From positions 186,001-250,000 of the forward strand of contig NZ_WNXX01000001.1 of NCBI RefSeq assembly GCF_009733795.1: a stretch of 64,000 nt of DNA, written 5' to 3'. Origin of the DNA: Actinotalea caeni. GTDB lineage: Bacteria; Actinomycetota; Actinomycetes; Actinomycetales; Beutenbergiaceae. Below the pieces are notes generated by a model. It saw only the letters and a list, made by a program, of their open reading frames with translations, ran no database searches and was not told the DNA's origin. The first letter of the stretch is position 1. Every line of letters begins with the position of its first letter. The position numbers and the translations under genes were made by a program. Shown in pieces: positions 1 through 64,000 of the stretch.

Positions 1-32
1 CCGAGCTCTACACCAGCAGGAACGGCGGATGA
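1..32 (+). CDS. 3' end of an upstream gene (frame uncertain)
   Basis: Only the last few codons could be present. Reading from base 3 gives a tail ending in TSRNGG and a TGA at 30-32. A second frame would end at 35-37. A strong hairpin follows immediately, which supports a gene ending here on the plus strand. The product cannot be identified. Confidence 0.3.
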   Translation, partial: ELYTSRNGG

Positions 33-45
33 GCTGATCAGACGT

Positions 46-72
46 CCGTCCCGGGTCCTCGACCCGGGACGG
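46..72 (+). terminator. Intrinsic terminator hairpin
   Basis: A perfect 12-bp stem (CCGTCCCGGGTC with its complement) closes on a 3-base loop. It lies just after the likely stop of the upstream gene and before the secreted-protein gene. There is no U-run, which is usual for GC-rich actinobacterial terminators. Confidence 0.7.
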
Positions 73-184
73 ACCGGCGGCGCCGGCCCTCCCTGGCCGG
101 CACCGCCTCCGGCAAGTCACCAACCGAACGGCATGCGCGACCGACGCCACGCCGGTCGTCGGCGTGCCTGGACAGGAGGCAAAG

Positions 185-2500
185 ATGCACACGGACACAG
201 GCGGACGACGGCGGGTGACCGCGGTCGTCGCGGGGGTGGCGATGGCCGCAGCCGGACTGGCGTCGACGTTGCCGGCCGCCGCCGACCCGTCGGCGACCGA
301 CCAGGTGATCTTCGAGGAGGACTTCTCCGCGGGTGAGCTGCCGGACGGCTTCGACGCCGTGCTCGGCGACTGGCAGGTCCTCGACGGCCGGCTGGTCTCG
401 ACCAGCGGCGAGGAGGCCGCACGGCTCGGGTTCGGTCCGCAGGCGCCGGAGAACTTCCGGCTCGAGGTGACCGCGGAGTTCGTCGAGGTCGAGAACGCCG
501 CGCGCTGGCTCAGCCTCGGGGTCGACTACCACGCCGATGAGCACTGGGGGGCGTGGGTGGGGCTGCGGAGCGAGACGACCGCCGCGAACGGTGTCGAGTT
601 CGTGCAGCGGCCGCGATCCGGCTCCAACGCGCTGAGCGCCTACCCCGGCCCGCTGGACATGGGGGTCGGTGAGCCGCACCGGCTCGTCGTCGAGGTGCGT
701 GGCACCTCGCTCACGCTCACGATCGACGACCAGCTCGCGCTCAGCACCGACGAGCTCACCCGGACCGACGGCGGCTTCGGGTTCCGCTACAGCCGCGCGA
801 CGGTCGCGTTCGACGACATCCGGATCACCGAGCTGGCGCCCGGGGCCACCGCGCCCAGCGCGCCGCAGAACGTGCACCTCCAGGAGTCCGGCGACACGGC
901 CACGATCACATGGGACGCCCCGGCCGATCCTGGCCTGGACCACGCCGGCGAGGTCGCGACGATCACCGGTTACGAGGTCGCGGCCGCACCCGTGGGCACG
1001 CCCGCGGACCAGCTGGCCTGGGCACCGGCGGCCGACGACGGCGCACACACCTTCACCGGGCTGCCCGGCGACGCCGAGCAGCTCCTCCACGTGCGAGCGA
1101 CGAACAGTGCCGGGCTGACCGGTCGGGCGGCATCGGTGATCACGCTGCGTGGCGCCGAGACGGTGGCGGGGCTCAAGCTCCGGCTCGAGAACGGGCCGTG
1201 GCCGACCTCGCACGTGCAGGGCATCGCCGTCGACACCGAGAAGGGTTTCGTCTACTACTCGTTCACCACGCTGCTGGTGAAGACCGACCTCGCCGGCAAC
1301 ATCGTCGGCACGGTCGGTGGGTTCACCGGGCACCTGGGAGACCTCGACCTCAACACCGAGGACGGTCGCGTCTACGGGTCGCTGGAGTACAAGGACGCCG
1401 AGGCCTTCTACATCGCGATCTTCGACGTCGACGAGATCGACGAGGTCGGCATGGACGCGCAGAACTCCGACGTCGTCTCGACCGTCTACCTCGAAGAGGT
1501 CGTCGAGGACTACACAGCGGACATGGACGGCGACGGCGTCTTCGACGGCAACACCGGCGACACCGCCGACCACCGCTACGGCTGCAGCGGGATCGACGGC
1601 GTGGCCTTCGGCCCGGCGTTCGGCGGGGTCGACGGTCCGCAGTACCTCACGGTCGCCTACGGGATCTACAGCAACACCGAGCGCACGGACAACGACCACC
1701 AGGTGCTGCTGCAGTACGACATCAGCGACTGGCCGGCCCTCGAGCGGCCGCTCACCGAGGAGGACCCGCACCACGTCGGTCCCGACGAGGTCGACGGCAA
1801 GTACTTCGTCTTCACGGGCAACACGACCTACGGGGTGCAGAACCTTGAGTTCGACCCATGGCTCGACCGGTGGTTCATGGGTGTCTACGTCGGCAAGAAG
1901 GCGCAGTTCCCGAACTTCCAGCTGTTCGCCGTCGACGCCGAGACCGCACCGGTGCAGCAGCCGCTCGTCGGTCTCGACGGCGAGGAGGGCCTGCTCATCG
2001 AGCTGGCCGAGGACGGTCTGGTCGACGAGACCACCGGGATCCGCGGCTGGTGGCGCGACGCCTCGGTCGGCATCCAGTCGCTCGGAGACGGGCTCTACTA
2101 CCTGAGCACGCAGACGAGCGCCGGTGGCCAGGGCGCGGTTCTCACCCTGGAGACCTGGACGGGTCGCACGAGCGAGCCGTTCGTGCCCGTCACCGGTGAC
2201 TTCCAGCCGGTGCCGCGGTGGAGCGCCGACGCGACGTACACCGCCGGGGACATGGTGATGGCCGACCGCACCTGGTGGCTGGCGACGTGGTGGACGCGCG
2301 ACCAGGAGCCGGGCGACCCGTACGGGCCGTGGCAGGAGATCCGCACCACCGACGACGGCGCCGCCGTGTGGACGCCGTCGCGGATCTTCGAGGCCGGCGA
2401 CGTCGTCGAGCACGACGGCGTCCGGTACGAGGCCCGCTGGTGGACCCGCAACCAGGAGCCCGGCACGGACGCCCACGGACCGTGGGAGGAGCTGGGCTGA
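185..2500 (+). CDS. Secreted multidomain protein: LamG-like, FnIII, propeller-like core, two chitin-binding (CBM5/12) repeats
   Basis: This 771-residue protein starts at the ATG at 185, five bases after an AGGAGG at 174-179; an upstream in-frame GTG at 164 precedes that site. A Sec signal peptide (GRRR, then an Ala/Val-rich core to about residue 33) is followed by a LamG-like jelly roll (about 40-215) and an FnIII domain (about 220-320). A long core (about 325-690) is rich in aromatic and acidic residues, with a DMDGDGVFDG calcium-loop-like motif. Two C-terminal repeats follow, each with an AGD plus WW(T)R(N/D)QEPG pattern, typical of chitin-binding type 3 modules. No catalytic family is recognised. 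The protein probably binds or senses polysaccharide outside the cell. The phosphatase and dehydrogenase genes follow after a terminator, so co-transcription is limited. Confidence 0.85.
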   Translation: MHTDTGGRRRVTAVVAGVAMAAAGLASTLPAAADPSATDQVIFEEDFSAGELPDGFDAVLGDWQVLDGRLVSTSGEEAARLGFGPQAPENFRLEVTAEFVEVENAARWLSLGVDYHADEHWGAWVGLRSETTAANGVEFVQRPRSGSNALSAYPGPLDMGVGEPHRLVVEVRGTSLTLTIDDQLALSTDELTRTDGGFGFRYSRATVAFDDIRITELAPGATAPSAPQNVHLQESGDTATITWDAPADPGLDHAGEVATITGYEVAAAPVGTPADQLAWAPAADDGAHTFTGLPGDAEQLLHVRATNSAGLTGRAASVITLRGAETVAGLKLRLENGPWPTSHVQGIAVDTEKGFVYYSFTTLLVKTDLAGNIVGTVGGFTGHLGDLDLNTEDGRVYGSLEYKDAEAFYIAIFDVDEIDEVGMDAQNSDVVSTVYLEEVVEDYTADMDGDGVFDGNTGDTADHRYGCSGIDGVAFGPAFGGVDGPQYLTVAYGIYSNTERTDNDHQVLLQYDISDWPALERPLTEEDPHHVGPDEVDGKYFVFTGNTTYGVQNLEFDPWLDRWFMGVYVGKKAQFPNFQLFAVDAETAPVQQPLVGLDGEEGLLIELAEDGLVDETTGIRGWWRDASVGIQSLGDGLYYLSTQTSAGGQGAVLTLETWTGRTSEPFVPVTGDFQPVPRWSADATYTAGDMVMADRTWWLATWWTRDQEPGDPYGPWQEIRTTDDGAAVWTPSRIFEAGDVVEHDGVRYEARWWTRNQEPGTDAHGPWEELG

Positions 2501-2505
2501 TCGGA

Positions 2506-2544
2506 GTGCCCGGGTCGCCGGCACGCCGTCGGCGACCCGGGCAC
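2506..2544 (+). terminator. Terminator or attenuator hairpin
   Basis: A perfect 15-bp inverted repeat (GTGCCCGGGTCGCCG and complement) with a 9-base loop starts five bases after the preceding stop and ends ten bases before the AGGAG of the next gene. It should end transcription of the secreted-protein gene, or limit read-through into the araL-like gene. Confidence 0.75.
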
Positions 2545-2567
2545 CTGCCCCGCAGGAGATGAACCGC

Positions 2568-3413
2568 ATGACCACGACCCCGCCGCCGCCCGAGCGGCTC
2601 TACGACGCGTACCTGTTCGACCTCGACGGGACGATCTACCTCGGCGAGGAGCTGCTGCCCGGCGCCCGCGAGGTGCTGACGGAGCTGCGGGAGCGCGACA
2701 TCCCGGTGCGCTTCCTGTCCAACAACCCGACGAAGAGCGCGCACGAGTACTCGGACAAGCTCACCCGGCTCGGGATCCCCACGCCGGTCACGGAGATCAC
2801 CAGCACGGTGGGCGCCACCACGCGCTGGCTGCTCACCCACCACCCGGGCGCCACCGTGTTCCCCATCGCGGAGCAGCCCCTGATCGACGCGTTCGCGGCG
2901 GCGGGCATCGCGACGAGCGAGGACCCCGAGCGGATCGACGTCGTCGTGGCCTCCTACGACCGTGGGTTCGACTACCGCAAGCTCCAGATCGCCTTCGACG
3001 CGATCTGGTACCACCGCAGGGCCGTGCTGGTGGCCACCAACCCGGACCGGTACTGCCCCTACCCCGGCGGCCGCGGCGAGCCCGACTGCGCGGCGGTCGT
3101 CGCCGCGATCGAGGCCAGCACCGGTGTGCGGTGCAGCCAGGTGATCGGCAAGCCGGACCCGGCGATCGCCGCGCTGGCGCTCGACGGTCTCGACGTCGAC
3201 CCCGCGCGGTGCGCCATGGTGGGCGACCGGCTCGCCACCGACGTCGCGCTCGGTCGTCGTGCCGGGATGGTGTCGGTCCTCGTGCTCACGGGCGACTCCG
3301 ACGCCGACGACGTCCGCGCGGCGGCGCCCGAGCAGCGCCCCACCCATGTGGTCGACGGACTCGGCCAGCTGATCCCATCCGGGGTCGGCCACGACCGCAT
3401 CGGGGCGCTGTGA
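2568..3413 (+). CDS. HAD-IIA sugar/glycerol phosphatase (AraL/NagD-like)
   Basis: The product is a cytosolic phosphohydrolase of the haloacid dehalogenase superfamily, subclass IIA. All four HAD motifs are visible: DLDGT near residue 18 (nucleophile and acid/base Asp), SNNPT (motif II), the Lys of GKPDP (motif III), and GDR..TD (motif IV). The C2 cap lies between motifs II and III. The 281-residue length fits NagD/AraL proteins. The ATG at 2568 sits nine bases after AGGAG, so it is preferred over the ATG at 2559, which abuts the ribosome-binding site. The stop overlaps the GTG of the araM-like gene by four bases, so translation is coupled. The same araL-araM order occurs in the Bacillus subtilis arabinose operon. 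The substrate is not evident from sequence. Confidence 0.9.
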   Translation: MTTTPPPPERLYDAYLFDLDGTIYLGEELLPGAREVLTELRERDIPVRFLSNNPTKSAHEYSDKLTRLGIPTPVTEITSTVGATTRWLLTHHPGATVFPIAEQPLIDAFAAAGIATSEDPERIDVVVASYDRGFDYRKLQIAFDAIWYHRRAVLVATNPDRYCPYPGGRGEPDCAAVVAAIEASTGVRCSQVIGKPDPAIAALALDGLDVDPARCAMVGDRLATDVALGRRAGMVSVLVLTGDSDADDVRAAAPEQRPTHVVDGLGQLIPSGVGHDRIGAL

Positions 3414-4798
3414 CCCCCGACCCCGTGACGACAGACCGCCCCGCGAGCCGTATCGAGCGTGCGCTGCGCACCGCCGACGAGACCAGGGTCATCGAGTTGG
3501 GCAGCGGTGCCATCCGACGCACCGGTCGCGTGTTCGCCGACCTCTTCGACAGCAGCCCCGCCCTGGTGGTCGCCGACGAGAACACCTTCGCCCGCGCAGG
3601 CGAGGCGGTGCTCGCGTCGTTGCGTGAGGCGGGCGTCCCGCTGGCCGCCGACCCGCTGGTGCTCCCGGGCCGGCCCACCCTGTACGGCGACTACACCAAC
3701 GTCACGATCGTGCGGGAACGACTCGCGGCGCTGCCCGGCGCCGTGGCGTGCTCGATCGCGGCCGGCACCCTCAACGACATCACGAAGCTGGCCTCGGGCG
3801 AGCTCGGCCGGCCCTACCTGAACGTGTGCACGGCTCCCTCGGTCGACGGCTACAGCGCCTTCGGCGCCGCGATCGCGATCGACGGCTTCAAGATCACCCG
3901 GTCCTGCCCGGCCCCCGAGGGTCTGGTCGCCGACCTCGACCTGCTGCGGACCGCGCCGCAGCGACTGACGGCGACCGGGTTCGGCGACCTGTCCGAGAAG
4001 ATCCCGGCGGGCGCGGACTGGATCCTGGCCGACGAGCTCGGGGTCGAGCCGATCGACCCGGTGGCGTGGTCGCTGGTGCAGGACTCCGCACGCGAGGTAC
4101 TGCTGCGACCGGAGGCGGTCGCCGCCGCCGACCCGGACGCGATCGAGGCTCTCTCGGAGGCGCTGCTGCTGTCCGGGCTCGCGATGCAGGCGACGAAGTC
4201 CTCGCGGCCTGCCTCGGGCGCGGGGCACCAGTTCTCCCACCTGTGGGAGATGGAGGGGCACGGGCTCGATCTCGAGCCGCCGCTGTCCCACGGGTTCAAG
4301 GTCGGCATCGGGTCGATCGCGTCCTGCGCCCTCTGGGAGGTGGCCCTGGCTCTCGACGTCGCGGCGATCGACGCCGACGAGGTGGTCTCGCGCGCTCCTG
4401 CGCCTGCCGAGCTCGAGCGCAGGGTCCGGCGGGCCGTCTCCCCCGCGTTCGCGGACGAGGCCGTCGTGGCCTCGGAGCGCAAGCAGCTGCGCGGGACGGC
4501 GTTGCGGGAGCGTCTCGAGAGGATCCGCCGGGCCTGGCCGACGATCGTCGCCCGGGCCCGCGAGCAGCTGGTCGGACCGGCGCGGATGATGGAGCTGCTG
4601 CGCGCCGCCGGCACCCCGCACCACCCGGTGCTGATCGGGATCGACATGGAGCGGTTCCGCGCCTCCCACCACGCCGCGCGCATGATCCGCACGCGCTACA
4701 CGATCCTCGACGTGCTCGCCGACCTCGGGGCGCTGGACGACGCGATCGACCGCCTGTTCGCACCCGACGGCTTCTGGGGACGGCACCCGGAGCCGTAG
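3410..4798 (+). CDS. araM: sn-Glycerol-1-phosphate dehydrogenase family (AraM/EgsA-like)
   Basis: The family reduces dihydroxyacetone phosphate to sn-glycerol-1-phosphate with NAD(P)H, using Ni or Zn. The 462-residue protein shows the family nucleotide-binding signature around AAGTLNDITKL, the PSVDGYSAFG segment, and the metal-ligand region with HLWEMEGHGLD and LSHGFKVG. The start is a GTG overlapping the TGA of the araL-like gene; another GTG five codons later is possible. Pairing with a HAD-IIA phosphatase suggests that a glycerol- or sugar-phosphate is made or removed by the two enzymes together. In Bacillus, G1P feeds ether-type lipids through PcrB, but no PcrB homologue is in this window. 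Confidence 0.88.
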   Translation: MTPDPVTTDRPASRIERALRTADETRVIELGSGAIRRTGRVFADLFDSSPALVVADENTFARAGEAVLASLREAGVPLAADPLVLPGRPTLYGDYTNVTIVRERLAALPGAVACSIAAGTLNDITKLASGELGRPYLNVCTAPSVDGYSAFGAAIAIDGFKITRSCPAPEGLVADLDLLRTAPQRLTATGFGDLSEKIPAGADWILADELGVEPIDPVAWSLVQDSAREVLLRPEAVAAADPDAIEALSEALLLSGLAMQATKSSRPASGAGHQFSHLWEMEGHGLDLEPPLSHGFKVGIGSIASCALWEVALALDVAAIDADEVVSRAPAPAELERRVRRAVSPAFADEAVVASERKQLRGTALRERLERIRRAWPTIVARAREQLVGPARMMELLRAAGTPHHPVLIGIDMERFRASHHAARMIRTRYTILDVLADLGALDDAIDRLFAPDGFWGRHPEP

Positions 4799-4835
4799 CC
4801 CTGCCTCGAGCGCCCCGTCCGCGCCCGGGAGGAGG

Positions 4836-5630
4836 TCAGTCCTTGATCGCGCCGGCCGTCAGCCCGCGCTCGAAGTGGCGCTGGAACGCCACGTAGGTGA
4901 CCACGATGGGTAGGCACATCAGCGTCAGCGCGGCGAAGATCTTCGGTACGTCGGAGCCGTAGGTGCTCGTGAAGTAGGTCGGGATCTGCGTGACGGCCTG
5001 CATGCCCGGATCGGTGAGGAACAGCAGCGGGAGGAAGAACTCGTTCCACGCGTTCAGGAAGGACCAGACGATCACGACCGCCACGATCGCCCTCGACAAG
5101 GGCACGACCACGCGGACGAGCGTCGTGAAGCTCGTGGCGCCGTCGATCTTGGCGGCGTCGAGGAGCTCGTCGGGCACGTTGCGCATGTAGTTCCGGGTCA
5201 GCAGCACCGTCATCGGGAGGATGATCGCCGACAGCGGCCCGATGACGGCGACGTAGTTGTTGAACAGGCCCAGCTCGCGGATGATGAGGAACATGGGCAC
5301 CGTCAGCGCGATGCCTGGCAGCATGAGCCCCGCCACGACGGCCATGAACAGCAGCTGCTTGCCCGGCATCTCGAGCTTCGACAGGGCGAAGCCCGCGAGC
5401 AGGGTGCACAGCGTGACGGTCACCACCGTGCCGGCCGAGATGATCAGGCTGTTGGTGATGAACTGCAGGAACGGCGTCTGTGTGAAGACCGCTGCGTAGT
5501 TGGCGCGCGCACCCTGCCCCTGGAAGCTGACGAGCACGACCCAGAGCAGCGGGAAGGCGAACGGGAGCACGAGGACGGTCGCGAGGACCTGGTAGAGGAT
5601 GCGTGCGCGGATGGTTGCTCGCCCGAACAT
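4836..5630 (-). CDS. Carbohydrate ABC transporter permease (AraQ/MalG-like)
   Basis: This 264-residue membrane subunit of a binding-protein-dependent sugar importer has about six transmembrane helices. It carries the EAA-type cytoplasmic loop (DAAKIDGATSF followed by a VVPLSR ending) that docks to the ATPase. The ATG at 5630 overlaps the stop of the upstream permease by one base (TGATG), with GGGAGAG six bases before it. It is the last gene of the operon, converging on the araM-like gene. The operon encodes no ATPase, so a shared MsiK/MsmX-type ATPase elsewhere probably energises it. Confidence 0.93.
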   Translation of the reverse strand: MFGRATIRARILYQVLATVLVLPFAFPLLWVVLVSFQGQGARANYAAVFTQTPFLQFITNSLIISAGTVVTVTLCTLLAGFALSKLEMPGKQLLFMAVVAGLMLPGIALTVPMFLIIRELGLFNNYVAVIGPLSAIILPMTVLLTRNYMRNVPDELLDAAKIDGATSFTTLVRVVVPLSRAIVAVVIVWSFLNAWNEFFLPLLFLTDPGMQAVTQIPTYFTSTYGSDVPKIFAALTLMCLPIVVTYVAFQRHFERGLTAGAIKD

Positions 5631-6550
5631 CAGCTCTCCCGATCGAGTCGGTACAGGCGCATCTGGACCGCGGTGAGGAGCAGCGCCAGCGCGAGCACGA
5701 TCATCGAGAGCGCTGCGCCGTAGCCGACGTTGAACTGCATGATCGCCTCCTTGTAGATGTACGTCGTGAGGAACTCGGTGCTCCGCGCCGGACCGCCACC
5801 GGTGATCAGGAAGACGATGTCGAAGGTCTTCAGCGACCCGATGACCCCGGTGAGTGCGAGCGTCACGTGCGTCATGCGCAGCTGCGGGACGACGATGCTG
5901 CGCACGGTGCGGACCGTTCCGGCGCCGTCGATCTGAGCGGCCTCCAGCTGCGAGGCCTCCACCTGCGAGAGCGCGGCCTGGTACAGCAGGAAGCTGAACC
6001 CCGTCCACGAGAAGACGTTGACCGCCATCAGAGCCAGCAGCGCCACCTGGGGGTCTGCGACCCACGCGCGCTGGAGCGCGTCGAGCCCGACAGCGTCCAG
6101 CAGCGCGTTGAGCTGCCCGTCCGGGCGGAAGAACTGGCGGAACGCAGCCGAGATCGCAGCCGGCGCGAGCACGACCGGGACGAAGACCACCGCACGGTAG
6201 ACGCCGCGGCCGTACACCGGGCCGCTGAGCACCAGTGCGATGAGCAGCCCGAGCCCCATCTGGACAAGGATCGTGACGACCCCGAACAGTGCGACGTTCC
6301 TCAGGGCCGTCCAGAAGATCGGGTCGGCAAGGAGCCGAGCGTAGTTGCCGCCTCCTACCTGCGTCGGCTCGGGATCCAGGCCGTTCCAGTCGAGCGTGGA
6401 GACCCAGCTGTTGTAGACGACGCCGACGTAGATGATGCCGACGATGAGCATCAGGGCGGGGATGACGTAGAGATAGGCCGTCAGGCGAGCGCGTCGGCTG
6501 CGGAGCCTGGACCTGCCTGCCGCGGCCGTCGTGGCTGTCGTGGCGGTCAT
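5630..6550 (-). CDS. Carbohydrate ABC transporter permease (AraP/MalF-like)
   Basis: This is the 306-residue partner permease of the AraQ-like protein. It begins with a basic cytosolic tail and has about six helices, with an EAA loop (EAAQIDGAGTV...VPQLR) near residue 200. I chose the ATG at 6550 because the only longer start, a GTG at 6589, lies inside a strong hairpin between this gene and the solute-binding protein gene. Together the two permeases form the channel for the sugar delivered by the lipoprotein encoded just upstream. Confidence 0.92.
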   Translation of the reverse strand: MTATTATTAAAGRSRLRSRRARLTAYLYVIPALMLIVGIIYVGVVYNSWVSTLDWNGLDPEPTQVGGGNYARLLADPIFWTALRNVALFGVVTILVQMGLGLLIALVLSGPVYGRGVYRAVVFVPVVLAPAAISAAFRQFFRPDGQLNALLDAVGLDALQRAWVADPQVALLALMAVNVFSWTGFSFLLYQAALSQVEASQLEAAQIDGAGTVRTVRSIVVPQLRMTHVTLALTGVIGSLKTFDIVFLITGGGPARSTEFLTTYIYKEAIMQFNVGYGAALSMIVLALALLLTAVQMRLYRLDRES

Positions 6551-6564
6551 GGTTGTCCAATCCC

Positions 6565-6595
6565 GGGACGGTGCCGCTGCGGACGGCACCGTCCC
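6565..6595 (-). terminator. Intra-operon hairpin between binding-protein and permease genes
   Basis: A perfect 12-bp stem (GGGACGGTGCCG and complement) with a 7-base loop fills the 55-bp gap. Such hairpins after binding-protein genes often cause partial termination or protect the 3' end of the upstream message, giving more binding protein than permease. There is no U-run. Confidence 0.65.
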
Positions 6596-6605
6596 AGCCG
6601 TCGGA

Positions 6606-7937
6606 TCACTGGAGGGATGCGTCGATGGCCGCCTGCACGGCGGCGGCAGCGTCCTCGGGCGACTGCTGGCCCGAGGCGACCGCCGCCAGCGCGTCGCCGA
6701 GAGCCGTCCGCACGTCGGCGCTGTCGATCTCGCGCTGCCCGACCAGGTTCTCGAGCGCGGGGGCCTGCGCCTCCAGTGCCTCCTCCTGCTCCGGTGTCAT
6801 CACGTCGGACAGGTCCAGCGGCACGCTCACCAGTGCCGGCTGCTGGACGGTCGTCGCCATCAGCTCCTGGCCCTCCTGGCTCGCGGTCAGCCAGAGGACG
6901 AGCTCTGCGGCCTCGTCCTTGTGGTTGCTCGACGAGGCGACGGCGAACCCCACGTCCGGGCCGCCGAACATCAGACCGGTCTGACCGCCGGGGACCACCT
7001 GCGGGAAGAAGTACGGCATGAACACCGTGCTGGTGTCGAAGGCGTCGCCGTAGGTCTCGGCATACGCCTCCATCGAGGTGGTTGTCGTGTCCGCGTTCTG
7101 CCACGAGCCGAAGGCGATCAGTACCGCCTCGCCTCTCCGGAACGCGTCGTTCGCGTCCGGGTACGCAGTGAGCCCCAGAGCGCCCTCGTCGACGATCCCC
7201 TCGGTGAAGAACGACTGCCACACCTCGAACGCCTGCACGAACGCCGGCGCGTCGAACGGGGTCTCGCCGGCGAGAGCCGCGTAGAGCTCGCCGGGAGCGA
7301 TCTGGTTGACGATCGCCTGGTAGACGTCGATGTTGTGCCAGGCGTCCTTGCCGCCGTGCGCCATGCACGTCAGACCCTCCGCACGGACGGCAGCGCAGAA
7401 CTGGGTCAGCTCCGCGAACGTCGTCGGCACGGTCAGCCCGAGCTCGTCCACGAGGGTCTGGTTTGCCCAGACCAGGCCTCCCCCGGTCACCATCCAGGGC
7501 AGTGCGACCTGCTTTTCGTCAGCGCGCAGCTGCGCAGATGACGGCAGCTGGTCAGGCCAGTCCGCGCCGAGAGCCTCCTCGGCGTAGAGCGTGAGGTCCT
7601 CCGCGAGCGGCGCGAACTGCGTCGTCAGCGCCCCGACCTGGAGCCCGAAGACGTCCGGCCCCGAGCCCGACTGCAGCGCCAGCTGCGTGGTGTTCACGTA
7701 GTCGGAGTACTGGATGAAGCGGTGCTCGACCGTGATGCCCTCGTGCTGCGCCTCGAAGGCGTCGATGTACGTCGCAGCGTTGTCCGCGCTCGGGTTCCAC
7801 GACCAGAACGTGAGGGTGACGGGACCGTCGCCGCTGTCGGCCTGGTCGCCGTCACCTCCGCATGCTGCGAGAGTGACGGCCGCTGCGGCGGCCAGGGAGA
7901 GCAAGGCCGCAGCTCTGCGGCGTGCGTGGTCATTCAT
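6606..7937 (-). CDS. Sugar-binding lipoprotein of ABC importer (AraN-like, SBP family 1)
   Basis: This extracellular solute-binding protein has a lipoprotein signal ending in LAACGG, so it is anchored to the outer face of the membrane. The mature part shows family features such as TFWSWNPSADN near the start of domain 1 and FWKVW-like helices. The ATG at 7937 is preceded by AAGGAGT at a good distance; the frame stays open upstream but lacks a better start. The length of 443 residues is normal for oligosaccharide or monosaccharide binders. The ligand is unknown, and synteny with araL-araM hints at a pentose or a derivative. A hairpin follows the gene. Confidence 0.93.
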   Translation of the reverse strand: MNDHARRRAAALLSLAAAAAVTLAACGGDGDQADSGDGPVTLTFWSWNPSADNAATYIDAFEAQHEGITVEHRFIQYSDYVNTTQLALQSGSGPDVFGLQVGALTTQFAPLAEDLTLYAEEALGADWPDQLPSSAQLRADEKQVALPWMVTGGGLVWANQTLVDELGLTVPTTFAELTQFCAAVRAEGLTCMAHGGKDAWHNIDVYQAIVNQIAPGELYAALAGETPFDAPAFVQAFEVWQSFFTEGIVDEGALGLTAYPDANDAFRRGEAVLIAFGSWQNADTTTTSMEAYAETYGDAFDTSTVFMPYFFPQVVPGGQTGLMFGGPDVGFAVASSSNHKDEAAELVLWLTASQEGQELMATTVQQPALVSVPLDLSDVMTPEQEEALEAQAPALENLVGQREIDSADVRTALGDALAAVASGQQSPEDAAAAVQAAIDASLQ

Positions 7938-7981
7938 GGGTCGTACTCCTTCCGGACGGTGCATCGTGGGCGTGGGTGGTG

Positions 7982-9961
7982 TCAGCGCCGGCTGGAGGCC
8001 CACGGGAAGCCGGTGCGGGAGACGTCGTGCTGGTAATGGTGGAGCCGCCCAGGGCCGGACACGGCCAGGTGCAGCTCGGGAGCGGGGTGCGTGCCGTCGT
8101 GCGCCATCTTCACGAGGAGCTCGTTCCAGCCCTCGACGAGCGTGACGGCGGCACCGATGCCGTCGGCAGCCTTCTGGTTGGGGCGGATCCGACGGAACTG
8201 GTCGTTGCGCCCGGTCTCGACCCCGTTCAGCCAGTACCGGATCGGCATGCTGGGGTCGACGACCAGGAAGACGTCACGTGCTGTGGGCGAGTGCAGGAAG
8301 GCCTGGAGGTAGACGACGCCCCGGCCGCCGTCGAACGCGGACCCGATGTCCTGGCCGTGGCCGTCGGAGTAGATCTCGCGCCAGGCACCCGGCCGGGCGT
8401 CGGGAGTCCGACCGTCCCCGCGCTCCGGCTCCAGCTCGATGTCGAGCCACGCGCGCGCATCGCTCCCGTCCACCGCGTACACAGCGGTGAGCCGTGCGGC
8501 ATGGGCGCCGACCAGGACGACGGGAACCGCGGGCGGAGCTGGGTAGCCGTCAGGCCGGAGCTCGAGAAGCAGCCGGTTCGACGGGAGCACCTGCGCCGTG
8601 TCGAGCACGGGCAGCTCCCAGACGAGCTCGACCTCGCGCCCCGGCTGCAGCGTGACCTGCTGGTCGGGCAGCGCAGCCCAGTCGCGAGGCACGTGGAGGG
8701 AGGCCGTCACCCTCATCGGGTCGCGTCTCCGGCTGCGCAGGGTGGCGCGCAACGTCCGCGAGCGTCCAGGCCTGACCACCGGGCTGTCTCCGTAGTCCAC
8801 GGTGACGTCGATGTCGTCGCCGCGGAAGGGCACGTGCATCGGGTCGTGCGCGTGGAGAGCGCGGATGCCGTCGTCGGCGTAGAGGTCTGCGACCGTGCCC
8901 GTCACGCGCATGTCGTCGCCGAGCGCGCCGTAGTGACGCAGGACCGACGGGCTGACCCGTCGGATCCGAGCGACGAGGTCTCCCAGGTCGGTGGGGACCG
9001 GGTTCTGGCCGTCGGTCATGTGGCGCACCCCGCCCCAGCCCTCGTTGGTGGCGATCCCGTTGCCGAGCGGAGCCACCCAACGCTCGGGAAGCCGGTCGGA
9101 GCCGTGGAGGATGCCCAGGTAGCTCCCGATGGCCGCACCGGAGGAGTCGGTGTCGTAGCCGCAGTTCACGGTGATGCACAGCCCGGTCCCGAAGTCCTCG
9201 CCGTAGAGCAGGCCGATCACCTGGAAAGCCGTGTTGATCGGGGCGTACTGCGCGTTGTAGTGCGGTGTCGCGGCGAGCACGGCCTTGCGCGCCTCCTGCC
9301 ACGTGAGGCCGCGTGCGTGGGCGTCGAGAGCCGTCGCGACCGCGACGCGGACCTTGCTCGTCGGGGACACGTACGACAGCGCGATGTCGATGAGCGGCAG
9401 CGGGTCCTGCACGACGAACGCCGCGGACTCCAGCGCTGCGTTGAAGAGCTCGCCGTCGACCCCCTCTCCCCCCGCGTGGTCGCAGATGGCGTCCTGGTAG
9501 GCGAGCCGTGCCGCGACACGCGGAGCCCCGGGCGCCACGCACGCCCAGATCTCCGACCGGATCGGAGACCCCATGCAGTCGATGAACCAGTTGCTGTGGT
9601 GGCCGCTGACCGGGGGCTCCAGACCGAGCCGCAGGTTGAGCTTCGACAGCCCGTACTCGTCGAAGTTGTAGCCGATGTGGTCGAGCCAGTAGCGGGACAG
9701 GTCACGCGCGGTCAGACCCGGGCCGATCTCTTCGAGCGCCTTGAGCCAGACGAGCTGCATCTCGAAGTCGTCGTTGGGCAGCCCGCCCTCCTGCAGCTCG
9801 GGATACCACCAGACGTCGAAGGGCTCCTCCTGTCCCCAGGCCGTCTCCAGCGGCGTCCCGAGCGTGCCTCCGGCGTTCTTGCCCTTCCAGCAGCCCAGTA
9901 CCCGGTCGAGGTAGTCGTGGCTGTCGAGGTCGAGCGAGTAGGCCTGGTCGGTCGTGGTCAT
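7982..9961 (-). CDS. ADP-ribosylglycohydrolase-family enzyme with C-terminal jelly roll
   Basis: The N-terminal part (about 1-330) matches the ARH fold. It has an acidic pair in PNDDFEMQL, equivalent to the TDDT metal site, and GYDTDSSGAAIG, the usual second Mg-binding motif. From about 370 there is an Ig-like segment. From about 540 a jelly-roll module carries a WLNG plus VEGWNELLVKM pattern, like accessory domains of large glycosidases. At 659 residues it is about twice the length of simple ARH proteins. It is the second gene of a LacI-controlled sugar importer operon, which argues for cleavage of an imported N- or O-riboside or glycoside rather than protein de-ADP-ribosylation. No signal peptide is present, so it acts in the cytosol. 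Confidence 0.82.
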   Translation of the reverse strand: MTTTDQAYSLDLDSHDYLDRVLGCWKGKNAGGTLGTPLETAWGQEEPFDVWWYPELQEGGLPNDDFEMQLVWLKALEEIGPGLTARDLSRYWLDHIGYNFDEYGLSKLNLRLGLEPPVSGHHSNWFIDCMGSPIRSEIWACVAPGAPRVAARLAYQDAICDHAGGEGVDGELFNAALESAAFVVQDPLPLIDIALSYVSPTSKVRVAVATALDAHARGLTWQEARKAVLAATPHYNAQYAPINTAFQVIGLLYGEDFGTGLCITVNCGYDTDSSGAAIGSYLGILHGSDRLPERWVAPLGNGIATNEGWGGVRHMTDGQNPVPTDLGDLVARIRRVSPSVLRHYGALGDDMRVTGTVADLYADDGIRALHAHDPMHVPFRGDDIDVTVDYGDSPVVRPGRSRTLRATLRSRRRDPMRVTASLHVPRDWAALPDQQVTLQPGREVELVWELPVLDTAQVLPSNRLLLELRPDGYPAPPAVPVVLVGAHAARLTAVYAVDGSDARAWLDIELEPERGDGRTPDARPGAWREIYSDGHGQDIGSAFDGGRGVVYLQAFLHSPTARDVFLVVDPSMPIRYWLNGVETGRNDQFRRIRPNQKAADGIGAAVTLVEGWNELLVKMAHDGTHPAPELHLAVSGPGRLHHYQHDVSRTGFPWASSRR

Positions 9962-9996
9962 GCCTGTCCTTCGTCGTCGGTGGTGGGTGGGGATGC

Positions 9997-10995
9997 TCAG
10001 GCGGGTGACGCGCAGGACGCGCGCACGACCAGCTGGCTCTCGAGGCGAACCTCTGTCGGTTCGTCGGCTGCGGTACCGGCGAGCCGCTCGAAGAGCAGCC
10101 GGACGGCCTCGGCGCCGAGCTGGGCGATCGGCTGCTTCACCGTCGTCAGGGGGGGAGCCGAGTGCGCGGCGAGGTCGACGTCGTCGTAACCGATCACGGA
10201 GAGCTCGTCGGGCACACGCACGCCCTGCTGATGCGCCGCCTGGAGGACCCCGAGCGCGGTCGCGTCGTTGACGGCGAAGATCGCCGTGGGCCGGTCCCGT
10301 CGCGCGAGCAGCTCCGTCGTGGCGGTGAAGCCGAACTCCCTGGTGAGCGGGCCGTCCTCGACCAGCGACGTCTGCACCTCGACGCCGGACTCCCCGAGGG
10401 CGTCGCGGTAGCCGCGGTAACGGCCGCTGGCCATCGTCGGGCTGCCGAGGAACGCGATGTCGCGATGTCCGAGCCGCAGCAGGTAGTCGACCGCCGTCCT
10501 GGCACCCGTGTAGGTGTCGACGGTCACGAGGTCGATCACCATCGGGTCGGTACGCAGGCCGATGCTGACGACCGGGACGTGCTGAAGAGTGGCCCGGATC
10601 GCCCGCTCGAGGTCCGGGCTCTCGGGCGGTGTGACGATGATCCCGTCGACGTGGTGGCCACGGAGAAGCTCGATGGCCTCGACGGCGACCTCGGCATCGC
10701 CCATGGAGTCCGACAGCACGACGCCGTAGCCGCGCGCCCGCGCGTGCTCGCCGATCGCGGCGGCGACCTCGGCAGTGAAAGGGTTGCGGAGGTCGGAGAG
10801 GACGAAGCCGATCAGGCCCGTCTTCTTCGTCTTCAGGCTCGCGGCCGCCCGGTTGTGGACGTATCCCAGCTCGGCCACCGCCGCTGCGATGCGCCGCCTG
10901 CTCTCGGCACCGACGTAGCCGTTGCCGGTGAGATAGCGCGAGACGGTGCCGATCGACACCTGCGCCCGCGCTGCGACGTCCTTGGCGGTGACCAC
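9997..10995 (-). CDS. LacI-family repressor of the sugar operon
   Basis: This 332-residue regulator has an N-terminal helix-turn-helix (AKDVAARAQVSIGTVSRYL), a hinge helix (AAASLKTKK) and a periplasmic-binding-protein-like sugar domain. Translation starts at a GTG preceded by GGGAGAG. It is the first gene of the operon and lies 20 bp downstream of two LacI-type operators, so it should repress itself and the downstream enzyme and transporter genes until a sugar ligand binds. Confidence 0.93.
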   Translation of the reverse strand: MVTAKDVAARAQVSIGTVSRYLTGNGYVGAESRRRIAAAVAELGYVHNRAAASLKTKKTGLIGFVLSDLRNPFTAEVAAAIGEHARARGYGVVLSDSMGDAEVAVEAIELLRGHHVDGIIVTPPESPDLERAIRATLQHVPVVSIGLRTDPMVIDLVTVDTYTGARTAVDYLLRLGHRDIAFLGSPTMASGRYRGYRDALGESGVEVQTSLVEDGPLTREFGFTATTELLARRDRPTAIFAVNDATALGVLQAAHQQGVRVPDELSVIGYDDVDLAAHSAPPLTTVKQPIAQLGAEAVRLLFERLAGTAADEPTEVRLESQLVVRASCASPA

Positions 10996-11014
10996 TGCTC
11001 TCCCTCGAGACTTG

Positions 11015-11028
11015 TGTTACCGGTTACA
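11015..11028. promoter_or_regulatory. LacI-type operator 1
   Basis: TGTTACCGGTTACA is a near-palindrome centred on CG, with the form seen for LacI-family sites in actinobacteria. It lies about 20 bp before the lacI start, downstream of the predicted transcription start, and is 12/14 identical to the second site. Confidence 0.75.
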
Positions 11029-11030
11029 TA

Positions 11031-11044
11031 TGGAACCGGTTACA
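11031..11044. promoter_or_regulatory. LacI-type operator 2
   Basis: TGGAACCGGTTACA is the second copy, centred 16 bp from the first. It touches the -10 element and covers the expected transcription start of the operon. Confidence 0.75.
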
Positions 11045-11072
11045 CCGTAAGACGCACTCCGGGATCCGTCAA
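11044..11072 (-). promoter_or_regulatory. Promoter of the lacI-ARH-transporter operon
   Basis: On the minus strand, TTGACG (11067-11072) and TACGGT (11044-11049) are separated by exactly 17 bp. The start of transcription should fall inside operator 2. Confidence 0.7.
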
Positions 11073-11187
11073 CCGCACTCGACGGCGGACAGGGTTGACG
11101 CGCTCCCCTCGAGCCGGATGCGCGAGACCATGCACACGCTGCACCGGCGACGTCTGCATCAGGCGCCGGCGGTGCCGACACCGGCGC

Positions 11188-11658
11188 TCAGAGCGGGCCG
11201 AGCACCTCCGCGACGTCGGCGTCGAGGTCGAGCGTGGCGAGCACGTCGAGCAGCTGTCGCTCCTCGTAGCGGAAGTGGCTCGCCATGACGGCGCCGACGC
11301 CGTCGAGGTGCTGCAGCAGCTCGTCCGGGCCGGCGGCGCGCGCCACCGCCGCCTGCAGCTCGGTGAGGAGGTGCGCGATCATCGAGTGGTCCTGCCGCAG
11401 GTACGCCAGGGTCTCCCGGAGCTCGGGGTGCGCGGCGGCCAGCGCCGGGAACAGCGTGCGGTCCTCCCCCTCGTGGTGCCCGGCGAGCGCGGCGCAGAAG
11501 CCGTGGCAGAACAGCAGCAGATCGGCGCCGACGGCCCGTGTCGCGTCGCCCGCCACCGCCTGCTCCCGCGTTACCTCCAGGGCCTCTCGCAGCCGCTCGT
11601 GGACGGCGCGGAGCTCATCGGCCCAGGCCCGCACCCGGATCGTCTCGGCGTCGGTCAC
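11188..11658 (-). CDS. Hemerythrin HHE-domain protein
   Basis: This 156-residue four-helix protein carries the histidine/glutamate pattern of HHE hemerythrins: HGFCAALAGHHEGED, then QDHSMI, then MASHFRYEE. Such proteins bind a di-iron centre and sense or handle oxygen or nitrosative stress. The GTG start overlaps the stop of the ABM-domain gene by four bases (GTGA), so the two are translationally coupled, and both are divergent from a MarR regulator that probably controls them. Confidence 0.88.
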   Translation of the reverse strand: MTDAETIRVRAWADELRAVHERLREALEVTREQAVAGDATRAVGADLLLFCHGFCAALAGHHEGEDRTLFPALAAAHPELRETLAYLRQDHSMIAHLLTELQAAVARAAGPDELLQHLDGVGAVMASHFRYEERQLLDVLATLDLDADVAEVLGPL

Positions 11659-11960
11659 CCGGCGGGCTCCCGGACCTCCGCGATCTCGCCCTTCTCGTCG
11701 ACGACGACCTCCTCGATGAGGTCGAGGAACGCCTGCACGCCCGGGGTGTCGCCGCCGCGGGCACGAGAGGCCGCGAGGTCGGCGCTGCTGCGCCACTCCA
11801 CGAGGTCGAGCCAGTCGTCCGCGCCCATCCGGACCAGCCGTGCCCCGAGGAACCCGGGCCGGTGCGCGCGGAACTCCTCCACCATCGCAGCGCGTGCCGC
11901 CAGCAACGCCTCGGTGCGCTCGGCGGCCACGCGGAACCTCACGAGCTCGAGCGTCGCCAC
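11655..11960 (-). CDS. Small ABM-like (antibiotic biosynthesis monooxygenase) protein
   Basis: The product is a small alpha/beta protein of about 101 residues with the ferredoxin-like ABM pattern: LVRFRVAAER, then RPGFLGARLVRMGADDWLDLVEW, then a final EEVVVDEKGE strand. I place the start at the GTG at 11960 because a -10-like TATCGT ends six bases before it, which fits a leaderless message. A TTG at 11996 would lie inside the -35 element. A role as a monooxygenase or degradative enzyme is possible, but the substrate is unknown. Confidence 0.75.
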   Translation of the reverse strand: MATLELVRFRVAAERTEALLAARAAMVEEFRAHRPGFLGARLVRMGADDWLDLVEWRSSADLAASRARGGDTPGVQAFLDLIEEVVVDEKGEIAEVREPAG

Positions 11961-11966
11961 ATCGGT

Positions 11967-11996
11967 ACGATACTCGTCATCAATCTTGATCGTCAA
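11967..11996 (-). promoter_or_regulatory. Leaderless promoter with MarR-type operator in the spacer
   Basis: On the minus strand TTGACG (11991-11996) and TATCGT (11967-11972) are 18 bp apart. Within the spacer lies ATCAATCTTGAT (11979-11990), a perfect inverted repeat with a 2-bp centre, well placed for the divergent MarR regulator to block transcription. Confidence 0.65.
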
Positions 11997-12020
11997 TGAT
12001 CATGACTAGATGGAGCTCCC

Positions 12021-12545
12021 GTGCGACGCAGCGAGCGCAAGACGACGGACCCCGACCTCGGTGTGCTGACGAGCACGACGCTGTTCGCGCTCCAGAAGGA
12101 GCTCTTCCGCACGCTGGCCGAGCAGGGCCACCCCGAGCTGCGGCCGCGGCACGGTGCCGTGCTGGACTACCTCGACGAGGACGGCACGCGCGCGACCGAG
12201 CTCGCGGCGCTCTCCGGCCGGCACAAGCAGGTCATCGGCACGCTGGTCGACGAGCTGGTCGACCTGGGCTACGTCGAGCGGCGTCCGGACCCCACCGACC
12301 GGCGCGCGAAGCTCGTGGTGCCGACGGCGCGCGGGCGCGACCAGATGGCCCGGTCCGACGCGATCGTCGCCGCGATCGAGCGACGCTGCGCCGATCGGGT
12401 CGGCGAGGACGACTACGCGGTGTTCCGACGGGTGTTCCGCGCCGTCGCCGCCACGCTCGCGGCGACGACGTCCGAGCCGGTGGCGTCGTCGCCCGCCAGG
12501 CGCTCGGCCAGCCCGACGAGGATGCCCTCCGGCCCGCGGACGTAG
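12021..12545 (+). CDS. MarR-family transcriptional regulator
   Basis: This winged-helix regulator shows LRPRHGAVLDYLDEDGTRATELAALSG for helices 1-4 and YVERRPDPTDRRAKLVVPTARG for the wing, the standard MarR signature. The GTG start is preceded by TGGAG. The family domain ends near residue 145; about 30 further Ser/Pro/Arg-rich residues are encoded by DNA that is also the antisense end of the VOC gene. It is divergent from the ABM-hemerythrin pair, and a palindrome between them is the likely operator. The ligand is unknown. Confidence 0.88.
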   Translation: MRRSERKTTDPDLGVLTSTTLFALQKELFRTLAEQGHPELRPRHGAVLDYLDEDGTRATELAALSGRHKQVIGTLVDELVDLGYVERRPDPTDRRAKLVVPTARGRDQMARSDAIVAAIERRCADRVGEDDYAVFRRVFRAVAATLAATTSEPVASSPARRSASPTRMPSGPRT

Positions 12546-12928
12546 CAGAGCCGGTAGACGTCCTCGTACTGCACGACCTCGTCGCTGACGAGCTCGGCGC
12601 CGTGCCGGACGATGCGCGCCAGGGTGTCGTCGATGTCGTCGACCTGGAACATCACCCGCAGGTAGCCGAGCGCGTTGACCGGCGCGCGCCGATGGTCGGC
12701 CACGACCTCGGGCTGCAGGAACCTCGACAGCTCGACCCGCGAGTGGCCGTCGCGCGTGCGCATCATCGCGACCTCCACGCGCTGCTCGCCGAGCCCCGTG
12801 ACCTGCCCGGCCCACTCCCCCTCCACCATCGCTCGCCCCTCCAGCTCGAGCCCGAGCTCGGTGAAGAACTCGACGACCGGGGTCAGGTCCTCGACGACGA
12901 TGCCGACGTTGTCCATCGTGGTGGCCAT
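12413..12928 (-). CDS. VOC/glyoxalase-family protein
   Basis: This 171-residue vicinal-oxygen-chelate protein opens with MDNVGIVVEDLTPVVEFF and contains FQVDDIDDTLARI and the strand ending in PEGILVGLAE. This is a two-module betaalphabetabetabeta protein, often a lyase, dioxygenase or resistance protein. The normal family end is near LAERL. The remaining 25 or so residues are Ala/Thr/Arg-rich and overlap the MarR gene on the other strand by 133 bp. The start lies 4 bp after the reductase stop, so the two form an operon. Confidence 0.85.
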   Translation of the reverse strand: MATTMDNVGIVVEDLTPVVEFFTELGLELEGRAMVEGEWAGQVTGLGEQRVEVAMMRTRDGHSRVELSRFLQPEVVADHRRAPVNALGYLRVMFQVDDIDDTLARIVRHGAELVSDEVVQYEDVYRLCYVRGPEGILVGLAERLAGDDATGSDVVAASVAATARNTRRNTA

Positions 12929-12931
12929 GGC

Positions 12932-13564
12932 TCAGCCCTCGCGCGACGTGCTCGACGGCGTCTCGCGGACGGGATACCGCAGGTGCAGCACGCCCCGCCC
13001 CTGCACGACGACGTCGGGGTCGCCCAGCAGCACCTGGTCGTCGGTGCAGGCACCGAAGTACCGCTTGCCGCGGCCGAGCACGACGGGGACGTCGTCGATC
13101 GCGACGTGGTCGACGAGGCCGAGCTGCAAGGCCTGGCCACCGACCCCGCCGGCGCCGATCCCGATGTCGCCGTCACCCGCGAGCCGGTGGGCCAGCTCGA
13201 CGGCCTCCGAGACGGAGCCGACGAAGTGGAAGGGTGCCTCGGGGTGCCACCCCTCGGGCTTGGGGCGGTGGGAGACCACGACGACCTGGTCGCTGGCAGC
13301 AGGGTGCCCGTCCCAGCCGTTGGTGAGGTCGAACTGGTGATGCCCGATGATCAGCACCGACTGCCCCTCCCACATGCCGCGGACGTATGCCGCCGAGGCC
13401 GCAGACACCCGGAACGGGCTGCCGCCGTGGGAGTCGGCGTGGTCGTCGGGCACGATCGGGTGGTCGCCGTCGAAGTACCAGTCGTGCAGCGGGCCGACGT
13501 CGTCGTCCTCCCGGGCGATGAAGCCGTCCAGCGAGGCGACCGCGTGCAGGTAGGTGGTGGCCAT
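12932..13564 (-). CDS. Dihydrofolate reductase-like (RibD C-terminal) protein
   Basis: This 210-residue protein of the RibD-C/DHFR fold begins with TTYLHAVASLDGFIA and has the NADPH-binding GIGAGGVGGQALQLGLVDHV segment. Members are often annotated as deaminase-reductases and act in the cytosol with unknown substrates. The ATG at 13564 is followed by a clear family start. It precedes the VOC gene in the same operon. Confidence 0.88.
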   Translation of the reverse strand: MATTYLHAVASLDGFIAREDDDVGPLHDWYFDGDHPIVPDDHADSHGGSPFRVSAASAAYVRGMWEGQSVLIIGHHQFDLTNGWDGHPAASDQVVVVSHRPKPEGWHPEAPFHFVGSVSEAVELAHRLAGDGDIGIGAGGVGGQALQLGLVDHVAIDDVPVVLGRGKRYFGACTDDQVLLGDPDVVVQGRGVLHLRYPVRETPSSTSREG

Positions 13565-13677
13565 GGTCCACACCACCACAGCGCGAGCGCCTGCGCGTCG
13601 CGCTCCGGGCGGAGATGTGGCTCGGACCGAGGGCAGACTCCGTCGCGCGTTCGCCACCTCGCACCGCCTCCGACACC

Positions 13678-14217
13678 TCAGCCCCGGTCGCGCCCACCCG
13701 GCGCCGGCTCTCGCCACATCGGCAGCAGCGTCGGGCCGCCGTCGGGCAGCGTCCACCCGGGCGCGGTCGGTACGAAGCCGTGACGCTCGTACAGGCGGGC
13801 GGTGCGCGGCGTGCTCGCCTCGAGGTGCACACCGAGCCCGGCGCGATCGGCGCGGCGCGTGCCGTGGGTGAGCAGCCGGGTGCCGATCCCCCCGCCCCGG
13901 GCGGCGGGGTGCACGGCCAGCAGCTCGAGAACCAGGTGGTCGCGGCCCGCAGGGCGCCGGTCCGCCAGCAACGTGGCATACGCCTGGACCCGTGACGGCG
14001 CTCCGCGATCGGGCGGCGCAGGCGTGCCGTCGCCCTCCACTCAGGACCAGACGGCGGCCCCGTGAGGCGTCACGTCGAGCAGACCGGCACGAGATGCCTC
14101 GAGCACGACCGGCCGGAACAGCTGCGCCGGCGACAGGGCGAGCCATCGGATCAGCGGGTCGTGCGCCATGCCGGCCACCAGCAGCGAGAGGGCATCGACC
14201 TGCGCCTCAGCGGGCAT
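13678..14217 (-). pseudogene. GNAT acetyltransferase interrupted by an in-frame TGA
   Basis: Two open segments in the same frame are separated only by a TGA at 14041-14043. The first (14217 to 14044) encodes the family N-terminus, with LLVAGMAHDPLIRWL and a strand ending in GAAVWS. The second (14040 to 13678) encodes acetyl-CoA binding motif A (LLAVHPAARGGGIGTRLL) and motif B (LEASTPRTARLYERHGF). Joined, they give about 178 residues, the normal length. The ATG overlaps the amidohydrolase stop by 11 bases. The gene is probably inactivated by a point mutation; read-through, re-initiation at the following GTG, or a base-call error are alternatives. Confidence 0.8.
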
Positions 14218-15625
14218 CCTCGGCCTCCGCGTACGCGGCGGCGACGCGCTGCGCCTCCGCGAGCATCCGGTCCAGCTCGGCGCGGTCGAGCAGCCGGCCC
14301 CGGCCGACGACGGCACGTACCCGTCGGGTGTGGCGGATGTCGAGGGTGGGGTCGGCGTCCAGGACGACGAGGTCGGCGTCGTACCCGGGCAGCACGGCTC
14401 CCACCCTGTGGTCGATGCCGAGGAAGCGCGCCGGCTCGCGCGTGGCCGCCAGCAGCGCCTCGGACGGCGTGAGGCCGGCGTCGACGAGGAGCGCCAGCTC
14501 CTCGTGGAGGCTGACGCCGGGTACCAGGCCTGGCGCCGGCGCGTCGGTCCCGGCGAGCAGCCGCACACCCGCGTCGTGCAGGGCACCGACGAGAGCGAGC
14601 CGCAGCCCGTACAGGTGACGGTGCCGCGCGGCCTGCGCAGCCGTCCTGCCACCACCGGCGAAGACCTCGTCGCGGACGAGCTCCCACACCGCGGGCGTGT
14701 CGGGCGTGAGGTAGTGCAGCCCGTCGCCGTCCAGCCTGATCGTTCCCGGCAGGTCCACCACCCGGTGCATCGCCAGCGTCGGCGTGACCGCCACGTCGTG
14801 CTCCACCATCGCCGCCACGACCTCGGCCCCGCCGTCGAGGTCGCGGACGGCCTCCCACTCGACGTCGGTCACCTCGCGGAACCACTGCGCGTACCGGAAC
14901 CCCGCACCGTCCAGGCGCATCGCCGCCGGGGCCCGCTCATGACGGTCGGCCTCGCGCGCCAGCGCCGGCCACAGGCCGTAGAGGTGCTCGAACGACCGCT
15001 GCCCGGCACGGATCTGCTCGAGCAGCGGCACCGCGTCGCTGCGGTGCCCGACGACCTCCAGGCCGCGGTGGCCGGCCTCATCCAGCACCGCCAGGTACGG
15101 CTCGCGCTGCAGCCGCGAGTAGACCTTGACGAAGTCGGCGTCGGAGTCGGCGATCTCCGCCACGACCCGGCGCGCCTGCGCCGGTGTCGTGGCCGAGAGG
15201 ATCGGGCCGTCGACCGGCAGGTCCGACCACAGCGCCGGCTCGCCGTCGACAAGTGGGCTGCCGACCGTGGACCGCGGCCCGAGCGCTGACCCCGACGCGA
15301 CCCGCTCGCGTCGTTCGTACAGGGCCGCGCGGCCCCACATCTCGCGCACCCGCGTGATGCCGGCGGCCAGCAGGACGGCGGGGACGTGCCGCTCGTCCGT
15401 CGCGGAGTCGCTGTGCACGTGCATGTCGACGAGCCCGGGGATCACGAATCGTCCCGTGAGGTCGACGACGCGGATGCCGTCCGGCGGCCGCACGAGCGCC
15501 GCCGGTCCGACCATCGTGATCACACCGTCGTCGGCGAGGACCGTCTGGTCCGAGGCGGGCGGTGCACCGGTGCCGTCGACGACAGCACATCCGGAGAGAG
15601 CGAGCCGATCGTGGGAGAGAGACAT
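14207..15625 (-). CDS. Amidohydrolase-family metal-dependent hydrolase
   Basis: This 472-residue cytosolic hydrolase has the adenine-deaminase/imidazolonepropionase-like layout: an N-terminal composite beta domain, then GLVDMHVHSD (first metal ligands), EVVGHRSD and FEHLYG (further ligands), and LAGTDAPAPGLVPG (the conserved Asp). The C-terminus carries GAVLPGYDADLVVLDADP, which returns to the beta domain. The ATG at 15625 lies exactly at the predicted transcription start, six bases after TACGTT, so the message is probably leaderless. The divergent GntR-TetR regulator and an inverted repeat at 15627-15639 suggest local control. The substrate is not identifiable. Confidence 0.88.
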   Translation of the reverse strand: MSLSHDRLALSGCAVVDGTGAPPASDQTVLADDGVITMVGPAALVRPPDGIRVVDLTGRFVIPGLVDMHVHSDSATDERHVPAVLLAAGITRVREMWGRAALYERRERVASGSALGPRSTVGSPLVDGEPALWSDLPVDGPILSATTPAQARRVVAEIADSDADFVKVYSRLQREPYLAVLDEAGHRGLEVVGHRSDAVPLLEQIRAGQRSFEHLYGLWPALAREADRHERAPAAMRLDGAGFRYAQWFREVTDVEWEAVRDLDGGAEVVAAMVEHDVAVTPTLAMHRVVDLPGTIRLDGDGLHYLTPDTPAVWELVRDEVFAGGGRTAAQAARHRHLYGLRLALVGALHDAGVRLLAGTDAPAPGLVPGVSLHEELALLVDAGLTPSEALLAATREPARFLGIDHRVGAVLPGYDADLVVLDADPTLDIRHTRRVRAVVGRGRLLDRAELDRMLAEAQRVAAAYAEAEDAR

Positions 15626-15626
15626 G

Positions 15627-15639
15627 CGTACAACGTACG
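15627..15639. promoter_or_regulatory. Inverted repeat, candidate operator over the amidohydrolase -10
   Basis: CGTACAACGTACG has perfect 5-bp arms and a 3-bp centre. It overlaps the minus-strand -10 element TACGTT (15632-15637), where a bound regulator would block the leaderless amidohydrolase transcript. Confidence 0.55.
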
Positions 15640-15746
15640 AACGGCGGCCATCACCACCAGGCTCGGGTCGTACAGCCGTGAACGTCGGAGCTAAAACCGT
15701 CTCACTGACGGGCGTCACGTCGTGGCCGTTCTAGTACGGCGCTCGC

Positions 15747-16691
15747 GTGGAGCAGCACGGGCAGGACGGGCGGCGTGGCGGGGCAGCACGCGTCGCAGCG
15801 ATCCTGCGCGACGACATCGCCTACCGGCGGCTGCGCCCGGGCGACAGGCTGCCGTCGACGCGCCAGCTGGTCCACGCGCACGGTGTCGCGATGGCGACGG
15901 CGAGCCGGGCGGTCGCGATGCTGCGCGACGAGGGGCTGGTCGTCACGCGTCCCGGTTCGGGCACGACCGTGCGTCCGCTCCCGACCCGGCCCGCGACCGC
16001 GCGGCCCTCGCGCGGCAACGCTCGCGCGGAGGTCGTCGAGCGGGCGGTCGCGATCGCCGATCGCGAGGGCCTGCACGCGGTGACGATGCGCCGGCTCGCG
16101 GGCGAGCTCGGCATGGCCCCGATGTCGCTGTACCGCCACGTGGCCGGCCGCGAGGACCTCGAGCGGCTCATGCTGCGGGCGGTCTTCGTCGCCTCGCCGC
16201 TGCCCTCTCCCCCGCCGGAGTCGCCCCGCGAACGGCTGCTCGGCGTCTACCGCCTGCAGTGGCGGCTCTACCGTCGGCACCGCTGGCTCGCCACGCTCAC
16301 GGGTGTCACGCGGCCGCCGCTGGTGCCCGAGGCGATGAGCCACACCGAGCGTGCGCTCGGTGCCCTCGCCGACCTCGGCCTGCCCCTCGCCGAGCGAGGC
16401 GGGGTCGCGATCGCGCTGACCGCGCTCGTCCGCGGGCTCGCGCTGAGCGTCGCCGAGGAGGTCGAGGCCGAGCACGAGTCGCGCCAGCGGAACGGGCAGT
16501 GGTGGAGCCTCGTCGACCCCGAGATCACCGCACTCCTGGCCACGGGCCGGTTCCCACAGCTCGCCGCCCTGGCCGGTGCGGTTCCCACGACCGACGCCGA
16601 CTACCTCGACGACGTCGTCGAGTCCGCGCTCACGACGCTGGTCGACGGCCTGGCGGGTACGTACCCGCACCCCGAGCCGTCCGCCCCCTGA
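15747..16691 (+). CDS. Double-HTH regulator: GntR winged helix fused to TetR domain
   Basis: The first 75 residues are a GntR-type winged helix (AAILRDDIAYRRLRPGDRLPSTRQLV, then a wing ending RPGSGTTVR). A second DNA-binding domain follows: a TetR helix-turn-helix with ADREGLHAVTMRRLAGELGMAPMSLYRHVAGRED. The C-terminal part resembles the TetR_C_1 (tetracycline-repressor-like) helical domain. At 314 residues nothing is truncated. The GTG start lacks a strong Shine-Dalgarno. It is divergent from the amidohydrolase gene and the likely regulator of the inverted repeat between them. Confidence 0.88.
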   Translation: MEQHGQDGRRGGAARVAAILRDDIAYRRLRPGDRLPSTRQLVHAHGVAMATASRAVAMLRDEGLVVTRPGSGTTVRPLPTRPATARPSRGNARAEVVERAVAIADREGLHAVTMRRLAGELGMAPMSLYRHVAGREDLERLMLRAVFVASPLPSPPPESPRERLLGVYRLQWRLYRRHRWLATLTGVTRPPLVPEAMSHTERALGALADLGLPLAERGGVAIALTALVRGLALSVAEEVEAEHESRQRNGQWWSLVDPEITALLATGRFPQLAALAGAVPTTDADYLDDVVESALTTLVDGLAGTYPHPEPSAP

Positions 16692-16700
16692 GGTCGGCGC

Positions 16701-17777
16701 TCAGGCGGGCGGCCCCGCCGTCTCCCCCGGCTCGAGCTCGACCGGCAGCACCGTCCGCGGCGGCACGTCCTCGCCCCGCAGCAGCGCGGTGACCAGCTCG
16801 CCCGCACGTCGGCCGCGCTCCTGCAGCGGCTGCCGGACCGTCGTGAGCCGGCGCCCGAGCCACGGGGCGTCGACGCCGTCGAACCCGGTCACGGTGAGGT
16901 CGCCCGGGACCCGCAGGCCAGTCTCGGCCGCCGCGGCCAGCGCGCCGGCGGCGAGCTGGTCGTTCTGCGCGAGCAGCGCCGTCGGTCGGTCCGGCAGCGC
17001 CAGCAGCACCCGGGCGGCGGCCGCGCCCGCCTCGGCGTCCCGGCCGCCGGCCTCGACGCGCACCGCGTCGGGGAACACGCCGCGCACGGCCTCGAGGCGG
17101 CCGCGGATCGTGCGGTTGGCGATCGTCTCGAGCCCTTCCCCGATCGGCTGGACCGGGCCAGGGGCGCGGGTCCGCCCCGGCCGCGTGGTGCGCATGAGCA
17201 CACCGACGCGACGGTGCCCGAGCGCCGCGACGTGGCGCGCCATCGCCGCCATGCCGCCGACGTCGTCGACCTCGACCAGCGTCACGCCCTCGGCGTGCGG
17301 ACCCTCGATCCCGACGACCGGCACCCCGCGGGTGCGCACCAGCGGCAGCAGCTCGTCGAACTCCTCGCCCCGGGTCGCGAACACGACGGCGTCGACCGGC
17401 AGCATCCGCAGCGCCTCGGGGCGCTCGTCGCGCGGCTCCGCCCGGCCGGGCAGCAGCAGCTGGCCGAAGCCCTCGCGGTCGAGCACGTCCGACAGGCCGT
17501 CCATCGTCGCGACCGCCACCGGGTTCTGGAACGCCTGCCGCACGCGCTCCGCGATCACGATGCCGACGATGCCGCTGCGGCCGCTGCGCAGCGAGCTGGC
17601 CACCGGGTGCGGGCCCTCGTAGCCCAGCTCGGCCGCCGCGGCGAGGATCCGGTCGCGGGTGCCGGGCGAGACCCGCTCGCGGCGACGGAACACCAGCGAC
17701 GCCGTCGACGTGGAGACCCCGGCCGCCGCGGCCACGTCGGCGATCGTGGCGCGACCGTGCCGACCGCGACCCGTCAT
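16701..17777 (-). CDS. LacI-family repressor of the glycerophosphodiester-type operon
   Basis: The regulator has a LacI helix-turn-helix (IADVAAAAGVSTSTASLVF) and the hinge region HPVASSLRSG, then a periplasmic-binding-like effector domain. It is 358 residues long, with an ATG start and an upstream AGAGGGG. It is transcribed away from a five-gene import operon, and the gap holds two copies of a 16-bp palindrome. Control of both directions is likely. The inducer may be the imported substrate or a breakdown product. Confidence 0.92.
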   Translation of the reverse strand: MTGRGRHGRATIADVAAAAGVSTSTASLVFRRRERVSPGTRDRILAAAAELGYEGPHPVASSLRSGRSGIVGIVIAERVRQAFQNPVAVATMDGLSDVLDREGFGQLLLPGRAEPRDERPEALRMLPVDAVVFATRGEEFDELLPLVRTRGVPVVGIEGPHAEGVTLVEVDDVGGMAAMARHVAALGHRRVGVLMRTTRPGRTRAPGPVQPIGEGLETIANRTIRGRLEAVRGVFPDAVRVEAGGRDAEAGAAAARVLLALPDRPTALLAQNDQLAAGALAAAAETGLRVPGDLTVTGFDGVDAPWLGRRLTTVRQPLQERGRRAGELVTALLRGEDVPPRTVLPVELEPGETAGPPA

Positions 17778-17815
17778 GGAGCCAGTCCCCTCTCGTCGCG
17801 CTCACCGTAGCGTCG

Positions 17816-17831
17816 ATCGCAACGATGCGAT
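17816..17831. promoter_or_regulatory. LacI-type operator, copy 1
   Basis: ATCGCAACGATGCGAT is a 16-bp near-perfect palindrome, 15/16 identical to the second copy, with centres 35 bp apart. It lies about 40 bp upstream of the lacI start. Confidence 0.78.
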
Positions 17832-17850
17832 ACGGTCGACGCCGTCTTCG

Positions 17851-17866
17851 ATCGCAACGTTGCGAT
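17851..17866. promoter_or_regulatory. LacI-type operator, copy 2 (perfect palindrome)
   Basis: ATCGCAACGTTGCGAT is a perfect 16-bp palindrome with the central CG typical of LacI-family sites. It lies upstream of the transporter operon. No convincing -35/-10 pair could be read nearby. Confidence 0.82.
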
Positions 17867-17990
17867 GTTTCCTCGCGGCTCGAGGTCCCGTCGTCCGACG
17901 TTCACGCGATCGACACCCCGGCAGCCTTCCATGACGTCGGTGCGGCACGCCGTGCCGGACCCCGCGGATCGATCGAAGGGAACCCCCACC

Positions 17991-19157
17991 GTGGCCACGA
18001 AGCGACTCTCAGCGGGACTGGTCGGCGTCGCCGCCCTCGCGCTCGCGACGGCGTGCGGCCCCGTCGCCTCCGGCGGCTCCTCCGCCGACACCGGCGGCTC
18101 GGACGACGGCGCCGGCGGCTCCCGTCTCACCGTCTTCATCTCGGGCGACACGAACCTGCAGGACCTGTGGGAGCAAGGCCTCATCCCCGCCTACGAGGAG
18201 GCCAACCCCGGCGTGCAGGTCGACGTCGTGCTCGACCTGCACGGCGAGCACGACCAGCAGACCGTCGCCAAGCTCGTCACCTCCACCGAGGCGGGTGACG
18301 ACCCGGGCTTCGACCTCGTCGACGCCGGCTTCGTCGTCGCCAGCGCGGCCGAGGCGGGTGTGCTGCACGAGGTCGGCCCGGACGTCGTCTCCGGGCTGGC
18401 GGACGTGCACGACACGATCCTCACCGCGGGCAAGGGCGTCGGCATCCCCTACCGCGCCTCCTCGGTGCTGCTCGCCTACGACAGCACCGTGGTGGCGGAA
18501 CCGCCGCAGACGCTCGACGACCTGCTCACCTGGATCGAGGAGAACCCGGGCCAGTTCGCCTACAACTCCCCCGCCACCGGCGGCTCCGGCGGCGCGTTCG
18601 TCACGACGGTCCTCGACAGCTACCTCTCGCCCGAGGACCAGGAGGCGCTGCGCACGCGCTACGCCGAGGACGTGCAGGAGGGCTGGCAGCCAGGCTTCGA
18701 GCGGCTCGCCGAGCTCGGCCCGTCGATGTACCAGGGCGGCGTCTACCCGAACGGCAACTCGCAGGTCCTCGAGCTGCTGGGGTCGGGCTCGATCGCGATG
18801 GCGCCGGTGTGGAGCGACCAGTTCATCACCGCCGTCGAGAACGGGCTGATCTCCGAGGACGTGCACTACACGCAGATCACCGACCCGAGCTTCACCGGCA
18901 ACGCCTCCTACCTGGGCATCCCGCGCACGAGCGACAACACCGAGGGCGCGATCGACCTCGCGAACTTCGTGCTCAGCCCCGAGGGGCAGACGATCATCGC
19001 CGAGCAGATCGCCGGCTACCCGGTGATCCCGCTGGAGATGCTGCCCGAGGGGATCGCGGAGACCTTCGCCGACGCCGACCCCACCGCGCTGCGGCCGTCG
19101 TACTTCAGCGAGAACACCGACGACATGAACAACATGTGGGACCAGCTCGTCCCGTGA
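17991..19157 (+). CDS. ABC importer solute-binding lipoprotein
   Basis: This 388-residue extracellular binding protein starts at a GTG, ten bases after AAGGG. The signal peptide ends in an ATAC lipobox followed by a Gly/Ser/Asp-rich linker. The mature domain begins with RLTVFISGDTNLQDLWEQGLIP and is closer to iron/polyamine/phosphonate binders (FbpA/PotD-like) than to classical maltose binders. That fits the FbpC/PotA-like ATPase downstream. The last four bases overlap the first permease gene (GTGA). The fused phosphodiesterase-phosphatase at the operon's end suggests a phosphodiester ligand. Confidence 0.9.
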   Translation: MATKRLSAGLVGVAALALATACGPVASGGSSADTGGSDDGAGGSRLTVFISGDTNLQDLWEQGLIPAYEEANPGVQVDVVLDLHGEHDQQTVAKLVTSTEAGDDPGFDLVDAGFVVASAAEAGVLHEVGPDVVSGLADVHDTILTAGKGVGIPYRASSVLLAYDSTVVAEPPQTLDDLLTWIEENPGQFAYNSPATGGSGGAFVTTVLDSYLSPEDQEALRTRYAEDVQEGWQPGFERLAELGPSMYQGGVYPNGNSQVLELLGSGSIAMAPVWSDQFITAVENGLISEDVHYTQITDPSFTGNASYLGIPRTSDNTEGAIDLANFVLSPEGQTIIAEQIAGYPVIPLEMLPEGIAETFADADPTALRPSYFSENTDDMNNMWDQLVP

Positions 19158-20131
19158 CCGCGCTCGACCACTCCGCCGAGACGGCCCGGCGCCCGCGTGA
19201 GGCCCGTCGTCCCGCCCGCCCCGGCGGCGCGGGTCGCCGGGCCGAGCGGCGCCGGGCGGCCGTCGGGTTCTCGATGGCGCTGCCGCCGGTGCTCGTGATC
19301 TCGCTGTTCGTGGGGCTGCCGGTGGTGCTGGCGGTCGCGTTCAGCCTCGGCGTGACCGGTGGCCTCAACCGCACCGCCGCCGTCATCGGGCAGGACGTGC
19401 ACTCCACCGACGGCCTGCTCACCACGGCCGCCTACGAGCAGCTGTTCGCCGACCCCCGGTTCCCTCGCGACCTGGCCGCCACCGTGCTCGTCACGGTCGT
19501 CACCACGCTCGTCGTGCTCGGGCTCGCGATCGGCATCGCGGTGCTGCTGCGGCTGCGCGGCGGCTGGGCGGCCACGCTGCTGTCCGGGCTGGCGGTCGTG
19601 CCGCTGTTCATCCCGGTCGTCATCGCCTCCTGGGCGATCCTCACCTTCTACTCGGCCGACGGCTTCCTGCGCAGCCTGTTCGCGCAGGTCGGCCTGCAGG
19701 CCCCGGTGCTGGGGTTCACGGTGACCGGCGTCATCATCGCCTCGGTCTGGGTCAACCTGCCGTTCGCGCTGCTGATGGCGGCGTCGGGCATGCAGGCGAT
19801 CCCCGACGCGCTCATCGACGCCGCCCGCGACGCCGGCGCCGGCACGCTGCGGATCGTCACCCGCGTCCTGGTGCCCCTCGCGGGGATCCCGCTGGTCATC
19901 GCCGGCACGTTCACCGCAATCGGCGTCCTCGGGCAGTTCACCGTGCCGTACTTCACCGGCCCGAACGCGCCGCAGCAGCTCGGCGTCGACATCAGCAAGT
20001 ACTTCCAGTCGTTCAACCAGCCGCAGCAGGCGGCCGCGATCGCCGTCGTCGTGTTCGTCATCGCGTCGGGGGTCGCCGCCACCTACGTGTGGGCGAACTT
20101 CCGTTCCGCCAAGCAGGAGGGACGCGTCTGA
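19154..20131 (+). CDS. ABC importer permease 1
   Basis: This 325-residue membrane subunit has an unusually basic 30-residue cytosolic tail before the first helix (GFSMALPPVLVISLFVGLPVV). About six helices follow, with an EAA loop (DAARDAGAGTLRIVTRVLVPLAG) near residue 230. The GTG start overlaps the lipoprotein stop. Its own TGA overlaps the ATG of permease 2 by one base, so all are translationally coupled. Confidence 0.92.
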   Translation: MTALDHSAETARRPREARRPARPGGAGRRAERRRAAVGFSMALPPVLVISLFVGLPVVLAVAFSLGVTGGLNRTAAVIGQDVHSTDGLLTTAAYEQLFADPRFPRDLAATVLVTVVTTLVVLGLAIGIAVLLRLRGGWAATLLSGLAVVPLFIPVVIASWAILTFYSADGFLRSLFAQVGLQAPVLGFTVTGVIIASVWVNLPFALLMAASGMQAIPDALIDAARDAGAGTLRIVTRVLVPLAGIPLVIAGTFTAIGVLGQFTVPYFTGPNAPQQLGVDISKYFQSFNQPQQAAAIAVVVFVIASGVAATYVWANFRSAKQEGRV

Positions 20132-20956
20132 TGGCCGCCGGGACCACCCGCCGCAGCACGGGCGGCACGATCCTGCTCACGGTGCTCGTGCTGCTCGTCG
20201 CGGTCTTCATCCTGGGACCGCTGCTGTGGCTCGCCGTGCACGCCTTCGCGACCCGCTGGCGCTACCCCAACCTGCTGCCGGACGGCCTCACGCTCGACTG
20301 GTGGCGCGTGGTCTTCGCCGAGCCCGAGCTGTTCGGCGCGATGCAGAACACGCTGTTCTTCGCACCGGTGACCGTGCTGCTCTCGGCCGTCATCTGCCTG
20401 CCCGCGGCGTACGTTCTCCCGGTTCTCCTTCCCGGGACGGCGGCTCTTCCTCATCGGGCTGTTCGCCACCAACGCGTTCCCCAAGATGGGGCTGTTCGTC
20501 GCGATGGCGACCGTGTTCTACGGGCTGCGGCTCATGGAGACCGCGCTGGGCATCGTCATCGTGCACGTCATCGGCACCGTCGTGTTCATGACGTGGATCC
20601 CCGCCGCGGCGTTCTCCTCGGTGCCCCGCTCGCTGGAGGAGGCGGCGCGCGACGCCGGTGCCGGACGGCTGCGCGTGTTCCTCACCGTGACGCTGCCGCT
20701 CGCGCTCCCCGGCATCCTCGTCGCCGCGGTGATGTCGTTCCTCGCGTCGTTCGACGAGGCCCAGGGCACCTACCTGGTGGGGGCGCCGTCGTACATGACG
20801 ATGCCGACCGAGATGTACTCGCTCGTCCTCAACTACCCCAAGCAGGTCGCGGCCGTGTTCGCGATCCTGCTGTCCATCCCGTCCGTCGTCCTCCTGCTGC
20901 TGACCCGCCGCTACATCATGGGCGGGCACCTGGCGGAGGGCTTCCAGATCCGTTAG
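20131..20956 (+). pseudogene. ABC importer permease 2, frameshifted
   Basis: The ATG at 20131 opens a normal permease (TRRSTGGTILLTVLVLLVAVF...TLFFAPVTVLLSAVICLPAAY). After the Tyr codon at 20410-20412, homology continues in the +1-offset frame (FSRFSFPGRRLFLIGLFATNAFP...). That part ends with a correct EAA loop (EEAARDAGAGRLRVFLTVTLPLA) and the stop at 20954. The site reads TAC-G-TTC where relatives have a Tyr-Ala-Phe or Tyr-Ala-Leu stretch. This is best explained by loss of two bases at about 20413, or by an inserted G. If real, the importer has lost one channel subunit; a base-call error is also possible. Confidence 0.82.
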
Positions 20957-20963
20957 GACAGAC

Positions 20964-22013
20964 GTGGCACGCACCTCCACCACCCCGCCCGCGACGGCGG
21001 CGGAGCCGGGCACGACGCCCGGGCTGCGGCTCGCCGGGCTCACCAAGGTGCTCGGTGGCCGCACGATCGTCGACGACCTCACGCTCGACATCGCGCCCGG
21101 CGAGATGGTCTCCCTGCTCGGGCCCTCCGGCTGCGGCAAGACGACGACGCTGCGCCTCATCGCCGGCTTCCTGCACCCGGACGCCGGGCGGGTCGAGGTC
21201 GACGGCGCGGACATCACCGACCTCGGTCCCGAGCGGCGCCCCAGCGCGATGGTGTTCCAGAACTACGCGCTGTGGCCGCACATGACGATCTCCAAGAACG
21301 TCGCGTTCCCGCTCAAGGTGGCGAAGGTGCCGCGCGCCGAGATCGCCCGGCGGGTCGCCGAGGTGCTCGAGCTCGTGGGGCTCTCGCACCACGCCGGCTC
21401 CCGGCCCGCCCACATCTCCGGCGGCGAGCAGCAGCGCGCCGCGCTCGCACGGGCACTGGTGCAGCGGCCGAAGCTCCTGCTGCTCGACGAGCCGCTCTCC
21501 AACCTCGACGCGAAGCTGCGGGTGCGGGTGCGCGAGGAGATCCGCGACATCCAGCAGCGGCTCGGCATCACCACCGTGCTGGTGACGCACGACCAGGAGG
21601 AGGCGCTGTCGGTGTCGGACCGGGTCGCCGTCATGAACGAGGGCCGCATCGAGCAGGTCTCGACGCCGGCCGAGCTGTACCGGGCGCCCGCGACCTCGTT
21701 CGTGGCGGGCTTCATCGGCTCCAGCAACACCCTCGCCGCCCTCGACCTCGGCGAGGGCGAGCCGGGCGTCACCTGGGTGGTGCGGCCCGAGGACGTCCGG
21801 ATCGACCCGAGCGGCATGCCCGGCGTGGTGCGCCGTGTGCTGCCGCACGGCCACTACGCCGAGGTGTCGATCACCGTCCGCGACACCGACCTGCGCGCGT
21901 TCGTCACCGGCGCCGCGCCCGAGCCCGGCGAGGAGGTGGGCGTGCGGATCGTCAGGGCGCTGCGCTACCGCGACGGCCGCCTCGAGGACGCCCACGTCGA
22001 GGTGCCGGCATGA
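20964..22013 (+). CDS. ABC importer ATPase (FbpC/PotA/UgpC-like)
   Basis: The nucleotide-binding subunit has Walker A GPSGCGKTTT, Q-loop VFQNYALWPHMT, signature ISGGEQQR, Walker B LLLLDEPLSNLD and the H-loop in TVLVTHDQEEAL. From about residue 250 a C-terminal TOBE-like regulatory domain follows (VVRPEDVRIDPSGMPGVVRRV). It is 349 residues long with a GTG start. Its TGA overlaps the ATG of the GDPD-IMPase gene (ATGA). Unlike the first sugar operon, this importer carries its own ATPase. Confidence 0.94.
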   Translation: MARTSTTPPATAAEPGTTPGLRLAGLTKVLGGRTIVDDLTLDIAPGEMVSLLGPSGCGKTTTLRLIAGFLHPDAGRVEVDGADITDLGPERRPSAMVFQNYALWPHMTISKNVAFPLKVAKVPRAEIARRVAEVLELVGLSHHAGSRPAHISGGEQQRAALARALVQRPKLLLLDEPLSNLDAKLRVRVREEIRDIQQRLGITTVLVTHDQEEALSVSDRVAVMNEGRIEQVSTPAELYRAPATSFVAGFIGSSNTLAALDLGEGEPGVTWVVRPEDVRIDPSGMPGVVRRVLPHGHYAEVSITVRDTDLRAFVTGAAPEPGEEVGVRIVRALRYRDGRLEDAHVEVPA

Positions 22014-23542
22014 GCGACGGGCTTCCCCGCGTCGTCGCCCACCGCGGTGTGCACGGCGAGCCGGACGGGCCGCGCGAGAACACGCTCGCCGCGGTCCGTG
22101 CCGCGCTGGACGCCGGGATCGAGTGGATCGAGATCGACGTCCGCGTGTGCCGCGACGGCGCCGTGGTGCTGCTGCACGACCCGACGCTGGCACGGCTGTG
22201 GGGCGACCCGCGAGCCGTCGTGGACGTCCCGTGGGAGGAGGTGCGCACGCTGGGCGGCGGCGACCGGCGCGTGCCGCTGCTGAGGGAGGCGCTCGACCTG
22301 GTCGCGGGCACCGGCGCGACGCTCCTCGTCGACGTCGACGACCCCGAGGTGGCGCTTCCTGCCGCCCACGTCGTCGCGCAGGGCCCGGCGGACGCGCGCA
22401 CGGCCTGGTGCGGTCACCCGGAGTCGATGCGACGCGTCCGGGAGGTCGTCCCGGACGCCGCGATCTGGACGCCCTGGTACGCCGTCGAGCCGCCGACCCC
22501 CGAGGAGCTCGACGGCGTCGCGCTCGTCAACGCCCAGCACCTGCTGGTCGGTGAGGCGTTCGTGGCCGCCGTGCACGCGGCGGGCGCGGAGGTCGCGGTG
22601 TGGACTGTCGACGACGCCGCGCAGGCGGCACACCTGGCGCGGATCGGCGTCGACTCGATCACGACCAACGACGTGGTGACCGTGCGCCGGGCGCTGCAGG
22701 AGGGCACGGTCGACGAGCGCGCTCGGCAGGCGGCCGTCGCGTTCGAGCTCGCCCAGCACGCCGCGGAGGCCACCGCCGCGGCCCGCCGCGACGGCGTGCG
22801 CACGGTGGAGACGAAGAGCGGACCGGCCGACCACGTCACCGAGGTCGACCGCGACATCGAGCACTGGGTGCGCGCCGTGCTGACGGCGCAGTTCCCCGAC
22901 CACGACGTCGTCGGCGAGGAGTTCGGCGGGACCGGCAGCGGCGAGCGGCCGTGCTGGTACCTCGACCCGATCGACGGCACCGCGAACCTGGCGAACGGGT
23001 TCCCGTGGACGAGCTTCTCGCTCGCGCTGGTCGAGGGCGGGCGCCCCGTCGTCGGTGTCGTGCTCGACCCGGTCGCCGACGGCGACGCCGGCCCGGTCCC
23101 GGTGCTCGCTGTGGCGGGGCGGGGCGTCACACGTGCCGGCCAACCGGTCAGCGCGCCGCCGTCCACCGGCCCGGACCCGCTCGCGGGTGCGATGGCCGTG
23201 ACCGAGCTGGACGGTGCACGAGCGTGGCAGGGCCTGCACGAGCTGCTCGACGCGCTCGGCCGTCGGCACTGCACGCTGCGCATCCCGGGCTCGGGCACGG
23301 CGTCGCTGGCCGGTGTGGCGCTGGGCCGCGGGGTGGCGGCGATCGTGCACCGGTACAGCCCGCTCGACCACGGCGCGGCGGCGCTGGTCGTGGCGGAGGC
23401 CGGTGGCACCGTGCTCGACGGCACCGGCCGGCCGAGCCTGCACCCGGTCGGCGGCCCGATCGTCGTCGGTGCGGACGAGCGTGCGGCGCGCGCGCTCTGG
23501 CGGGAGTGGTACGAGGCCCGCGCCCTCACGCTCGGCCTGTGA
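22010..23542 (+). CDS. Fusion: glycerophosphodiester phosphodiesterase + inositol monophosphatase
   Basis: Residues 1-235 form a GDPD TIM barrel: VVAHRGVHG with RENT, WIEIDVRVCRDGAVVLLHDPTL, and a C-terminal VWTVDDAAQAAHLARIGVDSITTND. After a short helix, residues 250-500 form an inositol monophosphatase-superfamily domain. It has GEEFGG, the metal-binding DPIDGTANLANGFPW and SPLDHGAAALVVAEAGG. Both active sites look intact. A protein that splits a glycerophosphodiester and then dephosphorylates an inositol- or sugar-phosphate would turn glycerophosphoinositol-like substrates into free polyol and a glycerol product. It is translationally coupled to the importer ATPase and lacks a signal peptide, so it acts after uptake. 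Confidence 0.88.
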   Translation: MSDGLPRVVAHRGVHGEPDGPRENTLAAVRAALDAGIEWIEIDVRVCRDGAVVLLHDPTLARLWGDPRAVVDVPWEEVRTLGGGDRRVPLLREALDLVAGTGATLLVDVDDPEVALPAAHVVAQGPADARTAWCGHPESMRRVREVVPDAAIWTPWYAVEPPTPEELDGVALVNAQHLLVGEAFVAAVHAAGAEVAVWTVDDAAQAAHLARIGVDSITTNDVVTVRRALQEGTVDERARQAAVAFELAQHAAEATAAARRDGVRTVETKSGPADHVTEVDRDIEHWVRAVLTAQFPDHDVVGEEFGGTGSGERPCWYLDPIDGTANLANGFPWTSFSLALVEGGRPVVGVVLDPVADGDAGPVPVLAVAGRGVTRAGQPVSAPPSTGPDPLAGAMAVTELDGARAWQGLHELLDALGRRHCTLRIPGSGTASLAGVALGRGVAAIVHRYSPLDHGAAALVVAEAGGTVLDGTGRPSLHPVGGPIVVGADERAARALWREWYEARALTLGL

Positions 23543-23545
23543 GCC

Positions 23546-24283
23546 TCAGCGCTGCCCGGCAGGACGCACGACGACCTCGTTGACGTCGACGTCGGCCGGC
23601 TGGTCGATCGCGAAGGCGACCGCTCGCGCGACCGCGTCGGCCGGGATCGCGCGACGGCGGTACTCGACCATGAACGCGGCGGCGTCGGGGTCGGTGATGT
23701 GGTCGGCCAGCTCCGACTCGGTGACGCCCGGCGAGACGGTCGTGACCCGGATCGAGGGGTCGGACTCCTGTCGCAGCCCCTCCGCGACCGCCCAGGCGGC
23801 GAACTTGGTCGCGGAGTAGATCGCCGAGGTGGGCACGACCTCGTGCGCACCGACCGACGCGACGCTCACGAGGTGCCCGCCGCCCTGCGCGCGGAAGTGC
23901 GGCAGCGCGGCGGCGACCGCGTGGTAGAGCCCGCGCACGTTGACGTCGAGCATCCGGTCCCACTCCTCCAGCAGCAGCGCGTCCAGCCGGGACAGCAGCA
24001 TCACGCCCGCGTTGGCGACGACGACGTCGAGCCGGCCGTGCTCGGCGACGACCGCGTCGACCACAGCACCCACGTCCTCCCGACGCGTCACGTCGAGCGT
24101 GCGTGCCTCCGCGCCGTGGCCCGCGGCCCGCAGCTCGGCGACGACGGCGTCGAGCCGGTCGGTGCGCCGGGCCGCGAGCACGACGTGGTGGCCCTGCGCG
24201 GCGAGCCGGCGCGCGGTGGCCTCGCCGATCCCGCTCGAGGCGCCGGTGACGAGAACGATCTTCCGGGTGGTGTCGGTGTCCAT
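23546..24283 (-). CDS. Short-chain dehydrogenase/reductase
   Basis: This classical SDR of 245 residues has the NAD(P)-binding TGASSGIGEATAR, then NAGVM, a catalytic Ser in SVASVGAHE, and the YSATK motif (YxxxK). An Arg pair after the first strand (AARRTD) suggests NADPH. The start is the ATG at 24283; a longer in-frame version has no homology. It is divergent from an XRE-family regulator, a common pairing in which the regulator controls the SDR. The substrate is unknown. Confidence 0.92.
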   Translation of the reverse strand: MDTDTTRKIVLVTGASSGIGEATARRLAAQGHHVVLAARRTDRLDAVVAELRAAGHGAEARTLDVTRREDVGAVVDAVVAEHGRLDVVVANAGVMLLSRLDALLLEEWDRMLDVNVRGLYHAVAAALPHFRAQGGGHLVSVASVGAHEVVPTSAIYSATKFAAWAVAEGLRQESDPSIRVTTVSPGVTESELADHITDPDAAAFMVEYRRRAIPADAVARAVAFAIDQPADVDVNEVVVRPAGQR

Positions 24284-24384
24284 GCCTCGACGCTCCCCCG
24301 CACGACCGGCGCCAGGAAGGCCGCGCCGAGCCTGGGTGCGACACACCCTCCCTCGCCGAGGACGCCGTCGTTATCGTCGGTGCG

Positions 24385-25236
24385 ATGACCGAGAACCTGC
24401 TCGGGGACTACCTGCGGGCCCGCCGTGCGCGGGTCTCCCCGCAGCAGGCCGGGCTGACGACGCTCGGTCACCGGCGGGTGCCCGGGCTCCGTCGCGAGGA
24501 GGTGGCCACGGTCGCCGGCGTCAGCGTCGACTACTACGTCCGCCTCGAGCAGGGCCGCGAGCGCCACCCGTCTCCGCAGGTGCTGGAGGCGCTCGCCCGC
24601 GCGCTGCGGCTCGACGCCGACGCCCGCGCGCACCTGTTCCGCCTCGCCGGGATCGGCCCCGCGCCCGCGACCGCCGGCGAGCACGCCGACCCCGAGCTGC
24701 TGCGGCTGCTCGAGCAGTGGCCCGAAACCCCGGCGCTCGTGCTGGGCCGTGCGTACGACGTGCTCGCGGCCAACCGCCTCGCCGACGCGCTGTTCGACGG
24801 TCTGGCACCGGGGAGCAACCTCATGCACCGGGTCTTCCTCGACCCGCGGGCCCGCTCCTTCTACCTCGACTGGGAGGCCGCCGCCGAGAACGCCGTCGCG
24901 GGGTTCCGGGTGCTCCACGGCTCGGCGCCGCGGGACCCGCGCGTGCTCGCCGTGCTGGAGGAGCTGCTCACGGGCAGCCCAGCGTTCGCCCGGCTGTGGG
25001 AGCGGCACGACGCGTGGGGCAAGCGCGCCGAGACCAAAGGCTTCCGGCACCCGCAGGTCGGCGAGATCGTGCTGCGCATGACCTCCTTCGACGTGCGGTC
25101 CGCGCCCGGTCAGGAGCTCGTCGTCTACCACGCGGAGCCGGGCTCGGAGAGCGCGGACGCGCTGCGTCTGCTCGGCTCCCTCGCGGCGACCCGCCGGGCG
25201 GAGCGCGCCGACGACGCGACCAGCGCGGGGAGCTGA
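24385..25236 (+). CDS. XRE-family regulator with MmyB-like ligand domain
   Basis: This 283-residue regulator has an N-terminal helix-turn-helix (RREEVATVAGVSVDYYVRLEQGRERHPSPQVL). A C-terminal domain typical of MmyB-like proteins follows (LVLGRAYDVLAANRLADALF through FRHPQVGEIVLRM). These proteins are thought to bind a small hydrophobic ligand. A TATCGT lies seven bases before the ATG, consistent with a leaderless start. It is divergent from the SDR gene. Confidence 0.92.
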   Translation: MTENLLGDYLRARRARVSPQQAGLTTLGHRRVPGLRREEVATVAGVSVDYYVRLEQGRERHPSPQVLEALARALRLDADARAHLFRLAGIGPAPATAGEHADPELLRLLEQWPETPALVLGRAYDVLAANRLADALFDGLAPGSNLMHRVFLDPRARSFYLDWEAAAENAVAGFRVLHGSAPRDPRVLAVLEELLTGSPAFARLWERHDAWGKRAETKGFRHPQVGEIVLRMTSFDVRSAPGQELVVYHAEPGSESADALRLLGSLAATRRAERADDATSAGS

Positions 25237-25291
25237 CCGCACCGGCCCGGCGCCGGCCGCACGGGGCGCGGGCCCCGGTACGGTGGCGCGC

Positions 25292-26539
25292 GTGCTCGTC
25301 ACGGTCGTCCTCGTCGCGCTCGCGGCGGCCGTGCTCGCCCGCCGACCCGCGTGGGTGCGGGACCGGATGCCACCACCGGCGTCGACCTCGCTGCTGGCGT
25401 GCGGCGGCGTCGTCGCCCTGCTCGTGCTGGCCGACCAGCCGGAGGGGTGGCGACGCAACGTCCTCGCCGCGCTGCTGACCCTGGTGCTGGGCGCGGTCCT
25501 CGTGCTGCTGGCGGGGCTGGTCGTGACCCGTGTGCTGCGGCCGCTGCACGCGCGTGCGGTCGAGCGCTACGACCCGTCGCTGCGCGATCGCGTGGTGGCG
25601 CGCGCCGACGCGGCGACGCTGCGGGTGCGCGGGTGGAACCTCGCCGCGGTCGGTGTGCGGTCGGTGCTGCGCGCCTCCGACGTCCGCGTCACCGGCCTGG
25701 CGGCCGAGATGAGCTACTACGCGCTGATCTCGATCGTGCCGATCGCGACCGCGCTCGGGTCGAGCCTGGGGTTCCTGCGCCGGCTCCTGGGCGACGAGCA
25801 GGTCGAGCAGGTGCGGACCTCGATCGTCGAGGCGCTGACGACGATCTTCGCCCAGCAGGTCGCCAGCGACATCCTCGCGCCCCTGGTCGACGGCCTGCTC
25901 GACGAGGGGCGCGCCTCGGTCGCGATCGGTGCCGTGCTGGTCACCCTCTACCTCGCGAGCCGGCTGTTCCGCGCCGCGGTGCGCGCGCTCGACGACGCCT
26001 ACCGCGTGACGGCGCGCCGGCACGTCGTCGCGCAGTACCTGCTCGGGCTGGCGTTCACGGTGGCCGCGCTCGTCACGGTCGTCACGGTCGCGATGCTGGT
26101 CGTCGTCGGCCCGCTGCTGGGCGGTGGCGAGGCGCTCGTGGAGTCGCTGGGCGTGAGCGAGGCGGTGCGGGTCGCGTGGGAGGTGCTGCGCTGGCCGGTG
26201 GCGTTCGGTCTGGGGCTGACCTTCCTCGTGCTGCTGTACCGCTACGCACCGAACGTGCGCACGCACTGGCGCCGCTGCGTGCCGGGCGCCGTCGTGGGGT
26301 CGCTCGGGGTGCTGCTCGTCTCGGGCGGCTTCGCGCTGTACGTGCGGGTGTTCGCGCCGCGCGCCCTCGAGGCCGATGCGAGCAACGCCGCGGTGGTGCA
26401 GGCGGCGGCGCAGATGCTGAGCCTGGTGCTCGCCGGGGTGCTGTGGCTGTGGCTCGCCAGCATCGCGGTGCTGCTGGGCGGGATCGTCAACGCCGAGCTG
26501 CACGACGAGCGCAGCCAGGGCGTCGGCGGCACCCCCTAG
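25292..26539 (+). CDS. YihY/BrkB-family integral membrane protein
   Basis: This polytopic membrane protein has two N-terminal helices and a linker, then the YihY core beginning LAAVGVRSVLRASDVRVTGLAAEMSYYALISIVPIATALGSSLGF. The helices AVLVTLYLASRLFRAAVRALDDAYRV and FLVLLYRYAPNVRTHWRRCVPGAVVG match the family. I prefer the GTG at 25292 because TACGGT (25279-25284) lies six to seven bases before it, giving a leaderless start; the GTG at 25283 would sit inside that -10. The molecular function of the family is uncertain. The stop codon doubles as the first bases of the next promoter. Confidence 0.88.
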   Translation: MLVTVVLVALAAAVLARRPAWVRDRMPPPASTSLLACGGVVALLVLADQPEGWRRNVLAALLTLVLGAVLVLLAGLVVTRVLRPLHARAVERYDPSLRDRVVARADAATLRVRGWNLAAVGVRSVLRASDVRVTGLAAEMSYYALISIVPIATALGSSLGFLRRLLGDEQVEQVRTSIVEALTTIFAQQVASDILAPLVDGLLDEGRASVAIGAVLVTLYLASRLFRAAVRALDDAYRVTARRHVVAQYLLGLAFTVAALVTVVTVAMLVVVGPLLGGGEALVESLGVSEAVRVAWEVLRWPVAFGLGLTFLVLLYRYAPNVRTHWRRCVPGAVVGSLGVLLVSGGFALYVRVFAPRALEADASNAAVVQAAAQMLSLVLAGVLWLWLASIAVLLGGIVNAELHDERSQGVGGTP

Positions 26540-26542
26540 GTT
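26537..26542 (+). promoter_or_regulatory. -10 element TAGGTT containing the upstream stop codon
   Basis: TAGGTT begins with the TAG stop of the YihY-like gene and ends six bases before the GTG of the AAA ATPase gene, the geometry of a leaderless promoter. Confidence 0.5.
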
Positions 26543-26548
26543 GGCTCC

Positions 26549-27706
26549 GTGCTCACCACCCTGGCCGTCGCCGGCTACCGGTCGCTGCGCGACGTCGTCG
26601 TCGGGCTCGATCGCGTCACGGTCGTGACGGGCGCCAACGGCACCGGCAAGTCGAGCCTGTACCGGGCGCTGCGGCTGCTGGCGGAGTCCGCGCGCGGCGG
26701 CGTCGTCGCGGCGCTCGCACGCGAGGGCGGGCTGCCCTCGGCGACGTGGGCAGGGCCCGAGACGATCTCGGGGTCGATGCGCCGCGGCGAGCAGCCCGTG
26801 CAGGGCACGCGGCGCACCGGCCCGGTCCGGCTGCAGGTGGGGTTCGCCTCCGACGACCTCGGGTACGCGATGGACCTCGGGCTGCCCAAGCCCGACATGC
26901 CCACGGTGTTCGACCTCGACCCGGAGATCAAGGCCGAGCACGTCTGGTCCGGTCCGGCGCCCCGGCCGGCGGCGATGCTGACCCAGCGGCACGGCGCAGT
27001 CGCGACCTCGCGGGGCGACGCCGGGTGGCAGGAGCTCAGCCGCACGCTGCGGCCGTACGAGTCGATGCTCGCCGAGACCGGCGACGCCGTCCTCTCCCCC
27101 GAGCTCCTCGACCTGCGCGAGCGGATGCGGGGCTGGCGCTTCTACGACCACCTGCGCACCGACGCGCACGCACCCGCGCGCGCCGCCGCCGTCGGGACCC
27201 GGACCCCCGTGCTCGCGGGCGACGGCGCCGACCTGGCGGCCGCGATCGCCACCATCCAGGAGATCGGGCGCGCCGACGCGCTGGCCGCCGCGGTCGACGG
27301 CGCCTTCGAGGGCTCCACCGTCGGGGTCGACGTCGCCGCGGGCCGCTTCACCCTGTGGTTGCGGCAGCCGGGCATGCTGCGACCGCTGCGCGCCGAGGAG
27401 CTCTCCGACGGCACGCTGCGGTTCCTGCTGCTCGCCGCCGCGCTGCTGAGCCCACGACCGCCCGAGCTGTTCGTCCTCAACGAGCCCGAGACCTCGCTGC
27501 ACCCCGACATGCTCGCGCCGCTGGCGGGCATGATCGCCGCCGCGGCCGAGCACACCCAGATCATCCTCGTCACGCACTCGGCGACCCTGGCCGGTGCCCT
27601 GGGCGACGACGTCGCTCGCGTCGAGCTCGTCAAGGAGCTCGGCGAGACCCGTGTCGCCGACCAGGGCGTGCTCGACCGTCCGTCGTGGTCGTGGCCGAAG
27701 CGCTGA
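26549..27706 (+). CDS. AAA-family (SMC/RecF-like, AAA_21) ATPase
   Basis: This 385-residue protein has an ABC-type split ATPase. Walker A is VTGANGTGKSSLYRAL near residue 28. The signature-like LSDGTLRFLLLAAAL is followed by Walker B with LFVLNEPETSLHPDML, then a switch segment ILVTHSATL. No TOPRIM, nuclease or coiled-coil domain is attached, so it differs from OLD nucleases and RecF. The GTG start is leaderless. Neighbouring genes give no pathway clue. Repair, defence or plasmid-type roles are all possible for this family. Confidence 0.85.
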   Translation: MLTTLAVAGYRSLRDVVVGLDRVTVVTGANGTGKSSLYRALRLLAESARGGVVAALAREGGLPSATWAGPETISGSMRRGEQPVQGTRRTGPVRLQVGFASDDLGYAMDLGLPKPDMPTVFDLDPEIKAEHVWSGPAPRPAAMLTQRHGAVATSRGDAGWQELSRTLRPYESMLAETGDAVLSPELLDLRERMRGWRFYDHLRTDAHAPARAAAVGTRTPVLAGDGADLAAAIATIQEIGRADALAAAVDGAFEGSTVGVDVAAGRFTLWLRQPGMLRPLRAEELSDGTLRFLLLAAALLSPRPPELFVLNEPETSLHPDMLAPLAGMIAAAAEHTQIILVTHSATLAGALGDDVARVELVKELGETRVADQGVLDRPSWSWPKR

Positions 27707-27723
27707 GGAGCTGAGGAGCCCGC

Positions 27724-28197
27724 ATGTTCCACGTCGTCTTCTACGAGCCGAGGATCCCGCCGAACACCGGCAACGCGATCCGGATGACCGCGACGACCGG
27801 GTGCACGCTGCACCTCGTCGAGCCGCTCGGCTTCGACCTCTCCGACGCCAAGCTGCGCCGGGCGGGGCTGGACTACCACGACCTGGCGAACGTCGTCGTG
27901 CACCCCGACTGGGAGGCGACCCTGCGGCACCTGCGCGAGCGCGGGACCGGCCGCGTGCACGCGTTCACCGGCCGCGCCACGACCCACTTCCACGAGGTGG
28001 CGTACCAGCCCGGTGACGCGTTGCTGTTCGGGCCCGAGCCGGACGGGCTGCCCCCGCACGTGCTCGACGACGAACGGCTCACGGGCCTCGTCCGCATCCC
28101 GATGCTGCCGGGCATCCGCTCGCTCAACCTGTCGAACTCGGCGGCCGTCGCGGTGTACGAGGCGTGGCGCCAGCACGGGTACGCCGGGTTAGCCTGA
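27724..28197 (+). CDS. trmL: tRNA (cytidine/uridine-34-2'-O)-methyltransferase TrmL
   Basis: This 157-residue SPOUT methyltransferase has the TrmL signatures: FYEPRIPPNTGNAIRM at the start, LLFGPEPDGLPP (knot motif 2) and IPMLPGIRSLNLSNSAAVAVYEAWRQ (motif 3). The family methylates the ribose of the wobble base in tRNA-Leu isoacceptors with S-adenosylmethionine. The ATG is preceded by GAGGAG. The end of the gene carries the -10 element of the next gene. Confidence 0.93.
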   Translation: MFHVVFYEPRIPPNTGNAIRMTATTGCTLHLVEPLGFDLSDAKLRRAGLDYHDLANVVVHPDWEATLRHLRERGTGRVHAFTGRATTHFHEVAYQPGDALLFGPEPDGLPPHVLDDERLTGLVRIPMLPGIRSLNLSNSAAVAVYEAWRQHGYAGLA

Positions 28198-28202
28198 CGC
28201 GC

Positions 28203-29201
28203 GTGCAGACGCCCGACGCAGCACCACCGCAGCCGCCGCTGACGTCGCCGTTCCCGGTCCCGCACGCGCTCACCGGGCCAGGTGGCGCCGGGTCGACACC
28301 GGCGGGAGCCGCCTGGGTCGCGACGCTCCCGCAGCTCGTCGACCGCGCCGTGCAGCGATGGGGGCTGCGGCTGGGCGCACCCTTCGGCGTGGGCACCGCG
28401 TCGTGGACGGCGCCGGGTGTGCTGCCCGACGGCACCCCGGTCGTGCTGAAGATCAGCTTCCCGCACGACGAGGCCCGCTTCGAGGCCGTGGCGCTGGCCG
28501 TGTGGCGCGGGTCGGCCGCCGTCGAGCTGCTCGACCACGACGCGCAGGACTGGGCGCTGCTGCTGCGCCGCGCCCACCCCGGCACCCCGCTGCTGGCCTC
28601 ACCGCTCGGGCCGGAGGAGCGCATCGACGCCTGCACCGGGGTGCTCGCGAACCTGCACCTCGCACCCGAGGCCGACCTCGGCGTCCCGCTCCTGCGCGAG
28701 GTGTGCGCCCGCTGGGTGGCGACGGCGTCGGACCGCGCGGCGCGGTGGGCGCCGGTGCTCGGCGACGCCGGCCCGCTCGTCCGTCGCGGCATCGACCAGC
28801 TCGCGGCCTTCGCGGCGGACTCCGCGGCCCCGGCGGTGCTGCTGCACGGCGACCTCAACCCGGGCAACCTCATCCTCGACGACCCCGGCACGCCGCACTG
28901 GCTCGCGATCGACCCGAAGCCGATGGTCGGCGACCCCGCCTACGAGCTGTGGCCGGTGCTCAGCCAGGTGGACGACCCCTTCGCCCGCGCCGACCCGCTG
29001 CCTGTGCTGCTGCCGCGGCTGGAGCGCGCGTGCGCGACGTTGCGGCTGGAGCCGCGGCGGGTCGCGGCGTGGGCGCTCGCGCGGACGGTGGAGTCGGTGC
29101 TGTGGCGGCTGGACACCTGGCCGGGCGAGGACACCCGGCCGCAGGCGCTGGCCGGGCTGCGCGAGGCGGCGGTGTGGGCCGCCGTCGCCGAGGGCGGCTG
29201 A
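28203..29201 (+). CDS. APH(6)-like aminoglycoside/hydroxyurea kinase family protein
   Basis: This 332-residue phosphotransferase has a kinase N-lobe (VVLKISFPHDEARFEAVAL), a catalytic loop LLHGDLNPGNLI (Brenner motif) and the metal-binding IDPKPMVGDPAYE. The last two segments match the streptomycin 6-kinase/hydroxyurea phosphotransferase family. Actual drug resistance cannot be inferred; chromosomal members often act on unknown small molecules. A TAGCCT seven bases before the GTG start indicates a leaderless message. The N-terminal 30 residues are Pro-rich. Confidence 0.86.
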   Translation: MQTPDAAPPQPPLTSPFPVPHALTGPGGAGSTPAGAAWVATLPQLVDRAVQRWGLRLGAPFGVGTASWTAPGVLPDGTPVVLKISFPHDEARFEAVALAVWRGSAAVELLDHDAQDWALLLRRAHPGTPLLASPLGPEERIDACTGVLANLHLAPEADLGVPLLREVCARWVATASDRAARWAPVLGDAGPLVRRGIDQLAAFAADSAAPAVLLHGDLNPGNLILDDPGTPHWLAIDPKPMVGDPAYELWPVLSQVDDPFARADPLPVLLPRLERACATLRLEPRRVAAWALARTVESVLWRLDTWPGEDTRPQALAGLREAAVWAAVAEGG

Positions 29202-29248
29202 GGCGCGTCCCGACCCGTCACGGCCCTCACAGGGGGCAGACTGACAGC

Positions 29249-30565
29249 ATGAAGCTGCCGACGATCCTGCGGCGAGCATCGCGCGCGACGCCCAGCACGA
29301 CCGCGGCACCGCAGCCGCGGCCGCGCCCGGTGGAGCGACCGCGCGCCGCGCTGCGGTCGCCGTCGCGCGGCCCGGTCCACAAGGTGCAGCGGCTCCCGGA
29401 GAACCACCTCCGCAAGGACGACAGCGGCGACGACGCACCCCGCTGGATGCGTCGCGCCGCCGGCATCTCGTGGCGGCTGCTGGTCATCCTGGCGGTCGTC
29501 GTCGTGCTGGTCTACGCGACCGCGCGGATCCAGCTGGTGTTCGTCGCGGTGTTCCTCGCGCTGGTGTTCACCTCGGTGCTGCGCCCGCTCGTCAACCTGC
29601 TCGACCGCTGGATCCCGCGAGGGCTCGCCGTGCTGGCGTCGCTGCTCGCGGCCATCCTGGTCATGGGCGGCATCGTCACGTTCGTCGTGCAGTCGGTGCG
29701 CGGCCAGTGGGAGGACCTCTCCGAGGAGTTCAGCGCCGGCATCCAGGACCTGCTGAGCCAGCTCGAGCACCTGCCGTTCGGGCTGTCGGTCACGACCGAG
29801 CAGATCCAGGAGTGGATCGCGCAGGGCGAGGAGTGGATCCGCGAGAACCAGGACCGCATCATCGACCAGGCCGCCACCGGCGCCGCGGAGGGAGCCGGCT
29901 CCCTGTTCCAGGGGTTCGCCATCCTCGCGCTGGCGACCTTCTGCACGGTGTTCTTCCTGGCGCGCGGCTCCCAGATGTGGGAGTGGTTCGTCAACCAGCT
30001 GCCGGCACGGGTGCGCGAGAAGTGGGTCGTCGGCGGCGAGGTCGCCTGGTACACGTTCTCGGGCTTCGCCCGCGGCACCGTGCTGGTCGCGCTCGCCGAC
30101 GGCATCCTCGCCGCGATCATCCTCACCGTGCTCGGAGTGCCGCTCGCGGCGCCGCTGGCCGTGCTGGTGTTCATCGGCGCCTTCATCCCGCTGGTCGGTG
30201 CGCCGGCCGCGATGGTGATCGCGATGATCGTCGCGCTCGCCACGCAGGGTCCGCTCATCGCGATCGTCGTCGGCATCGGGATCGCCCTGATCGGGCAGTT
30301 CGAGGGCCACGTGCTGACGCCGCTGATCATGGGCAAGCAGGTCTCGCTGCACCCTGTGGTCGTGGCGCTCTCGGTCACCTCGGGCACGCTGGTCGCGGGC
30401 ATCCTGGGCGCAGTCATCATCATCCCGATCGTCGCGGTGATCTGGGCGGTCTACGCCAAGCTCCGCAACGTCGACCCCCCGATGAGCACCGACGAGATGT
30501 CGGCGATCAAGGCGAAGGTCATCGCCGCACGCGACCACGCGACCGGCAAGGACCGGCCCGCGTGA
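29249..30565 (+). CDS. AI-2E family transporter (YdiK/TqsA-like)
   Basis: This 438-residue membrane protein has about 60 basic/Pro-rich cytosolic residues, then about eight helices in the AI-2E exporter-like pattern. It shows FVAVFLALVFTSVLRPLVNLL, a periplasmic amphipathic region, and LVFIGAFIPLVGAPAAMVIAMIVAL with GQFEGHVLTPLIMGKQVSLHPVVVALS. The family includes Na+/H+ antiporters and putative signal exporters. It shares a GTGA overlap with the methyltransferase-like gene downstream. Confidence 0.92.
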   Translation: MKLPTILRRASRATPSTTAAPQPRPRPVERPRAALRSPSRGPVHKVQRLPENHLRKDDSGDDAPRWMRRAAGISWRLLVILAVVVVLVYATARIQLVFVAVFLALVFTSVLRPLVNLLDRWIPRGLAVLASLLAAILVMGGIVTFVVQSVRGQWEDLSEEFSAGIQDLLSQLEHLPFGLSVTTEQIQEWIAQGEEWIRENQDRIIDQAATGAAEGAGSLFQGFAILALATFCTVFFLARGSQMWEWFVNQLPARVREKWVVGGEVAWYTFSGFARGTVLVALADGILAAIILTVLGVPLAAPLAVLVFIGAFIPLVGAPAAMVIAMIVALATQGPLIAIVVGIGIALIGQFEGHVLTPLIMGKQVSLHPVVVALSVTSGTLVAGILGAVIIIPIVAVIWAVYAKLRNVDPPMSTDEMSAIKAKVIAARDHATGKDRPA

Positions 30566-31218
30566 CGACCGTCGCGCACGCGACCTCCCCGCGCGGCGAG
30601 GTCGCGCTCACGACCAGGGACGACGGCGCCGTGCTCGAGCTGCGCGTCAACGGCACCTTCGTCATGGACACACACGAGACCTCGAGCGAGCGTGCGCTCG
30701 CGCGCGCGGCGCTGGCCGCGGTCGCCGACCCGGCGCGCGTGCTGATCGGTGGTCTCGGGCTGGGCTTCACGACGGCCGAGGTGCTCGCCGACCCGCGCGT
30801 GCGCGCCGTCGACGTCGTCGAGATCGAGGAGGCGGTCGTCGGCTGGATGCGCGACGGCACGGTCCCGCACGGGCCCGAGCTGCTGGCCGACCCCCGGGTC
30901 ACGGTCCACGTGGCCGACGTCCTCGCCCGCCTCGCCTCGGTCCCGCCGGCGGGCTACGACGTCGTGCTCCTCGACGTCGACAACGGCCCCGACCAGCTGG
31001 TGCACCTGCGCAACCGCTCGCTGTACGAGCGTGGCGGGCTCGCGCTCGCCCGCCGTGCGCTCGCGACAGGGGGCGCCCTGGTCGTGTGGAGCGCCCACCC
31101 GTCACCGGGGTTGGAGACCGAGCTGCGCACGACGGTGGGGTCGGTGCGGGTGCAGCGGGTGCCGGTCGTTCTCGCGGGGCGAGACACCGAGTACTGGGTC
31201 TACGCCGCCGTGCGGTAG
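30562..31218 (+). CDS. Spermidine synthase-like methyltransferase-fold protein
   Basis: This 218-residue Rossmann-fold protein has a glycine-rich VLIGGLGLGFTTAEVL and the acidic strand end AVDVVEIEEAVVGWM. It also has the gatekeeper-like YDVVLLDVDNGPDQLV, where true spermidine synthases have DxxD. It lacks the N-terminal beta hairpin domain and part of the usual polyamine site, so polyamine synthesis is doubtful. The start overlaps the AI-2E gene. Its TAG stop is also the first part of the -10 of the aroG leader. Confidence 0.82.
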   Translation: MTTVAHATSPRGEVALTTRDDGAVLELRVNGTFVMDTHETSSERALARAALAAVADPARVLIGGLGLGFTTAEVLADPRVRAVDVVEIEEAVVGWMRDGTVPHGPELLADPRVTVHVADVLARLASVPPAGYDVVLLDVDNGPDQLVHLRNRSLYERGGLALARRALATGGALVVWSAHPSPGLETELRTTVGSVRVQRVPVVLAGRDTEYWVYAAVR

Positions 31219-31227
31219 CCTCGCCGC

Positions 31228-31290
31228 GTGATCATCCGTCGTTCGTGGCGCTATCGCGTGGTGGCTCTGGAGGGGCCCCTCGCGAGCTGA
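31228..31290 (+). CDS. Candidate 20-residue leader peptide of aroG
   Basis: A GTG at 31228 opens a 20-codon frame beginning MIIRRSWRYR and ending at the TGA at 31288. A -10-like TAGCCT (31216-31221) lies exactly six bases before it, so it is probably the first codon of a leaderless transcript. It contains a Trp and a Tyr codon two apart, with TAT and CGT codons that are uncommon here. It precedes strong hairpins and the aromatic-pathway gene aroG, as expected for an attenuation leader. Confidence 0.55.
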   Translation: MIIRRSWRYRVVALEGPLAS

Positions 31291-31319
31291 GCGTCGCGCA
31301 CGACCCCATCGGAGCCACC

Positions 31320-31390
31320 GGGCAGGGACCACACGGTCTCTGCCCGTCGCCATGTCAGGCGGGCTCTGAGCGGTCCGCCGGGAAGGACCG
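31320..31390 (+). promoter_or_regulatory. Candidate attenuator hairpins upstream of aroG
   Basis: Hairpin A pairs 31320-31330 with 31335-31345 over an ACAC loop (11 pairs, one G-U). Hairpin B pairs GGCGG (31358-31362) with CCGCC (31375-31379). Hairpin C pairs CGGTCC (31371-31376) with GGACCG (31385-31390) and would mask the AAGGA ribosome-binding site of aroG. B and C exclude each other, which allows a switch controlled by ribosome position on the leader peptide. Confidence 0.5.
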
Positions 31391-31392
31391 TC

Positions 31393-32487
31393 ATGACCGT
31401 CACCCCTCTCGTGGAGGGCCGCAGCCGCACCTCCGACGTGCACGTCGTCGAGGTCGAGCCGCTGCCCAGCCCGCGCGAGCTGCTCACCGAGCTGCCCGCC
31501 GGCGAGGCGGCGCTCGCCCACGTCGAGCGCTCGCGCGACGCGGTGCGCGCCGCGCTGCTCGGCGTCGACGACCGGCTCGTGGTCGTCGTCGGCCCCTGCT
31601 CGATCCACGACCCCGGGGCGGGCCTGGAGTACGCGCACCGGCTCGCCGGTGTCGCGGAGCGGCTGCAGGACCGGCTGCTGGTCGTCATGCGGACCTACTT
31701 CGAGAAGCCGCGCACGACCGTCGGCTGGAAGGGGCTCATCAACGACCCGCACCTCGACGGCAGCCACGACATCGCGACCGGGCTGCGGCGCGCGCGCCGG
31801 TTCCTGCTCGACGTCGTCGGTACCGGGCTGGCGACCGCGACCGAGTTCCTCGAGCCGGTCAGCCCGCAGTACCTCGCCGACCTCGTCGCCTGGGGCGCGA
31901 TCGGGGCCCGGACGGCGGAGAGCCAGATCCACCGCCAGCTCGCCTCGGGGCTGTCGATGCCGATCGGGTTCAAGAACGGCACCGACGGCAGCCTCGACGT
32001 CGCGATCGACGGCACCGTGGCCGCGGCGTCGGCGCAGTCGTTCCTCGGGATCGACCCCGACGGCCGCGCGGCACTCGTGCGCACCTCGGGCAACCCGGAC
32101 GCGCACGTCATCCTGCGTGGCAGCAGCAGCGGCCCGAACCACGGGCCGGAGCACGTGCGCCAGGCGGCGGACCGGCTGCGGGCCGCGGGTCTGCCGGCGC
32201 GGCTGATGATCGACGCCTCGCACGGCAACAGCGGCAAGGACCACGTGCGGCAGCGCTCGGTCGCGCTGGAGATCGCGGCGCAGGTGCGCGAGCAGCGCGC
32301 GCACGGCGAGCCGACGATCGCCGGTGTCATGCTGGAGAGCTTCCTCGTGGGCGGCGCGCAGAAGCTGGACCCGCGGCCCGGGCACCCGGAGCTCACCTAC
32401 GGTCAGAGCGTCACCGACGCCTGCATGCCCTGGGAGACGACCGAGGAGGTGCTGGAGCACCTGGCGGAGGCCGTCGCGCTCACCTGA
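31393..32487 (+). CDS. aroG: 3-Deoxy-7-phosphoheptulonate (DAHP) synthase, class I
   Basis: The enzyme condenses phosphoenolpyruvate with erythrose-4-phosphate, the first step of the shikimate pathway. The 364-residue protein has the AroF/G/H pattern: VVVGPCSIHDP, MRTYFEKPRTTVGWKGLINDP, and GAIGARTAESQIHRQLASGLSMPIGFKNGTDG. RGSSSGPNH, DASHGNSGKDH and the C-terminal GQSVTDACM are also present. An ATG follows AAGGA by seven bases. A 174-nt leader with a short reading frame and hairpins suggests control by aromatic amino acid supply. The 3' end overlaps dnaE2 on the other strand by eight bases. Confidence 0.96.
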   Translation: MTVTPLVEGRSRTSDVHVVEVEPLPSPRELLTELPAGEAALAHVERSRDAVRAALLGVDDRLVVVVGPCSIHDPGAGLEYAHRLAGVAERLQDRLLVVMRTYFEKPRTTVGWKGLINDPHLDGSHDIATGLRRARRFLLDVVGTGLATATEFLEPVSPQYLADLVAWGAIGARTAESQIHRQLASGLSMPIGFKNGTDGSLDVAIDGTVAAASAQSFLGIDPDGRAALVRTSGNPDAHVILRGSSSGPNHGPEHVRQAADRLRAAGLPARLMIDASHGNSGKDHVRQRSVALEIAAQVREQRAHGEPTIAGVMLESFLVGGAQKLDPRPGHPELTYGQSVTDACMPWETTEEVLEHLAEAVALT

Positions 32488-35400
32488 AGTCCCGGGACCG
32501 GCTGGGCACCCGCAGGCTGAGGGCGTCCAGCCGCTCGGCCATGAGGTTCGTGACGCCGTCGGCGTGCTCGACGGTGCCGCGGACGACGAGCGCCGCGCTC
32601 GTGCGCGCGACCTTGCGGTGCCGCGCCCACACCTCGGCGCTGCAGATGACGTTGAGCAGACCGGTCTCGTCCTCCAGCGACAGGAAGGTCACCCCGCGTG
32701 CCGTGGCGGGGCGCTGCCGGTGGGTGACGACACCGGCCACCCGCACCCGGCTGCCCGAGCCCGCCCCCGGCACCTGCGCGATCGTCAGCACGCCGTCGGC
32801 GGTCAGCTCCTCGCGGCGGAACTGGGTCGGGAAGGAGTCGGTCGACAGGCCGGTGGCCCACACGTCGGCGACCGCGCGCGTGACGTCGTCCATCTCCGGC
32901 AGGTCGGGGACGTCGAGCCCGGTCGCGGTGAACGGCAGCGGCTCCTGCACGTAGCCGCGGTGCCGCTGCCCGCTCTCCCCCGCGAGCGCCCCGGCGAGCC
33001 ACAGCGACTCGCGACGCGACCGGTCGAAGCTCGCCAGCGCCCCCGCGGTGGCGAGCGCCTCGAGCTGGGCGGCCGACAGCCCCACCCGGCGCGAGAGGTC
33101 CGCGACGTCGGCGAACGGCGCCCGCTCGCGCGCGGCGACGATCCGCTCGGCGGCCTTCTCCCCGATCGTGCGCACGGGTGCCAGGCCCAGGCGGACCGCG
33201 AGGTCGCCGTCGGGCATCCGCTCCACGCACGCCTGCACCTGGGAGGAGGCGACGTCCGCGCGCTCGACGCGCACCCCGTGGCGGGTGGCGTCGGCGACGA
33301 GCGACGCGGGCGAGTAGAAGCCCATCGGCTGCGCCGCGAGCAGCCCGGCGTAGAACGCCTCCGGGTGGTGCACCTTGAGCCAGGAGCTGGCGTAGACGAG
33401 GTAGGCGAAGGAGAACGCGTGCGACTCGGGGAACCCGAAGTCGGCGAACGCCTTGAGCTTGTCGTAGATCTGCTCGCCGATCTCCGGGCCGATGCCGCGC
33501 TCGGCCATGCCGTCGAGCAGCCGCTGGTGCAGAGCCTCCATCCGCTCCGCCGACCGCTTGGAGCCCATCGCCCGGCGCAGCTGGTCGGCCTCGCCGGGGC
33601 TGAAGCCCGCGACGTCGATCGCGATCTGCATGAGCTGCTCCTGGAACAGCGGCACGCCGAGGGTCTTCTCCAGCGCGGGCTCGAGCAGCGGGTGCAGGTA
33701 GGTGACGGGCTCGCGGCCGTTCTTGCGGTTGATGAACGGGTGCACGCTCTGGCCCTGGATCGGCCCGGGCCGGATGAGCGCGACCTCGACGACGATGTCG
33801 TAGAAGCAGCGCGGCCGCAGCCGCGGCAGGGTCGCCATCTGGGCGCGCGACTCCACCTGGAACACGCCGACGGTGTCGGCGGCGCACAGCAGGTCGTAGA
33901 CCGCCGGGTCCTCCTGCGGGATCGAGTGCAGCCCGACGTCGACGCCCTCGATCTCGTTGACCCACGTGAACGCGAGCCGCAGCGCGGTGAGCATGCCGAG
34001 CCCCAGCAGGTCGAACTTCACCAGGCCCGCGTCGGCGCAGTCGTCCTTGTCCCACTGCAGCACGGTGCGGCCGGGCATCGTGGCCCACTCGACGGGGCAG
34101 ACGTCGATGACGGGACCCGCGCACAGCACCATGCCGCCGGAGTGGATGCCGAGGTGGCGCGGCAGCCGCAGCATCTGCTCGGCCATGTCGACGACGTGGG
34201 CGGGGATGTCGTCGGTGTCGCCGTCGGCGGCGGCGTCGACCTCGGCGCTGGGCGTCCAGGGCCCGTCGCGGCGCAGCCGCTCCTGCTCGCTGAGCCGCTC
34301 GGTGGCGGGTGGCCGCGGGGTCCGGGTGGGGCGCAGGCTCCCCCACCGCTCGATGCCCTTGGACCAGGCGTCCTGCTGGCCGGTGTCGTACCCGAAGGCC
34401 TTGGCGGCGTCCCGGACGGCGGAGCGGGGCCGGTAGGAGATGACGTTGGCGACCTGGGCGGCGTGGCTGCGGCCGTACCGGTCGTAGACGAACTGGATGA
34501 CCTCCTCCCGACGGCGTGACTCGATGTCGATGTCGATGTCCGGGTAGCCGGCGCGCCCCTCGGAGAGGAACCGCTCGAACAGCAGCCGGTGCTGCACGGC
34601 GTCGACGGCGGTGATGCCGAGCGCGTAGCAGACCGCGGAGTTCGCGGCGCTGCCGCGGCCCTGGCAGAGGATGCCGCTGCGGCGGCAGAAGTCGACGATC
34701 TCGTGGACGATGAGGAAGTAACCGGGGAAGCCGAGCCGTTCGATGACGCCCAGCTCGTGCTCGATCATCGCGTAGGCGCCGGGGACCCGCTCGGCCTCGC
34801 GCGGCCCGTAGCGCTCGCGCGCGCCGACCTCGGTGAGGTGCCGCAGCCAGCTGGCCTCGGTGTGCCCCTCGGGGATCGGGTGCGGCGGCAGGTCGGGCGC
34901 GACGAGCTGCAGGTCGAAGGCGCACTCCTGGGCGATCTCCACGCTGGTGGTCAGCGCGTGCGGGTGGCGCCGGTGCACGTGCGCCATCTCCAGCGGCGAG
35001 CGGATGTGCGCGGCGACGGGTGGCAGCCAGCCGTCGAGCTCGTCGAGGCTGCTGCGGGCGCGGACCGCCGCGAGGGTGTCGGCGAGCGGCTGGTGACGCG
35101 GTGCCGCGCAGTGGACGTTGCCGGTGGCGACCACCCGCACCCGGGCCGCGTGGGCGAGGTCGACGAGCACCTCGCAGCGGGCGGCGTCGAGCGGGGCACC
35201 ACGGTCGGTGATCTCGACCGCCACGTTGCGGCGACCGAACATCTCGACCAGTCGCTCCAGCTCGGCCCGCGCGGCGGGGACGTCCCACGCGCCCGGCGTC
35301 GGCTCCAGCGCGCGCCGGACGGCGCCCTTGCGACACCCGGTGAGGATCGTCCAGTGGTCGCCACCGGGTCCGCCGGCGTGCTCGGCGAGCTCCTCGAGCC

Positions 35401-35764
35401 GGTAGTCCGCCTCGCCCTTGCGCCCGGTCGCGAGGTGCGCGGTGGCGATCGCGCGCGAGAGGCGCTTGTACCCCTCGGCCCCGCGGGCGAGCACGAGCAG
35501 GTGCTCGCCCGCAGGGTCGGGCATCCCGGTGGGCCGCATCGGGGAGTCGAGGCTGAGCTCGGCGCCGAACACGCTCGGCAGCCCCAGGCCGCGTGCCGCC
35601 TCGGCGAAGCGCACGACGCCGTAGAGCCCGTCGTGGTCGGTGAGCGCGAGCCCGGACAGACCCCGGCCGACCGCCTCCACCACGAGCTCCTCGGGCTGGC
35701 TGGCGCCGTCGAGGAAGCTGAACGCCGAGTGCGCGTGCAGCTCGGCGTACCCGGGGGTGGTCAT
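32480..35764 (-). CDS. dnaE2: Error-prone DNA polymerase DnaE2 (ImuC)
   Basis: This 1094-residue C-family polymerase is the usual size for DnaE2. A PHP domain opens the protein (AELHAHSAFSFLDGASQPEEL). The catalytic acidic cluster is PDIDIDIESRRREEVIQFV, and QGRGSAANS plus KFDLLGLGMLTALR belong to the palm. A helix-hairpin-helix and an OB-fold follow (VRVAGVVTHRQRPATARGVTFLSLEDETG). It works with ImuA' and ImuB in DNA-damage-induced translesion synthesis. The ATG overlaps the stop of the upstream HNH gene (ATGA). It is therefore expressed from the SOS-boxed promoter ahead of that gene rather than from its own. Confidence 0.96.
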   Translation of the reverse strand: MTTPGYAELHAHSAFSFLDGASQPEELVVEAVGRGLSGLALTDHDGLYGVVRFAEAARGLGLPSVFGAELSLDSPMRPTGMPDPAGEHLLVLARGAEGYKRLSRAIATAHLATGRKGEADYRLEELAEHAGGPGGDHWTILTGCRKGAVRRALEPTPGAWDVPAARAELERLVEMFGRRNVAVEITDRGAPLDAARCEVLVDLAHAARVRVVATGNVHCAAPRHQPLADTLAAVRARSSLDELDGWLPPVAAHIRSPLEMAHVHRRHPHALTTSVEIAQECAFDLQLVAPDLPPHPIPEGHTEASWLRHLTEVGARERYGPREAERVPGAYAMIEHELGVIERLGFPGYFLIVHEIVDFCRRSGILCQGRGSAANSAVCYALGITAVDAVQHRLLFERFLSEGRAGYPDIDIDIESRRREEVIQFVYDRYGRSHAAQVANVISYRPRSAVRDAAKAFGYDTGQQDAWSKGIERWGSLRPTRTPRPPATERLSEQERLRRDGPWTPSAEVDAAADGDTDDIPAHVVDMAEQMLRLPRHLGIHSGGMVLCAGPVIDVCPVEWATMPGRTVLQWDKDDCADAGLVKFDLLGLGMLTALRLAFTWVNEIEGVDVGLHSIPQEDPAVYDLLCAADTVGVFQVESRAQMATLPRLRPRCFYDIVVEVALIRPGPIQGQSVHPFINRKNGREPVTYLHPLLEPALEKTLGVPLFQEQLMQIAIDVAGFSPGEADQLRRAMGSKRSAERMEALHQRLLDGMAERGIGPEIGEQIYDKLKAFADFGFPESHAFSFAYLVYASSWLKVHHPEAFYAGLLAAQPMGFYSPASLVADATRHGVRVERADVASSQVQACVERMPDGDLAVRLGLAPVRTIGEKAAERIVAARERAPFADVADLSRRVGLSAAQLEALATAGALASFDRSRRESLWLAGALAGESGQRHRGYVQEPLPFTATGLDVPDLPEMDDVTRAVADVWATGLSTDSFPTQFRREELTADGVLTIAQVPGAGSGSRVRVAGVVTHRQRPATARGVTFLSLEDETGLLNVICSAEVWARHRKVARTSAALVVRGTVEHADGVTNLMAERLDALSLRVPSRSRDFR

Positions 35765-37293
35765 GCCGCCCGCCAGCGGGAGAGCACCTCGGCGAGCACG
35801 GCCTCCGACGGCGAGGGCTCGGGGTCGGGGGCGGCTCGCAGGTGCAGCCCCACCGCGGGTCTGTCCCCCGCACCCGGGCCCGGCGCCCCTCGCGCGAGCC
35901 GACCGCCCGGCAGAGCGGGCGCGTCGCCGACGTAGCGGTGACCGGTGGGGGTCCGGGTGACCACCCGGTGCGTCGCGCCCGGGCCCGTCTGCGCCGCGGC
36001 CGACCACCCGGGCGCCTGCTTGGCGTAGTTGTGCGCCTCGCACAGCGCCTGCAGGTTGTCGTGACGGGTGGCACCGCCCTCGGCGACCGCGGTGACGTGG
36101 TCGACGTGCCGTGCCGGGGCGTCGCACCACGGCATCCGGCACGAACCGCCGTCGCGCAGGCGGACCAGGTCGGCCAGCCCGGGCGGCACCGCTCGCGAGC
36201 GCGCGTCCATCCCGACCAGCGCCCCGCTGCGCGGAGCCCGGTACAGACGTCGTACGAACGCTCCCGCCGCGCCTCCGTCACCCTCTGCACCTGGCCCGCG
36301 TCGCCCGCCGGCCTCGCTGCCCGCACGTGCGGCGGCGTCGGCGACGATCCGTCGTGCGACATCGGCCGGGACCGGCCCGTACCCGGGCAGCCACCCGGGC
36401 TCGTCGCCGCCGTGGAACAGGGTCGTGTCGGTCATGACGAGATCGACGAGCACGCCGGGCGGGGCACCCTCCTCGGCGCCGGTGACACGCGCGACCAGCG
36501 CATCGGCCATCACCTGGCCGCGCGAGCGCTCGTCACCAGCCGCGCGTGCGGCGGCGGCCCGCTCGGTGAGCGCGCGGTAGGCGGCCACGCCCTCGGCGAC
36601 CGGCAGCAGCGCCGTCAGGTAGGCCATCGCATCGGGCGCGGGCCGCAGCGTCACCCGACGCTCCTGCGCCGCGCGCCCCTGGCGCCGCACCACGGCGGCC
36701 GGGTCCTCGCGACTCGCCCACGCGCGGGCAGCCGCCCCCACGGCGCGGTCGCCGAGCCCGCTCAGCACCGCGGGGTCGCCGCAGAGGTCCGCATCGAGCC
36801 GGCGCCGGTCGGCACCCTCGAGGCAGTCGGACTCCTTGACCAGCAGCATCGCCCGCCACGGCGTCAGCCGGCCCGCGGCCAGCCCGGCGAGCGTGTGCGG
36901 CATCTGCGTGCACAGCGCACGTGCGAACCCCAGGAAGGCGCGACCGCGGTAGGCGGACTCCTGGCGCGCCAGGCCCACCTCGGCACCGACGCCGCGCCCG
37001 CGACGCTGCGCGGGCACCCCCGCAGCGGCCTCCTGCGCGCGCCGGACACGGTCCAGCTGCACGGCCGCACGCGCCGACACCGCCTCGGCGGCCGCCACCA
37101 GTGCGGCGGCCGCGCTCATCAGCTCGACGAGCGAGGTCCCGGGGTCGGCGTCGCCTGCCACCAGCGTGCTCGTGGCCGCGCGACCGAGCACGGACGCCTG
37201 CTGGCGCATCCCCGCCACCAGCTCCTCCGGCGTGGGCACGGACGCGCCGAGCACGGTTGCCGCCGCACCCCCACCAGACGCTCGTTCGAACAT
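35761..37293 (-). CDS. DUF222 (13E12 repeat)/HNH endonuclease domain protein
   Basis: The N-terminal 330 residues are the Ala/Arg-rich helical DUF222 region (LVAAAEAVSARAAVQLDRVR; GLAAGRLTPWRAMLLVKES). The C-terminal HNH motif reads SCRMPWCDAPARHVDHVTAVAEGGATRHDNLQALCEAHN, with the expected His and Asn residues and CxxC/CxxH-like metal ligands. Proteins of this type are abundant in actinobacteria and of unknown role. I chose the ATG at 37293, where TATCCT lies seven bases upstream and a LexA box covers the start region. The coupling to dnaE2 makes it part of an SOS operon. Confidence 0.9.
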   Translation of the reverse strand: MFERASGGGAAATVLGASVPTPEELVAGMRQQASVLGRAATSTLVAGDADPGTSLVELMSAAAALVAAAEAVSARAAVQLDRVRRAQEAAAGVPAQRRGRGVGAEVGLARQESAYRGRAFLGFARALCTQMPHTLAGLAAGRLTPWRAMLLVKESDCLEGADRRRLDADLCGDPAVLSGLGDRAVGAAARAWASREDPAAVVRRQGRAAQERRVTLRPAPDAMAYLTALLPVAEGVAAYRALTERAAAARAAGDERSRGQVMADALVARVTGAEEGAPPGVLVDLVMTDTTLFHGGDEPGWLPGYGPVPADVARRIVADAAARAGSEAGGRRGPGAEGDGGAAGAFVRRLYRAPRSGALVGMDARSRAVPPGLADLVRLRDGGSCRMPWCDAPARHVDHVTAVAEGGATRHDNLQALCEAHNYAKQAPGWSAAAQTGPGATHRVVTRTPTGHRYVGDAPALPGGRLARGAPGPGAGDRPAVGLHLRAAPDPEPSPSEAVLAEVLSRWRAA

Positions 37294-37301
37294 GTGTACG
37301 A
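37286..37301. promoter_or_regulatory. LexA (SOS) box of the HNH-dnaE2 operon
   Basis: TCGAACATGTGTACGA matches the actinobacterial consensus TCGAAC-N4-GTTCGA at 11 of 12 specified positions. It begins in the -10 hexamer and runs past the start codon, where bound LexA would block transcription. Confidence 0.8.
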
Positions 37302-37330
37302 GGATAAACCTCGCCACCGACATCCGTCAC
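37301..37330 (-). promoter_or_regulatory. Promoter of the HNH-dnaE2 operon
   Basis: On the minus strand GTGACG (37325-37330) and TATCCT (37301-37306) are 18 bp apart. The message would start within a base or two of the ATG, so it is essentially leaderless. Confidence 0.6.
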
Positions 37331-37335
37331 GGTGA

Positions 37336-37382
37336 CAGGCACAGGGCAGGCACAGGGCAGCGCCGTCCGGCAGCGCCGTCCG
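37336..37382. repeat. Two short tandem duplications
   Basis: CAGGCACAGGG occurs twice with an 11-bp period, followed directly by GCAGCGCCGTCCG twice with a 13-bp period. Both lie just upstream of the SOS promoter and suggest slippage. Confidence 0.8.
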
Positions 37383-37466
37383 CCGTGACGGCGAGAGGCC
37401 GCCGCGCGCGGCGGGGGCTCGATTGGGGGCGGGCACGACGGGCGGGTGGCCTCGACGGGGCTCAGC

Positions 37467-37553
37467 GGGCGCTGTGGGCGCTGCGGGCGCTGCGGGCGCT
37501 GCGGGCGCTGTGGGCGCTGCGGGCGCTGTGGGCGCTGTGGGCGCTGTGGGCGC
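37467..37553. repeat. 9-bp tandem repeat (GGGCGCTGY)n
   Basis: Nine complete copies of GGGCGCTGC or GGGCGCTGT and a partial tenth form an 87-bp array between the AraC gene stop and the HNH-dnaE2 promoter. The regular GGG tracts every nine bases could also form G-quadruplex on the plus strand. It is not inside a credible gene. Confidence 0.9.
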
Positions 37554-37568
37554 GATACCACCGCCGGC

Positions 37569-38549
37569 TCAGGACGCCGCCCCGGACTCCGGCGCGCGGT
37601 GGGCGCGGCGGTAGGCCAGGGGCGACAGGCCGACCTTGGCGTAGAAGTGCTTGCGCAGCGCGACAGGGTCGCCGAAGCCGCAGGCGGTGGCGACGCGCGC
37701 GACGGGCAGCTCGGTGGTCTCCAGGAGCAGGCGCGCGTGCGCGAGCCGCTGCTGCGCCAACCACTTCTGCGGGCTGCTGCCGACCTCGCTGCGGAAGCGG
37801 CGCGTGAACGTGCGCACGCTCATGTGCGCGCGCCTCGCCATGTCCTCCAGCGTGATCGGCTGGGCCAGGTTGTCCAGCACCCACTGCCGCGTGGCCGACG
37901 TCGAGCGGTCGGTGTCCTGCGGCACCGGGTGCTCGATGAACTGTGCCTGCCCGCCCTCGCGCCACGGCGCGACGACGCACCGACGTGCTGCCGCCGCGGC
38001 GACGGCCGCCCCATGGTCCAGGCGAACCAGGTGCAGACACAGGTCGATGCCGGCCGCGCCGCCGGCGGAGGTGAGGATGCGGCCGTTGTCGACGAACAGC
38101 ACGTTGGGGTCGACCTCGACCTGGGGGAAGAGCCGCGCCAGCCTGTCGCACAGCGCCCAGTGGGTGGTGGCCCGCCGGCCGTCCAGCAGTCCCGCGGCGG
38201 CGAGCAGGAAGGCTGAGGTGCACAGGCTGACGATGCGGGCCTGCGGACCGATGCGGTCGAGCGCGGCTGCGACGTCGTCGGGCAGGTCGCCGGTCGCGAG
38301 CAGCTGCTCGCTGGGCTCCTGGGTGGCGATCACGACCGTGTCGGCGCTCTCCAGCAGCGACTCGTCGTGGTCGACGACGATCGCGTAGTCCTCGTGGGTG
38401 CGCACCGGCCTCCCGCCGATCGAGCAGGTGGCGACCGAGTACAGACGGGTGCCGTCGGGCTCGCAGGCCTCGTTGAGCACGCGGGCCGGGATGCCCAGGT
38501 CCAGCGGCAGCACGCCGTCGAGCGCGAGGACGGCGACGCGATGCACCAT
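37569..38549 (-). CDS. AraC-family regulator with DJ-1/PfpI-like domain (GlxA-type)
   Basis: Residues 1-190 resemble the DJ-1/PfpI fold: VAVLALDGVLPLDLGIPARVL, VVIATQ, and the elbow SLCTSAFLLAAAGLLDGRRATTHW. The C-terminal 110 residues carry two AraC helix-turn-helix motifs (LEDMARRAHMSVRTFTRRF and VARVATACGFGDPVALRKHF). It is 326 residues from the ATG at 38549, which lies seven bases after a good -10 (TACAAT). It is divergent from the quinone-oxidoreductase-like gene, which it may regulate. The C-terminus ends 15 bp from the 9-bp repeat. Confidence 0.92.
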   Translation of the reverse strand: MVHRVAVLALDGVLPLDLGIPARVLNEACEPDGTRLYSVATCSIGGRPVRTHEDYAIVVDHDESLLESADTVVIATQEPSEQLLATGDLPDDVAAALDRIGPQARIVSLCTSAFLLAAAGLLDGRRATTHWALCDRLARLFPQVEVDPNVLFVDNGRILTSAGGAAGIDLCLHLVRLDHGAAVAAAAARRCVVAPWREGGQAQFIEHPVPQDTDRSTSATRQWVLDNLAQPITLEDMARRAHMSVRTFTRRFRSEVGSSPQKWLAQQRLAHARLLLETTELPVARVATACGFGDPVALRKHFYAKVGLSPLAYRRAHRAPESGAAS

Positions 38550-38665
38550 GGCCGGAATTGTACGGTAGCTGACCCTCCGGCCACTCACTCCGCCACCCGG
38601 TTCTCGGCCACTCTCTCGTGCAGCCGGGGACGACGACCCCGGCACCGAACGTGAAGGAGGACATG

Positions 38666-39613
38666 ATGCGAGCCGTCACGATCAGGGAGCTCGGCGGCCC
38701 CGAGGTGCTGACCGTGGAGGACGTGGACCGCCCGGAGCCGCTGCCGACCGAGGTCCTGGTGCGCGTGCACGCGGCCGGGGTCAACCCGGTGGACTGGAAG
38801 ACCCGGGCGGGTCAGGGCATGGCCGCCCTGCAGACCCTCCCGCTGGTCCTCGGCTGGGACGTCTCGGGCGTCGTGGAGAAGGTCGGCTTCGGCGTGCACA
38901 CGCTCGAGCCCGGCGACGAGGTCTACGGCATGCCGTGGTTCCCCCGCGCGGCCGGCGCGTACGCCGAGTACGTGACGGCGCCGAGCCGCCAGTGGGCCCG
39001 CAAGCCGGCCACGCTCGACCACGTGCACGCGGCCGCCGTGCCGCTGGCCGCGCTCACCGCCTGGCAGATCCTGACCGACACCGCCCACGTGCAGGAGGGT
39101 CAGCGCGTGCTGGTGCACGCCGCTGCCGGCGGGGTGGGCCACCTCGCCGTCCAGCTCGCCCGCCACCTCGGCGCCCACGTGATCGGCACGGCCCGCGCCG
39201 AGCGCCACACCTGGCTGAAGGAGCTCGGCGCCGAGGAGACGATCGACTACACGACCACCCGGTTCGAGGACGTCGTCGACGGCGTGGACGTCGTCGTCGA
39301 CCTGGTCGGCGACGGTCGGGACCGGACGAGCACACGCTCGCTGCAGACGCTGCGCCCCGGCGGTCTCCTGGTGGCCGTGCCCGGCGGCGTCTCCCCCGAG
39401 CTCGCCGAGGCGGCCCGTGACGCCGGGGTGCGCACCAGCGCGTTCCTGGTCGAGCCGGACGGCCCGGCGCTCGCCACGATCGCCGGCCTCGTCGACGCAG
39501 GCCACGTCCGGGTCGAGGTGGAGGAGACGTTCCCGCTGGAGCAAGCCGCCGCGGCGCACGAGCGCGGCGAGACCGGCCGCACCCGCGGCAAGCTCGTCCT
39601 CACCGTGGACTGA
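38666..39613 (+). CDS. NADP-dependent quinone oxidoreductase-like MDR protein
   Basis: This 315-residue medium-chain reductase has a GroES-like N-terminus (VRVHAAGVNPVDWKTRAG; GWDVSGVVEKVG). The nucleotide-binding Rossmann motif is VLVHAAAGGVGHLAVQLARHLGAHVIGTA. The zinc ligands of alcohol dehydrogenases are absent. It should reduce quinones or enones using NADPH. The ATG at 38666 is five bases after GAAGGAGG; the adjacent ATG at 38663 is too close. A strong terminator follows. Confidence 0.92.
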   Translation: MRAVTIRELGGPEVLTVEDVDRPEPLPTEVLVRVHAAGVNPVDWKTRAGQGMAALQTLPLVLGWDVSGVVEKVGFGVHTLEPGDEVYGMPWFPRAAGAYAEYVTAPSRQWARKPATLDHVHAAAVPLAALTAWQILTDTAHVQEGQRVLVHAAAGGVGHLAVQLARHLGAHVIGTARAERHTWLKELGAEETIDYTTTRFEDVVDGVDVVVDLVGDGRDRTSTRSLQTLRPGGLLVAVPGGVSPELAEAARDAGVRTSAFLVEPDGPALATIAGLVDAGHVRVEVEETFPLEQAAAAHERGETGRTRGKLVLTVD

Positions 39614-39629
39614 CGCGAGCGCGCGCCGC

Positions 39630-39656
39630 GCACGGGACCGAGCCTCGGTCCCGTGC
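39630..39656 (+). terminator. Terminator hairpin after the oxidoreductase gene
   Basis: GCACGGGACCG pairs perfectly with CGGTCCCGTGC over a 5-base loop, 17 bases after the stop. It lies between convergent genes and could serve both. Confidence 0.75.
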
Positions 39657-39709
39657 CGGCCGTCTCACGAACGATCGGCCGCGCGCGGCCTCGTGAGCAC
39701 TGTCGCCTG

Positions 39710-41452
39710 CTACTCCTCCACGCCCGCCGCGAGCCGCTCGGCGAGCGCGAGGTCGCCGCCCTCCGGGCTGACGCCGACGCGCCAGGAACCTCCGGCGTAG
39801 CGACCCGGCTTCCAGCTCAAACCCGCCCAGCTCATGACGAACTGTGACGTGATCGTGCCGACCTTGGCGTTGAACCAGCGGTTGTACTCGGCCCACATGC
39901 TCCCTGGCCGGTAGGCCGCCGCCACGGTCATGCTGCCGTCGGTGGCGACGATGTAGCGGCCGAGGCCCCCGGCGCTCGTCCCCGGTGCGCGGTCGGGGTC
40001 GACGTCGTCGCCGACCTGCGGCAGCGCTGTGCCGAGGCTCCACCCGCCCTCCATGACGACGCCGGAGAGCTCGTCGGCGACCTCCCACGCCATCGTCGTG
40101 TCGAACCAGTCGGCCGCGAGCGCGAACGTCCAGTCGGCCGTGACCGGTTCGCCCCCGAACGGGATGTCGTGCAGCGTGACCTCACCGCGACGCCGGTCGA
40201 GGGTGATGCGCCTGGCCGCACCCGCGCGCGGCGAGTCGCCGTAGCCGCCGACGGCGAGGTACGGGCGGGTGCCGCGGAAGCCGTCGTCGACGAGGTTGGG
40301 ACCCCCCGGAGTACGCAGCGCGACGACACCGCACCACGGCGAGGCCTGCACGTCGAGCTCGTACGACGGCCCCGCGGCACGGACGCCGGTCCGGGTCTCG
40401 GTCGCGTCGAGGTCGAGCTCGGCGAGGTACAGGCCGTTCTGCCCGACGCCGCTGTGCGTCACCCACCAGCGTCCGTCGTGGCGGACGACCTCGGGCGCGT
40501 GCACCCGGATCCGCCCCACCCGGTCGTCGCGATCGAAGCGGAACGGGTCGTCGCTCCGGATGACATCGGTGCTGCTGTAGCTGTGGTACCCGCCCTCGTA
40601 CCCGCCGGTCGGGCCGACGAACAGGTAGTAGGCGCCGTCGTGCTCGACGACGAACGGCGACTCCGTGTCGCCGGCGACGTCACCGTACTGCGGCGCCTCG
40701 TAGACGATCCGGCGCTCGCCCCAGCTGCGCAGGTCGGCGCTCGTCCGGCACGCCACGACACGTCGGCTGAACCGCTGGTTCTCGGTGGCGCAGTAGTACA
40801 TCACCCACTCGTCGCCGACGCGCAGCACCATCGGGTCGCGCGCCTCCCAGCCGTCGGCGAACAACGCGCCGTCGGGATCGCGCTCCCAGTGCCACAGGTC
40901 GGTCGAGGTCGCCACGCACATGATCGCGTTGGCGTCGTCCGGTCCGCCGCCCGCGTAGAACATGTACCAGGTGCCCTCGTGCTCGACGACGTGCGGCGCC
41001 CACAGGTGGGTCTCGCCGTAGTCGGGGTCGGCGCTGAGGACCGGGGCCTCGGTGACGAACGGTCCGTGCAGCGACGGCGCGGTGGCGTGGCTGAGGAACT
41101 GCTCGCCCGTGTGGCCGCTCTCGGGGAAGGCGATGCCGAACATGTGCCAGGTGCCGTCCGGCCCCTCGACGAGAGCGTGGTCGTTGACGTGCCAGGCGAC
41201 GTGCTGCCCCTGCGCCGCGTCGTAGACGCGCTCGAACCGCCCCGTCCTCACGGTCCGCACCCGCTCCCGGTACTGGGTGACCTCGACGTCGTCGTACTCG
41301 AAGCCCTGCCCGGTCGGTAGCCGGGTGGCGACCTCCTCGCGCGGGGCGGCCGCAGCCGTGGACGTCACCGAGGCCGCCGAGGCGGCACCGGCGATCGTGA
41401 GGACACGGCGCCGGGTGACGCCGGTCGGTGTCTGCTGCTCGGGCGTCGTCAT
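39710..41452 (-). CDS. Tat-exported glycosidase-like five-bladed propeller protein (GH43/GH32/GH130-like)
   Basis: A twin-arginine signal (TRRRVLTIAGAASAASVT) is followed by a propeller of GH43/32/68/130 type. The blades carry WHVNDHALVEGPDGTWHMF (candidate catalytic Asp), WAPHVVEHEGTWYMFYAG, EARDPMVLRVGDEWVMYY (RDP stabiliser) and DTESPFVVEHDGAYYLF (candidate acid Glu). A C-terminal beta-sandwich of about 180 residues follows from about residue 400. The length is 580. It is likely a secreted glycoside hydrolase of unknown specificity. A LacI-type palindrome lies about 65 bp upstream. Confidence 0.84.
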   Translation of the reverse strand: MTTPEQQTPTGVTRRRVLTIAGAASAASVTSTAAAAPREEVATRLPTGQGFEYDDVEVTQYRERVRTVRTGRFERVYDAAQGQHVAWHVNDHALVEGPDGTWHMFGIAFPESGHTGEQFLSHATAPSLHGPFVTEAPVLSADPDYGETHLWAPHVVEHEGTWYMFYAGGGPDDANAIMCVATSTDLWHWERDPDGALFADGWEARDPMVLRVGDEWVMYYCATENQRFSRRVVACRTSADLRSWGERRIVYEAPQYGDVAGDTESPFVVEHDGAYYLFVGPTGGYEGGYHSYSSTDVIRSDDPFRFDRDDRVGRIRVHAPEVVRHDGRWWVTHSGVGQNGLYLAELDLDATETRTGVRAAGPSYELDVQASPWCGVVALRTPGGPNLVDDGFRGTRPYLAVGGYGDSPRAGAARRITLDRRRGEVTLHDIPFGGEPVTADWTFALAADWFDTTMAWEVADELSGVVMEGGWSLGTALPQVGDDVDPDRAPGTSAGGLGRYIVATDGSMTVAAAYRPGSMWAEYNRWFNAKVGTITSQFVMSWAGLSWKPGRYAGGSWRVGVSPEGGDLALAERLAAGVEE

Positions 41453-41514
41453 CGATGCTCCTCGCCTCTCGGCTCGCGGGTCGTCGATCGGGCGCGGCGT
41501 CGGCGCCGTCGCCA

Positions 41515-41526
41515 GTAATCGTTTTC
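41515..41526. promoter_or_regulatory. Candidate LacI-family operator of the glycosidase gene
   Basis: GTAATCGTTTTC fits the degenerate palindrome GWAAWCGWTTWC with a central CG. It sits in an unusually AT-rich patch upstream of the glycosidase start. Confidence 0.5.
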
Positions 41527-41659
41527 TCGACCCTACGGAGCGTGACGGCGCCGGTCACCACCCGGGCCGAGGCGTGAGCGCCGCTCCGGCGACCTGCACC
41601 ACCCGCACGGTGTCGCACCGCACCGCACTCCGCGGCCAGGCAGGACCCGACCGCAGCGT

Positions 41660-42598
41660 TCAGCCGCGCACGGCCTCCGTCAGCACCGAGCCGTCGTCGG
41701 CGAGGAACGCCAGCCGGTCGCCGTCGACGACGAGCCAGGCGGCCTGGGCGAGCGCGGCGGCGAGGCTCTCGCCGTCGCACGCCATCAGCGTCTGCATCCC
41801 GGTCGTCGCGAGCACGCTGCCGTCGCCCGCGAGCGCCCAGCGGCCCGCGGTGCCGTTGCAGCCGTCGGAGCCGGTGTAGGTCCCGTCGTCGGCGAGCTCG
41901 AGGAACGGCTCGGTCTCGTAGGTGGTCGCCGGCACCCAGCGGCCGAGGACCCCGTCGTAGGAGGCGGGTGCGAGGTCGGCCGGCGGCGTCGGCACGGCGT
42001 CGAGCTGGGCCACCTGCTCGTCGTCGAGCGCGGGCTGCTGCCGGTAGGCGTCGTCGACGTCGTCCCGGGCAGCGGGCTCGCCGTCGACCGTGAGGGTCAC
42101 GTGCTCGATCCCGTCGGCGTCGATCAGCGCGATCCCGTCGCCCGCGGGCCCGTAGGCGACCGAGGCCTCGAGCCAGGCGGCCGCGTCCGCGCCGTCGCAC
42201 GAGCCGGACCACCCGTCCACGGTGGCGAGCAGCGCGCCCGCGCGCGCCGTCCAGGTGCCGTGCAGCACGCCGCAGCCGGCCCACACGGTGACCTCGCCGG
42301 GCGAGAACGGCGAGCCGATCTGGACCCAGGTGTCCTCGGTCGGCGCGCCGTCCCCGGTCACCCGCCACAGGCCGACCAGCTCCGACGGCGCGGGCACCTC
42401 GGCCGGCATGATGCCGCCCGCCGCCCCGCCGCCCGCTGCACCGCCGCCCGCGCCGTCGTCCGCCACGGCTCCGTCCGCACCGTCGCCCACGCCGTCGTCT
42501 CCCCCGCTGCCCGCCGGCGCACCCGCGCACGCAGCGAGCACCGCGACGCTCGCCACCGAGGCGAGGAGTCCGACCGTCCTGGTTCCACGTCTGCTCAT
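41660..42598 (-). CDS. META/HslJ-like domain lipoprotein
   Basis: A lipoprotein signal ends in VLAACAG, followed by a Gly/Ala/Asp-rich linker of about 45 residues. Two META-like modules follow: one around ELVGLWRVTGDG...AGCGVLHGTW, and one around GRWVPATTYETEPFLELADDGTYTGSDGCNGTAGRW, each with a conserved Cys/Gly turn. The protein is 312 residues with a strong GGAGGGG site. It is anchored outside the membrane. The family is linked to heat-shock and antibiotic tolerance in other bacteria, but the role here is unknown. Confidence 0.86.
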   Translation of the reverse strand: MSRRGTRTVGLLASVASVAVLAACAGAPAGSGGDDGVGDGADGAVADDGAGGGAAGGGAAGGIMPAEVPAPSELVGLWRVTGDGAPTEDTWVQIGSPFSPGEVTVWAGCGVLHGTWTARAGALLATVDGWSGSCDGADAAAWLEASVAYGPAGDGIALIDADGIEHVTLTVDGEPAARDDVDDAYRQQPALDDEQVAQLDAVPTPPADLAPASYDGVLGRWVPATTYETEPFLELADDGTYTGSDGCNGTAGRWALAGDGSVLATTGMQTLMACDGESLAAALAQAAWLVVDGDRLAFLADDGSVLTEAVRG

Positions 42599-42712
42599 GT
42601 CCCCTCCATGTGGCGTCCAGGCCCGTCGTTGCGCAGGTCCGCGAGCGCGGCGCAGCGTTCGCCCGCGACGAACACCCGTGCGCCGACGACGTCCGCCGCC
42701 TAGGTTGCCGAC

Positions 42713-43087
42713 ATGGCGGAGGTGATCCGGTTCCCCGGGACGCGCGAGGTCGTCGCGCCGCGGCGGCTGCTGTGGCGCGAGGCGATCGGTCACGAGCTGC
42801 GCCGCGAGAGGCACGCCCAGGAGCGCACGCAGGGCGACGTCGCGGACGCGGCCGGCATCTCGACGCAGTACCTGTCCGAGCTGGAGCGCGGACGCAAGGA
42901 ACCGTCCTCGGAGATCCTCGAGGCCGCCGCCGGCGCGCTCGGGCTCGACGTCGGCGCGCTCGCCCGTCGTGCCGCCGACGTGATCGCCCCGGTCGTCGAC
43001 CTCACCGAGGCCGCGGCGCACCGCGCCGCCGGCGACGACGCCGCGCCGGCGGCCCGGCCCGACGGCCCGGTGCTCCTCGCCGCCTGA
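42713..43087 (+). CDS. XRE-family regulator, PopR/ClgR-like
   Basis: This 124-residue protein has one helix-turn-helix (RTQGDVADAAGISTQYLSELERGRKEPSSEILEAAAGALG). It is close in pattern to ClgR and PopR, which control clp genes in actinobacteria. It sits next to and converges on a clpP pair, as popR does near clpP3-clpP4 in Streptomyces. TAGGTT ends six bases before the ATG, so the message is leaderless. The C-terminal tail is Ala/Pro-rich and ends in LLAA, a possible degradation tag. Confidence 0.85.
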   Translation: MAEVIRFPGTREVVAPRRLLWREAIGHELRRERHAQERTQGDVADAAGISTQYLSELERGRKEPSSEILEAAAGALGLDVGALARRAADVIAPVVDLTEAAAHRAAGDDAAPAARPDGPVLLAA

Positions 43088-43094
43088 GCCGGAG

Positions 43095-43700
43095 TCAGGC
43101 GGCGGGCAGCAGCTTGCGGCTCTCGATGACCTCGTCGACGACGCCGTAGGCCTGCGCGGCGTCCGCCGGCAGCACGAGGTCGCGCGCGGTGTCGGCCGCG
43201 ACCTGCTCGACGTCGCGGCCCGTGTGCCGCGCGAGGATCGTGTCGAGCTGCTCGCGCGTGCGCGCTACCTCCCGCGCCGCCAGCATCAGGTCGGGCAGCG
43301 TGCCGCGGCCACCGGACTCCGGCGGGTGCAGCAGCACCCGCGCGTGCGGCAGCATCCCGCGCCGGCCCGGCGCGCCCGCGGCGAGCAGCAGCGCCGCGGT
43401 CGAGGCCGCCTGCCCGACGCATATCGTCGAGATCGGCGCGCGCACGAACTGCATGGTGTCGTAGATGGCGAGGCTCGCGGTCACCGAGCCGCCCGGGGAG
43501 TTGAGGTAGAGCGCGATCTCGCGGTCCGGGTCGGCGGACTCCAGGTGGATCAGCTGGGCGATGACCGTGTTGGCCACGCCGTCGTCGATCTCGGTGCCGA
43601 GGAACACGATGCGGTCGCTCAGCAGCCGCGAGTACACGTCCGCCGCACGCTGACCGGTCGGGGTCGTCTCGACGACGCTCGGGATCGTGTAGGAGCTCAT
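43095..43700 (-). CDS. clpP: ATP-dependent Clp protease proteolytic subunit (second of pair)
   Basis: This 201-residue serine peptidase has the ClpP motifs: [20 protein letters not shown], the nucleophile region [15 protein letters not shown], the His-containing [13 protein letters not shown], and an Asp in the later loop ([22 protein letters not shown]). It forms the heptameric ring chambers with the partner encoded upstream. Its ATG overlaps the stop of that gene by four bases. The HPPESGG segment differs from the usual HQP(S/L)GG. Confidence 0.94.
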
Positions 43701-44287
43701 GCGAGCACCCCCGCCCGGCGCCGTGCGCCCAGCCGCAGCACGTCCGGGCCGTCGACGATCGCGTCGACGAACCCGTAGGCGAGCGCCTCCTCGGCGGTGA
43801 ACCAGCGGTCGCGGTCGGAGTCGCGGCGGATCCGCTCGACCTCCTGGCCGGTGTGCTGTGCCGTCAGCTCGGTCATCACCTTGTTGACGTGCTCGAGGTT
43901 CTCCGCCTGGATCGCGATGTCGATCGGCGACCCCTGCAGCCCCGCCGAGCCCTGGTGCATGAGGATCCGCGCGTGCGGCTGGGCGTAGCGCTTGCCCGGT
44001 GTGCCGGCCGAGAGCAGGAACTGCCCCATGCTCGCCGCCAGCCCGGTCGCGACCGTGACGACGTCGTTGCCGATCATCTGCATGGTGTCGAAGATGCCCA
44101 GCCCGGCCGAGACCGACCCGCCCGGGGAGTTGATGAGCAGCGTGATGTCGGCTCGCGGGTCCTCCGCCGCGAGCAGCAGCAGCTGGCTCGTCAGCCGCCG
44201 CCCGATCTCGTCGTCGACCTCCTGCGCCAGCACCAGGATCCGGTGCTGCATGAGGTTCTCGATCAGTCTGTCGTCCAGGTTCGGCAC
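43697..44287 (-). CDS. clpP: ATP-dependent Clp protease proteolytic subunit (first of pair)
   Basis: This 196-residue ClpP subunit has [22 protein letters not shown], the nucleophile motif [15 protein letters not shown], and [24 protein letters not shown] for the catalytic His. A conserved Asp follows in [23 protein letters not shown]. The GTG start has GAGGAGG before it. Paired clpP genes are standard in actinobacteria. The lack of clpX here and the PopR-like neighbour suggest the accessory clpP3P4-type pair. Confidence 0.94.
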
Positions 44288-44370
44288 GGTGCCCTCCTCG
44301 TCGTCGGGTCACCACCGTGCCCCGCCCGACGGCGTCGGTCACCGGGTCTCTGCCGGGGGCAGATCTGCTG

Positions 44371-44389
44371 TGGGCAGCACGGCTGCCCC
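44371..44389 (-). terminator. Terminator hairpin after the siderophore-interacting protein gene
   Basis: TGGGCAGC pairs perfectly with GCTGCCCA over a 3-base loop, about 40 bases beyond the gene's stop on the minus strand. Confidence 0.6.
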
Positions 44390-44430
44390 ACGAGGGTCGA
44401 CGAAACGCCGAAGGAGCTGGACGAGCCGAG

Positions 44431-45354
44431 TCAGCTCTCGGGTCGGCCGGCCCGCCAGTAACCCATGAAGGCGACCGAGCGGCGGTCGACGCCGTGCTCG
44501 CGCACGAGCGCGCGGCGCAGCCGCGTCACGACGCCGGCCTCACCGGCGAGCCAGGCGTAGAAGTCGCCCCGCACCGGCTCGGCCGGCACGTCCCACACGA
44601 TCCCGTCGGGGTCGACGGAGTCGGCGTCGCCGGCCTGCTCCGCGGGCTGCGCCGGGTCGGCACCGAGCCACTGGTCGAGCAGGCCGCGCACGGCGGGCTC
44701 GACGAGGCTGCCGTGCGGGAGCCCGTCGCGGCCGAACCAGCGCACCTGCACGCCGGCGGGAGCGGCCACCTCGAGAGCGTCGGCGGCGTGGGGCACCTCG
44801 AGCAGCACCGCACCGGTCGCGGTCGCGGGCAGCCCTTCGAGGATCGCCAGCGCCGCGGGGACCGCGGTCTCGTCGGCCACCAGCAGGAACCGGTCGGTGC
44901 CCGGCGCGGGACGGAAGCCGGTGCCGCCGTAGGGGCCGCCGTGCACGAGGTTGGGCCCGCACAGCTTGACGCGGTCGCCGATCGAGGCCTGCGCGGCCCA
45001 GCGCGAGGCGGGCCCCTCGTCGCCGTGCAGCACGAAGTCGACGTCGAGCTCGCCCTCGTAGGCACGGACCCGCCGCGACGTGTAGGTGCGGACCGGGTTG
45101 CGGCGCGCCTCCTCGCGGGCCAGGAGGTCCTGGTACCAGCTGAGCCCGTCGGAGTCGCCGACGTCGAGCGAGCCGTCCGGGGCGGGCAGGATCAGCTTGA
45201 CGCGCTGGTCGTCGCGGTCGTCGCCGAGGTCGGTGAGGTCCGGCCCGCCGAACGTGACGCGCAGGAAGCTCGGCGACAGCCGTTGCGTGCGGAGGACGGT
45301 CGCGTCGAAGAGCCGCCAGGCCTGCACGCTCGGACGCGTCGCTAGCTGAGTCAT
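44431..45354 (-). CDS. Siderophore-interacting (ferric-siderophore reductase) FAD protein
   Basis: This 307-residue ViuB-type flavoreductase has an FAD domain with [27 protein letters not shown] and [19 protein letters not shown]. An NAD(P)H domain follows with [21 protein letters not shown], and the C-terminal [23 protein letters not shown] is diagnostic. It releases iron from imported siderophores by reduction. I chose the ATG at 45354 rather than the TTG two codons earlier. An IdeR-type iron box immediately upstream shows control by iron supply. Confidence 0.95.
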
Positions 45355-45360
45355 CGCCAA

Positions 45361-45379
45361 TAAGGTTAGCCGTACCTCA
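45361..45379. promoter_or_regulatory. IdeR/DtxR iron box
   Basis: TAAGGTTAGCCGTACCTCA fits the 19-bp box TWAGGTWAGSCTWACCTWA at 17 positions. It overlaps the minus-strand -10 (TAACCT) just before the siderophore-interacting protein gene, so iron-loaded repressor should shut it off. Confidence 0.8.
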
Positions 45380-45415
45380 CCTAAAGGCGAAACCCGCTCC
45401 GCCTACGCTGTCGAT

Positions 45416-46156
45416 GTGACGACGACCACGGGCGCCGTACCCCGATCGATGTGGCTGCTGTCCGACAACCGCCGCTCGACGCTTGCCCTGCTGGCGTGCC
45501 TGCCGCTGGCCGCGGGTGCGATCTGGTGGTTGCTCTCCTCGGACGTGCTGGGCGCGGCCGAGGCGAGCGTCGACGGCGTCACGCTGCTCACGGGCGTCAC
45601 GGCCTGGACCGCGTTCGCGCTCGTGCACGCGCTGCTCACGATCGCGGCGTTCCGCGGTCTGCGCGGCGCCGCGCTGCACCGCGCCCTCACCGTCGACCCG
45701 CAGTGGCGGGCGCGCGGGCGAGGCGGGCGGCAGCGGCTGGTGCGGTGGCTGATGGGCACCGGGCCCTGGTCGTGGTCGGTGACGATGTCGCTGTTCGCCC
45801 TGGTCGTGGTCGTCGCGATGCTGCTCCAGCCGACGCTGCGCGCCACGACGGTCGCGCCGCTGCTCGCGGTCGCGATGGTCGCGCTGGCCTGGGTCGACGT
45901 GGCCCTCACCTACGCCGTCCACCACGCCCGGCTGAACACGACCGGCGAGGTGTACCGCTTCCCCGGCGAGCCGCCGGCCACGCTGCTCGACTACGTCTAC
46001 ATGGCGGTGGCGGTGCAGACGACGTTCGGCACCACCGACGTGCAGGTGATGCACCCGCGCGGCCGCCGGGCGGTCGTCAGCCAGGGCGTGCTCGCGTTCG
46101 GCTTCAACACCGTCATCATCGGCCTCGTCATCGCGCTGCTCGTGGGACTGACGTGA
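45416..46156 (+). CDS. DUF1345-family membrane protein
   Basis: This 246-residue membrane protein has about five helices. The DUF1345 signature is near the end: LDYVYMAVAVQTTFGTTDVQVMHPRGRRAVVSQGVLAFGFNTVIIGLVI. This resembles a two-helix ion-channel-like hairpin with a TTFGTTD loop. The function is unknown. The GTG start is leaderless (TACGCT six bases upstream). It is coupled by a GTGA overlap to the AlkZ-like gene. Confidence 0.85.
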   Translation: MTTTTGAVPRSMWLLSDNRRSTLALLACLPLAAGAIWWLLSSDVLGAAEASVDGVTLLTGVTAWTAFALVHALLTIAAFRGLRGAALHRALTVDPQWRARGRGGRQRLVRWLMGTGPWSWSVTMSLFALVVVVAMLLQPTLRATTVAPLLAVAMVALAWVDVALTYAVHHARLNTTGEVYRFPGEPPATLLDYVYMAVAVQTTFGTTDVQVMHPRGRRAVVSQGVLAFGFNTVIIGLVIALLVGLT

Positions 46157-47349
46157 CGGCACGGCCCTACACGCTCGACCAGCTGCGGCGGCTGACCCTG
46201 GCGCGACAGCTGCCGCGCGTGCGCGGTCGTGGCGTCGACGCCGTCGTCGAGACGTTCCGCGCCGTCGGGCCGATGCAGACGCAGACGGCGCGATCGACGT
46301 TCCTGGGGCTGGCGGCACGGCTGCCCGGGGTCACCCACGCCACGATCTCCGAGGCCTTCGAGCCGCACGCGCTCGTGCGCGGCAGCACCCTGCGCGGCAC
46401 GGTGCACACCGCGACACCCGAGCAGCACGTGTGGTTGGACCGCACCACCCGGGTGGGCCAGCGCGCGCACTGGACGCGCGTCCTCGAGCTCGACGGCGTG
46501 CCCGTCGAGGACGTCTGGACGGGCATCGAGGCGTTCGCCACACCGTCCTGGCGCTCCGTCGACGAGCTCGCCGAGCACCTGCGCGGCTGGCTCCTCGAGC
46601 ACGGCGTGCAGCCGACCGACCGGCTCGGGCAGCCGCTGGGCCGCTACCTCGCCTTCGGCCACGGCGGCCTCGTCCGACGGCCGCTCAGCGGCGGCTGGGA
46701 GGGTCAGGGCAAGGCTGCCTACCGCTCCGTCGCGGCGGCGCTCGACGACGTCGGTCACCCCGACGCCGCGCGGCTCGCCGCCCTGCGGGCGTCCAGCCAC
46801 GAGGACGCGATGGACGCCGTCGTGCTGCTCCACCTGCGCAGCCACGGCCCCGCGACACGGCACGACGTGGCGTGGTGGTCCGGCCTGGGTCTGCGCGAGG
46901 TCGACGCCGCGCTGGCGCGGCTGGGCGAGAGAGTCACCGCTCGGGGCGGCCCGGACGACCTCACCTACTGGGACGTGGCCGACGGCGTGCCCCGCCCGGT
47001 CCGTGACGTCGGTACCCGCCTGCTGGCGGAGTTCGACGCTCTCATGTGCGGCTACGACCCGAAGGGGCGGGGGCGCTTCCTGACGCCGGAGCAGCACGCC
47101 ACGCTGTGGAACCAGAAGAACGGGCTGGTCAGGCCACCGCTGCTGCACGCCGGTCGCATCGCTGGCTGGTGGCAGGCCGAGGGCAGCGGCCGGCGCCGTC
47201 GCCTCGTCGTCACGCCGTTCCCGGACGCACCGGCGCCGACCGAGGCCGACCTCGCCCCCGCCGTGGAGGCGGTCGCGGCGGCGATGGCGTGGGAGGTCAC
47301 CGAGGTCGAGGTGGCCGACCCGACCCGCGATGTCGGCGCTCGGCCCTAG
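46153..47349 (+). CDS. AlkZ-like DNA glycosylase (HTH_42, winged-helix)
   Basis: This 398-residue protein of the HTH_42 family has an N-terminal segment with MQTQTARS, which corresponds to the catalytic QxQ motif of AlkZ/AlkX DNA glycosylases. It also has FGHGGLVRRPL and a C-terminal domain with LWNQKNGLVRPPLLHAGRIAGWW. Members unhook interstrand crosslinks or remove alkylated bases, often from toxin-producing clusters; others are of unknown role. It shares a GTGA overlap with the DUF1345 gene. The TAG stop is followed by CCT, forming a -10 for the helicase gene. Confidence 0.85.
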   Translation: MTARPYTLDQLRRLTLARQLPRVRGRGVDAVVETFRAVGPMQTQTARSTFLGLAARLPGVTHATISEAFEPHALVRGSTLRGTVHTATPEQHVWLDRTTRVGQRAHWTRVLELDGVPVEDVWTGIEAFATPSWRSVDELAEHLRGWLLEHGVQPTDRLGQPLGRYLAFGHGGLVRRPLSGGWEGQGKAAYRSVAAALDDVGHPDAARLAALRASSHEDAMDAVVLLHLRSHGPATRHDVAWWSGLGLREVDAALARLGERVTARGGPDDLTYWDVADGVPRPVRDVGTRLLAEFDALMCGYDPKGRGRFLTPEQHATLWNQKNGLVRPPLLHAGRIAGWWQAEGSGRRRRLVVTPFPDAPAPTEADLAPAVEAVAAAMAWEVTEVEVADPTRDVGARP

Positions 47350-47379
47350 CCTCGGCGCACGCGAGCCGGAGGAGCAGGG

Positions 47380-49128
47380 GTGACGGGCACGGACACGAAC
47401 GACGCGGCCGACGACGCGGCCGGGCCCTGGGTGTGGCCCGCGGAGCCGAAGCTCTCGAACGCCTCGGAGCGGCAGGTCTGGCAGGACCTGGTCGCACAGC
47501 TGCCGTCCGGCGCGTTCCTGCTCGGCAACCTGCGGCTGAGCGACCGCAACAAGAACCACGAGATCGACGCGCTCGTGCTGCTGCCGGGGCGCGGCGCCGT
47601 CGTGCTCGAGGTCAAAGGCAGCGGCGTCGCGTGGGGCCCGGACGGCTGGACCGTCATGCGTGCCCAGCACCAGGTGCGCGCCGACCCGGTCGACCAGGCC
47701 CGCACCGCGATGTACGCGCTGCGCAACCTCGTCGAGCACGACGCGCGGTGGGGCGGCCGGGAGCGGATCCGCTGGGCGCACGCCGTCGTCACGCCGTTCA
47801 CACGGTTCGGGCCGGACTTCGCGCTGCCGGACCTGCCGCGCTGGATGCTGCACGACAAGGACGACCAGCGGTCCCTGGCGCAGCGGCTCGCCGAGCAGCT
47901 CGACCGCACCGAGCACGCCGACGCCCGGCGCCCGCACGAGGGCGACCTGGAGTTGGTCGTGGAGATCCTCACGCGACCCCGCGGGATGGCGGTCGACCGG
48001 CTCGCGGAGTCCGACGAGCGCGCTGCGGTCGCCGACCAGCTGACGATGGAGCAGGCCGTGCTGCTCGGCGCGACGCGGCTGCTGCGCCGGGTCGAGGTGC
48101 GCGGCGGGGCCGGCAGCGGCAAGACCGTGCTGGCGCTGCAGCAGGCCAAGGACCTCAGCCGCGGCGGCGCGGGCCGCTCGCGCGAGCGCGTGGCGCTGCT
48201 GTGCTACTCGATCGGGCTCGCCGAGCACCTCACGCGCGTGGTCTCGACGTGGGGGTGGAAGGAGCGGCCGGCGTTCGTCGGCACCTTCCACGACTTCGGC
48301 AGGCAGTGGGGTGCGCCGACCGGCTCCCGCACCGACAGCGCGTTCTGGGAGGAGCGGCTGCCCGCCGAGATGGCGCGGCTGGCCGCGCAGCTCCCGGACG
48401 CGCAGCGGTACGACTCGATCATCGTCGACGAGGCGCAGGACTTCGCCGACTCGTGGTGGCAGCCCGTGCTGAACGCGCTGCGCGACGAGCAGACCAGCGG
48501 GCTGTACGTCTACAGCGACGAGAACCAGCGACTGTTCGCCCGGTACGGCGAGCCCCCGGTGCCGCTGGTCCCGCTCGTCCTCGACCACAACCTGCGCAAC
48601 ACGCGGCAGATCCTCGACGCGTTCGCACCGCTGGCGCCGTCACGGATGCGACCCCGCGGCAGCGACGGCCCGGACGTGCGGTTCGTGCCCGCCGCGATCG
48701 ACGACGCCCTCGAGGCCGCCGACGACGCCGTCGAGCGACTGCTCGACGAGGGCTGGCCGCAGCAGCACGTGTGCCTGCTGACGACGGGCAAGCGGCACCC
48801 GGTCCAGGTCGAGCGCGCGGCGGGCGACGACCAGGAGGCCTACTGGCGCACGTTCTGGGAGACCGATGACGTCTTCTACGGCCACGTGCTGGGCTGCAAG
48901 GGCCTGGAGCGCCGCGTCGTCGTGCTGTGCGTCAACGACGACGGCGCGCGCGAACGCGCCCGGGAGCGCCTCTACGTCGGGATGTCCCGAGCGACCGACG
49001 TGCTGGTCGTCGTCGGCGACCCGGAGGTGATCCGGGCGGTGGGCGGCCCGGAGGTCGCCCACCGCCTCGGGATCAGGGAGTCGTCGCGTCCGGACGCAGG
49101 TCCAGCCGACGCAGGAGCTGCGCGTTGA
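47380..49128 (+). CDS. NERD nuclease-domain/UvrD-like helicase
   Basis: The N-terminal NERD domain (about 25-150) shows a nuclease-type pattern, [21 protein letters not shown], with Glu/Asp and ExK residues. An SF1 helicase follows: Walker [16 protein letters not shown], Walker [10 protein letters not shown], and a C-terminal motif [14 protein letters not shown] with [18 protein letters not shown]. The 2A/2B helicase parts are small, so the protein is 582 residues. The GTG start follows GGAGGAG. NERD-helicases are thought to process damaged or foreign DNA. The 3' end overlaps the copB gene antisense by 56 bp. Confidence 0.88.
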
Positions 49129-51520
49129 GCGCGACGACGATCGTCGACAACGACATGAGGACCGCGCCGGCCGACATCGGCATGACGAACCCGACCGGGG
49201 CGAGCACGCCGGCGGCGAGCGGGACCGCGGCGAGGTTGTACCCGGCGGCCCACCACAGGTTCTGCTTCATCTTCCGGTAGGACGCCCGCGAGAGGTCGAC
49301 GACGGAGAGCACCGATCGCGGGTCGTCGCTGGCCAGGATGACGCCTGCGGAGCCGATCGCGACGTCGGTGCCCGCGCCGATCGCGATCCCGACGTCGGCC
49401 TGCGCGAGCGCCGGGGCGTCGTTGACGCCGTCACCGACCATCGCGACCCGGCGGCCCTCCCGCTGCAGCTCGGCGACGCTCGCGGCCTTGTCCTCGGGCC
49501 GGACGCCGGCGAAGTACCGATCGATGCCGAGCTCGCCCGCGACCGAGGCCGCCACCGACTCGGCGTCGCCGGTGATCATGACGACCTGGACGCCACGCCC
49601 GGCCAGCGCCGCGACGGCGGCCCGGGACTCGGGGCGGATCTCGTCGGCCAGTCGCAGCGCACCGACGACCGCGCCGTCGACGAGGACGTGCAGCACGGTC
49701 GCACCCTCGGCGCGCCAGGGCTCGGTCGCGGTGAGCGCGGCGACCCCCACCTGCTCCAGCAGGCGCGGCCCGCCGACCTGCACGGTGCGCTCCCCCACCC
49801 GTGCCCGGACGCCGAGGCCGGGCGCGGAGTCGAACCCCTGCGCGGGCTCGACCGTGAGACCGCGCTCACGGGCGGTGCGCACGATCGCCGCGGCGAGCGG
49901 GTGCTCGGAGTCGGCCTCCGCGGCCGCCGCGAGAGCGAGCACCGTGTCGGCGTCCTGGCCCTCGGCGGGCTCGACCGCGGTGACCGCCGGGGCGCCCTTG
50001 GTGAGCGTGCCGGTCTTGTCGAAGAGCACGGTGTCGACCGTGCGCATGCTCTCGAGCGCGAGCCGGTCCTTGACGAGGACGCCGCCGCGGGCCGCACGCT
50101 CGGTCGCGATCGACACGACGAGCGGGATCGCGAGGCCGAGGGCGTGGGGGCAGGCGATCACCAGGACGGTGACGGTCCGGACCACGGCCTGCTCCGGTGC
50201 ACCCACCACCGACCACACGACGGCGGTGATCGCGGCCGCGCCCAGCGCGAACCAGAAGAGCAGCGCCGCCGCGCGGTCGGCCAGCCGCTGCGCGCGCGAG
50301 GACGACGCCTGCGCCTCGGCGACGAGCCGCTGGATCCCGGCCAGCGCGGTGTCACCACCCACCGCGGTCACCTCGACGCGCAGCCCCGAGTCGGTGGCGA
50401 CGGTGCCGGCGACGACCTGGTCCCCGACCTGTCTGCGCACCGGCTTCGACTCGCCCGTGAGCATCGACTCGTCGACGTGCGCGCCGCCCTGCACGACCCG
50501 GCCGTCGGCGGGAACACGTCCACCCGGCCGCACCACGACGACGTCCCCCACGACGAGGTCGCCGGGCGCCACCGTGACGGTCTCCTCGCGCTCGACGCGC
50601 TCGGCCTCGTCGGGCAGCAGGGCCGCCAGCGAGTCGAGCGCCGAGGTCGTCTGCTCCAGCGACCGCATCTCCAGCCAGTGGCCGAGCAGCATGATGACGA
50701 CGAGCAGCGCCAGCTCCCACCAGAACTCGAGCTGCTCGGCGAGCAGCCCGAGGCCGGCTCCCCACGACGCGACGAACGCGACCGTGATCGCGAGACCGAT
50801 CAGCAGCATCATCCCGGGCTTGCGGGACCGCAGCTCGGACACCGCACCGGTGAGGAACGGGGCACCGCCCCAGGCGTACACGACCGTGCCGAGCACGCGC
50901 GGCACCCAGGTGGTGCCCTCGGGCACCGTGTAGCCGATCACCGCTGCGAACATCGGCGACAGCGCGACCACGGGCACCGCGAGCACGAGCATGATCCAGA
51001 ACAGCCGCCGGAACCGCTCGACACCGCCGTGACCGGCGTGGTCGTGGCCCGCGTGGCCGCCGTGGTCCCCGTGGTCAGGATGATCCGCGTGGTCGTGGCC
51101 CGCGTGGCCGCCGTGGTCCGCGTGGTCCGGGTGCGACGAGTCGTCCGCGTGGCCGGTGTGCGCGTGGCTCTCCTCCGACCCGTGCCCGGGCTCGTGCGCA
51201 CCCTGTGGCCCGTGGCCGGGGTGCCCACGGTGGTCTTGAGGCCCCTGCGACGCGTGCGCGGCGTGAGCATCGTGCTCGGGGTCGACCTGCGGCCCGTGGT
51301 CGCCATGAGCGGCGTGGTCGTCACCGGTCTGCGGCCCGTGGTGAGGCTCGTGGGCCCGGTCTGCCTGGTCTGCCCCGTCGGCCTGGGCGGCGTGCGCTGC
51401 GTGGGCTGCGTCAGCGCCTGCGCGCTGCCCGTCCTCCGCGACTTGGCCGGTGGCCTCGTGGTCGTGATCGTGGCCGTGTCGCGCGTGCTCGTCGTGCTCG
51501 TGGGTCGCGGGCTCGCTCAC
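49073..51520 (-). CDS. copB: CopB-type (P1B-3) copper/silver-exporting P-type ATPase with His-rich tail
   Basis: This 815-residue ATPase has an N-terminal extension of about 165 residues with roughly 39 histidines, instead of a CxxC metal-binding domain. The membrane signature is CPH ([17 protein letters not shown]), not CPC, and a late helix has [13 protein letters not shown]. Both point to the CopB (Cu2+/Ag+) class. DKTGTLTKG is the phosphorylation loop, [12 protein letters not shown] the nucleotide-binding SEHPL motif, and [22 protein letters not shown] the hinge. The GTG at 51520 has AGAGG upstream; a TTG 15 codons earlier would overlap promoter sequence. A CsoR-type operator lies upstream. 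Confidence 0.93.
51036..51119. repeat. 33-bp direct repeat inside the His-rich region of copB
   Basis: An identical segment of at least 32 bp starts at 51036 and again at 51087, a period of 51 bp (17 codons). It encodes two copies of a [11 protein letters not shown] unit, showing expansion by in-frame duplication. Confidence 0.85.
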
Positions 51521-51569
51521 GTCGCCGCCTCTCTCGCCGCCTGTCGGTGTGGCACCCCGGGTCAACCGT

Positions 51570-51586
51570 ATACCCCCTAGGGGTAT
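51570..51586. promoter_or_regulatory. CsoR-type copper operator
   Basis: ATACCCCCTAGGGGTAT has perfect 7-bp arms (ATACCCC/GGGGTAT) around a 3-bp centre, the form bound by CsoR copper repressors. It is in the promoter region of copB and between it and the divergent kinase gene. Confidence 0.8.
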
Positions 51587-51624
51587 TCCAGTGCGGAATC
51601 CTGGTCTCGCTGTAGCGTCGAGCC

Positions 51625-52323
51625 ATGGAGCTGGTGGCCGGCGGGCGGGACGCGGACGTCTACCGGCACGGACCCGACCACGTGCTGCGGCGGTACCGCG
51701 ACGGCCGCTCGGCCGAGGCGGAGGCCGCCCTCCAGCGCGATCTCGCCGGGCTCGGGTTCCCGGTGCCCGCGGTGGTCGCGGCGGACGGGGCCGATCTCGT
51801 CATGGAGCGGGTCGATGGGGAGCCGATGGCGACGGCGCTGCTCGGCGGCCGTCTCGACCCGGTGGCCGCGGGGTCCGTGCTGGCGGACCTGCACGCACGC
51901 CTGCACGGCCTGGTCTGGCCGGGCGGTCAGCCGTTGCTGCACCTCGACCTGCACCCGTTCAACGTCCTCATGGCCCCCCACGGACCCGTGGTCATCGACT
52001 GGTCCAACGCTCGCCCGGGCCCGGCCGGTCTCGACCTCGCGACCACGGCCGTGATCCTCGCCCAGGTCGCCGGCTCCCCCACGATCCTCCTCGAGCACCC
52101 CGACGTCGCCCGCTCACCTCTCGGCCACGACGCTGCCGACCTGGCCGCTCGGCTGCGGGCGCTGCTCGCCGCCTTCCTCGCCGCGACCGACGCCGCGTCG
52201 CTGGCCGACCACCTCGAGGAGGCGGTCGCCCGCCGTCGTGCGGACCGCTACCAGACGGCGGCCGAGCGCACCCGTCTCGACGGCGCGGCCGCGCTGGCGC
52301 GGGAGCTGCTCGCTCAGTCGTAG
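51625..52323 (+). CDS. Small APH/choline-kinase-like phosphotransferase
   Basis: This 232-residue kinase-fold protein lacks a full N-lobe but keeps the active site: [13 protein letters not shown] (Brenner motif) and [18 protein letters not shown] (metal-binding Asp). It is shorter than typical aminoglycoside kinases. The substrate is unknown. TAGCGT lies six bases before the ATG, so the message is leaderless. Its end overlaps imuB on the other strand by ten bases. Confidence 0.84.
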
Positions 52324-53930
52324 ACGCCCTCCACCCACCACGAGTCCCCCTCGCCGGCGAGGAGCAGCGCGATCTCGCCGCACACGACCTGCACGTAGGT
52401 ACGCGGACGGCCTCCCGCCCACCACCGCTCGTGCACCGGCCACGGCCCGGCCCACCCGGTGACCTCGTAGCGGCGTCGGTGCACCTCGACGCGGGCGGGC
52501 ATGCCGTGCAGCACGCCGCGATCGGCGACCACGACCGGCGTGCCGTCGTCGTCGAGCACGCGGGCCGGCACCGGCGTCGCGGGCACGGTGGCCGGCAGCG
52601 GCGAGGGGATCTGACCGGGCCACGGGGCCCGGGGGTCGCGCAGCGCGACGGGCTCGTCACCCCAGGCCACCAGCCGCACCCGGTCGCGAGGCGAGCGGCC
52701 GCCCTGCAGCACGGGCGCGAGCACGGCGTCGGCGCCGATGAGTCCCTGCACCCGCAGCGCCGCACGACCCGCCTGCGCCTGACCCCGGCCGTGCCGGCCC
52801 CACAGCCCGTCGGAGACCGCTGCGGCCGGGCTGACCTCCTCGGCCGCCAGCTCGAGGAAGGTCAGCGGGGCGCTCGGCCGCTGCCCGTTGCGCCCGGACA
52901 GCCACCCCTCCAGCTGCCAGCGCACCCGGTCGGTGAGCTCGGCCGCGGTCAGCGCACCGCCGTCGAGGCGCCAGCTGCGCTCGAGCGAGCCGCCGTCCTC
53001 GGTGCGAGCGTGCACCCGCAGCCGGGCGCACACGACACCCCGACGCAGCATCGACGTCTGCAGCTCCTCCGCCAGCCGGCGGGCCGCGAACGCGGCCGCG
53101 TCGACGCGGTGGGCGGGCGGGTCGAGATCGGCCTGCACCGTGATGTCGGGCTCGGCACGCCGCACCTGCGGCGGCTGCGCGTCCAACCCCTGCGCCAGCC
53201 GGTGCGCCTGCAGCCCCAGCGCACCGAATCGCGGCCCCACGTGCGCCGGGCGCAGCCGGGCCACGTCGCCCAGGGTGGCGAGCCCGAGCCGGCGGAACAG
53301 GTCGACCAGCTCCACGAGCCGGGCGCGCGAGTCGCGCGTCGTCGTCACGTGCACGAGGTCGCGCACGTCGCGGCGCGCGAGAAACTCCGCCGAGCGCCCC
53401 GGTGGCACGTGCACCTGCTCGCGGGCCGCCAGCATCGCCGCCAGCACGCCGTCGGCGAGGCCGACCTGTGCCTCCGCGCCCACCTCGGCGGCCGCGCCCA
53501 CCAGCGACTCCGCCAGCGCCGCCTCCGAGCCCAGGTAGCGCACCGGGCCCCGCGCCGGCAGCACGGCCACCCCGGGCCGCAGCAGCAGCACGTCCGGGGC
53601 GACCTCCTCCAGCGCCTGCATCACCGGCTCGAACGCCCGCACGTCGCGCCCCTCGTCGGCCGCGACCAGCACGAGCTCGGGGCACACGCCCTGCGCGGTG
53701 CGACGCCGCATGCCGCGGCGCACGCCCTCCGCCCGCGCCTGCGCCGAGACCGCGACCAGCCCGCGGCCGTCGTGGAGCGCGACCGGCAGGTGCGCCTCGG
53801 CGAGCCCCTCGGACACCGCGGCCACGACCGGCCAGTCCGGCACCCAGAGCACCGCCAGCCGGGTGGCCTGCTCCGCCGTCCGCCCCCGCTCCTGCGGCGC
53901 CACGGGCGGCATCGAGGTGACGGCGCTCAT
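52314..53930 (-). CDS. imuB: ImuB, Y-family polymerase-like mutasome protein
   Basis: This 538-residue protein of the DinB/UmuC superfamily begins RLAVLWVPDWPVV, where active polymerases have a DMD motif. The catalytic acidic residues are not evident, as in known ImuB. LVDLFRRLGLATLGDVARLRPAHVGPRFG is the helix-hairpin-helix/thumb, and a little-finger-like and C-terminal tail follow. ImuB links DnaE2 to the sliding clamp. The start overlaps the imuA' stop by one base (TGATG). Its partner dnaE2 lies about 17 kb away in this window under a second SOS box. Confidence 0.92.
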   Translation of the reverse strand: MSAVTSMPPVAPQERGRTAEQATRLAVLWVPDWPVVAAVSEGLAEAHLPVALHDGRGLVAVSAQARAEGVRRGMRRRTAQGVCPELVLVAADEGRDVRAFEPVMQALEEVAPDVLLLRPGVAVLPARGPVRYLGSEAALAESLVGAAAEVGAEAQVGLADGVLAAMLAAREQVHVPPGRSAEFLARRDVRDLVHVTTTRDSRARLVELVDLFRRLGLATLGDVARLRPAHVGPRFGALGLQAHRLAQGLDAQPPQVRRAEPDITVQADLDPPAHRVDAAAFAARRLAEELQTSMLRRGVVCARLRVHARTEDGGSLERSWRLDGGALTAAELTDRVRWQLEGWLSGRNGQRPSAPLTFLELAAEEVSPAAAVSDGLWGRHGRGQAQAGRAALRVQGLIGADAVLAPVLQGGRSPRDRVRLVAWGDEPVALRDPRAPWPGQIPSPLPATVPATPVPARVLDDDGTPVVVADRGVLHGMPARVEVHRRRYEVTGWAGPWPVHERWWAGGRPRTYVQVVCGEIALLLAGEGDSWWVEGVYD

Positions 53931-54787
53931 CAGCCCGCCCTCGCCCAGTCGACCTCGAGGCCCGCGTCCTCCGCGGGCTCGACGGCCCCGCCGGGCACAG
54001 CGGGCGCCGGCCGCTCGGCCGGGGCCGGCACCACACCGCCGCCCGCCACCATCCTGACCCGTGCGCTGCGCTGGGTCGCGAGCCCGCGCGCGTAGGAGGT
54101 GACGGTCATCTCGCGGCCGGTGAGCACGCCGTGCCCCGCCCCGACCCCGAACCACGACCGCTCGCCGACCTCCAGCACCACCTGCGCCCCCGGCCAGGTG
54201 TCGCAGGTGAGCAGCACGGCCTCGCGCGTGCGCAGCCGGGAGGTGGCGGTGCGGCGGTCGGCCACGCTCAGGGCGGCGCACCGGCCGAGCACCACGACAT
54301 CGAACCCGTCGACGACGGCACCCAGCACCGCCGCCGCCCCGGGACCCGGGCTCGGCACCACCACGGTGCGCTCCAGGTCGAGCCCGGCCTCGGCCGCGGC
54401 GGCCAGCCCGACGTCCGGCATCGCCACCACCGCGCACCAGGTGTCCTGCTCACGGCCCCCCGCGGCCGCCGCGGCCAGCGCGAGCAGCAGCGAAGTGGAG
54501 CCCGAGACCTGCACCGCGGTGCCGCGGCGCAGCCCGCCCGCGGGGAACAGCCGCTCCAGCCCGGGCGGCACCGGCAGCAGCAGCTCTGCGGGGACGGCGG
54601 TCGACGGCGTCGCCTCCGCCCCCACCTCGCCCCCGTCGCCCTCGCCGGACGCCGCGACACGGCCAGAGCCCGAGGCGGTCAGCGTGGTGACCCCCGTGAG
54701 GCGCTGCCGCAGACCCGCGCTCGCCTCGGCGGTGGCCAGAGCGCGCTGGGCCGCCGCCAGTCGCGCTGCCCGGCTCTCCTCCCGCAC
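53930..54787 (-). CDS. imuA': ImuA'-like mutasome accessory protein
   Basis: This 285-residue RecA-fold-like protein has a degenerate P-loop region (FPAGGLRRGTAVQVSGSTSLLLALAA), with no GxxxxGKT, then a core ending in LLTCDTWPGAQVVLEVGERSWFGVG. This matches actinobacterial ImuA' rather than true RecA. It is expected to bind ImuB through its C-terminal region. I prefer the GTG at 54787, about ten bases after GGGAGG; the GTG at 54796 is too close to it. A LexA box and promoter lie about 95 bp upstream. Confidence 0.86.
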   Translation of the reverse strand: MREESRAARLAAAQRALATAEASAGLRQRLTGVTTLTASGSGRVAASGEGDGGEVGAEATPSTAVPAELLLPVPPGLERLFPAGGLRRGTAVQVSGSTSLLLALAAAAAGGREQDTWCAVVAMPDVGLAAAAEAGLDLERTVVVPSPGPGAAAVLGAVVDGFDVVVLGRCAALSVADRRTATSRLRTREAVLLTCDTWPGAQVVLEVGERSWFGVGAGHGVLTGREMTVTSYARGLATQRSARVRMVAGGGVVPAPAERPAPAVPGGAVEPAEDAGLEVDWARAG

Positions 54788-54879
54788 GTCCACCACCTCC
54801 CTGCTCCGCTGCCGGTGACGCTAGGAGCGACCACCGACACGACGTCCCCTGTCGCTGTCCCCTGCCGCTCGGACCGTCC

Positions 54880-54923
54880 TCGAACGGATGTTCTATTGAA
54901 CTCCGCGGCACCGACGCTGTCAA
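54880..54923 (-). promoter_or_regulatory. SOS promoter of imuA'-imuB with LexA box
   Basis: TTGACA (54918-54923) and TTCAAT (54895-54900) are 17 bp apart on the minus strand. The LexA box TCGAACGGATGTTCTA (54880-54895; 11 of 12 consensus positions, with a perfect GAAC-N4-GTTC core) directly follows the -10, covering the transcription start. Confidence 0.82.
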
Positions 54924-55021
54924 CGCGGCCCGCCCTCACCGGCGCCGCTGCCCCGGTTCGCCTCGGGAGCCAGGGCGAAGGTCCCGACGACGCCGTCGGG
55001 GACGCCGTTACGGTGCGCTTC

Positions 55022-55465
55022 ATGACCGTGCCGATCCTGTCGACCTTCCCCGCAGCGACCCCGGTCGCCACCGCGGCGACGTGGCTGTGGCTGGGCATGG
55101 TGCTGGCGATCTCGTTCCTCGAGGCACCGCTGAAGTTCCGCGCCCCTGGCATCACGCTGCCGCTCGGTCTCGGCATCGGGCGGCTGGTGTTCCGGGCGCT
55201 CAACGCCGTCGAGACGGTGCTCGCCGTCGCGCTGGTCGTCTGCGTGCTGCTCGGCCCCGCCCCGGGCGAGGTCGGCGCTGCCGTCGCGGTGCTGGCCCTG
55301 CTCGTGCAGCTGGTCGCGATCCGCCCCCGGCTGACCCGGCGCACCGATGCCGTCCTCGCCGGCGGCCCGACCGACCGGCGCTCCCACGCCCATGTGGCCT
55401 ACGTCGTCGTCGAGGTCGTCAAGGTGGTCGGGCTCGTCGCGACCGGTGTCGTGCTGCTGCCCTGA
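55022..55465 (+). CDS. Small four-helix membrane protein, unknown function
   Basis: This 147-residue hydrophobic protein has four predicted helices. A charged motif FLEAPLKFRAPGI follows the first helix, and RRSHAHVAYVVVEVVKVVGLVATGVVLL forms the last. I do not recognise a named family with confidence. TACGGT lies seven bases before the ATG, consistent with a leaderless start. It is divergent from the imuA' operon. Confidence 0.78.
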   Translation: MTVPILSTFPAATPVATAATWLWLGMVLAISFLEAPLKFRAPGITLPLGLGIGRLVFRALNAVETVLAVALVVCVLLGPAPGEVGAAVAVLALLVQLVAIRPRLTRRTDAVLAGGPTDRRSHAHVAYVVVEVVKVVGLVATGVVLLP

Positions 55466-55517
55466 TATCCGGTGTATCCCGTGCCGCCGCGGGCGCACCG
55501 CGTGCGAGGGTGGTCGC

Positions 55518-56111
55518 ATGCCGTTCCCGACCCAGGCCGCCCCGCCGCCCGCACGGCTGGTCGCCGACACCCTGCTGCTGCGCCCGATCGCCGACGCCGA
55601 CGCCGAGATCGACCACGACGCGCTCATGGAGACCCGCGACTTCCTACGGGTCTGGGAGCAGACCGGCTGGCCCGCGGACGACTTCTCGGTCGAGGACAAC
55701 CGCGCCGACCTGGCCACGCTCGAGCAGCGGCACGCCGACGGCGTCGCCTACACCTACACGGTGCTCGACCCCACCGGGACCCGCTGCCTGGGCTGCGTGT
55801 ACGTGATGCCCCGCGACGCGCGGTTCCTCGCGCTCTCGACGATCACGCCGCTCGCCGAGCACCGCTGGGACGACGTCGAGGCGGCCGTCTACCTGTGGGT
55901 GCGCGCCTCGGAGCAGGAGCGCGGCACCGACCGGACGCTGCTCGAGCACCTGCGGACGTGGTTCGCGATGGCGTGGGGCCTGCGCCGCGTCGTCCACGTC
56001 ACCCACGAGGACCTGGCCCAGCAGGTGGCGCTGCTCGCCGACGCCGGCCTGGCGCCGCAGTTCGCGATCGAGGAGCCCGGCAAGCAGGGTCGCTACCTGG
56101 CCTACGGCTGA
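55518..56111 (+). CDS. GNAT-family N-acetyltransferase-like protein
   Basis: This 197-residue protein begins with TLLLRPIADADAEIDHDALMETRDFL, has a central sheet with YTYTVLDPTGTRCLGCVYV, and ends with LLADAGLAPQFAIEEPGKQGRYLAY. The usual RxxGxG/A acetyl-CoA loop is replaced by SEQERGTDRTLLEHLRTWF, so acetyl-CoA binding is less certain. A hairpin follows. The substrate is unknown. Confidence 0.75.
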   Translation: MPFPTQAAPPPARLVADTLLLRPIADADAEIDHDALMETRDFLRVWEQTGWPADDFSVEDNRADLATLEQRHADGVAYTYTVLDPTGTRCLGCVYVMPRDARFLALSTITPLAEHRWDDVEAAVYLWVRASEQERGTDRTLLEHLRTWFAMAWGLRRVVHVTHEDLAQQVALLADAGLAPQFAIEEPGKQGRYLAYG

Positions 56112-56118
56112 CGGCGCT

Positions 56119-56139
56119 GGGCACCCCTCGCGGGTGCCC
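56119..56139 (+). terminator. Terminator hairpin
   Basis: GGGCACCC pairs with GGGTGCCC over a 5-base loop, eight bases after the GNAT stop and immediately before the -10 of the next gene. Confidence 0.65.
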
Positions 56140-56152
56140 TACCGTGGCGACC

Positions 56153-56710
56153 ATGCGACTCGGAACCCTCGACTGGAGCCCCGCGCTCGACCACGTCGAC
56201 CTGCTGGCCACGCCCGTCGTCGCCCGGCTGCGCGACGCCGTCGAGCAGGGTGGTGAGCACGCGCAGGCGGCCCACGCCGTCCTCGCGACGCCGATCGACC
56301 CCGACCTCGCCGACACCGCCGCGATGACCGAGGCCTACGAGCTGCCGCTGGAGATCTCCGGCAACTGCGTGCTCGTCGCGGGCAGCCGGGCCGGCGAGGA
56401 ACGCGTGGCCGCGTGCGTCGTGCGGGCGACGACGCGCGCCGACGTCAACACGACGGTGCGCAAGCGGCTCGACGTCCGCAAGGCGTCGTTCCTGCCGATG
56501 GAGACCGCGGTCGCCGACTCCGGCATGGCCTACGGCGGCATCACGCCGATCGGGCTGCCGGCGCGGTACCGGGTGATGGTCGACGCGAGCCTGGTCGACG
56601 CCGAGCACGTGATCATCGGGTCCGGCACCCGCGGCTCGAAGCTCGTGCTGCCGGGGTCGGCCCTCGTGCTGCTCACCGACGCCGAGGTGGTCGAGGGCCT
56701 GGGGCGCTGA
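56153..56710 (+). CDS. YbaK/ProX-family aminoacyl-tRNA deacylase-like protein
   Basis: This 185-residue protein of the YbaK/EbsC fold has NCVLVAGSRAGEERVAACVVRATTRADVNTTVRKRLDVRKASFLPMETAVADSGMAYGGITPIGLP. The Lys of RKASF and the GGITPIGLP loop are the conserved editing-site elements. It probably hydrolyses mischarged tRNA such as Cys- or Ala-tRNA-Pro. It has an ATG start with TACCGT seven bases upstream (leaderless). Confidence 0.9.
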   Translation: MRLGTLDWSPALDHVDLLATPVVARLRDAVEQGGEHAQAAHAVLATPIDPDLADTAAMTEAYELPLEISGNCVLVAGSRAGEERVAACVVRATTRADVNTTVRKRLDVRKASFLPMETAVADSGMAYGGITPIGLPARYRVMVDASLVDAEHVIIGSGTRGSKLVLPGSALVLLTDAEVVEGLGR

Positions 56711-56713
56711 GCG

Positions 56714-57325
56714 CTAGACCCGCTCGACCGGCTGCCGCAGGATCGTGCGCAGCTTCTCGGGCGCGGTGCGACGCGCGTCGCTGAGGTAGATCTCGTGGTG
56801 CCGGCCGCGCAGGCGCAGCCCCTGCGACGGCACGAACCGCTCGTGGATCTCCGCCAGCACCGGACCCTCCTCGTCGTAGGGACCGATGTGCAGGGTCTGC
56901 ACGCACAGCCCCTCGTCGAGCTCCTCGAGCCGCACCTGGTCGAGCAGCGGCGCGTCCTTCCCGGCGGCGGCCTCCCGGGCCGCCTCGACGTGCGCCGCGT
57001 CGAGCCAGTCGGGGACGACGAGCATGACGGTCCAGTCCCACTGCGTCTTGTCGCGCGCCGTGGTGAACGTCGCCAGGTCCTCGGCCCACCACAGCGCCTC
57101 GAGCGGCCCGACGACGTAGTCGCGGTCGAGCTCGCGCCTGCTCAGGAGCTTCAGCGTGTAGGCGAGGGGGTAGATCGAGGCCAGCGCGTCGGCGTAGGCC
57201 TGCGAGGTGTTGGGGTCGCCGTGGCCGTCGAGCGCGAGGTAGCGGCGCGGCGGGATGTCGACCAGCGCGAGCTCGCCGCGCCTCGCGGTGTACCCCGCGA
57301 GCTCCTTCTTGAGATCGACCTTCAC
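56714..57325 (-). CDS. GyrI-like small-molecule-binding domain protein
   Basis: This 203-residue protein of the GyrI/SOUL-like (PF06445) fold has VDLKKELAGYTARRGELALVDIPPRRYLALDGHGDPNTSQAYADAL and a C-terminal LCVQTLHIGPYDEEGPVLAEIHERFV with GRHHEIYLSD. There is no DNA-binding domain, so it is a stand-alone binder or hydrolase. The GTG start overlaps the exonuclease stop by four bases (GTGA), so both come from one leaderless promoter upstream of the exonuclease. Confidence 0.85.
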   Translation of the reverse strand: MKVDLKKELAGYTARRGELALVDIPPRRYLALDGHGDPNTSQAYADALASIYPLAYTLKLLSRRELDRDYVVGPLEALWWAEDLATFTTARDKTQWDWTVMLVVPDWLDAAHVEAAREAAAGKDAPLLDQVRLEELDEGLCVQTLHIGPYDEEGPVLAEIHERFVPSQGLRLRGRHHEIYLSDARRTAPEKLRTILRQPVERV

Positions 57326-58278
57326 CGCGTGAGCGCCTCCAGCACGCGCCGCACCGAGCTGTCCAGGCCCCAGCGGTCCACCAGCTCCACGAGCGACTCG
57401 GGGGCGCGCGGCAGCGGGTGCTCGTCGTCGCCACCGGGCACGACGAGGTCGGTCGTCGTGACGCCGAGGTCGAGGTCGCGGCGCACCGCGACCACCCGCG
57501 GCGCGACGTCGAGGTAGTCGGCGGCCGCCTTGATCTTGGCGCGCAGGCCGGCCGCCATCGGCACCGTGGGATCGGCCGCGGCCGCCCGGATCCCGGCCAG
57601 GTCGCCGTAGGAGGTCAGCAGCGACGCCGCGGTCTTCTCGCCCACGCCGGCGACGCCCGGCAGGCCGTCGGAGGCGTCGCCGCGCAGCGTCGCGAAGTCG
57701 GCGTACTGGCTGCCTGCGACCCCGTACTTGGTACGGACGACGGCGTCGGTCACCTGCTCGTGCTTGCCCACCCCGCGCGCGGTGTAGAGCACCCGGATCT
57801 CGAGGTCGTCGTCGACGAGCTGGAACAGGTCGCGGTCGCCGGTGACGACGTCGACCGGCATCCCGGCGTCGGTCGCGAGGGTCCCGATGACGTCGTCGGC
57901 CTCCGCGGCGGGCGCGCCGACGACCGCGATGCCGAGGGCCTCGAGGAGCGCGCGGATCACCGGGATCTGGACCTCGAGCGGGTCGGGCACCTCCTCGACG
58001 TCGGGCGCGCCCGGCACGACCTCCTCGACGCGGTGCGCCTTGTAGGAGGGCAGCAGGTCGACCCGCCACTGCGGGCGCCAGTCGTCGTCCCAGCAGCACA
58101 CCAGGTGCGTCGGCCGGTACTCCCCGGTGAGCCGGGCGATGAAGTCGAGCAGCCCGCGCACCGCGTTCACGGGTGTGCCGTCGGGTGCCGTGATCGAGTC
58201 CGGGACGCCGAAGAACGCTCGGAAGTACAGGCTCGCGGTGTCGAGCAGCATCAACCGCTGCGGCGCAGGTGAGGTCAC
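57322..58278 (-). CDS. 5'-3' exonuclease (PolA N-domain/FEN-like)
   Basis: This stand-alone flap-endonuclease-type protein of 318 residues has LLDTASLYFRAFFGV, the acidic metal site AAEADDVIGTLA and VTGDRDLFQLV. The helix-three-turn-helix is GDASDGLPGVAGVGEKTAASLL. It processes Okazaki or repair flaps alongside full-length PolA. The GTG start is leaderless, with TAGCGT six bases before it. It is co-transcribed with the GyrI-like gene. Confidence 0.93.
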   Translation of the reverse strand: MTSPAPQRLMLLDTASLYFRAFFGVPDSITAPDGTPVNAVRGLLDFIARLTGEYRPTHLVCCWDDDWRPQWRVDLLPSYKAHRVEEVVPGAPDVEEVPDPLEVQIPVIRALLEALGIAVVGAPAAEADDVIGTLATDAGMPVDVVTGDRDLFQLVDDDLEIRVLYTARGVGKHEQVTDAVVRTKYGVAGSQYADFATLRGDASDGLPGVAGVGEKTAASLLTSYGDLAGIRAAAADPTVPMAAGLRAKIKAAADYLDVAPRVVAVRRDLDLGVTTTDLVVPGGDDEHPLPRAPESLVELVDRWGLDSSVRRVLEALTR

Positions 58279-58295
58279 GCGCTCACGCTAGCGGG

Positions 58296-58318
58296 CGGCA
58301 CCGACGGCTCAGGTGCCG
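58296..58318 (-). terminator. Terminator hairpin after the RNA methyltransferase gene
   Basis: CGGCACC pairs with GGTGCCG over a 9-base loop. It lies just past the stop of the SpoU-family gene on the minus strand and before the exonuclease promoter. Confidence 0.5.
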
Positions 58319-58328
58319 AACGCCGTGA

Positions 58329-59144
58329 TCAGCGCGTCGCCCAGAACGCGACCGCGGCCGCAGCGGCGACGTTGAGCGAGTCGACGCCGCCGGCCATCGG
58401 GATCCGCACCACGAGGTCGGCCGCCTCGACCGCGCCACGGGTGAGGCCGTCGCCCTCGGTGCCGAGGACCCAGGCGAGCCGCTCCGGCGGGTCGGCGGCG
58501 ACGTCGTCGAGCGTGACGGCGTGGTCGGCGAGGGCGAGCGCCGCGACCGTGAAGCCGGCGTCCCGGAGCGTCTCGACGCCGCCGGGCCAGGGGTCGATGC
58601 GGGTCCAGGGCACCTGGAACACCGTGCCCATCGACACCCGCACGCTGCGCCGGTAGAGGGGGTCGGCGCAGCGCGGCGTCACCAGCACCGCGTCGACGCC
58701 GAGCGCGGCCGCGCTGCGGAAGGCGGCTCCCACGTTGGTGTGGTCGACGACGTCCTCGAGGATCGCGACCCGGCGCGCTCCCGCGACGAGGTCGGCCACC
58801 GGCGCCAGCGGCGGCCGGTGCATGGCCGCGAGCGCACCACGGTGCAGGTGGAAGCCCGTGAGGCGCTCGAGCACCTCCTCGTCGGCCACGTAGACCGGCA
58901 CGTCGCCGTGCTCCCCCGCCCCGACCTCGAGCAGCACGTCGGCCATGCTCTCCAGCCACCGCGGCGCCATGAGGAACGACCGCGGGCGGTGCCCGGCCGC
59001 GACCGCCCGCCGGATCACGGTCGAGGACTCCGCGATGTAGAGGCCCTTGCTGGGCTCGTGCCGCGACCGCAGCGCGACGTCGGTCAGCCTCGTGTAGTCG
59101 GCGACGGCGGGGTCGTCGGGGTCGGTCAGCGTCACCAGGGGCAC
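58329..59144 (-). CDS. SpoU/TrmH-family RNA 2'-O-methyltransferase
   Basis: This 271-residue protein has an N-terminal substrate-binding domain (HEPSKGLYIAESSTVIRRAVAAGHRPRSFLM). The SPOUT knot domain follows: ILEDVVDHTNVGAAFRSAAALGVDAVLV, LAWVLGTEGDGLTRGAVEAADLVVRIPMAGGVDSLNVAAAAAVAFWA. It methylates ribose in rRNA or tRNA; the exact site is unknown. I chose the GTG at 59144, six bases after TACCGT, instead of a longer ATG form. Confidence 0.92.
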   Translation of the reverse strand: MPLVTLTDPDDPAVADYTRLTDVALRSRHEPSKGLYIAESSTVIRRAVAAGHRPRSFLMAPRWLESMADVLLEVGAGEHGDVPVYVADEEVLERLTGFHLHRGALAAMHRPPLAPVADLVAGARRVAILEDVVDHTNVGAAFRSAAALGVDAVLVTPRCADPLYRRSVRVSMGTVFQVPWTRIDPWPGGVETLRDAGFTVAALALADHAVTLDDVAADPPERLAWVLGTEGDGLTRGAVEAADLVVRIPMAGGVDSLNVAAAAAVAFWATR

Positions 59145-59175
59145 CGGGTCACGGTAGCCGCTGCGACGCACCGCC

Positions 59176-60348
59176 TCAGCGCGTCAGCAGCCGGCGTCGC
59201 GGCGCGAGGGTGCCCGCGACGACGTCGCCCGCCGCGAACTCGATCGCGTTGCGGTAGTGCATGGTGATCTGCTCGTTGACGGCGTCCCAGGTGCAGCCCT
59301 CGGTCGAGGCGCGCGCGGCGTCGCCCATCTGGCGGCGCAGCCCCGCGTCCTCGACGAGCTGCGCGACGTGACGGCGCATCGCCTGCAGGTCGCCCGGCGC
59401 GTAGAGGAAGCCGGTGACGCCGTGCTCCACGAGGTCGATCGGGCCGCCGCGCGCGGGGGCGACCACCGGCACGCCGCTGGCCTTGGCCTCCTGGATCGTC
59501 TGGGCGAACGTGTCCATCTCGCCGGTGTGGACGAACACGTCGAGGCTCGCGAGCAGCCGGGTGAGGTCGCTGCCGGCGAGGTGCCCGGTGAAGGTCGCCC
59601 TCGGCAGCGCCTTCGCGATGTGCTCGCGCCGGGGCCCGTCGCCCGCGACGATCAGCCGCACCCCCGGCAGCGACTGCAGCCCCGCCAGGTCCTCGACCTG
59701 CTTCTCGCGCGCCAGCCGGCCGACGTAGCCCACCAGCACCTCGTCGGGCCCGGCCACCGTCATGCGCAGCGCCTCGTCGCGGTGGCACGGCGAGAAGGCG
59801 TCCCGGTCGACGCCGTGCGGCCACACCGCCACCCGGTGCACGCCGCGGTCGATCAGCTGGCGACAGGCGTACGTGCTCGGCGCGAGCGACAGCGTGGCGC
59901 GGCGGTGGATGTCGGTCACGCGCTTCCACAGCAGCGGCTCGAGCTGCTTGACCTTGTACCGGCGCGCGTAGGTGGGCGCCTCGGTCTGGTAGACGGCGAC
60001 GCTCGGCAGCCCCAGCGTCTGCGCGGCGCCGATGGCCTGCCAGCCGAGCACGAACGGGGCCGCCAGGTGCACGACGTCGGGCGAGAAGTAGCGCAGGTGC
60101 TCCTCGAGGGTGCGCACCCGCGGGGTCGACAGCCGCATCTCGGCGTACCCGGGCAGCGGCACCGCGCGGAAGCGCCGCACCTCGGCGCCGGCGTAGGAGT
60201 CGACCGCGCTCGTGCGGCGCCCCGGCGCCGGTGCGAGCACCAGCACCTCGTCGCCGCGCTCGGCGAGGAAGTCGAGCAGCCGCAGCAGGGTGACGGTGAC
60301 ACCGTTGGCCTGCGGCAGGAACGACTCGGCGACGACCGCGATCCGCAC
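59176..60348 (-). CDS. GT4 glycosyltransferase (GDP-mannose alpha-mannosyltransferase MgtA/PimB-like)
   Basis: This 390-residue GT-B enzyme has the MgtA-like opening MRIAVVAESFLPQANGVTVTLLRLLDFLAERG, an acceptor-domain motif VWPHGVDRDAFSPCHRD, and a donor domain with VGYVGRLAREKQVEDL. The EX7E region is FAQTIQEAKASGVPVVAPARGGPIDLVEHGVTG. It is probably used for lipoglycan or glycolipid mannosylation at the membrane's inner face. The GTG start is leaderless (TAGAGT six bases before it). Confidence 0.9.
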   Translation of the reverse strand: MRIAVVAESFLPQANGVTVTLLRLLDFLAERGDEVLVLAPAPGRRTSAVDSYAGAEVRRFRAVPLPGYAEMRLSTPRVRTLEEHLRYFSPDVVHLAAPFVLGWQAIGAAQTLGLPSVAVYQTEAPTYARRYKVKQLEPLLWKRVTDIHRRATLSLAPSTYACRQLIDRGVHRVAVWPHGVDRDAFSPCHRDEALRMTVAGPDEVLVGYVGRLAREKQVEDLAGLQSLPGVRLIVAGDGPRREHIAKALPRATFTGHLAGSDLTRLLASLDVFVHTGEMDTFAQTIQEAKASGVPVVAPARGGPIDLVEHGVTGFLYAPGDLQAMRRHVAQLVEDAGLRRQMGDAARASTEGCTWDAVNEQITMHYRNAIEFAAGDVVAGTLAPRRRLLTR

Positions 60349-60366
60349 GGCCTCACTCTAGCCGCG

Positions 60367-60400
60367 CGGGCCCGCGACCACCTGTCGGTCCGCGGGCCCG
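60367..60400 (-). terminator. Terminator hairpin after the SPFH gene
   Basis: CGGGCCCGCGACC pairs with GGTCCGCGGGCCCG (one bulged base) over a 7-base loop, 13 bases beyond the SPFH stop on the minus strand. Confidence 0.7.
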
Positions 60401-60412
60401 GGCGGTACGGGC

Positions 60413-61576
60413 TCAGCCCTGCTGGGGGTCCTGCCAGGGCTGCTGCGCCGGCGGCGGCGGGGTCGGCTGGCCCTCGGGCCGCTGCCCGGCCTCGGCCGCA
60501 CGCGAGAACGGCATGCCCGACGCGTCGCCCGCGCTGCCGGCCTCGGCCTGCGCCTCGTCGACCTGGCCCCGCGCCTCGCGCAGCGCCTCGGCCGGGTCCT
60601 GCAGCGCCGTCTCCGGCAGGTCGATGTCGAGCCCCTCGACCCGCTCCGCCGTCGACTCGCGCTCGCCGGTCGACGGCGAGAAGGCCGGCGAGGGCACCTC
60701 GCCGCCGAACGCTCCCGCGATCGACCCGAGCGCCGCGGTGAACTCGGTCGGGATGACCCACAGCTTCGAGGCCGAGCCGTTCGCGATCTGCGGCAGCATC
60801 TGCAGGTACTGGTAGGCCAGCAGCTTCGGGTCGGCGTCGCCACGGTGGATCGCGTCGAAGACCTGGAGGATGGCGCGCGACTCACCCTGCGCCTTGAGGA
60901 TCGCGGCCTGCGCCTGGCCCTCGGCCCGCAGGATCGCCGACTGCTTCTCACCCTCGGCGGTGAGGATCTGCGACTGCTTGACACCCTCGGCCGTGAGGAT
61001 CGCCGCACGGCGGTCCCGCTCGGCGCGCATCTGCTGCTCCATCGAGCCCTGCACGCTCGCGGGCGGGTCGATCGCCTTGAGCTCGACACGGTTGACGCGG
61101 ATGCCCCAGCGCCCGGTCGCCTCGTCGAGGACGCCGCGCAGCTGGCCGTTGATCTGGTCGCGGCTGGTCAGCGTCTGCTCCAGGTCCATCGACCCGATGA
61201 CGTTACGGAGCGTGGTGACCGTCAGCTGCTCGATACCGGTGATGTAGTTCGCGATCTCGTACGTCGCGGCCTTCGGGTCGGTCACCTGGAAGTAGATGAC
61301 GGTGTCGATGCTCACCACGAGGTTGTCGGAGGTGATCACCGGCTGCGGCGCGAACGAGACGACCTGCTCACGGAGGTCGACGCCGGCCCGGACCCGGTCG
61401 ATGAACGGGATGAGGAAGTGCAGACCCGCGTAGAGCGTGGTCTGGTAGCGCCCCAGCCGCTCGACGATGAGCGCCACCGCCTGCGGCACGATGCGGACCG
61501 CCCGCCGGATCGCGACGACCGCGAAGATGGCGATGAGGATGAGGACGAGAAGGCCGATGACCTGGCCTGGTTCCAT
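60413..61576 (-). CDS. SPFH/band-7 (stomatin-like) membrane protein
   Basis: This 387-residue protein has an N-terminal membrane helix (IGLLVLILIAIFAVVAI). The SPFH domain follows (VPQAVALIVERLGRYQTTLYAGLHFLIPFIDRVRAG), then a coiled coil with repeats of ILTAEGEKQ and ILRAEGQAQ. The Pro/Gln-rich C-terminus is disordered. The family scaffolds membrane microdomains and protease complexes and is usually paired with NfeD, as here. The ATG is preceded by AGGAG. Confidence 0.95.
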   Translation of the reverse strand: MEPGQVIGLLVLILIAIFAVVAIRRAVRIVPQAVALIVERLGRYQTTLYAGLHFLIPFIDRVRAGVDLREQVVSFAPQPVITSDNLVVSIDTVIYFQVTDPKAATYEIANYITGIEQLTVTTLRNVIGSMDLEQTLTSRDQINGQLRGVLDEATGRWGIRVNRVELKAIDPPASVQGSMEQQMRAERDRRAAILTAEGVKQSQILTAEGEKQSAILRAEGQAQAAILKAQGESRAILQVFDAIHRGDADPKLLAYQYLQMLPQIANGSASKLWVIPTEFTAALGSIAGAFGGEVPSPAFSPSTGERESTAERVEGLDIDLPETALQDPAEALREARGQVDEAQAEAGSAGDASGMPFSRAAEAGQRPEGQPTPPPPAQQPWQDPQQG

Positions 61577-61673
61577 GCGAGATCTCCTGAGCTGTGCGTC
61601 GTGCGGTCGGTCGGTCCGTCGGTGTGGTCAGGCGGTCGGCGGCACGCCGCCGGCTCGGGGCCGGCGGCCTGTC

Positions 61674-62150
61674 TCAGTAGCCGGGGCCGGGCTGGCCGTA
61701 AGGCTGCTGCGGGGTCTCCTGCGTCTGCGGCGCGACGACGGCGGTCGCGCCCTCGATCCTGGTGACGACGACGGTGGTCCCGGTCGCGAGCACCACGCCC
61801 GGGCTCTCGGTGCGCGCCGACCAGACCTCGCCGGCCAGCTTCACGCGGCCCGCGCGCTCGGTGACGTCGGCGACGACGGTCGCGGGGCGACCGACGTGCG
61901 CGCGGACGTTGGTCACGGCCTCGGGCGTGCTCCGCTTGAGCTTGTCGACCGCCATCGGGCGCACCAGCACCAGCAGCAGCACCGCCACGACCACCCCGAT
62001 GACGATCTGCAGCCAGAAGGGCGCGCCGAGCGCACCCGCGAGGCCACCGGCGGCCGCGCCGCCCGCGAGCATGAGGAAGGTCAGGTCGACCGTCAGCAGC
62101 TCGATGACGCCGAGCACGAGCGCCAGCCCCAGCCACCACAACCAGCCCAT
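61674..62150 (-). CDS. NfeD-like membrane protein
   Basis: This 158-residue protein has three helices (WLWWLGLALVLGVIELLTVDLTFLMLAGG and others). A C-terminal OB-fold follows (GRPATVVADVTERAGRVKLAGEVWSARTE), which is the NfeD1b short type without the serine protease domain. It forms an operon with the SPFH gene and probably works with it in membrane quality control. The ATG at 62150 is five bases after AGGAGG, so the longer start at 62165 is less likely. Confidence 0.93.
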   Translation of the reverse strand: MGWLWWLGLALVLGVIELLTVDLTFLMLAGGAAAGGLAGALGAPFWLQIVIGVVVAVLLLVLVRPMAVDKLKRSTPEAVTNVRAHVGRPATVVADVTERAGRVKLAGEVWSARTESPGVVLATGTTVVVTRIEGATAVVAPQTQETPQQPYGQPGPGY

Positions 62151-62214
62151 GGGACCCTCCTTCACCTCGTCGTCGTCGACACCAGTGTAATGGTCGCAGG
62201 GCTGTAAAGACTCT

Positions 62215-63009
62215 CTAAAGTCTCCGGGCGTGCGCGCGAGCGGCGTATCGACCCTGCTGACGGGACACGATGAGGTCGAGCCCGAACGTCGCCGAGAGGT
62301 TCTGCGGGGTCATCACCCGCTCGAGCTCGCCGGCGGCCACCACCTGCCCCTCACGCAGCAGCAGCGCGTCCGTGAAGCCCGGCGGCACCTCCTCGACGTG
62401 ATGCGTGATCAGCACCAGCACCGGGGCCTTGGGGTAGTTCGCGAGCTCCGACAGCGCGGCGACCAGCTCCTCGCGACCGCCGAGGTCGAGGCCGGCGGCC
62501 GGCTCGTCGAGGATCAGCAGCTCGGGGTCGGTCATGAGCGCCCGCGCGATCTGGACGCGCTTGCGCTCCCCCTCCGACAGGGTGCCGAACATCCGCTCGG
62601 CGAACCGCTCCACGCCGAACGCGGCGAGCAGGTCGCGTGCCCGGCTCTCGTCGACCGGGTCGTAGTCCTCGCGCCAGCGGCCGGTGACGCCGTAGGAGGC
62701 GGTCAGCACGACGTCGAGCACCCGCTCGCCCCCGGGGATGCGGTCGGCCAGCGCGGCGCTGGCGAGCCCGATCCGCGGGCGCAGCTCGAAGACGTCGACC
62801 TTGCCGAGCCGCTCGCCGAGCACGTCGACGGTGCCCGACGTCGGGTGCATGCGCGCCGCCGCCAGCTGCATGAGCGTCGTCTTGCCGGCCCCGTTGGGCC
62901 CCAGGACGACCCAGCGCTCGCCCTCCTCGACCGACCAGGACACCTTGTCCAGGATCACCGTCGACCCCCGACGGACGGTCACCTCGGTCATGTCCAGCAC
63001 GTCGCCCAT
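62215..63009 (-). CDS. ABC transporter ATP-binding protein
   Basis: This 264-residue ATPase has Walker A GPNGAGKTTLM, signature LSEGERKRVQIA, Walker B LLILDEPAAGLD and H-loop LVLITHHVEEVP. No permease gene is next to it, and the pattern matches soluble YlmA-like ATPases of the iron/cobalamin type whose role is undefined. The ATG at 63009 lies eight bases after TAGTTT. It is divergent from the conserved unknown gene. Confidence 0.92.
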   Translation of the reverse strand: MGDVLDMTEVTVRRGSTVILDKVSWSVEEGERWVVLGPNGAGKTTLMQLAAARMHPTSGTVDVLGERLGKVDVFELRPRIGLASAALADRIPGGERVLDVVLTASYGVTGRWREDYDPVDESRARDLLAAFGVERFAERMFGTLSEGERKRVQIARALMTDPELLILDEPAAGLDLGGREELVAALSELANYPKAPVLVLITHHVEEVPPGFTDALLLREGQVVAAGELERVMTPQNLSATFGLDLIVSRQQGRYAARAHARRL

Positions 63010-63051
63010 GAGGGTCAAAACTAGTCGCTCCGACGGCTAGCCTGAGACCCG

Positions 63052-63813
63052 GTGAGCGTGTCCCTGCCTCGGAGCGTCGTTGCGGCCCTGTGGGTCGGCT
63101 CCGCCGACGACGGCGAGAGCTGGCTCACCGATGCCGTCGCGGCGGTCACCGGTACCGACGAGCCGCACCGGACCGACGACGACGCCCCGCTCGCGCTGCT
63201 GCTCAGCCGGCTCGCCGAGCACCGCCGTCCGCGTGCGGCGACCTTCGCCGCGCTGCCGGTGCCGCACGAGCCCGTGGGGCTCGCGGGCGCCGCGGGGGTG
63301 GCCGCGATGGACGCCGGCGAGTGCGTGGTCGTCGACGGCGGCGTGCTCGGGCAGGCGCTGGTCGCGGTGCCCGACGTGGTGGCGTTCGGGTCGGCCCTGG
63401 AGCCCGGCGCGATGGTGCGCTGGCAGCTGCACAGCACGCAGGTGTCGGCGGTGCCGGTCAACCTGGGCGAGGCGCGCCGCATGCTGGCCGAGGCGCTGGT
63501 CGTCGCGGTCGACACGCTCGAGGCGATGGACGTCGCCCGGTGGCGGCCGGACGCGGCCGAGGAGATCGCGGAGCTGGCCTCGGCGGTCGTGCCCGAGCAG
63601 GTGGCGCGCACGCTGCCGCCCGACCTCGACCCGCGCCGCAGCGACCTGCTGGTGCGGGGCGCACGCCTGGAGGCGATCGCCGAGCTCGCGATGGCCGACG
63701 ACGGCGCGGCCGTCACGATGTGGGCCGCCGACCAGCGGCACGCCGCGCTGCGGCACGTCGCCACGGCCGCGCGTCACGCGATGTCGGCCGCCAGCACGTT
63801 CGTGCGGCAGTGA
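63052..63813 (+). CDS. Conserved protein of unknown function
   Basis: This 253-residue acidic, Ala-rich soluble protein has no signal peptide or membrane segment. Recognisable stretches are VAFGSALEPGAMVRWQLHSTQV and the C-terminal helical HAALRHVATAARHAMSAASTFVRQ. I recognise no family. The GTG at 63052 is eight bases after TAGCCT; a GTG two codons later is also possible. Its convergent neighbour is a glycosyltransferase. Confidence 0.8.
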   Translation: MSVSLPRSVVAALWVGSADDGESWLTDAVAAVTGTDEPHRTDDDAPLALLLSRLAEHRRPRAATFAALPVPHEPVGLAGAAGVAAMDAGECVVVDGGVLGQALVAVPDVVAFGSALEPGAMVRWQLHSTQVSAVPVNLGEARRMLAEALVVAVDTLEAMDVARWRPDAAEEIAELASAVVPEQVARTLPPDLDPRRSDLLVRGARLEAIAELAMADDGAAVTMWAADQRHAALRHVATAARHAMSAASTFVRQ

Positions 63814-63820
63814 CCCGCCG

Positions 63821-64000
63821 CTACAACACCCCGCGGTAGACGTCGAGGGTCCGCTCGGCGATCGACTCCCAGGAGAAGTGCTCCTCGGCGCGACGGCGGC
63901 CGGCGGCCCCCATCTCCGCGGCGCGGGCCGGGTCGCCGGTCACCCGGGTGAGCGCGTCGGCGAGGTCGGCGACGAACCGCTCGGGGTGCACGGGCGTGCC
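63821..64000 (-). CDS. 3' end of a GT4 glycosyltransferase (glycogen-synthase-like), partial
   Basis: The last 59 codons before a TAG at 63821-63823 are present, and the gene continues beyond the window. The encoded tail (GDPARAAEMGAAGRRRAEEHFSWESIAERTLDVYRGVL, in two parts here) has the FSW..IA..T..VY ending typical of GT4 enzymes such as actinobacterial GlgA. The exact enzyme cannot be settled without the rest. Confidence 0.72.
   Translation of the reverse strand, partial: GTPVHPERFVADLADALTRVTGDPARAAEMGAAGRRRAEEHFSWESIAERTLDVYRGVL

Follow-up and report, generated by a model that had tools for sequence, protein, structure and literature searches.

An ARH-fold gene within a sugar-import operon

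The window is a stretch of 64,000 nucleotides from Actinotalea caeni. An open reading frame on its minus strand occupies exactly the place assigned to it by the first-pass annotation, and encodes a protein of 659 amino acids with the fold of ADP-ribosylglycohydrolases (ARH). A chance reading frame is ruled out by full-length matches at about 40-75% identity in many phyla. The gene belongs to an operon, which reads on the minus strand in the order lacI, ARH, solute-binding lipoprotein (SBP), permease, permease:

11015-11044, minus strand: LacI-type operator in twin form immediately upstream of lacI (two near-copies of AACCGGTT, 16 bases apart)
9997-10995, minus strand: LacI-family regulator, which opens the operon (both PF00356 and PF13377 over cut-off)
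7982-9961, minus strand: gene of the ARH-fold protein (ATG start), sole enzyme of the operon
6606-7937, minus strand: extracellular solute-binding lipoprotein (SBP_bac_8/SBP_bac_1 over cut-off; lipobox-like LAAC read from the sequence)
5630-6553, minus strand: ABC permease 1, sugar type (BPD_transp_1)
4836-5627, minus strand: ABC permease 2, sugar type (NCBIfam GlcU, UgpE and MalG relatives, all below cut-off)

A gap of 35 bases separates the end of lacI from the ARH start, and 44 bases lie between the ARH stop and the ATG of the SBP gene, which bears out the earlier placement of the gene between a LacI repressor and a sugar-binding protein. Both permease domains exceed the BPD_transp_1 cut-off in the search of the own genome (C11:190860-191378 and C11:191657-192256). 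Within the operon we recognise no enzyme besides ARH and see no ATPase subunit; in sugar importers of Actinobacteria the ATPase can be shared and encoded elsewhere. LacI-controlled sugar ABC importer operons are known in Actinobacteria, and the present one resembles them in its LacI, SBP lipoprotein and two permeases. However, the hydrolase here has the ARH fold and does not come from a known glycoside hydrolase family. Permease domains number 136 in the own genome of 4.0 Mb, so that adjacency at one locus is unremarkable; we thus dropped it as evidence and used conserved gene order instead.

With up to three mismatches allowed, the 30-base twin operator is a single site in the own genome (4.0 Mb), and the same form is found upstream of lacI in three relatives (L148, L031 and L032). 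Hence, judging from the sequence, the regulator appears to be local, with the ARH gene in its single target. Scans for promoters and terminators found nothing. A third operator-like half site at window 963-972 on the plus strand, with one mismatch and no adjoining partner, is probably a chance occurrence.

Other genes lie on both sides of the operon. On the plus strand, window 2559-4798, convergent with the ARH operon, holds a HAD-type phosphatase gene and after it a glycerol-1-phosphate dehydrogenase-like gene, whose 141.7 bits fall short of the NCBIfam cut-off. The gene at 38-2497, also on the plus strand, encodes a protein that carries at its C-terminus a carbohydrate-binding module of family 5/12 (E 3e-11) and in which no catalytic domain is recognised. 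A small protein gene is located upstream of the operon at 11188-11796 on the minus strand; by eye, we take its product to be hemerythrin-like.

Domain architecture and predicted structure

The protein matches Pfam ADP_ribosyl_GH (PF03747) at residues 23-294 with E 1e-34 and 121 bits against a curated cut-off of 26.2. The AlphaFold2 model, built with an input of 39 full-length proteins and replacing a poor six-sequence model (pLDDT 61), has a mean pLDDT of 93 and pTM of 0.93. It divides the protein into three parts:

8933-9919, minus strand: ARH catalytic domain, residues 15-343, helical in the model and aligned to ARH3 by VIA-align
8504-8818, minus strand: Ig-like domain, residues 382-486 (NEW3/NPCBM_assoc-like), model strands at 384-486
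8042-8503, minus strand: C-terminal beta-sandwich, about residues 487-640, predicted strands, pLDDT about 80-97

In VIA-align, the rows of which span residues 9-348 and 382-486 and leave the last domain outside, residues 11-341 superpose on ARH3 (6g1p_B) with Z 30.5 and rmsd 2.8 A over 295 aligned residues at 14% identity. By the fold of the model the protein is thus a member of the ARH superfamily, and it is not DraG of a nitrogen-fixing system. It shares with DraG the Pfam family and an alignable C-terminal metal motif; however, it fails the equivalog model TIGR02662 with 21.1 vs 337 bits, which rules this candidate out. The best sequence matches among solved structures are the ARH-related Thermus 2cwc and MJ1187 1t5j, which, unlike the window protein, are single-domain proteins of about 300 aa.

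The two C-terminal domains were initially described as an Ig-like and a jelly-roll domain of the kind found on large glycosidases. The Ig-like part stands in the model, though its Pfam match (NEW3/NPCBM_assoc, PF10633, residues 397-452) scores 20.3 bits, under the cut-off of 24.4, and recurs in just 4 of 39 relatives (E 0.01). The beta-sandwich is confidently predicted as well, whereas its likeness to a glycosidase-type jelly-roll is weak. Because neither a solved structure (up to E 10) nor a Pfam family matches its sequence, the likeness comes from the predicted strands and from Foldseek hits to structures of sialidase and GH115, which are weak (TM-scores of 0.13-0.18 by query). The Micromonospora viridifaciens sialidase and GH115 glucuronidases carry Ig-like and beta-sandwich accessory domains. 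These hits concern the accessory domains only, the catalytic domains being unrelated, and we treat them as a lead.

Distribution of the full-length and short forms

The window protein is the sole ADP_ribosyl_GH match of its own genome. At the family level, 14 of 24 genomes have a match (E 1e-15), and the full-length ones besides the own are those of G406 (75%) and G394 (51%). Across the class a match occurs in 64/394 genomes (E 1e-20), and among the matches listed only those of the own genome and G154 are nearly full length. A contig scan of genomes gave 185 relatives. The 80 that were kept come from Actinomycetota, Chloroflexi, Bacillota, Bathyarchaeota, Hydrogenedentes, Armatimonadetes, Planctomycetota, Chthoniobacteraceae, Bacteroidia and others. 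We aligned 39 full-length forms, including the window protein and that of G154 (set A2), and separately 44 shorter forms (set A3). In the tree, where one misframed row was ignored, the window protein falls within a set of 39 rows, all of the A2 type. In the same family, genomes often contain adjacent pairs of ARH genes that belong to further types (G405:C14, G406:C1, G408:C1, G410:C1, G411:C43, G412:C1, G413:C2 and others).

No signal peptide is recognised in the window protein by hydropathy. The same measure flags signal peptides in 1/39 A2 and 7/44 A3 proteins; at the Bacteroidia loci all four N-termini look like signal peptides by eye and hydropathy, and the other four that were flagged are probably overlong starts. 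N-termini of this kind in Bacteroidia make these proteins ill-suited to the role of a cytosolic protein-ADP-ribose eraser.

Active site

The site of ARH3 consists of E41, T76, D77, D78, D314, D316 and T317 and that of ARH1 of E25, S54, D55, D56, D302, D304 and S305, as given in PMC9738213. The flap role of the ARH3 glutamate E41 is described in PMC7050489 and PMC9738213, and the metal-ligand bond lengths of ARH3 in PMC8141533. Profile alignment with classical ARHs yields E39, N63, D64, D65, D270, D272 and S273 as the counterparts in the window protein:

9845-9847, minus strand: E39, Glu-flap position (ARH3 E41), from the profile alignment, 39/39 in A2
9767-9775, minus strand: N63-D64-D65, metal-site motif aligning with TDD of classical ARHs, N at ARH3 T76/ARH1 S54
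9143-9154, minus strand: D270-T271-D272-S273, second metal-site motif (ARH3 D314, D316, T317)

The four metal aspartates and the flap glutamate are hence equivalent in position to those of ARH3 and ARH1, and the ARH metal motifs and fold claimed from the sequence agree with the superposition on ARH3 and the acidic ligands that are kept. The alignment columns of E39, N63, D64, D65, D270 and D272 are invariant in all 39 A2 proteins, and position 273 is Ser in 8 of them and Cys in 31. The differences from ARH3 and ARH1 lie in the low identity, the two C-terminal beta-domains, the sugar-import operon and the neutral ligand. The Ser or Thr that precedes the aspartate pair in ARH1 and ARH3 is absent, and Asn takes its place throughout A2 and A3 (NDDL in 44/44 A3 proteins), whereas TDDT or TDDS stands here in 12 of the 15 other ARHs. 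A pattern scan of the A2-type rows found NDD in 40/41 and TDDV in 1/41, the odd row being one of two added rows or a false hit. In sequence terms, a retained acidic centre with a changed neutral ligand is what would be expected of an active enzyme whose substrate differs.

The changed ligand could, nevertheless, lower the metal affinity or the activity. An ARH-derived protein that binds sugar or regulates, with weak catalysis or none, would account for this Asn, for the Cys that 31 of 39 proteins have at another of the ligand positions and for the two beta-domains, which could bind sugar. We judge it decidedly improbable, as five acidic positions invariant in bacteria and archaea alike are unusual after a loss of catalysis, and the operon would be left with no other enzyme.

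The same residues bear on a second alternative, in which the protein is an ADP-ribosylhydrolase also in function, stripping ADP-ribose from a protein or small molecule and, for example, tuning the importer or regulator, so that its place in the operon would reflect regulation. The fold and the metal acids are those of ARH enzymes, and the reviewed ARH enzymes act on ADP-ribose, according to the accessible parts of PMC7050489 and PMC9738213. Set against this are the DraG equivalog score, the Asn found in every A2 and A3 protein, the extra domains, the importer operon, the exported forms and the glycosidase genes near relatives described below, and we consider this alternative improbable.

The importer link in relatives

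The absence of the transporter from relatives had been named as a finding that would speak against an ARH that cleaves an imported compound. We find the link kept at 50% identity and above, and absent from most loci below it, where other carbohydrate genes often stand instead. Among eight relatives at 50-75% identity, which are not independent of one another, seven carry the complete importer cassette and the remaining one has a single permease. An SBP and two permeases lie beside or around ARH in L148 (75%), L031 (65%), L032 (63%), L033 (55%), L034 (51-54%), L149 (51%) and L035 (50%); the eighth, L111 (55%), has one permease beside ARH and GFO/IDH/MocA and Zn-dehydrogenase genes nearby. The neighbouring genes come from a simple gene caller, and their boundaries are approximate.

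Gene order in L148 is the same as in the window operon. L031 and L032 read LacI-ARH-ARH2-SBP-P1-P2 (P1 and P2 being the permeases), with no enzyme other than ARH; the second, shorter ARH gene between ARH and SBP is missing from the window and L148. The order SBP-P1-P2-ARH is found in L035 and L149, and a Bacillota locus at 40% identity (L055) reads LacI-SBP-P1-P2-ARH. Below 50% identity no adjoining importer is recognised in L036, L037, L038, L061, L081 and most others.

Such cassettes are also found next to two other types of ARH (in L113, L115 and L151, and in L154 next to its longer ARH), and no cassette directly adjoins ARH in L112, L150, L152 and L153. In a sister genus, another type of ARH, with a long extension at its C-terminus, is located beside an SBP and two permeases (L154:7336-10341, L129 and L132).

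Glycan-degrading genes near relatives

Genes of glycan degradation accompany a part of the relatives. L033 and L034 share the order GH78-PL8-ARH-SBP-GH5-like-P1-P2, and GH78 is also near ARH in L039, L041, L042 (with GH106), L047 and L061. L091 reads ARH, WbsX-like, apiosidase-like (PF13204), WbsX, GH78, and L100 reads ARH, DUF6259, GH106, GH106. Altogether, a GH78 or GH106 gene is present in the flanking DNA of 12/80 loci, in L035 weakly and far off. At many loci of relatives no carbohydrate gene is recognised, and the commonest Pfam match among the neighbours of the A2-type loci L039-L065 and L077 is URO-D-like (8/87).

GH78 stands beside 9 of 66 loci against 0.78 expected from genome-wide counts (Poisson P 1.4e-7), the P values being too small because related loci are not independent. 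The full-length type has it at 7/33 loci against 0.28 expected, and the excess is weak for the short type (2/33 against 0.49, P 0.09). For 16 of the genomes, chosen after their neighbours had been seen, GH78 was counted with a hand cut at E 1e-20, and genome sizes were rounded; 50 genomes were added later. The comparison omits 14 of the 80 loci (4 full-length and 10 short), and the flanking DNA of the four full-length ones shows no rhamnosidase.

These neighbours also bear on the riboside part of the initial interpretation, according to which an imported riboside or nucleoside-like compound is cleaved with the ribose recognition of ARH retained. In the calcium form of ARH3 one metal touches the 1''-, 2''- and 3''-hydroxyls of ribose, as PMC8141533 describes, and the NCBIfam names for relatives of the LacI regulator include RbsR, CytR and UriR, all below their cut-offs. 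However, the operon has no recognised gene of a ribokinase or of nucleoside use, and the neighbours elsewhere are rhamnosidases and a polysaccharide lyase. The named members of the families to which the SBP and permeases belong transport sugars and oligosaccharides, so that a riboside or nucleoside is a less likely substrate than an oligosaccharide. We regard a riboside substrate as quite improbable.

Proposed function

Hence, we suggest that the window protein is a cytoplasmic binuclear-metal glycosidase of the ARH fold, acting on an imported oligosaccharide or glycoside that would often come from rhamnose-rich glycans. We hold this reading, in which activity and substrate are inferred, to be probable, with appreciable room for doubt. 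It is weakened by the fold itself, which is that of ADP-ribosylhydrolases, so the substrate may be ADP-ribose on a protein or nucleotide. The first-pass proposal of an enzyme for an imported glycoside or riboside is thus supported in its ARH fold and in the transporter link of close relatives, and less so in the riboside.

We propose the following sequence of events. LacI would repress the operon from the one twin operator, from which the substrate or product presumably releases it. The SBP lipoprotein would then capture the glycoside outside the cell, and the two permeases, together with the ATPase encoded elsewhere, would import it.

In the cytoplasm, the ARH enzyme would cut the glycosidic bond of the imported compound. 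D64, D65, D270 and D272 are expected to hold two metals, with N63 and S273 completing their shells and E39 serving as the flap. It is probable that the Ig-like domain and the beta-sandwich contribute to the shape or orientation of the substrate site.

As to the linkage, the 1-, 2- and 3-oxygens of an alpha-ribofuranoside lie on one face, and the same holds for beta-L-rhamnosides and beta-D-mannosides. By analogy, these two, with three oxygens on one face, would suit the ARH metal centre. The GH78, GH106 and apiosidase-like neighbours would be in keeping with an uncommon linkage, for instance that of a beta-L-rhamnoside.

A more speculative role of ARH in place of unsaturated glucuronyl hydrolases, acting after PL8 lyases, would fit some Actinobacteria, because G406 (six PL8 genes), G394, G418 and G419 have strong PL8 genes and no GH88 match over the cut-off. 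As a general rule it is disfavoured, because G420 has both PL8 and GH88 and the own genome has one PL8 and one weak GH88 match over the cut-off.

Implications for the family

The ARH fold and this type of operon are already known; their union with glycan degradation is not described in the open papers that we found, and none of these presents an ARH as a glycan glycosidase. We tentatively extend the proposal to the whole subfamily with the pattern NDD[LF]...DTD[CS][ST], which may represent undescribed bacterial and archaeal metal-dependent glycosidases that reuse ADP-ribosyl chemistry on glycans, although we think it rather unlikely that the extension holds at this breadth.

Bacterial proteins of this kind are named 'ADP-ribosylglycohydrolase' from the fold alone, and the names mislead if the branch cuts glycans. 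If the proposed function is true, carbohydrate enzymology would gain a route to glycoside cleavage through a binuclear metal centre. In the operons where ARH is the sole enzyme, each SBP points to its own candidate substrate, which makes this reading directly testable.
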